Below are positions 1-46,468 of a stretch of DNA of 46,468 nt, piece after piece. The notes under the pieces were generated by a model that did not search any database, was not told the origin of the DNA, and saw only the letters and a program-made list of their open reading frames with translations. Location of the stretch: positions 1 to 46,468 of the forward strand of contig JALFTG010000038.1 in NCBI GenBank assembly GCA_022779345.1, written 5' to 3'. A program made the position numbers and the translations under genes. Source of the DNA: Oscillospiraceae bacterium. Lineage in GTDB: Bacteria > Bacillota > Clostridia > Oscillospirales > Oscillospiraceae. Within the stretch, counting starts at the first letter, position 1; each line of letters opens with the position of its first letter.

Positions 1-407
1 CTGATCATGCCGTTCTCGTCCGGCGCACATCCCGCCATGACCACCACATTGGCCCGGTGCAGTCCCGTTCTGTCTTTTGTGGTATCAGGCAGATGGATCG
101 GCTGATAGACGATATGGGAGCCGTCTTTGATGCTGTTTCTCTCACTTGCGGAAATGAAGTAATCGTACAGCTGAAAACTGCGGTTATATTCCTTGTCCAG
201 CATTGCGAAGAGCTTGGAAGCGGCGCCGAAATAGAAGCGCGCACCTTCCAGTTCATCCTTGCGCTTTGCCAGTTCATCCAGGAACAGATACGGAAGCCCG
301 ATTCCGATGGAGGATACCAGCACATCGCCGGAAGAGATCTTCCCTGCTGCTGTCTCCATGGACACGAGTTTATCCGCATACTGTTCTTTCCAGCTCATGT
401 TGGGCAT
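1..407 (-). CDS. Acetyl-CoA hydrolase / 4-hydroxybutyrate CoA-transferase family protein, N-terminal part (runs off window start)
   Basis: Hand translation of the minus strand from 407 gives MPNMSWKEQYADKLVSMETAAGKISSGDVLVSSIGIGLPYLFLDELAKRKDELEGARFYFGAASKLF...IVYQPIHLPDTT...ANVVVMAGCAPDENGMI, open to the window edge, with a GGAGG RBS. The pattern resembles the CoA-transferase family I N-terminus. Confidence 0.7.
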   Translation of the reverse strand, partial: MPNMSWKEQYADKLVSMETAAGKISSGDVLVSSIGIGLPYLFLDELAKRKDELEGARFYFGAASKLFAMLDKEYNRSFQLYDYFISASERNSIKDGSHIVYQPIHLPDTTKDRTGLHRANVVVMAGCAPDENGMI

Positions 408-430
408 TTGTGTTCCTCCGACCGTTGTGT

Positions 431-1402
431 TTACGCCTGCTGCTCCGTATCATACTGGACGTCGTAGTTGTTCTGGATGGCGCAGATCATTTCGGTGATG
501 ACCTCATTGTAAGGAGTGGGGACGCCATAGCGTCTGCCGTATTCCGTCACAGCGCCGTTCAAAGAGTCGATCTCCGTCTGGCGGCGGTGCATCAGCACAT
601 CCTGTGCCATGGATGCATAGTAGTCAGCGATGCCCTTGTCCTTGCCGGCCAGAATGTCTGCCATCAGCACATCTTTGTCCAGGGGGCAGCCGGATGCGGT
701 TGCAACCGCGCAGCACTCCGCAACCACATTCTCCGTCAGCGTCAGGCCGTGGGGATCATTCAGAATGTACTTCAGCCGCAGCCGCAGCAGGGCGGACAGG
801 GCGTTGAAGCAGCAGTTGGAAACGATCTTGACCCACAGTTTGGGGCGGACATCGTCCCAGTACTTGCCTGCCAGACCGCCGGCATTGAAGGTCTTTTCCA
901 GGTATTCGCCGGCAGCATCCGTGAGCGCGCTGTGCTCCACGGGGCCCATATTCAGCTGGATGGCTCTTGCACCGGGAGAAGCCTTGCACTTGCCGGGGCC
1001 TTCCAGGAAGGTGCCCTGGGAGCCGGAACCAAAGATCACGCGGTCACCGGGGACAAACTCCAGCAGCTTATCCTCGTTTCCGAGGCCGTTCAGCAGGGAA
1101 ACCAGAACCGTATTCGGGCCGATGCAGGGTTTCGCGCTCTCAACAGCGGAACGCAGTGTGGTGGTCTTGGTCATGAAAATGACGATATCCATGATGCCGA
1201 TGTCATCTGCTGTATACGCCGTTTTGAAGCCGGTCAGCTGAAAGGTCTGGTCGGGATAGATGGTAAAGGTCATGCCGTCTTTGGCGACCTTGTCCATGTG
1301 TTCTTGATAAGGGTCGACCAATGTAATATCCGCTCCGCCTCTCCGAAGATAAGAAGCAAATACGCTTCCCGCGGCGCCGGAACCGATCATTGCAATCTTC
1401 AT
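431..1402 (-). CDS. Ketopantoate reductase (ApbA/PanE) family protein
   Basis: N-terminal Rossmann motif MKIAMIGSGAAGSVFASYLRRGGADITLVD; C-terminal Lys/Asn region (PKLWVKIVSNCCFNALSAL) and DSLNGAVTEYGRRYGVPTPYN typical of PanE-like enzymes. Confidence 0.85.
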   Translation of the reverse strand: MKIAMIGSGAAGSVFASYLRRGGADITLVDPYQEHMDKVAKDGMTFTIYPDQTFQLTGFKTAYTADDIGIMDIVIFMTKTTTLRSAVESAKPCIGPNTVLVSLLNGLGNEDKLLEFVPGDRVIFGSGSQGTFLEGPGKCKASPGARAIQLNMGPVEHSALTDAAGEYLEKTFNAGGLAGKYWDDVRPKLWVKIVSNCCFNALSALLRLRLKYILNDPHGLTLTENVVAECCAVATASGCPLDKDVLMADILAGKDKGIADYYASMAQDVLMHRRQTEIDSLNGAVTEYGRRYGVPTPYNEVITEMICAIQNNYDVQYDTEQQA

Positions 1403-1613
1403 ACTTGTTCTCTACTTTTTCTTTTTATTTGGTTTCAGTTTTTGTAATATATGTCCAAAAACAAAGTACCATATCTTCCCATGTCTTATCAAAATTTGTC
1501 CCAAATTTGACGGAACTTTGATATTCAGCCAAAACCGATATCAAATTTTTTCAAAACCCTGCAGGAATCAGATTGCCTCCGGTCAGATTTTCCCGTATGA
1601 TTTTGTCAATAAA

Positions 1614-1658
1614 GCAAAAAACAGCCGAATTTCCAACTAGATCAGGAAATTCGGCTGT
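1614..1658 (-). terminator. Rho-independent terminator downstream of GntR gene
   Basis: Stem ACAGCCGAATTTCC / GGAAATTCGGCTGT followed on the minus strand by TTTTTT. Confidence 0.85.
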
Positions 1659-1673
1659 GTGACTCAATTAGAA

Positions 1674-2450
1674 TTATGGATCAATATCTTGGCGGTTTTG
1701 CACAATATGGTCGGCGCAGTAGCTGATGTGCTCATCCATGAGGGACATGGCCATGTCCGCAAATCCCAGCTTCACCGCGTTATAGATGGTCATATGCTGG
1801 TTTGCGAGCATCTTGATGCTGTCCGGATTCCGTTCTTTTTTCAGGAATTCGCTTCTGCGTACCGATACATAGTCCAGATATTTGCTGATAATGGAGTACA
1901 TCTCCATCAGATAGATGTTGCCCGTTGACTGGACGATCAGGCTGTGAAACTGCCGGTCCAGTAAAGCGGTATCCGACCGGTTCCAGGGGACGGACCGGTC
2001 ATAAGTGTAAGTTTCCAGAGGGGACTGGAAATCCAGTGCCAGCTGGTACAGTTTATCCAGGTCCACATTCCAGTTCTTCTGGGCACACAGATACACCGCT
2101 TTGCACTCCACGGCTTTTCTGGCATCGTACAGATCCCGGAGAGAGTCATTGCTCATATCAAAGATATAGTAGCTGCTGTATTTGGCATCCACACCCTGTC
2201 GGTTGACGATGAAACCTTTGGCACAGAGCCGGTCCACCGCGTCCCGCACCGGCGTTGTGCTCACCCCCATGGTCTCCGCAAGTTTTGTGATATTGATTTT
2301 CTGTCCGGGCTCCAGTTCCGATGACAGGATGGCGTCTTCGATCTGGGCGTAGACCACATCTCCCAGTTTTACGAATGGATTTTCCTGTACTTTTGCCTGA
2401 ATGGCCTCGGCGGATAAATAGGGCTTTACTTTATTTTTTCCGCTTTTCAT
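1674..2450 (-). CDS. GntR family transcriptional regulator (FadR/FCD type)
   Basis: wHTH ...YAQIEDAILSSELEPGQKINITKLAETMGVSTTPVRDAVDRLCAKGFI plus helical FCD-like C-terminus. Start MKSGKNK at 2450 preferred over 2528 because of the AAGGAGGAT RBS. Confidence 0.85.
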   Translation of the reverse strand: MKSGKNKVKPYLSAEAIQAKVQENPFVKLGDVVYAQIEDAILSSELEPGQKINITKLAETMGVSTTPVRDAVDRLCAKGFIVNRQGVDAKYSSYYIFDMSNDSLRDLYDARKAVECKAVYLCAQKNWNVDLDKLYQLALDFQSPLETYTYDRSVPWNRSDTALLDRQFHSLIVQSTGNIYLMEMYSIISKYLDYVSVRRSEFLKKERNPDSIKMLANQHMTIYNAVKLGFADMAMSLMDEHISYCADHIVQNRQDIDP

Positions 2451-2535
2451 TGCAGATCCTCCTTGCAGAACGTCACTTTCCCCCATCGTATCATGTTCCC
2501 GGGCCACAGACAAGGAAAACAATGGCACATAGAAT

Positions 2536-3450
2536 TTACCCCAGCCGGTCGCTGCGGCGGATGACGCCGTAGCCGATGGAGGTGGGGCCGGCGTGGACGC
2601 CGATGGTGGCGCCGATGCGAAGCAGGGGAATGTCCTCCGTCATACCGGAGCCGAAGGCTTCTTTCAGCCGGGTGGTGGTCAGCTCCCGGACACGTTCCCC
2701 CTCTTCCCGGTCATAGCTGTAGCCCAGCAGGATACGGCAGTCATCGGGGGTGCAGTGTGATTCATGGAGGTAGTCAATGAGCAGGTCCACGATGCCCTCC
2801 AGGGATTTCCGGCGGCCCCGGCGGATGCCGGAGGAGTGGATTTCCCCGTCCTGGAGGGTGATCAGGGGCTTGATGTTCAGCCGGGATCCCACCACGCTGG
2901 TCATTTTGCCGATGCGCCCGCCGTGCCGGATATAGTCCAGATCTCCCACGGTGAAGAAAATGCGGGCGCTTTTCCGCAGAGGCTCCAGCAGTTCCAGCGT
3001 CTCATCCAGGGTTTTCCCGGCGTCCCGCAGGCGGCAGACCTCCAGCACATAGGCGCTCTGCATCAGCGTGGCGCACAGGGAGTCCACCACTTCCACCCGG
3101 ATGTCCGGATAGTCCTCCGCCAGCATCTGCTTCGCAATTTCGGCGGACTGGACGGAGGCGCTGAGCTTGGTGGAGATGCAGATGCACAGGATGTCCTGTC
3201 CCCGCTCTGCCCGGACCTTGAACTGCTCATAGAAATCCTCCGGCGAGGGACAGGCCGACATGGGATAAGTCCCCGGGTGATCTGTCATCCGCTGATAAAA
3301 CTCCTGGAGCGAAATCTCCAGGCCCTCCTTTTGATAGTCCTTTCCGTCAAAGGATACCAGAAAATGAACGATGCCGATGTCCTTTTCCTCCACGATCTCC
3401 TCCGGGAGATCACAGGAACCGTCGCTGACAATGCTGAATCCGGATGTCAC
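2536..3450 (-). CDS. DegV family fatty-acid-binding protein
   Basis: FSIVSDGSCDLPEE...; PGTYPMSACPSPEDF; GDLDYIRHGGRIGKMTSVVGSRLNIKPLITLQDGEI; IGATIGVHAGPTSIG. GTG start with AAGGAGG RBS. Confidence 0.93.
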   Translation of the reverse strand: MTSGFSIVSDGSCDLPEEIVEEKDIGIVHFLVSFDGKDYQKEGLEISLQEFYQRMTDHPGTYPMSACPSPEDFYEQFKVRAERGQDILCICISTKLSASVQSAEIAKQMLAEDYPDIRVEVVDSLCATLMQSAYVLEVCRLRDAGKTLDETLELLEPLRKSARIFFTVGDLDYIRHGGRIGKMTSVVGSRLNIKPLITLQDGEIHSSGIRRGRRKSLEGIVDLLIDYLHESHCTPDDCRILLGYSYDREEGERVRELTTTRLKEAFGSGMTEDIPLLRIGATIGVHAGPTSIGYGVIRRSDRLG

Positions 3451-3522
3451 AGTGGAATGCCTCCTTGGGTATGCATACCCATTTAATATTTTATATATTT
3501 TAACACCCGTTTCACGGATTTT

Positions 3523-4284
3523 TCAAGCGTCTGGCTGTTCTTTTTCCGTGAGAAACACCAGCGTGTCCCCGCCGGAATATTCCGGCGCAAACCGGTACTT
3601 CAGGCGGTCGAAGGCTTTCAGATCCTCCGGGTCCGTGACGCGGTTCTCCGCCATCCAGCGGACCATCTCGCCCCGGGCCATTTTACACTGGGTCCCCTTC
3701 TCGATCACTTTTCCGTTCTTTTCTTCCCCGAACACGCAGGTGATCAGCCGCACCCCCTCCGGGAGCCAGGGTTCGACGGCCTGGCTGTACTCTTTGGACG
3801 CCAGATTTACCACGCAGTCCGTGCCCTCTGTCAGTTCCCGGGCGATGGCGTCGCCCCAGAAGGCATACAGGTCCTTCGCCTCCCCCATCCGGAGCTTCGC
3901 CTGCATCTCCAGCCGGTAGGGGGTGACCCCGTCAAAGGGGCGGAGGATGCCGTAAAACCCGGACAGGATGCGAAGGTGTTCCTGCACATAGCCGTACTCC
4001 CCGTCGGTGAACACGCCGGGGGCCATGTACCGGTATTGGATTCCGTCATAGGCCAGAAGGGCCGGGGTCAGGTTTTCCCGCAGGTCCATATGGGCCACCC
4101 GCTCCGCGTTCTGGGCGGCGATTTTGTCGTTGCAGTTCCACAGGGTTTTCAGCTGCTCATAGGTCATGCCCCGCAGCCGGTCCAGCAGCTGCTGCGTCCT
4201 TGACAAAAACACGGGCAGGTCCCGCCAGGGGAGGCTGTCCGTGTCCGTACGCATTTTTTTGGCGGGGGCGATGATGATTTTCAT
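3523..4284 (-). CDS. yaaA: Peroxide stress protein YaaA (DUF328)
   Basis: MKIIIAPAKKMRTDTD..., LAYDGIQYRYM, YGILRPFDGVTPYRLEMQAKL, VVNLASKEYS, CVFGEEKNGKVIEKGTQCKMARGEMVRWM. Confidence 0.93.
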   Translation of the reverse strand: MKIIIAPAKKMRTDTDSLPWRDLPVFLSRTQQLLDRLRGMTYEQLKTLWNCNDKIAAQNAERVAHMDLRENLTPALLAYDGIQYRYMAPGVFTDGEYGYVQEHLRILSGFYGILRPFDGVTPYRLEMQAKLRMGEAKDLYAFWGDAIARELTEGTDCVVNLASKEYSQAVEPWLPEGVRLITCVFGEEKNGKVIEKGTQCKMARGEMVRWMAENRVTDPEDLKAFDRLKYRFAPEYSGGDTLVFLTEKEQPDA

Positions 4285-4745
4285 ACCTGTCCGTCCAGAT
4301 AGGCCAGAATCTCGGCGGCATTGGTGTCCGGCTTCACCTTGGGCATCACCTTTTCAATGTTCCCCTGCTCGTCGATGATGAAGGTGGTGCGCACCACGCC
4401 CATGCTCACCTTGCCGTACAGCTTTTTCTCCTGCCACACACCGTAGGCCTGGATGGCCTGCAGCTCCGGGTCGGCCAGGAGGATAAAGGGCAGGTCGTGC
4501 TTCTGAGCGAATTTCAGATGGGAAGCCACGGAGTCTTTGCTGACGCCGATGACCGCCACATCCCGCTGCCGAAACCCGTCATAGGCAGCGGCAAAGGCGC
4601 AGGCCTGCCGGGTGCAGCCGGGGGTATTGTCTTTGGGATAAAAATACAGCACAACTTTCTTCCCCAGAAAATCGGACAGACGGACCGTCTCTCCGTTCTG
4701 GTTACACAAAGCAAATTCCGGGGCTTTCATTCCGGTTTCCAGCAT
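4281..4745 (-). CDS. bcp: Thioredoxin-dependent thiol peroxidase (Bcp-type peroxiredoxin)
   Basis: GMKAPEFALCNQNGETVRLSDFLGKKVVLYFYPKDNTPGCTRQACAF; 4-bp overlap with yaaA. Confidence 0.93.
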   Translation of the reverse strand: MLETGMKAPEFALCNQNGETVRLSDFLGKKVVLYFYPKDNTPGCTRQACAFAAAYDGFRQRDVAVIGVSKDSVASHLKFAQKHDLPFILLADPELQAIQAYGVWQEKKLYGKVSMGVVRTTFIIDEQGNIEKVMPKVKPDTNAAEILAYLDGQV

Positions 4746-4772
4746 AATGATTTCTCCTTTATGGTTCAGTTT

Positions 4773-5600
4773 TTATCTTCTCCGCAGTTCCCAGAAGGCC
4801 ACGGCGCTGGCGGCGGCCACATTCAGGGAGTCCACCCCGTGAAACATGGGGATGCGGACCGTATAGTCACAGGCGGCGATGGTGGCGTCCGCCAGACCGT
4901 CCCCCTCCGTGCCCAGCACCACGGCCAGCTTGTCCTCCGCTTTCAGGCGGGGATCATCGATGGACAGGGAATCCTCCCGCAGGGCCATGGCGGCGGTGCG
5001 GAATCCAAGAGCGGCCAGCCGCTCCATGCCCGGGCCGGGCCAGTCAGCGGTCTCCTCCCCGATATAGGTCCAGGGGATCTGGAACACGGTGCCCATGCTC
5101 ACCCGCACCGCCCGGCGGTACAGGGGATCGCTGCAGGCAGGGGTCAGCACCACCGCGTCCATGCCCAGAGCGGCAGCGGACCGGAAGATCGCCCCCACAT
5201 TGGTGGGATTCATCACATTTTCCAGCACGGCAATCCGCTTTGCCCCGGAGCAGACTTCCTCCACGCTCTTTTTCCGTGGCCGGCGCATGGCGCACAGAAC
5301 ACCCCGGGTCAGGGCAAAGCCCGTGAGCTTCGTCAGCACCGCCAGATCCGAGGTGTAGACCGGGATGTCCCCGCACCGGGCGATGACATCTCTCGCCTGC
5401 CCCTCCACATGCTTGCGCTCCATGAGCATGGACACGGGCACACACCCCCCGTCCAGCGCCCGCTCAATGACCACGGGACTCTCCGCAATGAACAGACCGT
5501 TTTCCGGGTCAGCCCGGTTCACCAGCTGGTTCTCCGTCAGCCGGGCGTACACATCCAGCTCCGGCGCTTCAAAATCGGTGATCTCTATGATATTCGGCAT
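4773..5600 (-). CDS. TrmH/SpoU family RNA methyltransferase
   Basis: ENVMNPTNVGAIFRSAAALGMDAVVL...; VVLGTEGDGLAD; YTVRIPMFHGVDSLNVAAASAVAFWE (SPOUT motifs). Confidence 0.93.
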   Translation of the reverse strand: MPNIIEITDFEAPELDVYARLTENQLVNRADPENGLFIAESPVVIERALDGGCVPVSMLMERKHVEGQARDVIARCGDIPVYTSDLAVLTKLTGFALTRGVLCAMRRPRKKSVEEVCSGAKRIAVLENVMNPTNVGAIFRSAAALGMDAVVLTPACSDPLYRRAVRVSMGTVFQIPWTYIGEETADWPGPGMERLAALGFRTAAMALREDSLSIDDPRLKAEDKLAVVLGTEGDGLADATIAACDYTVRIPMFHGVDSLNVAAASAVAFWELRRR

Positions 5601-5720
5601 GGTGCATCCTCCGCCCCGGCTGATTTGCGCTGCAAGCGCCTGATGGGGCCATTATAGTCCCCCGCAGCCCCGGTGTCAAATACGGACGCCCGTCCGCAGA
5701 GCGCGGGCGGGCGATACCGT

Positions 5721-6083
5721 TCACTTTTTTCTCCGGTCATCCAGCTTCACATCCGGCCGGGCGGCCAGGATCTGGTTCAGGAGCGTGTCCGTGTGCTTGG
5801 GCGGGTCAATGACCAGCTGCTCTTCGCCGCCCTCCCAGCGGAGGACCAGCTTGATCACCGGCAGTTCCTTGCCGCAGCAGCCGGTGGTGGGCAGGGCGCT
5901 GTCCCGCACCAGCACCTCCGTCAGCACCCGGTAGGGCACATACAGCGTGGCCGGAAAGCCGGGATAATAGATGGCCTGGGCGCCGGCCCGGTACTGTCCG
6001 GCGCGGATGCTGCTCTGATAGTCCTCCCGGGGATTTTCAATATCCAGTCCGGGAGTGGCGGGTCTGGGTTCCAGAATCGGCAT
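5721..6083 (-). CDS. Uncharacterised 120-aa protein with a GCCGK di-cysteine motif
   Basis: ORF MPILEPRPATPGLDIENPRED...LPTTGCCGKELPVIKLVLRWEGGEEQLVIDPP...; RBS AAAGGAGAG and a consensus promoter upstream. Confidence 0.75.
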   Translation of the reverse strand: MPILEPRPATPGLDIENPREDYQSSIRAGQYRAGAQAIYYPGFPATLYVPYRVLTEVLVRDSALPTTGCCGKELPVIKLVLRWEGGEEQLVIDPPKHTDTLLNQILAARPDVKLDDRRKK

Positions 6084-6101
6084 ATATTACTCTCCTTTCT
6101 T

Positions 6102-6153
6102 TATTAATAATGATTTCTATTATTAATATATAAGATTGCAAATCTATTGTCAA
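6102..6153 (-). promoter_or_regulatory. Sigma-A promoter (TTGACA-17-TATATT) overlapped by a perfect 10-7-10 palindrome resembling a Fur-family box
   Basis: -35 at 6148-6153, -10 at 6125-6130; plus-strand TATTAATAAT-GATTTCT-ATTATTAATA at 6102-6128. Confidence 0.75.
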
Positions 6154-6186
6154 GTAAAATTCAGATTGTTTTGATAGGAATATTGT

Positions 6187-6220
6187 AAAAAAGCCGCAGT
6201 CTGTACGACTGTGGTTTTTT
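6187..6220 (-). terminator. Rho-independent terminator downstream of merR-like gene
   Basis: AAAAAGCCGCAGTC tgtac GACTGTGGTTTTTT stem-loop. Confidence 0.75.
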
Positions 6221-6281
6221 GGAATCTGCGGTATCATCGTTCCCGTGCAATGGGTCGCCGGAACGGGAGCGGCAGAGAGAA

Positions 6282-7136
6282 CTATTCCGCCTTTCTTCTG
6301 ACCGGCACCTGGATTTCTGACAGCCACTGGCTCTCATCATCCCGGTTCCAGACGCCGTCGATATAGCTCTCCCGGATCTCACCGGCGATCTCATATCCGT
6401 TTTCTTCGATATACCGCAGCACGGTTTCGTAGGATTCCGCAAAGGTGCGGTAGGAGCCCTTGTGGAAAATGCAGGCCGCCTGGATTCCGGGCAGGTTTTT
6501 GAACCGCAGCCCTCCTGTTTCTTCCTTTGCCTCCACAACGGACTCACAGATTTCCACCAGGATGTCCGCGTCCCTGTATCCCGGTTCCGGATAGTTTGTA
6601 AAACAATATTCCGGAAGGGCGCAGATACAGCCCGCCTGCTCCATCAACGCCCCCATTTCCGGCATCCGGTCAAACAGGCCGTCATAGGATTCCAGCCGGA
6701 TGCGCATAAAGGCCACGGTGGTTTCCGGGATGGTTTTGATCAGGACGGGTGCGGAAAGTCCGGTTTTCTGTCTGGACAGATACCCGTCCACCACAGCGAT
6801 CTGTCTGGTGAGGTCGGCGATCTTCGCCAGCAACTCTGATTTTTTCTGCAGAAGCACCGCTTCTTCATCCGCCCCGGAGTTGATGCGGGCAATTTCCTCC
6901 AGAGTGAATCCTGCCTGCTTCAGGGCGGTGATCTGGTGGAGCACCGCCATCTGGGAAAGGGTGTAGTACCGGTATCCCGTCTCCGGATGGATCAGCGCCG
7001 GTATCAGCAGACCCTGCTCCTCGTAAAAGCGCAGGGTCTTGACCGTCACATGATTCATCGCCGCGAACATCCCGATCTTATAGAGGGTACCGCTGGTTTT
7101 TTCTTCGCACGGCCTGTGTTCCTGATTCATCTCCAT
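6282..7136 (-). CDS. MerR family transcriptional regulator with GyrI-like effector-binding C-terminal domain
   Basis: YKIGMFAAMNHVTVKTLRFYEEQGLLIPALIHPETGYRYYTLSQMAVLHQITALKQAGFTLEEI; C-terminal effector-binding-like region. Start MEMNQEHR at 7136. Confidence 0.9.
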   Translation of the reverse strand: MEMNQEHRPCEEKTSGTLYKIGMFAAMNHVTVKTLRFYEEQGLLIPALIHPETGYRYYTLSQMAVLHQITALKQAGFTLEEIARINSGADEEAVLLQKKSELLAKIADLTRQIAVVDGYLSRQKTGLSAPVLIKTIPETTVAFMRIRLESYDGLFDRMPEMGALMEQAGCICALPEYCFTNYPEPGYRDADILVEICESVVEAKEETGGLRFKNLPGIQAACIFHKGSYRTFAESYETVLRYIEENGYEIAGEIRESYIDGVWNRDDESQWLSEIQVPVRRKAE

Positions 7137-7140
7137 AGTT

Positions 7141-7878
7141 TTACTCCCATCTGAAGGTTTTGACGGCGATGGTGCCGCAGATAACTGCAATGGCGGTCAG
7201 GGTGACCACCGGCATGGCCATATGATCATAACATCCCATGGACACGGATTTCAACAGCCTGATTCCCACGCCAAGGGGCATCCACCCGGCCACAGTCCGG
7301 AGGGCACCCGGAAAGACTTCCGCCGGGATGGTGGCCCCGGAGAACAGCAGCATGGGGAAATACAGCAGGCTGGTCGCCACATTCATGGATTTTGTGGTCC
7401 GGCACAGACTGGCAACCATGAGGCCGATGGAGAACATGGAGAGCATGGTCAGCAGCCAGACGGCAATATATACCAGCACATTTCCCTGCATCCGGTAGCC
7501 GAAGAACGCCACCGCTGCGACGGTCAGAATCAGGGTGGAGATGACGGCCATCACACCGCTGGCAAGGGTGTCACAGGCCAGTAGTCTCGCGGGAGAACAG
7601 GGACTGCAGTACATTCTCCGCAGCACGCCCCGGGAACGGTAATCCACAATGACGATGGGGATACTCATAAACGCGCTGCAGCAGATCCCCACGGTAGACA
7701 GGGCAACATAGGAACTTTGTGCATAAGTAAGACCGGAATCTGCGGCGCTCTTATTCCCGGCAATCACCGTAATCAGGATCAGCGTTACCAGCGGCATCAC
7801 CAGGTTAAACAGGATCACATCCGGTGAGCGGAAAAAGAGCTTCTGCTCCACCCCGTACATTCTCAGGAATCCCTTCAT
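7141..7878 (-). CDS. ABC-2 type transporter permease
   Basis: Multi-TM protein; SRGVLRRMYCSPCSPARLLACDTLASGVMAVISTL...LLYFPMLLFSGATIPAEVFPGALRTVAGWMPLG is typical of ABC-2 drug-export permeases. Confidence 0.9.
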   Translation of the reverse strand: MKGFLRMYGVEQKLFFRSPDVILFNLVMPLVTLILITVIAGNKSAADSGLTYAQSSYVALSTVGICCSAFMSIPIVIVDYRSRGVLRRMYCSPCSPARLLACDTLASGVMAVISTLILTVAAVAFFGYRMQGNVLVYIAVWLLTMLSMFSIGLMVASLCRTTKSMNVATSLLYFPMLLFSGATIPAEVFPGALRTVAGWMPLGVGIRLLKSVSMGCYDHMAMPVVTLTAIAVICGTIAVKTFRWE

Positions 7879-8600
7879 AACAGTTCCTCCTCTCCCATAC
7901 AGAACAGATACGCTTCCTCCAGGTCCTTCCGGCCCGATGCGGCGATGACTTCATCGACGGTGCCTTCCATGACCTTTTTTCCCGACCGGATGATGCACAC
8001 CCGGTCACACAGCGCTTCCGCCTCCTCCATGTAATGGGTGGTCAGGAAAATGGTCAGCCCCTGTGCCTTGAGCTGCTTCAGGGTACGCCACACCTCACGC
8101 CTTGCCACCACATCCAGTCCGGTGGTCAGCTCGTCCAGAAAGACGATCTCCGGGCTGCCGATCAGTGCCAGCACAACAGAAAGCTTCTACCGCTCCCCGC
8201 CGGAAATCCCGGACACGAAGTTTTTCCGGAGTGCGCCAAGTCCGAATTGCTCCAGCAGCTGCGGATAGTCTGCCGGGGCGGCATACAGCGAGGCATATTC
8301 GATGCACGCCTCTTCCACGGTGATGTTGGGCTGATACTCGGTATTCTGAAGCTGGACGCCGACCCGCTCAAACACCTGTTTTCTGTGTCTGGCGGCGTCC
8401 ATCCCCAGAATCTTCGCGCTGCCCCCGTCCGGTGCCTTCAATCCCAGGATCAGATCGATGGTGGTGCTTTTGCCCGCTCCGTTGTGCCCCAGCAGAGCAA
8501 AGACCTCGCCTTTTTGCACATCGAAGGACAGATCGTCCACCACCTTGCGCTCCCCGAACGATTTTGTCAGATTCCTCACGCTGACAGATGGTTCGCTCAT
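7875..8600 (-). pseudogene. ABC transporter ATP-binding protein, interrupted by an in-frame TAG at 8187-8189
   Basis: 5' part (start MSEPSVSVRNLTKSFGERK at 8600) has Walker A LLGHNGAGKSTT and ISGGER; TAG follows; the same frame continues KLSVVLALIGSPEIVFLDELTTGLD (Walker B). Both halves are one frame separated only by the stop. Confidence 0.85.
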
Positions 8601-8634
8601 AGAAAAATCCTCCTTGCTTTTCTTTGCAGGGAGG

Positions 8635-8666
8635 ATTGTATCATCTCCCCTTAAGGGGAGAGTCAA
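8635..8666 (-). promoter_or_regulatory. MerR-type promoter with 20-bp spacer filled by palindrome CTCCCCTTAAGGGGAG
   Basis: Minus strand TTGACT(8666-8661) - 20 bp - TACAAT(8640-8635); perfect 16-bp palindrome at 8645-8660 within the spacer. Confidence 0.85.
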
Positions 8667-8956
8667 GTACTTTTTCATGTATTTTGAATATGCGTTCCGG
8701 CTGAGACGGATACCGCATCAGAGGAGCCATGTTTCCTACAGACTGCGTTCCTCTTCTCTGCCTCCGTCTGTCCCGGAACAGATCACACGGTCGCAGGAAA
8801 TCCGGTAAGTGTTCAGGGAACACAACGCATACACACCGGCGACCACAAACGCGATCAGCACAGCCGTCTCCATGGCTTTCTGTCCGCTCAGGCCCTGGAA
8901 ATCCCAGATTGCATACACTTTCCCCAAATTACGCCCAGAGCTCCATTTCAGAGCGA

Positions 8957-8994
8957 CAAAAAATCCCTCAAAGCCTTGCGGCTCTGAGGGATTT
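8957..8994 (-). terminator. Terminator of tRNA-Val
   Basis: Minus: AAATCCCTCAGAGCCGCAAGGCTTTGAGGGATTTTTT immediately after the tRNA CCA end. Confidence 0.85.
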
Positions 8995-8997
8995 ATC

Positions 8998-9074
8998 TGG
9001 TGGACGATACAGGACTCGAACCTGTGACCCTCCGCACGTCAAGCGGATGCTCATACCAGCTGAGCTAATCGTCC
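8998..9074 (-). tRNA. tRNA-Val (anticodon GAC), CCA encoded
   Basis: Minus: GGACGATTAGCTCAGCTGGTATGAGCATCCGCTTGACGTGCGGAGGGTCACAGGTTCGAGTCCTGTATCGTCCACCA folds into a cloverleaf; anticodon loop TTGACGT. Confidence 0.95.
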
Positions 9075-9093
9075 GGATCAGCGAGCATGATGT

Positions 9094-9122
9094 ATTCTAC
9101 ACGATGCCCGCCAAATTGTCAA
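9094..9122 (-). promoter_or_regulatory. Sigma-A promoter of tRNA-Val
   Basis: TTGACA - 17 - TAGAAT on minus strand. Confidence 0.8.
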
Positions 9123-9149
9123 GGGGTATTTTGAAATTTTTTCAAAAAC

Positions 9150-9779
9150 TTATCGGCTGTACACTGTGACCGATGCGGAAATACCGTAGCAGGTGGCGGT
9201 GACGACTGCTTTGCCGCCGCCGCCCTGGCCAGTAACCAGACCAGTCTTGTCCACGGTGCAGACCGATTCATCGGAGCTGGTCCAGGTGATCTCATAGGTC
9301 TCACCATCCGGGGACAGCGGATACACGCTGGCAGCCAGCTGGACCTGATCCCCTGCGGGCGCAGTAAATTCAGAGATCTGATTGCCCATAAAGGTAATGG
9401 AGATACTGGTAACCGTCGGAGTGGGGGTGGGTGTTGGCGTCGGGGTAGGCGTGGGTGTCGGAGAGACATCCTCTGTCACCGGGGCGGACGGTGTGTTCTT
9501 GGCACTGCCGGGCTCGGTGTTCAGGCTGGTGGTGATCAGCACGATGGTGGCCAGGATGACGGCGACCACCAGAATCGCCGCAAAAGTCATCTGCCAGCGG
9601 GCATTGGCGGCGGCCTGTTCGCTGGAATAAGTGCCGGACACGGTGCCGGCGGTATTCCCCGGCGCACGCTGGGTCTGTTTCATTTTTCTGGTGCCGCATT
9701 TCGGGCAGCGGCTCTGCAGAGCCGAATATTCGGTGCCGCACTTGGGGCACCGCACACGGGGAATCAAATCCATCTGCAT
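9150..9779 (-). CDS. Zinc-ribbon / single-TM / Pro-Thr linker / Ig-like (Big_2-like) domain protein
   Basis: CPKCGTEYSALQSRCPKCGTRKM double CxxC; TM FAAILVVAVILATIVLI; SPTPTPTPTPTPTPTPT linker; Ig-like VYPLSPDGETYEITWTSSDESVCTVDKTGLVTGQGGGGKAVVTATCYGISASVTV. Confidence 0.85.
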   Translation of the reverse strand: MQMDLIPRVRCPKCGTEYSALQSRCPKCGTRKMKQTQRAPGNTAGTVSGTYSSEQAAANARWQMTFAAILVVAVILATIVLITTSLNTEPGSAKNTPSAPVTEDVSPTPTPTPTPTPTPTPTVTSISITFMGNQISEFTAPAGDQVQLAASVYPLSPDGETYEITWTSSDESVCTVDKTGLVTGQGGGGKAVVTATCYGISASVTVYSR

Positions 9780-9807
9780 TTCCTCCGTTTCTTTGGGATG
9801 TATTGCT

Positions 9808-9836
9808 ATTTTACTATTTTACCCACCATTCGTCAA
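9808..9836 (-). promoter_or_regulatory. Sigma-A promoter for zinc-ribbon gene
   Basis: TTGACG - 17 - TAAAAT on minus strand. Confidence 0.65.
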
Positions 9837-9897
9837 GTGCGGGCTTTTCTGCGTCCATTGCCGCAATATGTTTTTTATGAATTCTTAATAAACAACT

Positions 9898-9930
9898 GCG
9901 GAGGACGGCTCCCCATGAGCCATCCTCCGC
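9898..9930 (-). terminator. Hairpin downstream of ypeB, probable terminator
   Basis: GCGGAGGATGGCTC atggg GAGCCGTCCTCCGC on minus strand; the U-run is weak. Confidence 0.55.
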
Positions 9931-9948
9931 GGTTTTGCCGTACCGGGA

Positions 9949-11289
9949 TCAGGTGATCAGCGTCTTGGTGTCGGTCACGATCTCCACCTGCTTGCCGGTT
10001 TCGGCGCTGGCGTAGATCAGGCAGGTCTCCCCTTCTTCGGTGGTGCACCGGAAACGCCAGCACAGGTCCGTCCGGCCGCTCTCGGCGGTGTAATAGCTCA
10101 GCCCCACGGACTCCACGGTCAGACCCGCCGGAATGGCGGTGCGCTCCGCCTCCTCCCGGCTCACCGCCGGGTCCACAGGGGCGTGGTCCGTGTGGTTTTT
10201 CAGATACTCCGACGCGTTGAAGCTGAGGATGCGCCCGTCCTCCAGGGACACGCTCACCTTCACCGTGTCCGCCAGACTGGTGATCTCGTCGGCGGTGGAC
10301 ACATAGGTCACCTCCAGGATGCCCCAGTCCCGGCGCTCCTCATAGGCAGTCAGGTTTTTGTAGCCCGCCCGGGCCACGAAGTCCTCCGCCGCTTTCCGGG
10401 CCTCGTCCTCCGGGATGTTCTCCCCGGCGGCGGCACGGTCGCTCACATACAGCATGAGATACCCGCCCGCTTCCGTGACGGCCACGGTGGCGGTCTCCTG
10501 CGCCCGCTCCACGGAGAAATAATAGGCCGGGGCTTCATTTTTGGACTTTCCCATGGCTGTCACCGCGTTCTCCGGCACTTCCAGCAGGGTCAGGACCGTT
10601 TCCAGTGCTTCCTCCTCGTTCACAGGGGCGGCCCCCTGCAGGCCGGTCCAGGTCTCCGTGTGGTCTGAGGAGTATTTCCCCTCATACACCAGCTCCGGCG
10701 TCTGGGGAAAATCCCCCGCCAGCTGATACAGGCCGTCCTCCAGCACCGGGCCGGTCTCATCGGAGATATTGGCGGTCAGGCCTTTCAGTTCCGGGCCCCG
10801 GATGGTCATGGCCCCGGCACACAGGTCCTCATACATGGCGGACAGGGCGTCCGTCAGACCGCCGGTGATCTCCGCCAGCTGTCCGGCGGTCTGACGGTCC
10901 GCGTCGTCAAAGGCCACGCCGTCCGCCGCCGCGGCCACCTTGGCCCCGGCATAGTCCTCCACCTGGGAGATGAAGGACGCCACCTCCTCCAGCTCATACT
11001 GGTCCACCGGCAGGATGCTCAGCGCCGTGGATGCGCTCTGGGCGGAGGCGTACATCTGGGCGCACACCTTGCCCGTCACCACGGTGCCGGTGGCGTACTG
11101 CCCTTTCTGCAGGGCGGAGTCCAGGTCCTCCATGCTGGTGACCAGCATGGACATGGCCCGGCGGTATTCCGTGTCGTTATAGGCCCGGTAGGACCCGGCC
11201 GTGCCGAACAGGGCCCAGGCCGCCCCCGCCAGGGCGATTACCGCCGCCCCCGCATAGGATATGATCAGAATCTTGCTTTTCTTAGACAT
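9949..11289 (-). CDS. ypeB: Germination protein YpeB
   Basis: N-terminal TM; NDTEYRRAMSMLVTSMEDLDSALQKGQYATG; ELEEVASFISQVEDYA; PepSY-like C-terminal repeats. Matches YpeB architecture. Confidence 0.85.
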   Translation of the reverse strand: MSKKSKILIISYAGAAVIALAGAAWALFGTAGSYRAYNDTEYRRAMSMLVTSMEDLDSALQKGQYATGTVVTGKVCAQMYASAQSASTALSILPVDQYELEEVASFISQVEDYAGAKVAAAADGVAFDDADRQTAGQLAEITGGLTDALSAMYEDLCAGAMTIRGPELKGLTANISDETGPVLEDGLYQLAGDFPQTPELVYEGKYSSDHTETWTGLQGAAPVNEEEALETVLTLLEVPENAVTAMGKSKNEAPAYYFSVERAQETATVAVTEAGGYLMLYVSDRAAAGENIPEDEARKAAEDFVARAGYKNLTAYEERRDWGILEVTYVSTADEITSLADTVKVSVSLEDGRILSFNASEYLKNHTDHAPVDPAVSREEAERTAIPAGLTVESVGLSYYTAESGRTDLCWRFRCTTEEGETCLIYASAETGKQVEIVTDTKTLIT

Positions 11290-11349
11290 AAAAACGCACC
11301 TTCCCGGTGATAGTATCTGGTGATAGTATCTCCGGAAAGATGCGTTTTT
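11290..11349 (-). terminator. Long inverted repeat (terminator/attenuator-like) between lipoprotein gene and ypeB
   Basis: Arms AAAAACGCACCTTCCCGG (11290-11307) and CCGGAAAGATGCGTTTTT (11332-11349); the loop region contains GGTGATAGTATCT twice in tandem (11306-11331). Confidence 0.7.
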
Positions 11350-11359
11350 TTCTGTGAAA

Positions 11360-12007
11360 TTATGACAGCGTCAGCGTCTCCAGGGAAGCCAGCAGACGGA
11401 CGGCGGCGCCCTCCGCCGCTTCCGGCGGATAGCACAGCACCAGCGTCACACATCCGCCGTCCACATCAATGAGATAGGCGTCATAGATGCTGGCCATGGT
11501 CCTGCCCCCGATGTGCCGGGCGGGATTCTCCCCCAGCCGGATCTCCCCGTAGCTCTCGGTGCTCTGCATGGTGCCGTACTCCCGCAGGAGAGAGCCGGAC
11601 AGGTCCTTGGCCGTCCCGCCCGGGCGGAAGCCGATCTCGGCATAGATGCTGTCCCCGGCGTCGGTGGTGAGATAGCAGTATCCGTCGATCTCATTGACGG
11701 TGTACCGCTCCTTGTCCACATACAGGGAGAACTTCGGCCCGTCCGGGAACTGTCCCTCCACCAGCGTCATGGTCACCTGCTCGGACATTCCCTCCAGCTC
11801 CAGGGTGAATTCCCCGGTCTCAGGCGTAGTCTCCGGGTCCGGGATGTCCACAATGGTGCCGGGGATATCCGGCGTGGTCTGTGTCTCCTCCGCAGGCGTG
11901 GGTGTGGGCGTGGGTTCCGGGTCCGACCGGCCGCCGCAGCCGGCCAGCAGGCCCAGACACAGGCAGCCGGTGAGCAGCCCCGCTGCCCAGCGTTTTTTGA
12001 TTGTCAT
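11360..12007 (-). CDS. Putative lipoprotein of unknown function
   Basis: Signal peptide with lipobox LTGCLCLGLLAGCGG followed by a PTPTPTP linker. Start could be 12007 or a few codons upstream. Confidence 0.75.
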   Translation of the reverse strand: MTIKKRWAAGLLTGCLCLGLLAGCGGRSDPEPTPTPTPAEETQTTPDIPGTIVDIPDPETTPETGEFTLELEGMSEQVTMTLVEGQFPDGPKFSLYVDKERYTVNEIDGYCYLTTDAGDSIYAEIGFRPGGTAKDLSGSLLREYGTMQSTESYGEIRLGENPARHIGGRTMASIYDAYLIDVDGGCVTLVLCYPPEAAEGAAVRLLASLETLTLS

Positions 12008-12060
12008 GGCGTTCCTCATAAATCTGTGAAATGCTCCGGTCATCCGGGTATCCGGAAGAC

Positions 12061-13590
12061 TCAGAAATCATCCTCTTCTTCGTTCCGGATGGTGCGCTCG
12101 GCGGTGAGGGCCAGGATGCCCGCTTTCAGGCGGAACAGTGTCTCCTCCCGACCCAGAATGGAGCACAGCTCCACGGCGCCGCCGGGGGTCACCGCCCGGC
12201 CGGACACAGCAATCCGCACCGGGTACATGACGGCAGCGTTCTTCACGCCCAGCTGTCCGGCGATGGCCACCAGCACTGCGTGGATGCCCTCGTCCTCCCA
12301 CTTGATCAGGTCTGCCAGGACGGCCCGGGCGTACTTCAGCACCACCAGCGCCAGCTCCTGATTCACTCTGGACTTCTTGTGTTCATACAGATGCAGGGGA
12401 TACGGCTCCAGCTCATCGAAGAAATCCACTTTTTCCGGAATCTCCGTGAGCACCTCGGTGCGGGGCTGGAGAAGGGCCGCAATGCGGGCGGTGTCCAGGT
12501 TGGGATTCTTCACCGTCTGACGGATATAGGGCTCGGCCACGGCGGCAAACTGCTCGGGGGGCATGGCCTTGATATACTCCGCGTTCATCCACTTCAGCTT
12601 GTTCATGTCGAACACCGCCGGGGACTTGGAGATGCCGTGGACATCGAACACCCGGGCCAGCTCCTCCAGGGAGAAGATCTCCTGCTCACCGCCGGGGCTC
12701 CAGCCCAGCAGGGCCACATAGTTCAGAATGGCCTCCGGCAGATAGCCCTGGGCCAGCAGGTCCTCAAAAGAGGGATCGCCGTGGCGCTTGGACATCTTGT
12801 GCTGGCTGTCCCGCATGACGGGAGAGCAGTGGACATAGGTGGGAATCTCCCAGCCGAAGGCCTGGTACAGCAGGTTGTATTTGGGTGCGGAGCTGAGGTA
12901 CTCGCTGCCCCGGACCACATGGGTGATGCCCATGAGATGGTCGTCCACCACATTGGCAAAGTTATAGGTGGGCAGACCGTCGGTCTTGATGAGCACATTT
13001 TCGTCCAGCTCGTTGTTGGGCACGGTGATGTCCCCGAAGATCACATCGGAGAAGGTGGTGGTGCCCTCCTGGGGGATCTTCTGCCGGATGACGCAGGGCT
13101 CGCCTGCGTCCAGCCGGGCCTGAACCTCCTCTTTGGAGAGGCTGGCGCAGCTGCACTGGTGCTTTTTGATGACCTCGCCGTTGGGCAGGGTCACGGGCAC
13201 GGTGCCCTCATCCGCCTTGCAGAAGCAGCGGTAGGCGCCGCCCTTTTCAATGAGCAGGTCCGCGTATTTGCCGTAGATCTCCCGGCGCTCGGTCTGGATA
13301 TAGGGACCCACGGGGCCGCCCACATCCGGGCCTTCCTGCCAGTCCAGATGGCAGGTACGCAGGGTGTTGTAGATGATCTCCGTGGCGCCCTCCACGAACC
13401 GCTCCTGGTCCGTGTCCTCAATGCGGAGAATGAATTTGCCGCCCATGCTCTTTGCGATCAGCCAGGTGTACAGCGCCGTGCGCAGGTTGCCGATGTGCAT
13501 ATAGCCTGTGGGGGACGGGGCGAACCGGGTACGCACCTCCCCTTTCGGGATGCGCGCCTCCATTTCGTCAAACCATTTCTGATTTTCCAT
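12061..13590 (-). CDS. gltX: Glutamyl-tRNA synthetase
   Basis: VRTRFAPSPTGYMHIGNLRTALYTWLIAK (HIGH motif) ... HKMSKRHGDPS (KMSKR); start MENQKWF at 13590 with GGAGG RBS. Confidence 0.97.
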   Translation of the reverse strand: MENQKWFDEMEARIPKGEVRTRFAPSPTGYMHIGNLRTALYTWLIAKSMGGKFILRIEDTDQERFVEGATEIIYNTLRTCHLDWQEGPDVGGPVGPYIQTERREIYGKYADLLIEKGGAYRCFCKADEGTVPVTLPNGEVIKKHQCSCASLSKEEVQARLDAGEPCVIRQKIPQEGTTTFSDVIFGDITVPNNELDENVLIKTDGLPTYNFANVVDDHLMGITHVVRGSEYLSSAPKYNLLYQAFGWEIPTYVHCSPVMRDSQHKMSKRHGDPSFEDLLAQGYLPEAILNYVALLGWSPGGEQEIFSLEELARVFDVHGISKSPAVFDMNKLKWMNAEYIKAMPPEQFAAVAEPYIRQTVKNPNLDTARIAALLQPRTEVLTEIPEKVDFFDELEPYPLHLYEHKKSRVNQELALVVLKYARAVLADLIKWEDEGIHAVLVAIAGQLGVKNAAVMYPVRIAVSGRAVTPGGAVELCSILGREETLFRLKAGILALTAERTIRNEEEDDF

Positions 13591-13649
13591 ATCGTATGCC
13601 TCCATAAAACGAGTAGTCTCTCGTAAGTCTACATGATGTTCCACTGTAT

Positions 13650-13678
13650 ATATTATGGTCTCCCGGTAGGATTGTCAA
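13650..13678 (-). promoter_or_regulatory. Sigma-A promoter of gltX
   Basis: TTGACA - 17 - TAATAT on minus strand. Confidence 0.85.
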
Positions 13679-13716
13679 GATTTTCCCGCCGGGAGGAACA
13701 TTTTTCATACATGGGA

Positions 13717-13769
13717 TTGACAAACGGGTCTGACAATGATATATTGCATTTTGACAAAGAAAATTGTCA
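13717..13769 (+). promoter_or_regulatory. Sigma-A promoter of the XRE regulator with nested TGACAA/TTGTCA repeats
   Basis: TTGACA(13717-13722) - 17 - TATATT(13740-13745); downstream TGACAA-N6-TTGTCA inverted repeat. Confidence 0.8.
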
Positions 13770-13796
13770 TTCATTCAGGAAGGAGGCGGACAGCGG

Positions 13797-14006
13797 ATGC
13801 CGCTGAAAAACCGGTTGAAAGAGTACCGCGCCCGGCTGGGTGTGAATCAGCAGGAGATGGGGAAGCTGGCTGGGGTATCCCGGCAGACCATCAGTCTGAT
13901 TGAGCGGGGGGACTATTCCCCGTCCGTGTCGCTGGCCCTGAAGCTGGCAAAAATCTGCAATGCCAGCGTGGAGGATTTGTTTATTCTGGAGGAGGATGAA
14001 GTATGA
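13797..14006 (+). CDS. XRE-family HTH transcriptional regulator (small, Cro/CI type)
   Basis: MPLKNRLKEYRARLGVNQQEMGKLAGVSRQTISLIERGDYSPSVSLALKLAKICNASVEDLFILEED; AGGAGGCGG RBS. Confidence 0.95.
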   Translation: MPLKNRLKEYRARLGVNQQEMGKLAGVSRQTISLIERGDYSPSVSLALKLAKICNASVEDLFILEEDEV

Positions 14007-14794
14007 ACGAACAGGAACATCTGAATGAGATCCGGCAGGACAACAAAAAAGCGCTGCCGAAATTTCTGCTGATCATGGCCGCATCCCTGGTGCTGGGCGG
14101 TGTATTGGGCTTTTTCGGCGGCCGGCTGGGGGATCTGGGCATGAAAGAAACATTGGCTTCCGCTGCCGACTGGTTCTCCCGGTATGCAGCCCCCTGGCTG
14201 CTGTATGCCTGTACACTGGCATCTGTCCTTGGTTTTTTCGCCCAGACCCACCTTACCCGGAAAAGTCTGGCCCAGTGGGATGGAGAGGACGAAACCATGC
14301 TGAACGCCATTGACGGGAAACTGACCGTTTTCCTGTGGCTGCAGAGCATGGAACTGCTTCTGGGATATGCCCTGTTCCCCATGGCTGTCATGGGCAGTCT
14401 GCATCAGGACAATCCTGCTGCCGCTCTCATCTCCGCAGCAGCACTGCTCATCCTCATGGGATTCTGCACCGTTTCCCAGCAGAAAACCGTGGATGCCACC
14501 CGGCAGCTGTATCCGGAAAAGCAGGGTTCGGTCTATTCCACCGGATTCCAGAAAACCTGGCTGAACAGCTGTGATGAGGCGGAAAAGCGCATCATCGGTC
14601 AGTGCTGCTACCGGGTTTACCAGGCCGTGACCCGGACCTGTCTGGTGCTGTGGGTCCTGTTTGCCCTGGGGATCCTGCTGCTGGAGATGAGCGTTGTGCC
14701 CATGCTCACGGTATGTCTGATCTGGGGCGTGAGCCAGTGCGTGTATTACCGGAACGCCATCAAACTGTCCCGGCCCGGTACACTGGTGTCCTGA
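14003..14794 (+). CDS. DUF3169-like membrane protein
   Basis: Four or more TM segments, translationally coupled (ATGA) to the XRE regulator; layout resembles DUF3169 proteins. Confidence 0.75.
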   Translation: MNEQEHLNEIRQDNKKALPKFLLIMAASLVLGGVLGFFGGRLGDLGMKETLASAADWFSRYAAPWLLYACTLASVLGFFAQTHLTRKSLAQWDGEDETMLNAIDGKLTVFLWLQSMELLLGYALFPMAVMGSLHQDNPAAALISAAALLILMGFCTVSQQKTVDATRQLYPEKQGSVYSTGFQKTWLNSCDEAEKRIIGQCCYRVYQAVTRTCLVLWVLFALGILLLEMSVVPMLTVCLIWGVSQCVYYRNAIKLSRPGTLVS

Positions 14795-14812
14795 TCAGTC
14801 AAATTCTTTCCG

Positions 14813-14849
14813 AAAATCGCTCTGTTCTCCCGGACAGGGCGATTTTTTG
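14813..14849 (+). terminator. Rho-independent terminator
   Basis: AAAATCGCTCTGT tctcccg GACAGGGCGATTTTTT. Confidence 0.85.
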
Positions 14850-14852
14850 CTG

Positions 14853-14881
14853 TTGTATTCCTCCGGGGCTTGTGGTATGAT
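14853..14881 (+). promoter_or_regulatory. Candidate sigma-A promoter of the aminotransferase-trpS-tagO-mnaA operon
   Basis: TTGTAT - 17 - TATGAT. Confidence 0.6.
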
Positions 14882-14972
14882 ACATTATTAGAAAATTTTG
14901 CGATTTTCTGCCCGGTTCGGGAACAATGGCGATGCTTTCGTCGTCTGAAACTATAAATGGGAGGATTCGGAT

Positions 14973-16169
14973 ATGATCAATGAGAAAATGGCGAATGTTG
15001 CGGCGAACAACTCCGCCGTGCGGGAAATGTTTGAAGAAGGCAACCGGCTGAAGGCCCTGTATGGTCCGGAAAATGTGTTTGACTTCTCTCTGGGCAATCC
15101 CTATTTTCCCGCCCCCGACAGCGTGAAAACCGCTGTGTTCGACATTCTCAATACCATGGACCCCAACACCGTTCACGGATATATGCCCAATGACGGCTTC
15201 CCCGCCGTCCGCCAGACCATCGCGGAATACATCAACAACCGGTTTGGCGATAACATTACGGGGGACAATCTGATCATGACGGTCGGCGCCGCCGGCGGCA
15301 TGAACATCATCTTCAAAACCCTGCTGAACCCCGGCGATGAGGTGATCGTCCCTGCCCCCTATTTTCTGGAGTACGACCGCTATGTGGAAAACTACGGCGG
15401 CGTGCTGGTGCCTGTCAGTTCCCCGGAGGAGACCGGCTTCATGCCTGATCCCGCCGCCATCGCCGCGGCCATCACCCCCCGGACCAAGGCCATGATCATC
15501 AATAATCCCAACAACCCCACCGGCGTGGTCTATCCCCCCGCCGTGATTGAGGCCCTGGCCGCCGTGCTGGAGGCAAAGCAGAAGGAGTACGGTACATCCA
15601 TCTATCTGATTTCCGACGAACCCTACCGGGAACTTGCCTTTGACGGTGCCGAGGTGGCCTACCTGCCCAAATATTACCGGAACACCATCGTGGGCTACTC
15701 CTGGTCCAAGAGCCTGTCCCTCCCCGGCGAGCGCATTGGCTATCTGGAGATTCCCTCCCGGATTGACGACTATGAGCTGGTCCGGGCCGCCGCGTCCATC
15801 AGCGGCCGGATTCTGGGCTTCGTGAACGCCCCCGCCCTGTTCCAGCTGGTGGTCCAGCGGTGCGTGAACGAGTCCTGCGACATCGATGCCTACGACCGCA
15901 ACCGCAAACTGCTGTACGAAGGCCTCACCGAACTGGGTTACACCTGCGCCAAGCCTGAGGGCGCCTTCTACCTGTGGCTGAAGTCCCCGGTGGCGGATGA
16001 GAAAGCGTTTGTCCAGGAGGCCAAGAAGCACAACATCCTGTTCGTGCCCGGTGCTTCTTTCCGATGCCCCGGCTATGTGCGGGTGGCCTACTGCGTCAGC
16101 CCCGAAACCATCAAAGGCTCCATGAAGGGCTTTGCCGCCATGGCAGAGACCTACGGCCTGAAAAAATAA
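14973..16169 (+). CDS. Pyridoxal-phosphate-dependent aminotransferase (class I/II)
   Basis: MIINNPNNPTGVVYPP; LISDEPYRELAF; GYSWSKSLSLPGERIGY (PLP Lys); GAFYLW. Confidence 0.95.
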   Translation: MINEKMANVAANNSAVREMFEEGNRLKALYGPENVFDFSLGNPYFPAPDSVKTAVFDILNTMDPNTVHGYMPNDGFPAVRQTIAEYINNRFGDNITGDNLIMTVGAAGGMNIIFKTLLNPGDEVIVPAPYFLEYDRYVENYGGVLVPVSSPEETGFMPDPAAIAAAITPRTKAMIINNPNNPTGVVYPPAVIEALAAVLEAKQKEYGTSIYLISDEPYRELAFDGAEVAYLPKYYRNTIVGYSWSKSLSLPGERIGYLEIPSRIDDYELVRAAASISGRILGFVNAPALFQLVVQRCVNESCDIDAYDRNRKLLYEGLTELGYTCAKPEGAFYLWLKSPVADEKAFVQEAKKHNILFVPGASFRCPGYVRVAYCVSPETIKGSMKGFAAMAETYGLKK

Positions 16170-16190
16170 ATTTCTGAAGAAAGCGTGAGA

Positions 16191-17228
16191 ATGAAAACAA
16201 TGGAAGAAATCACAACACAGAACGCACCAAAAAAAGTCATGCTGTCCGGCATCCAGCCCTCCGGTGAACTGACTCTGGGGTCCTACCTGGGCGCCATCCG
16301 GAACTGGGCGGAGCTGGCGGAGCAGTTTGACTGCTACTATTTCATGGCGGACCTGCACACCCTGACCGTGCGGCAGAACCCCGCCGATCTGCGCCGGCGC
16401 ACCCTGAATCAGCTGGCTCAGTACATCGCCTGCGGCCTGGACCCGGAGAAGAACACCCTGTTCATCCAGAGCCATGTGCCCCAGCACACGGAGCTGGGCT
16501 GGATCCTGTCCTGCTACACCATGTTCGGCGAGCTCAGCCGCATGACCCAGTTCAAGGACAAGAGCGCCAAAAATGCCGACAACATCAACGGCGGCCTGTT
16601 CACCTATCCCTGCCTGATGGCGGCGGACATCCTGCTGTATCAGCCGGACTATGTGCCCGTGGGTGAGGACCAGAAGCAGCATGTGGAGCTGACGCGGGAT
16701 GTGGCCACCCGGTTCAACAACCTGTACGGCCCCACTTTCAAAATCCCCGAACCCTACATTGCCAAGGTGGGCGCCCGGGTCATGAGCCTGACCAGCCCGG
16801 AGAGCAAAATGAGCAAGTCCGACAAGGATCAAAACGGCTGCGTCTATCTCATGGACGAGCCGGATGTGATCATGCGGAAGTTCAAGCGCGCCGTCACCGA
16901 CTCCGACACGGAGCGGTGCGTCCGGTTTGACCCGGCGGCAAAGCCCGGCGTGTCCAACCTGATGCAGATTTATGCCGCCTGCACCGGCAAGGACTATGCC
17001 GCCATCGAGCGGGAATTCGACGGTCAGGGCTACGGCGCTTTCAAGACCGCCGTAGGCGAGGCAGTGGTGAGCACCCTGCAGCCTCTGCGGGAGGAATCCC
17101 TGCGGATCATGCAGGACAAGGCATATCTGGAGGCGGTCTATAAGGCCGGCGCCGAGAAGGCCTCCTACATTGCCAACAAGACCATGCGGAAAGTCAAGAA
17201 AAAAGTGGGTCTGGTCGCCCAGCCCTGA
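16191..17228 (+). CDS. trpS: Tryptophanyl-tRNA synthetase
   Basis: SGIQPSGELTLGSYLGAIRNWAEL; ADLHTLTV; YPCLMAADILLYQPDYVPVGEDQKQHVELTRDVATRFN; SPESKMSKSD. Confidence 0.97.
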   Translation: MKTMEEITTQNAPKKVMLSGIQPSGELTLGSYLGAIRNWAELAEQFDCYYFMADLHTLTVRQNPADLRRRTLNQLAQYIACGLDPEKNTLFIQSHVPQHTELGWILSCYTMFGELSRMTQFKDKSAKNADNINGGLFTYPCLMAADILLYQPDYVPVGEDQKQHVELTRDVATRFNNLYGPTFKIPEPYIAKVGARVMSLTSPESKMSKSDKDQNGCVYLMDEPDVIMRKFKRAVTDSDTERCVRFDPAAKPGVSNLMQIYAACTGKDYAAIEREFDGQGYGAFKTAVGEAVVSTLQPLREESLRIMQDKAYLEAVYKAGAEKASYIANKTMRKVKKKVGLVAQP

Positions 17229-17245
17229 GGAGATCAACAGAAATT

Positions 17246-18331
17246 ATGATATTGGAACTGTCCTTATGGGTGAAGCTGATCCTGGCAGTGGCTGTGGCCT
17301 TCCTGATCAGCTTTGCCATGACGCCCATCGTCAAATCCTTTGCGGTGAAGGTGGGCGCCATTGATGTGCCCACGGAAAAACGCCGGGTCCATGACCACCC
17401 CATCCCCCGGATGGGCGGGCTGGCCATCTTCATCGGCTTTCTCCTGTCAGTGGTGCTGTTTGCCAACATCACCCGCCAGGTGCAGGGCATCCTGCTGGGC
17501 GCCATCATCATCGTGGTGGTGGGTGCCATTGACGACATCGTCTCCCTTCGGGCCACGGTGAAACTCCTGGGCCAGATCATCGCCGCGGCAGTGGCCGTCT
17601 GGCACGGGGTACTCATCGAGTTTTTCATGAATCCCATCATCTTTTCCGGCAGTGAATACATTGCCCTGGAGATTCTGTCCGTGCCCATCACGATTTTGTG
17701 GATTGTGGGTGTGACCAACGCGGTGAACCTGATCGACGGGCTGGACGGCCTGGCCTGCGGCGTGTCCATCATCGCCTCCCTGACCATGTTCGTGGTGGCC
17801 CTGCTGGTGGCCGAGGGAAATGTGGCCATCCTGCTGGCAGCCCTCATGGGGGCGTGTCTGGGCTTTCTGCCCTATAACTTCAACCCTGCCAAAATTTTCA
17901 TGGGTGACACCGGCTCTCAGCTGCTGGGCTTCGTGCTGGCCACCGCCTCCACAGTGGGGATGTTCAAGTTCTACACGGTGGTCACCTTCCTGGTACCCGT
18001 GCTGGCCCTGGCCGTGCCCCTGGTGGACACTATTTTTGCCTTCTGCCGGCGGATTCTCCACGGGCAGAGTCCCTTCACTCCCGACCGGGGGCATTTCCAC
18101 CACCGGCTGATCGATATGGGCCTGTCCCAGAAACAGGCCGTTGCCATTCTCTATTCCATCACCGCCCTGCTGGGTCTGTGCGCCGTGGTCATCGTCTCCA
18201 CGGGCAAACTGCGGATTTTCCTGCTGGCGGTAGCCATTGTGGCCGCCATTGCCGTGGGCTGGTTCATCCGCAGAACCCTGAAAGGGCATGAGTATCACCC
18301 AAAAGAGGATTCCGACAATGAAAAAACTTAA
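17246..18331 (+). CDS. Undecaprenyl-phosphate N-acetylglucosaminyl 1-phosphate transferase (TagO/WecA family)
   Basis: DVPTEKRRVHDHPIPRMGGLAIF; GAIDDIVSL; NAVNLIDGLDGLACG; FNPAKIFMGDTGSQLLGF; DRGHFHHRLIDMGLSQ. Confidence 0.95.
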   Translation: MILELSLWVKLILAVAVAFLISFAMTPIVKSFAVKVGAIDVPTEKRRVHDHPIPRMGGLAIFIGFLLSVVLFANITRQVQGILLGAIIIVVVGAIDDIVSLRATVKLLGQIIAAAVAVWHGVLIEFFMNPIIFSGSEYIALEILSVPITILWIVGVTNAVNLIDGLDGLACGVSIIASLTMFVVALLVAEGNVAILLAALMGACLGFLPYNFNPAKIFMGDTGSQLLGFVLATASTVGMFKFYTVVTFLVPVLALAVPLVDTIFAFCRRILHGQSPFTPDRGHFHHRLIDMGLSQKQAVAILYSITALLGLCAVVIVSTGKLRIFLLAVAIVAAIAVGWFIRRTLKGHEYHPKEDSDNEKT

Positions 18332-19463
18332 GGTTCTGTCCGTATTCGGCACCCGGCCGGAGGCTATCAAGATGGCGCCCCTGGTGCTGGAACTGCGGAA
18401 ACACCCGGAGATTGAAAGCCTCGTGTGCATCACCGCCCAGCATCGGGAGATGCTGGACAGCGTCATGGACTGCTTCGGTCTCACCGCCGACTTTGATCTG
18501 AATATCATGCAGCAGGGCCAGACCCTCACGGATATCACCTCCCGGGTGCTGTACGGTCTGGGCGAGCTGCTGAATCAGATCAGGCCGGACCTGATTCTCG
18601 TCCACGGGGACACCACCACGGCCTTTGCCGCCGCTCTGACAGGCTTTTATGCCCGGGTGCCGGTGGGCCATGTGGAGGCGGGCCTGCGGACCTTTGACCG
18701 GTACTCCCCTTACCCCGAAGAAATGAACCGGCAGCTGATCTGCCGCATCGCCGAGCTGCACTTCGCCCCCACCGGGAACAACGCCAAGAATCTGAACCGG
18801 GAGGGCATTTTTGACGGGGTCTATATCACCGGCAACACGGTGATCGACGCCATGAAATACACCGTCACCGGCACGGGCTTCACCTCCCCGGAGCTGAACG
18901 CCATTGATACTTCCGGCAAGCGGGTCATCGCCATGACCTGCCACCGCCGGGAAAATTACGGAGAACCCATGGAGAACATCTTCCGGGCCGTCCGGACTAT
19001 CGCCGAACGGTTTGCGGATGTGCAGTTCATCTATCCCGTCCACCCCGCCCCCGTGGTCCGGGAGACTGCCGGACGCATTCTGGGGGATGTCCCCCGGGTG
19101 TCCCTGATCTCCCCGCTGGACGCCATCGATATGCACCGGCTCATGTCCATGAGCTACATGGTCATGACCGATTCCGGCGGCATCCAGGAGGAGGCCCCCA
19201 GTCTGGGCAAACCCGTGCTTGTCCTGCGCCAGGAGACGGAACGGCCCGAGGCCGTGGCCGCCGGCACCGTGAAGCTGGCAGGCGTGGAGGAGGACAACAT
19301 CGTCCGTCTGGCCGAGGAGCTGCTGACGGACCGGAACGCCTATGACGAAATGGCCCAGGCAGTGAACCCCTACGGCGACGGCATGGCCTGCCGCCGGATC
19401 GTGGACGCCATTTTGTATCACTTCGGCCGCCGTCCCGCCCCGCCGGAGGCGTTTATGGTATGA
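18318..19463 (+). CDS. UDP-N-acetylglucosamine 2-epimerase (non-hydrolysing)
   Basis: KVLSVFGTRPEAIKMAPLV; VHGDTTTAFAAALTGFYARVPVGHVEAGLRTFDRYSPYPEEMNRQL; MTCHRRENYGEPM; MTDSGGIQEEAPSLGKPVLVLRQETERPEAV. Confidence 0.97.
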   Translation: MKKLKVLSVFGTRPEAIKMAPLVLELRKHPEIESLVCITAQHREMLDSVMDCFGLTADFDLNIMQQGQTLTDITSRVLYGLGELLNQIRPDLILVHGDTTTAFAAALTGFYARVPVGHVEAGLRTFDRYSPYPEEMNRQLICRIAELHFAPTGNNAKNLNREGIFDGVYITGNTVIDAMKYTVTGTGFTSPELNAIDTSGKRVIAMTCHRRENYGEPMENIFRAVRTIAERFADVQFIYPVHPAPVVRETAGRILGDVPRVSLISPLDAIDMHRLMSMSYMVMTDSGGIQEEAPSLGKPVLVLRQETERPEAVAAGTVKLAGVEEDNIVRLAEELLTDRNAYDEMAQAVNPYGDGMACRRIVDAILYHFGRRPAPPEAFMV

Positions 19464-20254
19464 AGCTGAAAAAGCCCACCGCTTTCATCGCGGCCATCAT
19501 CATTCTGCTGGTGGTCGTGCTGGCCTATATTTTCATCGAGCTGAATTCCGATGTGCCCACCGCCCAGGTGGTCCTGCCGGACCCGGACACGGTGGTGAGC
19601 AGCCAGCCCGGCGATGACGGGCAGGCCGCCTATGCCCAGGTGACGCCGGACACGGTCCAGTCTGTCATCGCCGCAATCCGCCGGCCGGACGGTTATACCC
19701 GCACCGTGACGGTGGAGGATTTCTGGGGCACGGACAGCACCAGTGTGTCGGATTTCACTATCCAGGTCTCCGGCACCAGTTCCAGAATTACCGCCGCCTC
19801 CGGCCGGGGGCTGAAATATATTCTGGTCACCGACGCGGGCACCTGGATCTGGTATGACGGCACCGGGGATGACGCGTTTTACGCCCCGCCCGGGGACGCC
19901 TCCGATGCGGACGCCTGGCTGCGTACGCTGACCTATGAGGACTTTCTGGAGCTTCCCCCGAAGGAGATTCTGGCCGCGGGCTACGCCGAGCACAACGGCA
20001 TCTGGTGCGTGTACGCATCCTATCCTTCTTCCCACTTCGGATACGAGACCACCCTGTGGATCTCCGTCAGTGACGGGCTGCTGTGCGCCACGGAAATCTA
20101 TGACGGGGAACAGCTCATCTACCGGATGACCGGCGGCGCGGTGGACACTGCGATCCCGGATGACAGCGTATTCACCCCGCCGGCAACTGCGAACGCCCCG
20201 GCGGACGCCTATGACGCCGGTTCCCAGACTTTTGCCCGGTCTGAGGCATTCTGA
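19460..20254 (+). CDS. Membrane-anchored extracytoplasmic protein of unknown function
   Basis: N-terminal TM (FIAAIIILLVVVLAYIFI), then a soluble beta-rich domain; ATGA overlap with the epimerase gene. Confidence 0.8.
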   Translation: MKLKKPTAFIAAIIILLVVVLAYIFIELNSDVPTAQVVLPDPDTVVSSQPGDDGQAAYAQVTPDTVQSVIAAIRRPDGYTRTVTVEDFWGTDSTSVSDFTIQVSGTSSRITAASGRGLKYILVTDAGTWIWYDGTGDDAFYAPPGDASDADAWLRTLTYEDFLELPPKEILAAGYAEHNGIWCVYASYPSSHFGYETTLWISVSDGLLCATEIYDGEQLIYRMTGGAVDTAIPDDSVFTPPATANAPADAYDAGSQTFARSEAF

Positions 20255-20554
20255 TCACATCAGGAACATGGCGCCCATGATGATCAGCATCTCCCGGTCC
20301 CCGGTCTCCCGGTAGATCAGAAACAGGATCAGGAGCAGCAGGGCGTCCTCCAGCTCAAAATCCCCGGGCAGCAGCCCGGACAACAGGGTATCCAATCCGC
20401 CGCCGGTTCCCATCGGCGGCGTTTTCTGTACCGGAGCCGGCGCCGGCTGACGGGGCGGCGGAGCGGTCTGGGCGGGCCGCTGAGCCGAACGGTGCTGGGC
20501 TGCCGGGTCCGGGACCCGGGTGACCCGGCCGGTGTTGCCCTGGTATCTATTCAT
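20255..20554 (-). CDS. Small uncharacterised protein (Pro/Gln-rich N-term, hydrophobic C-term)
   Basis: MNRYQGNTGRVTRVPDP...LLLLILFLIYRETGDREMLIIMGAMFLM; overlaps the start of the convergent-free upstream neighbour by 8 bp. Confidence 0.75.
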   Translation of the reverse strand: MNRYQGNTGRVTRVPDPAAQHRSAQRPAQTAPPPRQPAPAPVQKTPPMGTGGGLDTLLSGLLPGDFELEDALLLLILFLIYRETGDREMLIIMGAMFLM

Positions 20555-20903
20555 GCTTCTCCCCTCCCAGCGCGCCGAAGGCCAGCTCCGCCATCTTTTC
20601 CATTCTGGCCAGTTTCATGGCCCGGTCCAATTTGTCCCGGCGTTTTTCCGCCAGGAACGGCTTCAACGCCTCCAGCAGCGCCAGCTTCTCATCATTTTTC
20701 TGCCCGGCGCCAGAGAGCAGCCGGGTCATGTTCCGGAGCATCCCCGGGTCCAGCCCGTCAAGGGACGGGACGGATGGGGCCGGCGCCGGAGGCGCTGGTT
20801 CGCTGTCCCCGCCGCCCATGAGATGCTTCGCCATGTCCGCAATTTTTCCCAGCTGTTCCGGGTCGTTCAGGATGCTGTTCAGCCGATCCTCAAATTCGCT
20901 CAT
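20547..20903 (-). CDS. Small uncharacterised helical protein
   Basis: MSEFEDRLNSILNDPEQLGKIADMAKHLMGG...ALKPFLAEKRRDKLDRAMKLARMEKMAELAFGALGG. Confidence 0.8.
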   Translation of the reverse strand: MSEFEDRLNSILNDPEQLGKIADMAKHLMGGGDSEPAPPAPAPSVPSLDGLDPGMLRNMTRLLSGAGQKNDEKLALLEALKPFLAEKRRDKLDRAMKLARMEKMAELAFGALGGEKHE

Positions 20904-20931
20904 CCGCCCCACCCCCTTTTCCGATCCCGGT

Positions 20932-21174
20932 CTACTCCTTCATGGCCTTTTGCAGCTGCTCTGCCAGTCGCTTGCCCTCGCCGGTGCTGAGCACCTCCAG
21001 CAGAATGCCCCGGAGGGCCTCGGCGTCGCCACTTTTTGCCGCCTGCTCCACCTTTTTCGCGTCCAGCTTCTCCGCCAGACGCTGACCGTCGGCAGAATCG
21101 GCGATCTGCCGGATGGCATCGGCCTTACCGGACTCCACCAGCTTCCGCTCCACGCTCTCAAAGTTTTTCATCAT
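20932..21174 (-). CDS. Small uncharacterised helical protein
   Basis: MMKNFESVERKLVESGKADAIRQIADSADGQRLAEKLDAKKVEQAAKSGDAEALRGILLEVLSTGEGKRLAEQLQKAMKE. Start placed at 21174 (GGTGGAG RBS), not 21726 as in the ORF track. Confidence 0.75.
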   Translation of the reverse strand: MMKNFESVERKLVESGKADAIRQIADSADGQRLAEKLDAKKVEQAAKSGDAEALRGILLEVLSTGEGKRLAEQLQKAMKE

Positions 21175-21252
21175 GCGCTCCACCCCCGTTTCGCAAATCA
21201 CAGTACAGTTTATGCGCCCCCGGGCGTAAAGTGACAGGAAAGAAGGATTTCC

Positions 21253-21720
21253 ATGAAGATCGCCGTTTTTTCGGACACCCACAAACACATTGGAGACGCC
21301 GCCCGGGTCATTGACCGGGAACAGCCGGACCTGGTCATCCATCTGGGAGACCACATCCGGGACGCCTACGCCCTGGCCGGGCAGTTCCCCCATACCCCCA
21401 TGGAGTGCGTCCCCGGCAACTGCGACTACGCCCCGGCGGAGCCGGAGACGAAACTGCTGACATTGTGCGGCGTGCGCGTCATGATCACCCACGGACACAA
21501 CTACCGGGTGAAATACGAGATGGATTCCCTGCTGAACGCGGCGTACTTTCAGGGGGCGGACATGGTGCTGTTCGGCCACACCCACCGGCCCGTGAACGAC
21601 CGGGTGGAGGGCCTGTATGTGGTGAACCCCGGCACTGCCGGGATGGGGTCCTCCCCCACCTGGGCGCTGATCGAGCTGGAACCGGGGAAGGTCAAAAATG
21701 TGAGCATCTTGAAGGTATAA
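21253..21720 (+). CDS. YfcE/MJ0936-family metallophosphoesterase
   Basis: MKIAVFSDTHKHIGD; HLGDHIRDA; VPGNCDY; MITHGHNYRVK; DMVLFGHTHRPVNDRVEGLYVVNPGTAG. Confidence 0.95.
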   Translation: MKIAVFSDTHKHIGDAARVIDREQPDLVIHLGDHIRDAYALAGQFPHTPMECVPGNCDYAPAEPETKLLTLCGVRVMITHGHNYRVKYEMDSLLNAAYFQGADMVLFGHTHRPVNDRVEGLYVVNPGTAGMGSSPTWALIELEPGKVKNVSILKV

Positions 21721-21724
21721 ACGC

Positions 21725-21767
21725 AAAAACCGCCTCTGCGACCGGATGATCGCAGAGGCGGTTTTTT
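21725..21767. terminator. Bidirectional terminator between convergent genes
   Basis: AAAAACCGCCTCTGCGA ccggatga TCGCAGAGGCGGTTTTTT. Confidence 0.9.
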
Positions 21768-21768
21768 G

Positions 21769-22389
21769 TTAATCTTCCAGGAATTTGGGCCGGTCGGCCT
21801 GTTCCGGGGTGTGGGCGGAGGCCGGTTCCGGCTCCGGAGCATCCGGCGTCTCGCCGGGGGGCACATCCGGGTCCGGTGTGGTGGTCCCTTCCGTCGGGGA
21901 ATGGATGAAGGACACATACACCGAGTGGCTGGCCTGCACATCCACCAGCGTCAGGCTGTCCGTCACATTCACCAGGTTTCCGTCCACGGCAACGCTCTCC
22001 ACCACATACCCCTCGTCGGGCAGAATCATGATGGTCATACTGCCGCCCTTCACCACCGTGGACATCCCGGCAGGCGAGGCAGTGCCGCCCTTGCCGAAGG
22101 TCACGGTGACGGTGTAGACCTGCTCCTCTTCGGGGAGGGTCATCTCCGGCACCTGGGCGGTGTCGTCAAAATCCGGACTGGGCGTGGGCGCAGGGGTGTC
22201 CGCCGCCGGGGGCGGTGTCGCCGTGTCCGTCACAGGGGCGGAGGCGGCAGCATCGTCTTCCGGCTGACGGGCTGATTCCCGGACAGGGATGATCCCCGTC
22301 ATGATCCCGACTACCACTGCCAGGATCGCCACCAGCAGCACCGCACCCAGAATATACGCAGTGGTCTTTCCGCCGGACCGATGTTCCAT
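21769..22389 (-). CDS. Membrane-anchored protein with a bacterial-repeat-like beta domain
   Basis: TM AYILGAVLLVAILAVVVGIMTG; Pro/Thr/Ala linker; VTVTFGKGGTASPAGMSTVVKGGSMTIMILPDEGYVVESVAVDG resembles InlB-B/Flg_new-type repeats. Confidence 0.75.
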   Translation of the reverse strand: MEHRSGGKTTAYILGAVLLVAILAVVVGIMTGIIPVRESARQPEDDAAASAPVTDTATPPPAADTPAPTPSPDFDDTAQVPEMTLPEEEQVYTVTVTFGKGGTASPAGMSTVVKGGSMTIMILPDEGYVVESVAVDGNLVNVTDSLTLVDVQASHSVYVSFIHSPTEGTTTPDPDVPPGETPDAPEPEPASAHTPEQADRPKFLED

Positions 22390-22448
22390 ACTTCCGCCTC
22401 CTTTTCATTCTGATTTGATGCTTCCTATTATACAACAGACGAAAGGGT

Positions 22449-22476
22449 TTGTAAAATGTTTCATCTGTGATATAAT
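22449..22476 (+). promoter_or_regulatory. Sigma-A promoter for the FabG-like gene
   Basis: TTGTAA - 16 - TATAAT. Confidence 0.65.
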
Positions 22477-22517
22477 GGCCTCAAATCTTAAGAATTCGTT
22501 AATTTCCGGAGGAAACT

Positions 22518-23225
22518 ATGAAAAAACGCGCATTGGTCACCGGGGCCTCCCGGGGCATCGGCGCCGCCACGGCCAGAGCACTGGCCGCCGACGGCTGGGA
22601 AGTGAATCTGAACTATTTTCAGTCCGAGGCACAGGCCCTGGCACTGGCGGAAGAACTGGGCTGCCGGGCATTCCGGGCGGATGTGGCTGACCCGGCGCAG
22701 GTCCGGGCCATGTTCCAGGCCATGGGTCCGGTGGAACTGCTGGTGAACAACGCAGGCATCGCCCACGACGGGCTGATCACCGATATCACGGAAGAAGAAT
22801 GGCACCGGCTGTTCGATGTGAATGTGGGGGGCGTGTTCAACTGCGTCCGGTGCGCCCTGCCCCACATGATCCACGAGAAGCACGGCATCATCATCAACAC
22901 CTCCTCTGTCCTGGCCCGGTACGGCGGCTCCTGTGAGGCGGCATATACCGCCACGAAAAGCGCCGTGGAGGGGCTGACCCGGTCCCTGGCCCGGGAACTG
23001 GGGCCCTCCGGCATCCGGGTGAACGCCGTGGCCCCCGGGGTCATTGAGACGGATATGCTGGCCTGCTTCACCCGGGAGGAGCTGGATGATATGGCGGACA
23101 AAGCCCCCATTGAGCGCAACGGCGTCCCGGAGGATGTGGCCCGGGTGACAGCCCTGCTGGCCTCCGATGCCTGCGCCTTCGTCACCGGCGCCATCATCCC
23201 CGTGGACGGCGGCAACCGGCTGTAA
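22518..23225 (+). CDS. SDR-family 3-oxoacyl-ACP reductase-like protein (FabG / EF-P 5-aminopentanone reductase-like)
   Basis: KRALVTGASRGIGAATARALAADG; LVNNAGIAHDGLITDITEEEWHRLFDVNVGG; YGGSCEAAYTATKSAVEGLTRSLAREL. Confidence 0.9.
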   Translation: MKKRALVTGASRGIGAATARALAADGWEVNLNYFQSEAQALALAEELGCRAFRADVADPAQVRAMFQAMGPVELLVNNAGIAHDGLITDITEEEWHRLFDVNVGGVFNCVRCALPHMIHEKHGIIINTSSVLARYGGSCEAAYTATKSAVEGLTRSLARELGPSGIRVNAVAPGVIETDMLACFTREELDDMADKAPIERNGVPEDVARVTALLASDACAFVTGAIIPVDGGNRL

Positions 23226-23236
23226 ACACACTGAAG

Positions 23237-23270
23237 ACACCCCCGCGCAGCGATCACTGCGCGGGGGTGT
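23237..23270. terminator. Bidirectional terminator between fabG-like gene and kdpE
   Basis: ACACCCCCGCGCAG cgatca CTGCGCGGGGGTGT. Confidence 0.8.
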
Positions 23271-23273
23271 TCC

Positions 23274-23975
23274 CTATTCCACTTTCAGCATCCGGTAGCC
23301 CACGCCGATATGGGTCTGGATATACTGCGGAGAGTCCGGGGTAGGTTCCAGTTTTTTCCGGAGGGTGGCCATGAATACCCGCAGGGAGGCAACATCGTTG
23401 TCCCAGCTCCGGCCCCAGATGTTCTGGGTCAGATAAGTGTGGGTGAGTACCTTGCCCACATTTCTGGACAGCAGGCACAGCAGCTTGTACTCAATGGGGG
23501 TCAGGTGCAGTTCCTGTCCGTCCAGCCAGGCGCAGCCGCCGGCATAGTCCACCCGGAGTTTTCCGTTGACAAACACAGATGAAGATGCGACGCTTTCGGT
23601 GTTCATATAGGACAGGCGCCGCTGGGTGGCCCGGAGCCGGGCAAGCAGCTCCTCCACAGAAAAGGGTTTGGTCAGATAGTCATCCGCACCGGCATCCAGC
23701 GCTTCGATCTTGTCCGTATCCTCGCTGCGGGCGCTGATGACAATGATGGGGAGATTGGACCAGGTGCGGATCTTGCGGATGATCTCCACGCCGTCCATAT
23801 CCGGCAGTCCCAGATCCAGCAGCACAATCTCCGGATTGTGAGAGGATGCCTCCAGCAGCGCCGTTTCCCCGTTGGCCGCCACCAGATACCGGTAATCATT
23901 GGTCCGAAGGGTGGTGGTGATCAGATTCCGTACCGGGGGATCGTCCTCCACCACCAGAATCAAGGGCTTATTCAT
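23274..23975 (-). CDS. kdpE: Response regulator KdpE
   Basis: ILVVEDDPPVRNLITTTLRTNDYRYLVAANGETALLEASSHNPEIVLLDLGLPDMDGVEIIRKIR; winged helix; 8-bp overlap with kdpD. Confidence 0.95.
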   Translation of the reverse strand: MNKPLILVVEDDPPVRNLITTTLRTNDYRYLVAANGETALLEASSHNPEIVLLDLGLPDMDGVEIIRKIRTWSNLPIIVISARSEDTDKIEALDAGADDYLTKPFSVEELLARLRATQRRLSYMNTESVASSSVFVNGKLRVDYAGGCAWLDGQELHLTPIEYKLLCLLSRNVGKVLTHTYLTQNIWGRSWDNDVASLRVFMATLRKKLEPTPDSPQYIQTHIGVGYRMLKVE

Positions 23976-26664
23976 GCAGTTCTACCTCCCCTGCCGGTAA
24001 TGTAAATGTGAATACGGTTCCATGGGGCACATTGTCAGACACTGTGATTGTCCCGCCATGGGCGGTGACGATGGACCGGCACAGGGACAGCCCCAGTCCC
24101 AGACTCCGGCGGCTGTCCGCCACCTGATTGGCCCCGCTGTAAAACATATCAAACACCCGCTCCTTCTGCTCGTCCGGGATCCCCGGCCCGTCATCGGACA
24201 CGGACACCGTCACCCAATGGTCCCGCTGCTCCGTATGAACGGCAATGACGGACCCGGGCGGGGTGTATTTGATGGCATTGTCCACCAGATTGATCACAAC
24301 CTGAACGATCAGTTTGGCATCAATCTGGGCCAGAATAAATTCCTGTCCGCTGGTCACCCGGATGATGTGTTCGGAGCACTTCCGGTCCACATGGCGCAAT
24401 GCCTCTGTGATGACCTCATCCATCAGTTCCGCGGACCGGTTCAGCTTCACCTGTCCCCCTTCCAGCCGGGTGACTGCCAGCAGATTTTCCACCAGGTTGA
24501 TCAGCCACATGGAGTCGTCATAGATGTCCTGGAAAATCCGCTCCCGGGTCTCCCGGTCCAGCTTTTCATCGCTGGCCAGAAGGGTACTGGCATTGCCGGA
24601 GATAGAGGTCAGCGGTGTGCGCAGATCGTGGGAGATGGCCCGCAGGAGATTAGACCGGAGCTGCTCATTTTTTGCCAGAATGGCCGCCTCTTCCTTTTCC
24701 CGGGCGTTGCGGATGTTCTCCATGGCCAAAGCGCACTCCCCCAAGATGGATAGCACCACACTGGTCTCAAAGGCATCCAGCGGCCGGTCCCCGATTTCGA
24801 TTCCCACCACGCCGTAAACCTGCTGATTCACCCGGATGGCCAGATACAGGCACCGGGCGCCAGACAGTGTGTCCGTGGTGGCACCGGCGTGCTTATTATT
24901 GTGCAGGACCCAGTCCGCCACCGTCTTCTCATATTCCGAAACAAGTTCGGTATACCCGCTGTCTTCTGTGCGGCAGACCTCCGGTTCCGCCAGATCATTC
25001 CCATTCAGGGGATAGAGCACCAGATCCCGGTGGAGCAGCTTCATGAGCTGTTCCGCCGCTGTGGACAGCATGGATGACTCATCCTGAGCCTTCTGCATGA
25101 GCTGGTTGGTTTCAAACAGGATTTTTGTCCGGGCCGCCGCCTGGGCGGACTGCCGGGCATTGTTCTTCAGCCGGGCTGCCAGGGAACCGGTGAGAAATGC
25201 GGAAAGAAACATAATGGCAAAAGTCGCCAGATAGCCCGGATCATAAAAATGAAAAGTGAACCGCGGCACCGTAAAGAAGAAATTGAACACCAGCACGCTG
25301 ACGACTGATGCCAGCAGGCTGCAGATCCGGTTGGTGGTGATCACGGACACCACCACCGCCCCCAGAATATACACCGTGATAATATTTGCCTCGGTGAATC
25401 CCATCCAGTAAAACAGGAACCCCACCAGAGTGGCCAGCAGAAGCACCAGTATCGTTTTCCCCACATCCCGCACGGGCATGGCATCCATCAGCGGGCGGCG
25501 GCGCTTTTCATAGCTGCTCCGTTCCGCATGGGCGTCCGGGATAATATGAATGTCCAGATTCGGTGCCATGGCAATCAGCTGTTCTGTCAGGGTGGGCTTG
25601 CTGAAAATGCTTTGTCTGGCGGCGGTGCTGCGGCCAATGACGATTCTCGATACGCCGGACAGCCGGGCAAATTCCGCAATCTGATAGGGCACATCGTCCC
25701 CGTAGGTGGTTTCCACCGTGGCTCCCAGTTGCCGTGCCAGATGGGTGTTTTCCCGCAGCCGTTTTTTGTCCTCATCCCGCATTGCCGGGAAATCCGGTGT
25801 CTCCACAAACAGAGCTGTCAGCGTTCCGCGGAACGCCTGGGCCATCCGGGCGGCGGTACGGATAATTTTAGCATTGGAGGGAGAAGACGACAGACAAACC
25901 AGAATATGCTCATCCGTGTGATACGACCCTCCGGTGCGGATACGGCCGTTTTCCGTCAGCCGGTTCACCCGGTCGGCGCACCGGCGCAGGGCAATCTCCC
26001 GCAGTGCCGTCAGATTTTCCAGCGAGAAAAAATTCGCCATTGCTCTGGCGGCCTGTTCTCCCGGATAGACATCCCCGCCCGCCAGCCGGTCCAGCAGTTC
26101 CTTCGGCTCGATATCCACCAGCTCCACCTGATCTGCTCCGTCAAATACCGAGTCCGGAATCCGCTCCCGGACCGGCACGCCGGTGATGGACGCCACCGTG
26201 TCGTTCAGACTCTCAATGTGCTGGACATTCACCGTGGTGTATACATCAATCCCAGCCCGGAGCAGTTCCTGCACATCCTGATACCGTTTCACATGGCGGC
26301 AGCCCGGAGCATTGGTGTGCGCCAGTTCATCCACCAGAATCAGTCCGGGCCGCCGGGTCAGGGCCGCATCCAGATCAAATTCCCGGAGCGTGATGTCTCC
26401 ATGACGCACCTGTTTCACCGGGAGCTGCTCCAGTCCCTGTACCAGCGCCATGGTCCGGGGCCGGGCATGGGGCTCGATGTATCCGGCAACCACATCCACG
26501 CCCCGCTCCACTGCCTGATGGGCCGCCTGCAGCATGGCATAGGTTTTGCCCACGCCGGCAGCGTAACCAAAGAAGATTTTCAGTTTTCCCGGGCGGGCAT
26601 CCCTGTCCGTCTCCTCCCGGATCGCCTGCAGCAGCTGGTCCGGATCCTGTCTTGGCAGCTCCAT
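23968..26664 (-). CDS. kdpD: Sensor histidine kinase KdpD
   Basis: KdpD N-domain PGKLKIFFGYAAGVGKTYAMLQAAHQAVERGVDVVAGYIEPHARP; USP-like segment; four TMs; HisKA LLRAISHDLRTPLTSISGNASTLL. Start MELPRQDPDQLLQAIREE at 26664 preferred. Confidence 0.95.
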   Translation of the reverse strand: MELPRQDPDQLLQAIREETDRDARPGKLKIFFGYAAGVGKTYAMLQAAHQAVERGVDVVAGYIEPHARPRTMALVQGLEQLPVKQVRHGDITLREFDLDAALTRRPGLILVDELAHTNAPGCRHVKRYQDVQELLRAGIDVYTTVNVQHIESLNDTVASITGVPVRERIPDSVFDGADQVELVDIEPKELLDRLAGGDVYPGEQAARAMANFFSLENLTALREIALRRCADRVNRLTENGRIRTGGSYHTDEHILVCLSSSPSNAKIIRTAARMAQAFRGTLTALFVETPDFPAMRDEDKKRLRENTHLARQLGATVETTYGDDVPYQIAEFARLSGVSRIVIGRSTAARQSIFSKPTLTEQLIAMAPNLDIHIIPDAHAERSSYEKRRRPLMDAMPVRDVGKTILVLLLATLVGFLFYWMGFTEANIITVYILGAVVVSVITTNRICSLLASVVSVLVFNFFFTVPRFTFHFYDPGYLATFAIMFLSAFLTGSLAARLKNNARQSAQAAARTKILFETNQLMQKAQDESSMLSTAAEQLMKLLHRDLVLYPLNGNDLAEPEVCRTEDSGYTELVSEYEKTVADWVLHNNKHAGATTDTLSGARCLYLAIRVNQQVYGVVGIEIGDRPLDAFETSVVLSILGECALAMENIRNAREKEEAAILAKNEQLRSNLLRAISHDLRTPLTSISGNASTLLASDEKLDRETRERIFQDIYDDSMWLINLVENLLAVTRLEGGQVKLNRSAELMDEVITEALRHVDRKCSEHIIRVTSGQEFILAQIDAKLIVQVVINLVDNAIKYTPPGSVIAVHTEQRDHWVTVSVSDDGPGIPDEQKERVFDMFYSGANQVADSRRSLGLGLSLCRSIVTAHGGTITVSDNVPHGTVFTFTLPAGEVELHE

Positions 26665-26848
26665 GTCGTTTCTCCTGTTCCCTTGCATCAGGTGATTTGT
26701 TACCGTGGGGTATTATAGCACCCCGGCCCGGGTTTTTCCATACTGGCGTCCGTGGCTCCCCGTCCAGCAGACGGGTAATGCTCCGGAGGAATCCATATCC
26801 CATCACAGCCATTGCCGCCAGGGTCAGCAGCATCCATACGCCCTCCAT
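26375..26848 (-). CDS. Small membrane ORF after the TrkA-like gene (N-terminal about 35-50 codons credible; remainder overlaps kdpD out of frame)
   Basis: GGGAGGCGG RBS then MEGVWMLLTLAAMAVMGYGFLRSITRLLDGEPRTPVW...; the frame stays open into kdpD. Confidence 0.4.
   Translation of the reverse strand: MEGVWMLLTLAAMAVMGYGFLRSITRLLDGEPRTPVWKNPGRGAIIPHGNKSPDAREQEKRHGAAKTGSGPAAAGDPGGDGQGCPPGKTENLLWLRCRRGQNLCHAAGGPSGSGAGRGCGCRIHRAPCPAPDHGAGTGTGAAPGETGASWRHHAPGI
26712..26740 (-). promoter_or_regulatory. Candidate internal sigma-A promoter upstream of kdpD
   Basis: Minus TGGAAA - 17 - TATAAT. Confidence 0.45.
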
Positions 26849-26866
26849 ATTTCCGCCTCCCGCTTT

Positions 26867-27514
26867 TCACATCCGGAAGCACCGCTGGAGATCCCGGTTT
26901 TCCCCCAGAACCAGCAGTGTCGCATCCTCTTCCAGGATCGTATCCGGCGTCACGGACAAATTCAGCTTCCCATGTTTCTTCACGCCCATGATATTGATGG
27001 CATATCTCTTGCGGATATCGACCTGTCCCACGGTGTGCCCTGCCCAGCCGTTGGGCACCGGCACTTCGAAAATGGCGTGGTCCTCATCCAGTTCGATGTA
27101 GTCCAGAATATGGTCGGCGCTGTACCGGATGGCGGTCCACTTGGCCAGCTGTTTCTCCGGATAGACCACCTCATCTGCTCCATTGCGCAGCAGAAACTTT
27201 TCCTGAATATCCCGTGCCGCCCGGGCCACCACCAACCTGGCTCCCAGCTCTTTCAGGAGCGAAGTCGTCTCCAGCGAACTCTGAAAATCATTGCCGATGG
27301 CCACAATGCAAACATCAAAGTTCCGCACACCCAAAGACGCCAGAAACTTCCGGTTCGTGCTGTCCCCAATCTGAGCATAGGTCACATAGGGAAGTACATC
27401 GTTCACCCGCTCCTCTATCTGATCCACCGCCATCACCTGATGGCCCAGCTGGTGCAGGTTCATGGCAATGTGCTTTCCGAAGCGGCCAAGGCCGATGAGT
27501 AAGATGGACTTCAC
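26867..27514 (-). CDS. TrkA/KtrA-family potassium channel/transporter regulatory protein (RCK_N + RCK_C)
   Basis: MKSILLIGLGRFGKHIAMNLHQLGHQVMAVDQIEERVND...AQIGDSTN...LVVARAARDIQEKFLLRNGADEVVYPEKQLA; RCK_C-like C-terminus. Confidence 0.93.
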   Translation of the reverse strand: MKSILLIGLGRFGKHIAMNLHQLGHQVMAVDQIEERVNDVLPYVTYAQIGDSTNRKFLASLGVRNFDVCIVAIGNDFQSSLETTSLLKELGARLVVARAARDIQEKFLLRNGADEVVYPEKQLAKWTAIRYSADHILDYIELDEDHAIFEVPVPNGWAGHTVGQVDIRKRYAINIMGVKKHGKLNLSVTPDTILEEDATLLVLGENRDLQRCFRM

Positions 27515-27601
27515 AACGCTCCATCTCCCTTCTTCCGATTCTTTTTGTCTTTACTATAAAGCGAAACGGATAAAGAGCGTGAAAGAGTTTTTCCCGCCAC
27601 A

Positions 27602-27619
27602 TTAAGATGGCGTTAAGAT
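27602..27619 (-). promoter_or_regulatory. Direct repeat ATCTTAA with 11-bp period upstream of the TrkA-like gene (candidate OmpR/KdpE-type box)
   Basis: Minus: ATCTTAACGCC ATCTTAATGTG. Confidence 0.4.
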
Positions 27620-27636
27620 TGTGAAAATCATTACGC

Positions 27637-28236
27637 TCACAGAATACCGTCCAGCATCAGATTGACTTCCAGCACATTCACGGTCTGCTCGCCGAATACG
27701 CCGAGGAAGCGGCCCCGGGTGCATTGTGCGATGATGTCCCGCACCTCCGACTCCGGGATGCCCCGGGCCTGCACGATCCGGGTCACCTGATACTCCGCCG
27801 CCGCCGGTGAGATATGGGGATCCAGCCCGCTGCCGGAACAGGTCACCAGATCCACGGGAATCGCGGCATCATCCATCTCCGGATTGGCTGCCCGGAGCCG
27901 GTCCACCCGCTCAGCCACCAGTGCTTCGTATTCTCCGCTGGCGGGCGACAGGTTGGACGGAGCGGCATACGCCACCGGATTTCCGTCTCCATCCTGAAAG
28001 GTGGTCACATCCAGATTCATGATGCGCCCCCACAGATACCCGTCATCCGTGTACTGCTGTCCCAGGAGGGCACAACCGTATATTTTGCCGTCCACTTCGA
28101 TGAGACTGCCGCTGGCCTGCTCCGGAAACAGCAGCTGGGCCAGACCGGTGACCACACCGGTATAGAGCAACCCGCAGATCACAGTAAACAGCAGGAAACA
28201 CACAGTCGCCCGGGACAATAAGGTTTTGATTTGCAT
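27637..28236 (-). CDS. kdpC: Potassium-transporting ATPase subunit C
   Basis: LLYTGVVTGLAQLLFPEQASGSLIEVDGKIYGCALLGQQYTDDGYLWGR; VDLVTCSGSGLDPHISPAAAEYQVTRIVQARG. Confidence 0.95.
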   Translation of the reverse strand: MQIKTLLSRATVCFLLFTVICGLLYTGVVTGLAQLLFPEQASGSLIEVDGKIYGCALLGQQYTDDGYLWGRIMNLDVTTFQDGDGNPVAYAAPSNLSPASGEYEALVAERVDRLRAANPEMDDAAIPVDLVTCSGSGLDPHISPAAAEYQVTRIVQARGIPESEVRDIIAQCTRGRFLGVFGEQTVNVLEVNLMLDGIL

Positions 28237-28249
28237 GGCAGATTCCTCC

Positions 28250-30318
28250 TCATACCAGACCCGTCAGGGTCAGCAGTACATCAATGAGTTTGATAAAGAT
28301 GAACGGTGCTGCAAGGCCGCCCAGGCCGTAGACCAGCAGATTCCGGGACAGCAGCTTTCCGGCGGACACCTCCCGGTATTTCACACCTTTCAGTGCCAGC
28401 GGGATCAGCGCGATGATGATCAGAGCGTTATAAATGATGGCGGACAGCACCGCGCTCCGGGGGGAGTGCAGGCCCATAATATTCAGGGCGGACAACCCCG
28501 GATACAGTCCGGTAAACAGGGCCGGGATGATCGCAAAATACTTGGCCACATCATTTGCAATGGAGAAGGTGGTCAGGCTGCCACGGGTCATGAGCAGTTG
28601 TTTACCGATTCGCACAATGTCAATCAGTTTGGTGGGGCTGGAGTCCAGATCCACCATGTTGCCCGCCTCCTTGGCCGCCTGAGTGCCGGAGTTCATGGCC
28701 ACTGCCACATCAGCCTGGGCCAGGGCCGGGGCATCGTTGGTACCATCGCCGGTCATGGCCACCAGATGGCCTTTCGCCTGGTATTCCCGGATCATCTTCA
28801 GCTTTCCCTCCGGGGTCGCTTCGGCCAGAAAGTCGTCCACCCCGGCCTCCGCTGCAATGGCAGCCGCGGTAATGGGATTGTCGCCGGTGATCATAATGGT
28901 CCTGATCCCCATTTTCCGCAGATCGGCAAACTTTTCCTTTACCCCGTCCTTGATAATATCTTTCAGGTAAATTACCCCGAGGATCCGGTGGTCTTTGGCA
29001 ACTACCAACGGTGTTCCGCCCCTGGTGGCAATGGATTTCACCACCTGATCACATTCCCCGGAATAGGTGCCGCCAGCCTGGGTGACATACGCCTGCATGG
29101 CATCGGCCGCGCCTTTCCGGATCTCACAGCCGTCATAATTCACCCCGCTCATGCGGGTCTGTGCGGTAAAGGGAATGAACTGCATCCCCTTGTCCTGCAG
29201 GGTGCGGCCGCGGATTCCAAATTGTTCCTTGGCAAGAATCACCACACTGCGCCCCTCCGGAGTCTCATCCGCCAGAGAGGACAGCTGCGCCGCATCCGCC
29301 AGTTCCCGATATCCGTACCGTCCACAGGGATGAATTCCACTGCCTGCCGGTTGCCCAGGGTGATGGTGCCGGTCTTATCCAGCAACAGCACATCCACATC
29401 CCCGGCCGCTTCGATGGCACGACCGCTCATGGCCAGTACATTTGCCTGGTTCAGACGGCTCATGCCAGCGATGCCAATAGCGGACAGCAGCGCACCGATG
29501 GTAGTGGGTGCCAGGCGCACCAGCAGGGCCACCAGCGTGGTCACAGAAGTGGGGTTTTCAATTCCCGCCTGTCTGGCGGAGAACGCGGAATAGGTGTACA
29601 ACGACACGGTCACCAGGATAAAAATGATGGACAGTGCCACCAGAAAAATCTGCAGGGCAATCTCGTTGGGAGTCTTTTTCCGGGAGGCTCCCTCCACCAT
29701 GGCAATCATCTTATCCAGAAAGCTCTCTCCTGCCTCATTGGTGACCCGTACCACGATCCAGTCGGACAGCACGGTGGTGCCGCCGGTGACAGCGCTTCGG
29801 TCGCCGCCTGCCTCCCGGATCACCGGGGCGGATTCGCCGGTGATGGCACTTTCATCCACAGAGGCAGCCCCTTCGATAATCTCCCCATCGGCGGGGATCT
29901 GTTCCCCGGCCCGGACGATCACCAGATCCCCCTTTTTCAGCAGGGCCGAAGCAACAACAGTCACCTTGTCTTTCTCAGCAGCCGAGGGAATCCGATGGGC
30001 ATCCACATCTTTCCGGGACGCCCGCAAAGTATCCGCCTGGGCCTTGCCCCGGCCTTCCGCAATGGCCTCGGCAAAATTGGCAAACAGCACGGTGAACCAC
30101 AAAATCACCGCGATCGCAAGCGTATAGCCGCCGGGGGCGTCCTGGATGCCAAGCAGGGACAGTATCCACAGTCCGGTCGTCAGGATGGCAGAAACAAACA
30201 CCAGAAACATCACCGGGTTTTTCGCCTGAGTTCCGGGTTTGAGTTTGATAAAAGAATCTTTGATGGCCCGGCCGATCATTTTTCGATCGGCAAAGCCGTT
30301 TTGGGCTTTTGTATGCAT
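28250..30318 (-). pseudogene. kdpB: Potassium-transporting ATPase subunit B, split by an apparent 1-nt deletion near 29307
   Basis: 5' frame (start MHTKAQNGF at 30318) reads ...[26 protein letters not shown] then goes out of frame. The alternate frame continues [34 protein letters not shown]...[23 protein letters not shown]. Confidence 0.9.
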
Positions 30319-30331
30319 GGATAACCCCTCC

Positions 30332-32141
30332 TTACCCCATCTGGAAGAACTCAGCAATTGGTCCCAGTGCCAGCGCCGGGAAGAAGCTGATGGCACCGAT
30401 CAGCAGTACCACAAAAATCAGCAGGAACGCAAACATGGCGTTGGTGGTGGACAGCGTCCCGGCAGAAACAGCTACTTTCTTCTTATTGGCCAGGCTTCCC
30501 GCAATGGCCAGCGTACCGGTCACCGGCAGGAACCGGGCAAACAGCATCACCAGTGCGATGCTCACATTCAGAAATACGGTGTTGGCATTGAATCCGGCAA
30601 AGGCGGAACCGTTGTTGCCGGCCCCGGAAGTATAGGCGTACAGCATCTCCGAAAAACCGTGGGCGCCGGAATTGGTCAGGCTGTCCGCCACGGACGGTAT
30701 CACTGCCGCAATACCGCTGCCCGCCAGAATGGCAATCGGGGTAGCCAGGCAGACCAGCACGGACCATTTCATTTCATAAGGTTCAATTTTCTTTCCCAGG
30801 AATTCCGGTGTCCGGCCCACCATCAGGCCCGCTATAAACACCGTCAGAATGGCAAAGGCCAGCATTCCGTACAGGCCGCATCCCACACCGCCGAAGATGA
30901 CCTCCCCCAACTGCATCTGCAGCATCTGGATCATCCCGCCCAGCGGCGTATAGCTGTCATGCATGGAGTTAACGGAACCGTTGGATGCCGCGGTGGTGAA
31001 AACGCTCCAGGTGGAAGAGGCCGCAATGCCGAACCGGGTCTCCTTACCCTCCATGTTTCCACCGGCCTGATTGACGGTGGAAAGATCCACAGCCCCGTTT
31101 TGCGCCAGCTGGGGCGTTCCCGCCTGCTCACTGACGCCCACAACGCCCAGACAGACCACCAGCATCAGCAACATGGCCAGGAAGATGGCAATGCCCTGCT
31201 TTTTGTTATCCACAGCCTTCCCGAAAGTGAAGCACAATGCTGCCGGGATCAGCAGCAGAGAGAGCATTTCAATCAGGTTTGTGAATGCGCTGGGGTTTTC
31301 CAGGGGATGGGCGGAGTTGACCCCCATGAAGCCGCCGCCGTTGGTGCCGGTCTGCTTGATTGGCCACCTGGCTGGCCGCCGGTCCCATGGGAACAAACTG
31401 CTCCGTCACGATTTGGGCGTCAACCGGTTCTCCGTCTACCGTTACCTCCCCATTTTCCGTGTCAATTACGGCATCTTCTATGACTTCTCCCTCCGCAGTC
31501 ACCGCAATGGGCTCCAGCAGAGGGACAGTCTCGCCGCCTTTGAAGTTCTGGATTACGCCGCCGCTGACCAGAAGCAGGGCGATCACCAGATTCAGCGGGA
31601 GCAGAATGCGGAGCACAATCCGGGTCAGATCCACCCAGAAACTGCCCAGTCCCGCAGATTTCACCTGAATAAATCCCCGGATCAGGGCAAACAGTACCGC
31701 AATACCCGTGGCGGCAGACACAAAATTCTGCACAGTCAGCCCCAGCGCCTGGGTCAGGTAACTGAGGGTGGATTCCCCGGAATAGGCCTGCCAGTTGGTG
31801 TTTGTCACAAAGCTGGCGGCAGTGTTGAATGCCAGATCCCATGTTACGCCCGGCAGGTGCTGCGGATTGCCCGGCAGCGCTCCCTGCAGCAGCTGGAGAA
31901 GAAACAGAAACACCAGTCCGATCCCGGAAAAGAGCAGTACGCTGAGCGCATACTGTTTCCAGTTCATCTGTTCTTCCGGGTCGATCCGCATGACCCTGTA
32001 AACCGCCCGCTCGCATGGGGACAGTATACCCGAAAGAAGGGTATGCTCCCCGTTCATGACCTTTTTCATGTAACTGCCCAACGGAACGGCCAGTACAATC
32101 AAAATGGCCAGATACAGCACATACTGGATCACGCTGTTCAT
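30332..32141 (-). pseudogene. kdpA: Potassium-transporting ATPase subunit A, split by an apparent 1-nt insertion near 31360
   Basis: 5' frame MNSVIQYVLYLAILIVLAVPLGSYMKKVM...QFVPMGPAASQVA then garbage. The alternate frame continues [33 protein letters not shown]..., the conserved KdpA selectivity motif. Confidence 0.9.
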
Positions 32142-32230
32142 GTGTGGTCATCCCCTTTCATCAAAATGTACACATACCACAGCAGCATCGCTGCGGCACA
32201 CAGTCCTGTGACTGCAATCACGCCTTGCAC
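32138..32230 (-). CDS. kdpF: KdpF small subunit (30 aa), absent from the ORF track
   Basis: AAGGAGG RBS, GTG start, (M)QGVIAVTGLCAAAMLLWYVYILMKGDDHT, stop overlapping the kdpA ATG (ATGA). Confidence 0.85.
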   Translation of the reverse strand: MQGVIAVTGLCAAAMLLWYVYILMKGDDHT

Positions 32231-32275
32231 ACTATCAACCTCCTTCGATCTGTCATGGCGTCGGAATGTGTCCGC

Positions 32276-32467
32276 TTAGAAATACCCCAAAGGCCCGGAC
32301 AGGGGCATGATCAGGAGCAGAGCGCCCGCACACACGCACAGCAGCACCAGCAGCGGCATTCCGATCAGGACGAACAGATATCCCAGCACCGGATGGTGCC
32401 ACAGGAACCATTCAGCCCGGGTATCAAACCGGCGTTCCGCTTTCTGAATCTTTTTTGTGATGTGCAT
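32276..32467 (-). CDS. 63-aa small membrane protein upstream of kdpF
   Basis: MHITKKIQKAERRFDTRAEWFLWHHPVLGYLFVLIGMPLLVLLCVCAGALLLIMPLSGPLGYF; GGGGGAG RBS; two hydrophobic stretches. Confidence 0.7.
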   Translation of the reverse strand: MHITKKIQKAERRFDTRAEWFLWHHPVLGYLFVLIGMPLLVLLCVCAGALLLIMPLSGPLGYF

Positions 32468-32564
32468 GTCGCTCCCCCTCTTTCATTCCGATGGACTGAG
32501 TATACGCCCCGGCGTGTTAAAACAGGAAAAGGGAAACTGACAGGAGATTAAAATGCCATAAAGG

Positions 32565-32600
32565 CAAAAACGCCATGCAGAGAAATCTGCATGGCGTTTT
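32565..32600 (-). terminator. Terminator downstream of ricT
   Basis: AAAAACGCCATGCAG agaaat CTGCATGGCGTTTT. Confidence 0.85.
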
Positions 32601-32608
32601 GAATCTTC

Positions 32609-34084
32609 TTATTCTCCGGTCTTGTTCTCCGGTTTGGGCCGGTTGGACGGACGGCGGTGGGAACGGTGCCGGGCGGGCTTCTTCTCGCCGGCAGCTTCCC
32701 CGCCGGGGGTGGGGGTAGGAGCGGCAGCCTTCTGGGGCTGCTTCTGGCCGTTCGCTCTGGCCTGCTGTCTGGACGGCTTCTCCCCAGCGGGACGGGCCTG
32801 TTTCTGCCCCTCCTGACGGGATGGCTGGGCCTGCTTCTGGCCCTCGCCAGTCTGCCGGGGCTGGCGGGGCTTCCGGTTGGCGCCCGCCTGCTGCTGGGCA
32901 GGCTGTTTCTTTTTCTGCTGCTGTTTGGGTGCGCTCTCGGCCTGGGCCGCAGGCTTTTCCCGCTCCGGTTGCTGGGCTTTCTGCCCCTCCTGGCCTTCCT
33001 GTCCGGAACGGCCCCGGCGGCTGCCCGAGGACCGGCGGCGGTTGCTTCCGCTGCGGTTGCGGCGCTGATTCTCATAATTTGCCCGGGCCTCCTGCTCCGC
33101 CTTTTCTGCGGCAGCCAGACGCTCCTTCCGGGCCTGACGCTTCTCCGGGTCCTCATATTCGTCCAGCAGGACGATATCCGCCCATTCATCCACTTCCGGT
33201 TCCTTCTCCTTCGGCTCGGCAGGCGGGACATAGTGGAGCACACAGGGCGGCTGTTCCCCGTCTCTGGGACGGCCCCCGGGGACCGCGGCCACCTGCTCGG
33301 CGGTATAGGTCCGCTGCTCCGAGGGGTTATCCCCGTCCAGCTTCACCTTCACGCACTGGCGCAGGAGATTCACCTGGGTCACATTGCCGTAGCCGTCCGG
33401 TGTCTGGACAAAGGCGCCGTTTTTCGGCACGGTCTTGACCAGGCCCTCATAGGCCTCCTGCTCATACCGCAGGCAGCACATGAGGCGCCCGCAGCAGCCG
33501 GAGATTTTCTTGGGATTCAGGGACAAATTCTGCACCTTGGCCATTTTGGTGGACACAGGGTAGAACTCATTCAGGAACTGGCTGCAGCAGAAGGGCCGGC
33601 CGCAGATGCCGATGCCCCCCAGCATTTTTGCCTCGTCCCGGACGCCGATCTGCCGCAGCTCAATCCGGCTGCGGAACACGCTGGCCAGGTCCTTCACCAG
33701 TTCCCGGAAATCCACGCGGCCGTCGGAGGTGAAGAAGAAGGTGATCTTGTTGCCCTCAAAGTTGCACTCCACATCCACCAGCTTCATGTCCAGGCCGTGC
33801 TCCGCGATCTTTTTCCTGCCGATTTCGAAAGCTTCCGCTTCCCGGCGCTTGTTATTTTCCGCTACCCGCAGATCCGCGGCGGTGGCCACCCGGACCACGG
33901 GCTGGAGGGGCTGGACCACCCGGTCATCCTGGACGCCGTGGACGCCCTGGGAGCACCAGGCCAGCTCCTTGCCGTTGGCAGTCTCCACCACCACCCGGTC
34001 CCCCTCTTTCGGGTCCGTGCCGTTGGGGGCGAAATAATAGACCTTTCCGCAGGTCTTGAATTTAATGCTGACTACATCTGTCAC
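32609..34084 (-). CDS. ricT: RicT/YaaT (PSP1 domain) protein with a long low-complexity basic C-terminal tail
   Basis: DVVSIKFKTCGKVYYFAPNG...; GGIGICGRPFCCSQFLNEFYPVSTKMAKVQNLSLNPKKISGCCGRLMCCLRYE; then a Q/K/P/R-rich tail. Confidence 0.92.
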   Translation of the reverse strand: MTDVVSIKFKTCGKVYYFAPNGTDPKEGDRVVVETANGKELAWCSQGVHGVQDDRVVQPLQPVVRVATAADLRVAENNKRREAEAFEIGRKKIAEHGLDMKLVDVECNFEGNKITFFFTSDGRVDFRELVKDLASVFRSRIELRQIGVRDEAKMLGGIGICGRPFCCSQFLNEFYPVSTKMAKVQNLSLNPKKISGCCGRLMCCLRYEQEAYEGLVKTVPKNGAFVQTPDGYGNVTQVNLLRQCVKVKLDGDNPSEQRTYTAEQVAAVPGGRPRDGEQPPCVLHYVPPAEPKEKEPEVDEWADIVLLDEYEDPEKRQARKERLAAAEKAEQEARANYENQRRNRSGSNRRRSSGSRRGRSGQEGQEGQKAQQPEREKPAAQAESAPKQQQKKKQPAQQQAGANRKPRQPRQTGEGQKQAQPSRQEGQKQARPAGEKPSRQQARANGQKQPQKAAAPTPTPGGEAAGEKKPARHRSHRRPSNRPKPENKTGE

Positions 34085-34088
34085 TTCG

Positions 34089-34913
34089 TTAGTTCCTCAT
34101 TTCCACGGGGGCTGTCTCCCCGATACTCTTCACAGCAATCAGTCCGAACACATGCTTCACGCCGGTGTTCACGGACAGATACCCCGCGCAGGTGTCCATC
34201 AGCCGGGTCAGCACCCAGCACTGCTCCCGGCTCAGACCCATGTCCGGCCGGCGGCCGCAGAGCATATCCGTGACCACGGTTTTCACCGCCTCCGTGAATT
34301 CCACGGCGCCGGCATTGTCCGTCACGGCGGCTTTCTCACAGCACCAAGCCAGCAGGTCCGACCGCTTTCCTCCTGCCACCCGCTTCAGATAGGCTGTCAC
34401 ATCCGCCAGAACCCCTTCTTCCGGCGCCGGGACCTCTGCATTCAGGCTCAGCTCCACGCACCGGGAACGGACGGTGGGCAGCAGCATGGCGGGCGTGGCG
34501 GTGGACAAAATGAGCACCACCCCACGGGGCGGCTCCTCCAGCAGCTTCAGCAGGGCATTCTGGGCATTGGGGTTCATGGTCTCCGCCTCATGGACGATGA
34601 AGGCCTTCCCCGGGGCCTCATTGGGCATAATCTGAGCCTGACCGATCATCTCCCGGATCTGGTCCACCCGGATTTCCCGTCTGAGCTTGCCTTTGTCATC
34701 GATCTCCCGGCGGACATGGATGATGTCCGGATGCACCCCGTCCCGGGCCTTCCGGCAGTCCCGGCAGACGCCGCAGGGCTTCGCCCCGGTGCCGGAGCAG
34801 ACGGCCGCAGCGGCCAGAGTCTCCTCCGTCTGCCGCCGGGCATCCTCCGACGCCGACGCCGTGATATACGCATGGGACAGACTTCTCCCATCCCCGAAAT
34901 GCAATGCCTGCAC
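34089..34913 (-). CDS. holB: DNA polymerase III subunit delta' (HolB-like)
   Basis: SLSHAYITASASEDARRQTEETL; four-Cys zinc module CSGTGAKPCGVCRDC; VDQIREMIGQAQIMPNEAPGKAFIVHEAETMNPNAQNALLKLLEEPPRGVVLIL. Confidence 0.9.
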   Translation of the reverse strand: MQALHFGDGRSLSHAYITASASEDARRQTEETLAAAAVCSGTGAKPCGVCRDCRKARDGVHPDIIHVRREIDDKGKLRREIRVDQIREMIGQAQIMPNEAPGKAFIVHEAETMNPNAQNALLKLLEEPPRGVVLILSTATPAMLLPTVRSRCVELSLNAEVPAPEEGVLADVTAYLKRVAGGKRSDLLAWCCEKAAVTDNAGAVEFTEAVKTVVTDMLCGRRPDMGLSREQCWVLTRLMDTCAGYLSVNTGVKHVFGLIAVKSIGETAPVEMRN

Positions 34914-34946
34914 AGTTGCTTCCTCCGCATATGGTATCAGTATATT

Positions 34947-35666
34947 TTAGCCTGTTTTTTCAGCATAGTCAACAGGATTCGTCCGGCCGGCCTGCATTTT
35001 TCCGGCAGACAGGGCGATGCACATCTGGCTGGGCAGGTAAAACAGCCACATTCCAAAGCCCGCCGCCTGCTCCACCACCCCGGGAAGTCCCGGCAGGTTC
35101 CACAGCCCCACGCACACATCGCAGCCGATGAACAGCGTCAGCCCCACCGCAAACAGCCGGCCCCGCCGGCCATCCAGACGCCGGGCCAGGACCGCGTTGC
35201 ACACCAGCTGGGGGAAATACAGTCCCGCCAGCAGATTCCGGCGGGTCGCCATGTCCAGCACGCCCAGCATCACCCAAACCAGGACCGCCAGGAAGATCCG
35301 GACCGTCACCGTGCGGATGGTGTCCCGGTTGATCCGCCGGGCATACAGCGCCTGCACCGCCAGGAACAGGCAGATCCCCAGTTCCACATGGGTGCCCGGC
35401 AGGAGCAGGGCGTCCGCCGCGCAGGTCAGCGCCATGGGCGGGACCACGGACCACTCCCCCATCCTGCGGGACCGGACAACGGCGCAGGCCAGGCACAGCA
35501 GTACCGACAGATATTTCAATAGCAGGCAGATCCGGCCCAGGGCCAGCAGATCCCCCAGGAGAAACGCGGCATACAGGACGGCCTCCGCAATCAGGAAGCC
35601 TTTCACCCCGCCGGAAGGCCGGACGGTTCCGACGGTGGATGGTTCTCGTTCTTTCAGTTCTGTCAT
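34947..35666 (-). CDS. Multi-pass membrane protein, unknown function (weakly YhhN/TMEM86-like layout)
   Basis: About 7-8 hydrophobic segments; family assignment is only a resemblance. Confidence 0.7.
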   Translation of the reverse strand: MTELKEREPSTVGTVRPSGGVKGFLIAEAVLYAAFLLGDLLALGRICLLLKYLSVLLCLACAVVRSRRMGEWSVVPPMALTCAADALLLPGTHVELGICLFLAVQALYARRINRDTIRTVTVRIFLAVLVWVMLGVLDMATRRNLLAGLYFPQLVCNAVLARRLDGRRGRLFAVGLTLFIGCDVCVGLWNLPGLPGVVEQAAGFGMWLFYLPSQMCIALSAGKMQAGRTNPVDYAEKTG

Positions 35667-35691
35667 ATGAATCAGTATGTATCAGAATGTC

Positions 35692-35727
35692 AAAAAGAAG
35701 CGTACCGAATTCTGGTACGCTTCTTTT
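35692..35727. terminator. Terminator downstream of jag
   Basis: AAAAGAAGCGTACC gaattct GGTACGCTTCTTTT. Confidence 0.9.
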
Positions 35728-35746
35728 CCGTTTCATCGTGCGCGCT

Positions 35747-36514
35747 TTACACCCATTCCCGGGAGGTGGGCTTGCTGCTCTCCTGCTGGGGCTTTTCGTA
35801 GGACACGACCACACGGCGGTTCGGCTCGGTGCCGATGGAGCTGGTGGTCACGCCTTCGTAATCCTGCAAAGCGGCGTGAATCACATGACGCTCATAGGAG
35901 TTCATGGGCTCCAGCGCCATGCTGCGTTTGTATTTGATGGCCTTGGCTGCCATCTTCTCTGCCAGACGGACCAGCGCTTCCTCCCGCTTGGCGCGGTAGG
36001 ACTCCGCATCCACGCTGATGTGCCGGCGCTTGTCGCTGCCCCGGTTCACGGCGTAGTTGGTCAGGTGCTGGATGGCATCCAGCGTCTCGCCCCGGCGGCC
36101 GATGACCATGCCCATCCCCTTGCCGGACAGGTTCACATTGATGCCGCCGTCTTCCTTGTCGGTGATCTCAATCTCGGCCTTCACACCCATGTGCTCCAGC
36201 AGGCCGCTGAGGAAGTTGTAAACCTTTGCGTGGGTCTCGTCCATATCCGCAGGCGCTGCGGACACAGCCGCGGGTGCTTCTGCGGGGGCGGCGGGGACCT
36301 CCGGTTCGGGCTGCGCCACAGGCTCCGCGACCTCGTCGGGGACCTCATAGGACACCTTGACCACAGCGGGAGATGCGCCGATTCCCAGGAAGCCGGACTT
36401 GGCCCGTTCCAGGATCTCCACATTCACATCGTCCCGGGTCAGACCCAGTTCTTCCAGGGCGGCAGCGATCGCCATCTCTTCCGTCTTGGCGGATTTCTCT
36501 ATGCTTTTTATCAT
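35747..36514 (-). CDS. jag: Jag/KhpB RNA-binding protein (Jag-N, KH, R3H)
   Basis: KSAKTEEMAIAAALEELGLTRDDVNVEILERAKSGFLGIGASPAVVKV; GKGMGMVIGRRGETLDAIQHLTNYAVNRG; R3H MNSYERHVIHAALQDYEGVTTSSIGTEPNRRVVV. Confidence 0.95.
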   Translation of the reverse strand: MIKSIEKSAKTEEMAIAAALEELGLTRDDVNVEILERAKSGFLGIGASPAVVKVSYEVPDEVAEPVAQPEPEVPAAPAEAPAAVSAAPADMDETHAKVYNFLSGLLEHMGVKAEIEITDKEDGGINVNLSGKGMGMVIGRRGETLDAIQHLTNYAVNRGSDKRRHISVDAESYRAKREEALVRLAEKMAAKAIKYKRSMALEPMNSYERHVIHAALQDYEGVTTSSIGTEPNRRVVVSYEKPQQESSKPTSREWV

Positions 36515-36528
36515 AAGGTACTCTCCTG

Positions 36529-37758
36529 TTATTCTTCGACACCGTCAGCTTCGGGTGCGGGAGAGACTTCCTGCTGTGCGCCGAAACGGTCCGGGTCATA
36601 GGCTCTGCCTCGGGCATAGCGGCGGCTGCCAACCTGGGATGCGGGGACTTCCGCCTCCTCAACGCCCAGGCGCTCCCGGCGCTCCGCTCTCTCGGCGGCA
36701 GCGGCGGCGGCACGGATTTCCTCCACTTTCTGCTTTTCGGCGGCCTGCAGTTTCTTCTTGCTGGTATTGCGGTTCACGGTGCTGGTGCCCTCAGCCTTCC
36801 GGCGCTCGGTTTCCAGCCGCTTGCGCTCGATCTCTTCCTCACGCAGGCGCTCCCGCTCCAGCCATTCCTTGTCCTCTTCGTACATCTGCTTGGTGACAAC
36901 CTTGGTCAGAATCCAGTCACGCAGCATACCGAACACGCTGTTGGCAATCCAGTACACGCCCATCACGGCGGGCATGACAAAGCAGATCCACACAGACATC
37001 AGCGGCATCATGAGCATCATGCTCTTGTTGGTGGCCGCAGCCTGGGTGTTGTCGTTGGCGCCGGGATTGGAGGCCATGGACACCTTCATGGACAGCCAGG
37101 ACAGAAATGCGGAGATGAAGGGGATCAGGAACAGACCCAGGGCGGGCCACCAGTTGCCCGCGCCGAAGCCCTCTGCGTTCCAGAAAGTCAGCTGGGGCGT
37201 GTTGCCCAGGTTCATACCCAGGAACGCATAGCTGACATCCTGTACCTCGGGAACCACGGCGGAAATGACATCGTAGTTCTCATGGCACAGCTGGGTCATG
37301 ACGATCTCGATATACTGCTGCTGTCTGGCGGAAAGCTCAGCCAGATTCAGCAGTCCCATACCTTCCAGCGTGGTCTGGATCAGTTCCACCGTCTCGGTGG
37401 CCAGACCCATCATGATGGACAGGGGCTTGCGGATGACGCTGTACAGCGCGATCAGGATGGGGAACGGAATCAGGGACCACAGGCAGCCCGACATGGGGTT
37501 GATGTGCTCCTCCTGATAGAGCTTCGAGACTTCCTGCTGATACTTCTGGGGATTGCCGCCGTGCTGGGCCTCCAGCTGCTTCAGCCGGGGCTGCAGGCGG
37601 GTCTGACGCATCATGCTCTTCTTGCTCTTCAGCATGAAAGGCGTGAGGATCAGGTTCACCACCAGAGCGAACAGAATGACCGCGATGCCGATGTTCCCGA
37701 ACAGATCGTAGAACTTCATCATCAGCCAGGAAAACGGTGCTGTAATGATCTTCGTCAT
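36529..37758 (-). CDS. yidC: YidC/Oxa1 membrane protein insertase
   Basis: NIGIAVILFALVVNLILTPFMLKSKKSMMRQTRLQPRLKQLEAQHGGNPQKYQQEVSKLYQEEHINPMSGCLWSLIPFPILIALY. Confidence 0.95.
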   Translation of the reverse strand: MTKIITAPFSWLMMKFYDLFGNIGIAVILFALVVNLILTPFMLKSKKSMMRQTRLQPRLKQLEAQHGGNPQKYQQEVSKLYQEEHINPMSGCLWSLIPFPILIALYSVIRKPLSIMMGLATETVELIQTTLEGMGLLNLAELSARQQQYIEIVMTQLCHENYDVISAVVPEVQDVSYAFLGMNLGNTPQLTFWNAEGFGAGNWWPALGLFLIPFISAFLSWLSMKVSMASNPGANDNTQAAATNKSMMLMMPLMSVWICFVMPAVMGVYWIANSVFGMLRDWILTKVVTKQMYEEDKEWLERERLREEEIERKRLETERRKAEGTSTVNRNTSKKKLQAAEKQKVEEIRAAAAAAERAERRERLGVEEAEVPASQVGSRRYARGRAYDPDRFGAQQEVSPAPEADGVEE

Positions 37759-37791
37759 TCAGTTACTCCTAAAATATTCAGTTTCTTCCGG

Positions 37792-38010
37792 TCAGGGGAC
37801 CGGATCATAAAAATCGTGCTCCCCGAAATGAAAGGGGTGGCACCGCATGATGCGCTTGAAGGCCAGCCAGCCGCCTTTTGCGGCGCCGTACTTTTCAATG
37901 GCCTCCAGGGCATACTCCGAGCAGGTGGGGATGAACCGGCAGCAGGGCGGGGTCAGGGGGGAAATGTTCCGGCGGTAAAACCGGATCAGTGCCAGCAGGA
38001 ATTTTTTCAC
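37792..38010 (-). CDS. yidD: Membrane protein insertion efficiency factor YidD
   Basis: [62 protein letters not shown]. Confidence 0.95.
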
Positions 38011-38360
38011 CGGGCGCCGCCTTTCTCAGCGAACAGCTCCAGCTGGCGGCAGGCCTTCTCAAAGGCTCTTTCCAGCTGGGCATAGGTCGCCTCCGGGCTC
38101 CTGCCCCGGGCCACGATCACCAGATCCAGTCCCCGGCACAGCCTGTCCTCCCGGAGACGGTAAATCTCCCGCAGACGGCGGCGGACCCGGTTGCGGACCA
38201 CGGCCTTGCCGATCTTGTTGGACACGGTGATGCCGAGGCGGTTGTGATCCCGCCCGGTGCGGCGCACATAGACCACCAGATAGGGGGTCACGGCACTCTT
38301 GCCTTTTGCGTACAGGCGCCGGAACTCATAGTTCATTTTCAGGCTTTCGGTGAACTCCAT
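38007..38360 (-). CDS. rnpA: Ribonuclease P protein component
   Basis: [59 protein letters not shown]. Confidence 0.96.
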
Positions 38361-38420
38361 TGCCTTTCCCTCACGAACTCAATGCTGCAAAACCCGTTCT
38401 CCCCGAGGGGGACGGGCTGA

Positions 38421-38558
38421 TCAGTAGCTCAGCTTTTTTCTGCCCTTGGCACGACGGCGGGCCAGAACCTTGCGGCCGTTGGCGGTGGACATTCTCTTGC
38501 GGAAGCCGTGCTCCATCTGAGCGTGGCGCTTCTTGGGCTGATAAGTGCGTTTGGTCAT
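38421..38558 (-). CDS. rpmH: 50S ribosomal protein L34 (not in the ORF track)
   Basis: Hand translation [45 protein letters not shown]; 45 aa; AAAGGAGAG RBS. Confidence 0.98.
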
Positions 38559-38690
38559 GATGATTTCTCTCCTTTCGAATATCAGATTCTATGCTCAACG
38601 CGGGATACTCCCGTGTAGCAATCGGAATCCGGTCTGTTTCCCGCTCATGGGCGAAAAAAGACCACCGGCATCCATCGATGTCAGCGGCCT

Positions 38691-38720
38691 ATTATATCGC
38701 ATTTTGTATGACCCTGTCAA
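38691..38720 (-). promoter_or_regulatory. Consensus sigma-A promoter of the rpmH-rnpA-yidD-yidC-jag operon
   Basis: TTGACA - 18 - TATAAT on minus strand; the -35 overlaps the queH 3' end. Confidence 0.9.
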
Positions 38721-39307
38721 GTATTTTTGGAATACAGACAGCCGCAATAGTCCTGCCGGTACAGGTCCAGCTCTCTGGACAGAGTGATGCTCTGCTTGTA
38801 TCCCTCCCGCTTTTTGAAATCAGAGGGCAGCCAGGCCACGCCGTACTGCTCCCCCAGTGCCCGGCCGATGGTGTTGATGCGCGCGGCGTCCTTATGTGGC
38901 GACACGGTGAGGGTGGTGCAGAAATAATCGAATTTCCCTTCCGCGGCCAGCCGGGCGGTCTCCTCCAGCCGCAGACGGAAGCACACCGTGCACCGCGCTC
39001 CCCCTTCCGGCTCCCCTTCCAGGCCCCGGACGGCGGCGTTGTAGGCCTCCCCGTCATAGGCACACTCCAGAATGTGCACCTCCGGCATGGCGGCCAGGAC
39101 TTTCCGCTGGTTCTCCAGCCGCAGGTCATATTCCGCCCGGGGCTGGATGTTGGGGTTATAGTATAATAAGGTTATGTCAAAATACTGCTTCAGATAGCTG
39201 AGCACATAGGTGGAGCAGGGGCCGCAACAGCTCTGGAGGAGCAGCCGGGGCTTGTCCGTCAGACGGGCGACAACGGCGTCCAGTTCCTTCTGGTAATTTT
39301 CCTTCAA
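38717..39307 (-). CDS. queH: Epoxyqueuosine reductase QueH
   Basis: LLLQSCCGPCSTYVLSYLKQYFDITLLYYNPNIQPRAEYDLRLENQRK; RCTVCFRLRLEETA; STTLTVSPHKD-like region; LYRQDYCGCLYS. TTG start at 39307 proposed from GAGGTGAG RBS. Confidence 0.92.
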   Translation of the reverse strand: MKENYQKELDAVVARLTDKPRLLLQSCCGPCSTYVLSYLKQYFDITLLYYNPNIQPRAEYDLRLENQRKVLAAMPEVHILECAYDGEAYNAAVRGLEGEPEGGARCTVCFRLRLEETARLAAEGKFDYFCTTLTVSPHKDAARINTIGRALGEQYGVAWLPSDFKKREGYKQSITLSRELDLYRQDYCGCLYSKNT

Positions 39308-39405
39308 AGGTCTCACCTCTCCGGGCAGTATAACACCTCTTTTCCGGATTGACAAGACAGGGGGAAAGGAATAAAATCAGAAGAAAACTGCCGGGGGGAT
39401 CCACT

Positions 39406-39885
39406 ATGGAGCAGCGCACGGACAAGATCAATTATTATCTGGATATTGCGGACACGGTGCTCCACCGCTCCACCTGTATCCGCAGGCAGTACGGCGCCAT
39501 CATTGTGCGAAACGACGAGATCATCTCCACGGGCTATAACGGTGCCCCCCGGGGCCGGCGGAACTGTTCCGATCTGGGATTCTGCCGCCGGGAAGCCATG
39601 CAGGTCCCCGCCGGGGAGCGGTATGAGCTGTGCCGCAGTGTCCATGCGGAGGCCAACGCCATCATCTCCGCCTCCCGCCGGGACATGATCGGCGGCACCC
39701 TGTATCTGGTGGGACGGGAGGCCGGTTCCGGCGATCTCACCGACGCGGTCCCCTGCTCTATGTGCAAGCGCACCATCATCAACGCGGGCATCAAGGATGT
39801 GGTCGCCCGCTGCGCCGACGGCAGCTTCCACATCACCGATGTGAACGAGTGGATCGAAAACGACGAGACCCTGCCGGAAGGCTGA
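39406..39885 (+). CDS. Deoxycytidylate (dCMP) deaminase family protein
   Basis: DTVLHRSTCIRRQYGAIIVRNDEIISTGYNGAPRG; VHAEANAIISASR; AVPCSMCKRTIINAGI. Confidence 0.92.
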   Translation: MEQRTDKINYYLDIADTVLHRSTCIRRQYGAIIVRNDEIISTGYNGAPRGRRNCSDLGFCRREAMQVPAGERYELCRSVHAEANAIISASRRDMIGGTLYLVGREAGSGDLTDAVPCSMCKRTIINAGIKDVVARCADGSFHITDVNEWIENDETLPEG

Positions 39886-39899
39886 ATCGCATTGTCTCT

Positions 39900-39931
39900 C
39901 TGCCCCGGAACGGACCGGGGCAGATTTGTTT
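39900..39931 (+). terminator. Terminator downstream of dCMP deaminase
   Basis: CTGCCCCGG aacgga CCGGGGCAG ATTTGTTT. Confidence 0.7.
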
Positions 39932-40021
39932 ACAGAAAATTTTACCTTTTGACAAACTCCGGTCCCCACAGGCCGGAGTTTTGGTATATACTGGTAACAT
40001 GAGTAATTTGCGCAAAGGCAG

Positions 40022-42439
40022 TTGATTCGTTTGAAACGACACAAACAGGATATCCCGGCACAGACGGCGGCGGAGCGGATCCCGTGGCCGGGACTGCGGA
40101 CCGATCCGGAGACGGGGCTGACCGGACAGCAGGCCCGGGAGCTGCTGGAGGGCGGCTGGGGGAATGTCCCCGTGGAGTCCCCCACAAAAAGCGACCGGGA
40201 GATCGTCCGGGAAAATGTGTTCACCTATTTCAACCTGATCTTCCTGATTCTGGCCGGGTGCCTGCTGATTGTGGGCGACTGGAAAAACATGACCTTCCTG
40301 ATCGTGGTGGCCGCCAACGCCGCCATCGGCATCGTCCAGCAGATCCGGGCCAAACGGACCATCGACAAGCTGACCCTCCTGTCCGAAAGCAAGGTCACCG
40401 CCATCCGGGACGGAACTGCCGTCCCTGTCTCCGCCCATGAGCTGGTGCGGGGGGACATCATCGAGCTGTCGGCGGGCTGTCAGATCCCGGCGGACGGGGT
40501 GCTGGTGTCCGGGTCCGTACAGGTGAACGAGGGCCTCATCACCGGCGAGGGAGACGCCATCACGAAAAACCGGGGCGACACCCTTCTGTCCGGCAGCTTC
40601 GTGCTGTCCGGGGTGTGCCGGTGCCGGCTGGAACTTGTGGGGGCGGACGCCTACGCCGCCCGGCTGACCCTGGCCGCCAAGCGGGACGGGGCCATTGCCC
40701 CCAAGTCCGAGATGATGCGCTCCCTGGACCGGCTGATCCGGTTCATCGGCGTGGCGCTGATCCCCATCGGCATCACCCTGTTCTATAACCAGTATTTCCG
40801 GCAGGGACAGGCCCTGGAGCAGGCCATTCCCTCCACGGTGGCGGCCCTGTGCGGCATGATCCCGGAGGGGCTGTTCCTGCTCACCTCCGTGGCTCTGGCC
40901 GTGTCTGTGGTGCGGCTGGCCCGGAACCGGACGCTGATTCATGAGATGAACTCCATTGAAACCCTGGCCCGGGTGGATGTGCTGTGCGTGGACAAGACCG
41001 GCACCATCACCAGTCCGGACATGGCCGTGCGGGAAGTGGTGTCCCTGTCCTCTGCCCCGGTGGAGGACATCCTCGCTGCGTTCTACACCGCCATGCCCGC
41101 GGACAACGACACCGCCCGGGCCATTCAGGCCGCCTTCCCCAAATCCCCCGGCTGGACGGCGGAGGGCACCGTGCCCTTCACCTCCGCCCAGAAGTGGAGC
41201 GCCGTCACTTTCCGGGACAAGGGCACTTTCGTGCTGGGTGCGCCGGAGTACATTCTGGGGGACCGGCTGGACGATCTGTCCGGCCGCATCGGGGAATACA
41301 CCCGGGTGGGCTGCCGTGTGCTGCTGCTGGCCAGATGCGACAGGGCGGAGGCCGGAATGCTCACAGGCACGCCGGACCCCCTGGCCCTGGTGGTGCTGGA
41401 GAACCCCATCCGGGAAAGCGCGCCGGAGGTATTCCGGTACTTCCGGGAGCAGGGTGTGGCCGTGAAGGTCATCTCCGGGGACGACCCGGTGACCGTGTCC
41501 GCTGTGGCTGCCCAGGCAGGCATTCCCGGGGCGGAACACTGGGTGGATGCCCGGTCTCTTCAAACGGAACAGGATATCCGCCGGGCGGTGGGACAATACA
41601 CCGTGTTCGGCCGGGTGGCCCCCAACCAGAAGCAGCAGCTGGTCCGGGCCCTGCAGGCGGCGGGCCACACCGTGGCCATGACCGGCGACGGCGTGAACGA
41701 TGTGCTGGCTCTGAAGGACGCGGACTGCGGCATCGCCATGGCCTCCGGCGCCGAGGCGGCGGCCCAGGTGGCCCAGCTGGTGCTGCTGGACTCGGATTTC
41801 TCCGCCCTGCCCATGGTGGTGGCGGAGGGCCGGCGGGTGATTAACAACATCCAGCGTGCGGCGTCTCTGTATCTGGTGAAGAACATCCTCTCCTTCTTCC
41901 TGGCCATCATCTCCCTGATCGGCTCTCTCCCCTATCCTTTCGTCCCCATCCAGCTGACGCTGATCTCCGCCCTGACCATCGGCATCCCCTCCTTCTTCCT
42001 GGCGCTGGAGCCGAACCACGATCTGGTGACCGGGCATTTCATGGGGAATGTGCTGCGAAAAGCCCTCCCCGGCGGTCTGACGGGCATTGCGGTGATCCTG
42101 TACGCGGAGTTGTTCAGCTACGCCACCAGCATCACCATGGGCGAGCTGTCCACCATCTGTGTGGCGCTGATGACCATGAACGGTCTGACTGCCATCTATT
42201 ATGCCGCCCGTCCCCTGAACAAACTGCGTTCCGCCCTGATCGCGGTCATGGCAGTGACCGCGGTGGTGTGTATGTTCACCCAGCAGACGCTGTTCAATCT
42301 GACGCCCCTGTCGCTGGTGGGCTGGCTGATTCTGGTGGCACTGCTGGTGATGGTCTATCCGTTCCAGACCACCCTCCATGTGCTGGCGGAAAAGCTCCGG
42401 CTGTTTGTGGAAAAACTCCGGGCAAAACAGACCGCATGA
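40022..42439 (+). CDS. HAD-IC family cation-translocating P-type ATPase (CtpE/Ca2+-ATPase-like)
   Basis: ELSAGCQIPADGVLVSGSVQVNEGLITGE; VLCVDKTGTITSPDM; VAMTGDGVNDVLALKDADCGIAMASGAEAAAQVAQLVLLDSDFSALP; C-terminal TMs. TTG start at 40022 or a nearby alternative. Confidence 0.92.
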   Translation: MIRLKRHKQDIPAQTAAERIPWPGLRTDPETGLTGQQARELLEGGWGNVPVESPTKSDREIVRENVFTYFNLIFLILAGCLLIVGDWKNMTFLIVVAANAAIGIVQQIRAKRTIDKLTLLSESKVTAIRDGTAVPVSAHELVRGDIIELSAGCQIPADGVLVSGSVQVNEGLITGEGDAITKNRGDTLLSGSFVLSGVCRCRLELVGADAYAARLTLAAKRDGAIAPKSEMMRSLDRLIRFIGVALIPIGITLFYNQYFRQGQALEQAIPSTVAALCGMIPEGLFLLTSVALAVSVVRLARNRTLIHEMNSIETLARVDVLCVDKTGTITSPDMAVREVVSLSSAPVEDILAAFYTAMPADNDTARAIQAAFPKSPGWTAEGTVPFTSAQKWSAVTFRDKGTFVLGAPEYILGDRLDDLSGRIGEYTRVGCRVLLLARCDRAEAGMLTGTPDPLALVVLENPIRESAPEVFRYFREQGVAVKVISGDDPVTVSAVAAQAGIPGAEHWVDARSLQTEQDIRRAVGQYTVFGRVAPNQKQQLVRALQAAGHTVAMTGDGVNDVLALKDADCGIAMASGAEAAAQVAQLVLLDSDFSALPMVVAEGRRVINNIQRAASLYLVKNILSFFLAIISLIGSLPYPFVPIQLTLISALTIGIPSFFLALEPNHDLVTGHFMGNVLRKALPGGLTGIAVILYAELFSYATSITMGELSTICVALMTMNGLTAIYYAARPLNKLRSALIAVMAVTAVVCMFTQQTLFNLTPLSLVGWLILVALLVMVYPFQTTLHVLAEKLRLFVEKLRAKQTA

Positions 42440-42460
42440 CAACACACGATTCTCAGATGC

Positions 42461-42495
42461 AAAAAGCCCTGCACGGTGTTCCGTGCAGGGCTTTT
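42461..42495. terminator. Bidirectional terminator between P-type ATPase and guaB
   Basis: AAAAAGCCCTGCACGG tgtt CCGTGCAGGGCTTTT. Confidence 0.9.
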
Positions 42496-42511
42496 ACTTT
42501 GAAATGTCGGG

Positions 42512-44014
42512 TTATTTCACGGGATTGGTGGTGCGCAGGGTGACATCGTGATAGCCGCCCTCCACGATGGAGGTGGAGGAGACCACGGTGAGTTTGGCGT
42601 CCCGCTGCAGGTCGGGGATGGTGGTGACGCCGCAGTTGCACATGGTGGATTTCACCTTGTACAGGCTCTTTTCCACATTTTCATGGAGGGAGCCGGCGTA
42701 GGTCACATAGGAATCCACACCCTCCTCAAACTGCAGGCCGGTCTTGCCGCCCAGATCGTACCGCTGCCAGTTCCGGGCACGGTTGGAGCCTTCGCCCCAG
42801 TACTCCTTCACATACTGGCCGTTCACCATCAGTTTCTGGGTGGGGCTTTCATCGAAGCGGGCAAAATAGCGGCCCAGCATCAGGAAGTCGGCACCCATGG
42901 CCAGGGCCAGGGTCATGTGGTGGTCGTGGACGATGCCGCCGTCAGAGCAAATGGGCACATAGATACCGGTCTTTTCATAATACTCGTTCCGGGCAGCTGC
43001 CACTTCGATCAAAGCAGTGGCCTGGCCGCGGCCGATACCCTTGGTCTCACGGGTGATGCAGATGGAGCCGCCGCCGATACCCACTTTCACAAAGTCCGCA
43101 CCGGCCTCGGCCAGGAACAGGAAGCCGTCCCGGTCCACCACATTGCCGGCGCCGATCTTCACGGTATCGCCGTAGTTTTCCCGGACCCAGTCAATGGTCT
43201 TTTTCTGCCAGCAGGAATAGCCCTCGGAGGAATCGATGCACAGCACATCGGCGCCCGCCGCCACCAGAGCGGGAATCCGCTCGGCGTAGTCCCGGGAGTT
43301 GATGCCGGCGCCCACCATGTAGCGCTTCTCCTTGTCCAGCATTTCCAGAGGATTCTCCTTGTGGCTGGCGTAGTCCTTGCGGAACACGAAGTACATGAGG
43401 TTGCCGTCATTGTCCACGATGGGCAGGGCATTGAGCTTGTGGTCCCAGATGATGTCGTTGGCTTCCTTCAGGGTGGTGGAAGCGGGGGCGGTGACCAGTT
43501 TTTCCAGGGGGGTCATGAACTCTTTCACCTTGATATCCGTGGACATCCGGCTGATGCGGTAATCCCGGCTGGTGACGATGCCCAGCAGCTTGCCGTTGGC
43601 GGTGCCGTCGGCGGTGACGGCCACGGTGGAGAAGCCGTTGCGCTCCTTCAGGTCCAGAATATCGGCCAGGGTATGCTCGGGGGTCACATTGGAGGCACTG
43701 ACCACGAAGCCGGACTTATAATTCTTCACCCGGGCGACCATGGCGGCCTCGTCCTCGATGGACTGGGAACCGTAAATGAAGGACATACCGCCTTCCTTGG
43801 CCAGAGCGATAGCCAGGGTGTCGTTGGACACGGACTGCATAATGGCGGAAGTCATGGGAATGTTCAGGGAGATGGCAGGTTCCTCCCCCTTCTTGAAACG
43901 CACCAGAGGCGTTTTCAGGGACACATTGGCGGGGACACAGTCCTCGGAAGTGTAACCGGGGATCAGCAGGAATTCGTTAAAGGTACGGGACGGTTCGTTG
44001 TAATAGTAAGCCAT
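42512..44014 (-). CDS. guaB: IMP dehydrogenase
   Basis: [31 protein letters not shown] region; [68 protein letters not shown]. Confidence 0.95.
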
Positions 44015-44044
44015 GGGTGATCCACTCCTCTCAAAAATTAAATC

Positions 44045-46468
44045 TCACTTGAAGTATTTTACTGCGGACTCGAACATCTGCATATCATAAACGCCGGGGA
44101 CATTTTTATACAGGCCGTGATCTTTCCGTTCGGAATGGCCCATCTTGCCGAACACCCGTCCGTCGGGAGAGGTGATGCCCTCAATGGCGAAAGCGGAGTT
44201 GTTCGGATTATAGCTTACATCGGTGGTGGGCATTCCGTCAAGTCCCACATACTGCGTGGCGATCTGTCCGTTCTCCGCCAGCTGGAGGATCAGATCCTCC
44301 GGGGCGATGAACCGGCCCTCGCCGTGGGAGATGGGCACGGTGTAGACCTCACCGGGCTTCGTGGCAGCCAGCCAGGGGGACTTGTTGGAAGCAATGCGGG
44401 TGTGCACGATCCGGGACTGGTGGCGGCCGATGGTGTTGAAGGTCAGGGTCGGGCAGGATGCGTCCGTGTCGATGATCTCGCCGTAGGGCACCAGGCCCAG
44501 CTTGATCAGTGCCTGGAAACCGTTGCAGATACCGGCCATCAGACCGTCCCGGTTTTTCAGCAGGTCATGGACGGCGTCCTTCACCTGGGCGTTCCGGAAG
44601 AAGGCGGTGATGAACTTGGCGGAGCCGTCGGGCTCGTCGCCGCCGGAGAAGCCCCCGGGGATGAAAATGATCTGGGCATCGGCGATCTGTCTGGCGAAGT
44701 ATTCCACGCTCTGGGCGATGCCTGCGGAGGTCATGTTCCGGATGACCACGATCTCCGGCTCGGCGCCGGCGTCCCGCAGGGCCTTGGCGGTATCGAATTC
44801 ACAGTTGGTGCCGGGGAACACGGGGATCAGCGCCTTGGGTCTGGCAGTTCTGACCGCCGGGGCCGGACGGCTTTGGGCCGCATAGGAGAAGGCGGGAATG
44901 TCTTTCGGCTCCATGGGAATGTTGCAGGGATACACCGGCTCCAGCTTCTGCTCATAGACGCCCAGCAGGTGCTCCAGGGAGATGGTCTCGCCGCCATAGA
45001 CGAAGGTGCGCTCCGCCGTGGTCTCGCCCAGCAGGGTGCCCACGGGCTCCACGCCGTCGGCCAGTTCCAGCACGAATGCGCCGTACCGATAGCCGAACAG
45101 GGTGTCCAGGGGGACATCGGTGAACCGGAAGCCCAGCAGGTTGCCAAAGCACATCTTCATGACGGCCTCGGCAGCGCCGCCGTAAACGGGGGTCCAGGCC
45201 GCCAGCGCTTTGCCGGAGGCGGTCAGTTCGTGGACCTGGTCGAACAGGGCGGTGAGGGACGGGATGACCGGCAGGCCCTCGCTGTCGTATTCCGGCTGGA
45301 GCAGGACCACCTTATGGCCCGCCGCCTTGAATTCGTTGGACACCACATTGCCCACCGGCTCGGTGGTGACGGCGAAGGACACCAGCGTGGGAGGCACGGT
45401 CAGATGCTCAAAGGTGCCGGACATGGAGTCCTTGCCGCCGATGGCCGCCACATGCAGCTGCTTCTGGGCCATGAAGGCGCCCAGCAGGGCGGCAAAGGGC
45501 TTGCCCCAGCTGCGGGAGTCGTGACCGGGCTTTTCGAAGTACTCCTGGAAGGTCAGGTACACATCCTCAAATTTCGCGCCGGTGGCCACCAGTTTGGCCA
45601 CGGACTCCACCACCGCCAGGAAAGCGGAGTGGTAGGGGCTGTTTTCGGCGATATAGGGGTTGTAGCCCCAGGACATGAGGGAGCAGGTGTCCGTGTGGGC
45701 CTGTTCCACGGAGATCTTGTGAACCATGGCCTGAATGGGGGTATGCTGATAAGCGCCGCCAAAGGGCATCAGCACAGTGCCCGCGCCGATGGTGGCGTCA
45801 AACCGCTCGCTCAGTCCCCGCTTGGAGCACACATTCAGGTCGGAAGCCAGCGCCTCATATCCGGCGGCGAAGTCCGCCGGGACGGGTCTGGCCCAGGCTT
45901 TGGGAGCGGCGGGGGTCACGGTGATATGCTTTTCCGCGCCGTTGGTGTCCAGGAAGGCCCGGGAGATGTCCACGATGGTCCTGCCGTTCCAGGTCATGGT
46001 CAGCCGGGGATCGGCCTTCACCACGGCGATGCGGGAGACCTCCAGGTTCTCCTGCTCCGCCAGGCGGCAGAATTCCGCCTCGTCCTCCGGGGCAACCACC
46101 ACGGCCATCCGCTCCTGGGACTCGGAAATGGCCAGCTCCGTGCCGTCCAGACCGTCATATTTCTTGGGAACATTGTTCAGATTGATATCCAGACCGTCCG
46201 CCAGCTCGCCCACGGCCACGGACACACCGCCGGCGCCGAAGTCGTTGCAGCGCTTGATAAGCCGGGAAGCGGCGGGATTGCGGAACAGGCGCTGGAGCTT
46301 GCGCTCCTCAGGGGCGTTGCCCTTCTGGACCTCGGCCCCGCAGCTCTCCAGAGACTGGACGGTGTGGGACTTGGAGGAACCGGTGGCGCCGCCGCAGCCG
46401 TCACGGCCGGTGCGGCCGCCCAGCAGGATGATCACATCCCCGGGGGCGGGGCGCTCCCGGCGGACATT
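44045..46468 (-). CDS. purL: Phosphoribosylformylglycinamidine synthase (large PurL), 5' end beyond window
   Basis: DVIILLGGRTGRDGCGGATGSSKSH; PFGGAYQHTPIQAMVHKISVEQAHTDTCSLMSWGYNP; C-terminal glutaminase ALIPVFPGTNCEFDTAKAL...GICNGFQALIKLGLVPYG...PISHGEGRF. Confidence 0.95.
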   Translation of the reverse strand, partial: NVRRERPAPGDVIILLGGRTGRDGCGGATGSSKSHTVQSLESCGAEVQKGNAPEERKLQRLFRNPAASRLIKRCNDFGAGGVSVAVGELADGLDINLNNVPKKYDGLDGTELAISESQERMAVVVAPEDEAEFCRLAEQENLEVSRIAVVKADPRLTMTWNGRTIVDISRAFLDTNGAEKHITVTPAAPKAWARPVPADFAAGYEALASDLNVCSKRGLSERFDATIGAGTVLMPFGGAYQHTPIQAMVHKISVEQAHTDTCSLMSWGYNPYIAENSPYHSAFLAVVESVAKLVATGAKFEDVYLTFQEYFEKPGHDSRSWGKPFAALLGAFMAQKQLHVAAIGGKDSMSGTFEHLTVPPTLVSFAVTTEPVGNVVSNEFKAAGHKVVLLQPEYDSEGLPVIPSLTALFDQVHELTASGKALAAWTPVYGGAAEAVMKMCFGNLLGFRFTDVPLDTLFGYRYGAFVLELADGVEPVGTLLGETTAERTFVYGGETISLEHLLGVYEQKLEPVYPCNIPMEPKDIPAFSYAAQSRPAPAVRTARPKALIPVFPGTNCEFDTAKALRDAGAEPEIVVIRNMTSAGIAQSVEYFARQIADAQIIFIPGGFSGGDEPDGSAKFITAFFRNAQVKDAVHDLLKNRDGLMAGICNGFQALIKLGLVPYGEIIDTDASCPTLTFNTIGRHQSRIVHTRIASNKSPWLAATKPGEVYTVPISHGEGRFIAPEDLILQLAENGQIATQYVGLDGMPTTDVSYNPNNSAFAIEGITSPDGRVFGKMGHSERKDHGLYKNVPGVYDMQMFESAVKYFK

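Follow-up and report, generated by a model that had tools for sequence, protein, structure and literature searches.

Two genes of a kdp operon in an Oscillospiraceae bacterium, kdpA and kdpB, are each interrupted by a change of reading frame, and the question that the locus raises is whether the organism has recently lost this pump or whether the draft assembly carries two single-base errors. The window analyzed here, 46,468 nucleotides long, corresponds to an entire contig, G000:C160, from a draft genome of 1.92 Mb in 188 contigs (93.5% complete). The evidence set out below leads us to regard recent, ordinary pseudogenization of a dispensable accessory pump as the probable explanation.

Layout and origin of the kdp block

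On the minus strand, the genes follow one another in the order small membrane ORF, kdpF-like peptide, kdpA, kdpB, kdpC, a trkA-like gene, kdpD, and kdpE. Homologues of KdpA, KdpB, KdpC, KdpD, and KdpE were all matched by NCBIfam and Pfam profiles, and the gene order is the same as in relatives. The features are as follows.

23274..32540: the kdp block as a whole (about 9.3 kb); in congeners G001 and G002, the genes that flank it here have no such block between them
~32141..32233, minus strand: kdpF-like membrane peptide of 30 residues, read from the sequence, its stop overlapping the kdpA start
31269..32141, minus strand: 5' reading frame of kdpA, 290 aa, of which about 260 are KdpA residues (the first filter motif, TNTNWQ, is among them) and the final ~30 are unrelated
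31355..31366, minus strand: frame-change site of kdpA, where one extra base is present relative to the uninterrupted frame of relatives
30342..31360, minus strand: 3' part of kdpA in a second frame, with filters 2 to 4 and the C terminus
29239..30318, minus strand: 5' reading frame of kdpB, 359 aa, including the DKTGT phosphorylation motif, the last ~20 residues being out of frame
29301..29312, minus strand: frame-change site of kdpB, where one base is missing relative to the uninterrupted frame of relatives
28250..29305, minus strand: 3' part of kdpB in a second frame, matched by the kdpB profile
27637..28236, minus strand: kdpC, open full length, above the cutoff for NCBIfam NF001454 and TIGR00681
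26865..27514, minus strand: trkA-like (KtrA-type) gene within the block, open, with Pfam TrkA_N and TrkA_C
23968..26688, minus strand: kdpD, sensor kinase, open full length, with profile matches
23274..23975, minus strand: kdpE, response regulator, open full length, with profile matches

At the sequence level, the breaks are limited to kdpA and kdpB. The sequence-only reading had taken kdpC, kdpD, kdpE, and kdpF to be intact, which was borne out for the first three and in part for kdpF, where the 30-aa peptide is present and is matched by no Pfam family. The KtrA-type gene has no adjoining membrane partner, and genes of the same type occur in the kdp loci L015, L020, and L023. Upstream of kdpF, a 63-aa membrane ORF (32279 to 32467, minus strand), again with no Pfam family, shares 46 to 48% identity with ORFs in the same place in L015, L022, and L023. 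No riboswitch was found upstream of kdp in an Rfam scan.

The block is flanked by a FabG-like and a PSP1-like gene, which in G001 and G002 are neighbors with a short intergenic hairpin between them, and KdpA is missing from the 3 congeners, as it is from the 33 other genomes of the family in our first sample. We infer the direction of this change: the simplest reading would have the block inserted in its own lineage, with loss in the congeners as a possible alternative. The nearest KdpA sequences (82 to 86% identity over the 3' part) belong to other gut Clostridia, including Faecalibacterium hattorii and several uncultured Lachnospiraceae. The GC content of the block equals that of the genome sample (0.577 versus 0.579), and composition therefore gives no mark of foreign origin.

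The two frame changes

The kdpA gene runs on the minus strand from 32141 to 30342, and its frame switches at about 31360 to 31362, just ahead of the second K+ selectivity-filter motif. The Pfam KdpA profile is matched in two frames, at profile positions 2 to 219 (32117..31362) and 220 to 548 (31360..30344), and the NCBIfam kdpA model (TIGR00680) is matched in two pieces, at 5 to 225 and 229 to 558. The change is of the one-base-gain type; past the break, the 5' frame runs through its unrelated residues to the stop at 31269. Of the filter motifs, the first lies in the 5' piece, while the second, TNGGG, starts 5 codons past the break. In all 34 clostridial loci compared (L010 to L043), one open kdpA frame crosses the site, mostly at residues 261/262. 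These results uphold the earlier proposal of a one-nucleotide insertion near the selectivity filter, the change falling within the interval that had been named (31355 to 31366). Since the KdpA pore consists of four TM1-pore-TM2 repeats (PMC6255902), the 5' product could provide only the first of the four filter segments.

The second break lies 2.05 kb from the first, in kdpB (minus strand, 30318 to 28250), where the frame switches at about 29305 to 29311, shortly past the DKTGT motif, and where the NCBIfam kdpB model is matched at 4 to 328 in one frame and at 351 to 675 in the other; the earlier observation that kdpB is also disrupted 2 kb away is thereby confirmed. The break falls in the part that we take, from general knowledge of P-type ATPases, to begin the nucleotide-binding domain. 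Relatives covering this site are continuous there. Elsewhere in the gene, kdpB frame changes were seen in L011 (~9700), L018 (~10300), L042 (~7400 to 10500), and L050 (~9800), the last of which is outside the Clostridia, and the kdp locus of L042 has several lesions; these frame changes may be either assembly error or real decay. At 29239 to 29245 (minus strand), the stop of the first kdpB frame and a GTG start belonging to the second share bases (GTGA), with a GGAGG-like stretch ahead of them, an arrangement that is probably a coincidence of conserved codons.

Neither KdpA nor KdpB has a continuous reading frame, and the operon was not classed as a working pump; judging from the reading frames, a pump without whole kdpA and kdpB cannot be expected to work. 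Homologues intact elsewhere (34 of 34 for kdpA) beside an interrupted copy here are what is looked for in a pseudogene.

Real loss or consensus error

The pair of breaks could also be explained if the consensus of this draft metagenome assembly were wrong locally at two places, because of low depth or mixed strains at the accessory block, the pump in the organism being intact and working. We consider this explanation possible, without thinking it probable. It would be in keeping with a genome in 188 contigs, with the uneven depth that an accessory block can show relative to the rest, and with the position of the single-base indels at short runs of 2 to 3 identical bases. If the consensus were prone to such errors throughout, further frameshifts would be expected elsewhere, and the genome was surveyed for them by setting 610 kb of it against two congeners, G002 (1.55 Mb) and G001 (40 kb), and taking the best-scoring frame at each place. 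This method was adopted because earlier surveys with greedy longest ORFs had yielded about 8 candidates per genome, which on inspection were antisense shadow frames and start extensions in a GC-rich genome. The survey reached 290 kb of conserved coding sequence, which takes in kdpC, trkA, kdpD, and kdpE of the block itself and most of the contig's other genes. Its one raw candidate (L099, ~12118 to 12338) lies in a stretch that on inspection reads as noncoding; no credible frameshift besides those in kdp was found in the 290 kb, at a sensitivity of 67% (40 of 60 simulated single-base indels recovered), which argues against consensus errors. As a positive control, the proteins of relatives recovered both kdp breaks. 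Effective coverage thus amounts to ~193 kb with zero events, giving a 95% upper bound of 1 per 64 kb; at that rate, kdpA and kdpB, 3.86 kb together, would contain at most 0.06 events, and two would arise by chance with a probability of ~0.002. The raised assembly-wide frameshift rate by which assembly or consensus error would be recognized was therefore not found, and a high indel rate across the assembly is excluded; an error pocket confined to the kdp locus falls outside that exclusion.

The constraint on the broken genes bears on their age. The pN/pS values of the four kdpA and kdpB pieces against their nearest relatives (0.10 to 0.19; a kdpD comparison, with only 4 sequences, was left out) are within the range among the relatives themselves. 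At codons invariant in all other relatives, 3 of 566 differ here, compared with 0 to 18 in other complete relatives, while 20 neutral substitutions were computed to produce already ~6 such changes. A strong signal of purifying selection persists in kdpA and kdpB, with no sign of relaxed constraint after inactivation in either test, and any loss must therefore be very recent. Normal constraint on either side of each break would fit a very recent double lesion and, equally, consensus errors. It also makes a demand on pseudogenization: without other decay, the two indels would have to be nearly simultaneous or to precede it, and consensus errors would look alike. A second copy from the same species was sought and not found. 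The sequence-only reading had offered recent loss of the pump under relaxed selection or clustered indel errors; both readings are still live, with real loss favored, but relaxed selection does not agree with the normal pN/pS values and invariant sites.

We favor a real loss because (i) the breaks are limited to kdpA and kdpB, against none in the effective coverage of the survey; (ii) the pump is an accessory block missing from congeners; and (iii) other family members show the same outcome, with independent kdpA remnants in G065 and G107 beside intact kdpD-kdpE. The genome contains two further TrkH/KtrB-type genes, each adjoining a TrkA-type gene. From these observations, we infer that the indels are present in the organism and not merely in the consensus, as well as the likely reason for the loss. 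A complete kdpFABC-trkA-kdpDE block would have been present in this lineage and not in its congeners, most simply by insertion between the FabG-like and PSP1-like genes; very recently, kdpA and kdpB would each have acquired one single-base frameshift; with no KdpA having all four filter segments and no KdpB having a joined nucleotide-binding domain, the pump would be dead; and since two other TrkH/KtrB-type K+ uptake systems are kept, its loss may have been cheap when K+ was plentiful.

Two further readings were weighed and set aside. That the breaks are bypassed or used, by programmed frameshifting or by producing KdpA and KdpB in two pieces from separate starts, as in the TrkA of Thermotoga maritima, appears very improbable. 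The GGAGG-like stretch, GTG start, and GTGA overlap of kdpB do recall the overlapping TTG/TGA and internal ribosome site of TM1088 (PMC4380455), but the GGAGG stretch stems from conserved PEGR codons, ~20 conserved KdpB residues would go missing, kdpA has no comparable stop-start overlap, and the genes of relatives are continuous and carry no frameshift signal. Reversible on/off switching of the frame by slippage is the least credible reading, as the first analysis had already judged from the lack of long homopolymers: single-base changes are formally reversible, but neither site has a homopolymer of more than 3 bases or a tandem repeat, two genes would have to switch independently, and relatives have no repeat-based break at the site.

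Retention of the sensor and comparison with known systems

Beyond this genome, some KdpA match was found in 15 of 301 family genomes (own genome counted, one match weak), and 15 of the 29 family genomes in the same sample with KdpD over the cutoff have no KdpA match, some of these genomes being incomplete and some of the 29 KdpD proteins falling into a group with lower scores that perhaps was never associated with a Kdp pump. In G107 (L251:4825-12744), two stops interrupt kdpA, and the final residues of its last open stretch resemble the KdpB C terminus; no KdpB or KdpC match follows this remnant, KtrA/KtrB-like genes lie between it and kdpD, and kdpD and kdpE are whole. In G065 (L250:6416-10824), only pieces of kdpA and kdpC are left, adjoining whole kdpD and kdpE. 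Pump decay with sensor retention is thus recurrent in the family (here, G065, and G107). It is conceivable, though on balance doubtful, that KdpDE, which repeatedly outlives the pump in the family, has been recruited to regulate different K+ or osmotic genes, e.g., neighboring KtrA/KtrB; the system would then have been retained for another job. As separate observations, G090 and G282 have KdpC with no KdpA match, and in the complete genome of Hungatella hathewayi DSM 13479 (L038, ~11991 to 14687), an in-frame stop divides kdpD into two ORFs.

If the lesions are real, the locus would show how the loss of a pump begins in a gut commensal, with two pump genes broken and the rest still constrained. 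Together with the family remnants, it would form a short natural series, from intact through freshly broken to largely deleted with the sensor still in place, that bears on why a K+ sensor outlasts its pump. If they are errors, they would caution that two bases in such drafts can cost metabolic reconstructions a transporter. The interest of the case is modest, and the recurring survival of KdpDE without the pump is the one lead worth following.

Several known systems can be set beside this locus. The TrkA of Thermotoga maritima, with its two subunits TM1088A/B (PMC4380455), resembles the kdpB break in its two frames, stop/start overlap, and ribosome-site-like stretch; there, however, both products are made and assemble, whereas here conserved residues would be lost and kdpA has no such arrangement. 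E. coli KdpFABC with KdpDE (PMC6255902) has the same subunits, the DKTGT and filter motifs, and the sensor and regulator downstream, and the profile matches here span nearly the whole of KdpA and KdpB once both frames of each are combined; unlike in E. coli, a frame change divides each of kdpA and kdpB, and a KtrA-type gene lies between kdpC and kdpD. The decayed kdp genes of Francisella tularensis LVS and Schu S4 (PMC2813290) are likewise broken by single-base insertions, those in kdpB and kdpD of LVS having been resequenced, with Trk as the remaining K+ system. The lesions lie in kdpB, kdpD, and kdpE in LVS and in kdpA in Schu S4, so that regulator genes are broken there, whereas kdpD and kdpE are open here and the lesions are known from the assembly alone. 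In Campylobacter jejuni 11168, kdpA is a pseudogene (PMC10077673), again in a gut bacterium retaining another K+ importer (Ktr), and a C. jejuni kdpA mutant, unlike ktr mutants, was normal in colonization of the mouse gut (PMC5438104); in that species, strain-level variation is documented. Closest to home, the remnants in G065 and G107 share with this locus broken pump genes beside a whole kdpD and kdpE, with large deletions there as opposed to only two single-base lesions here.
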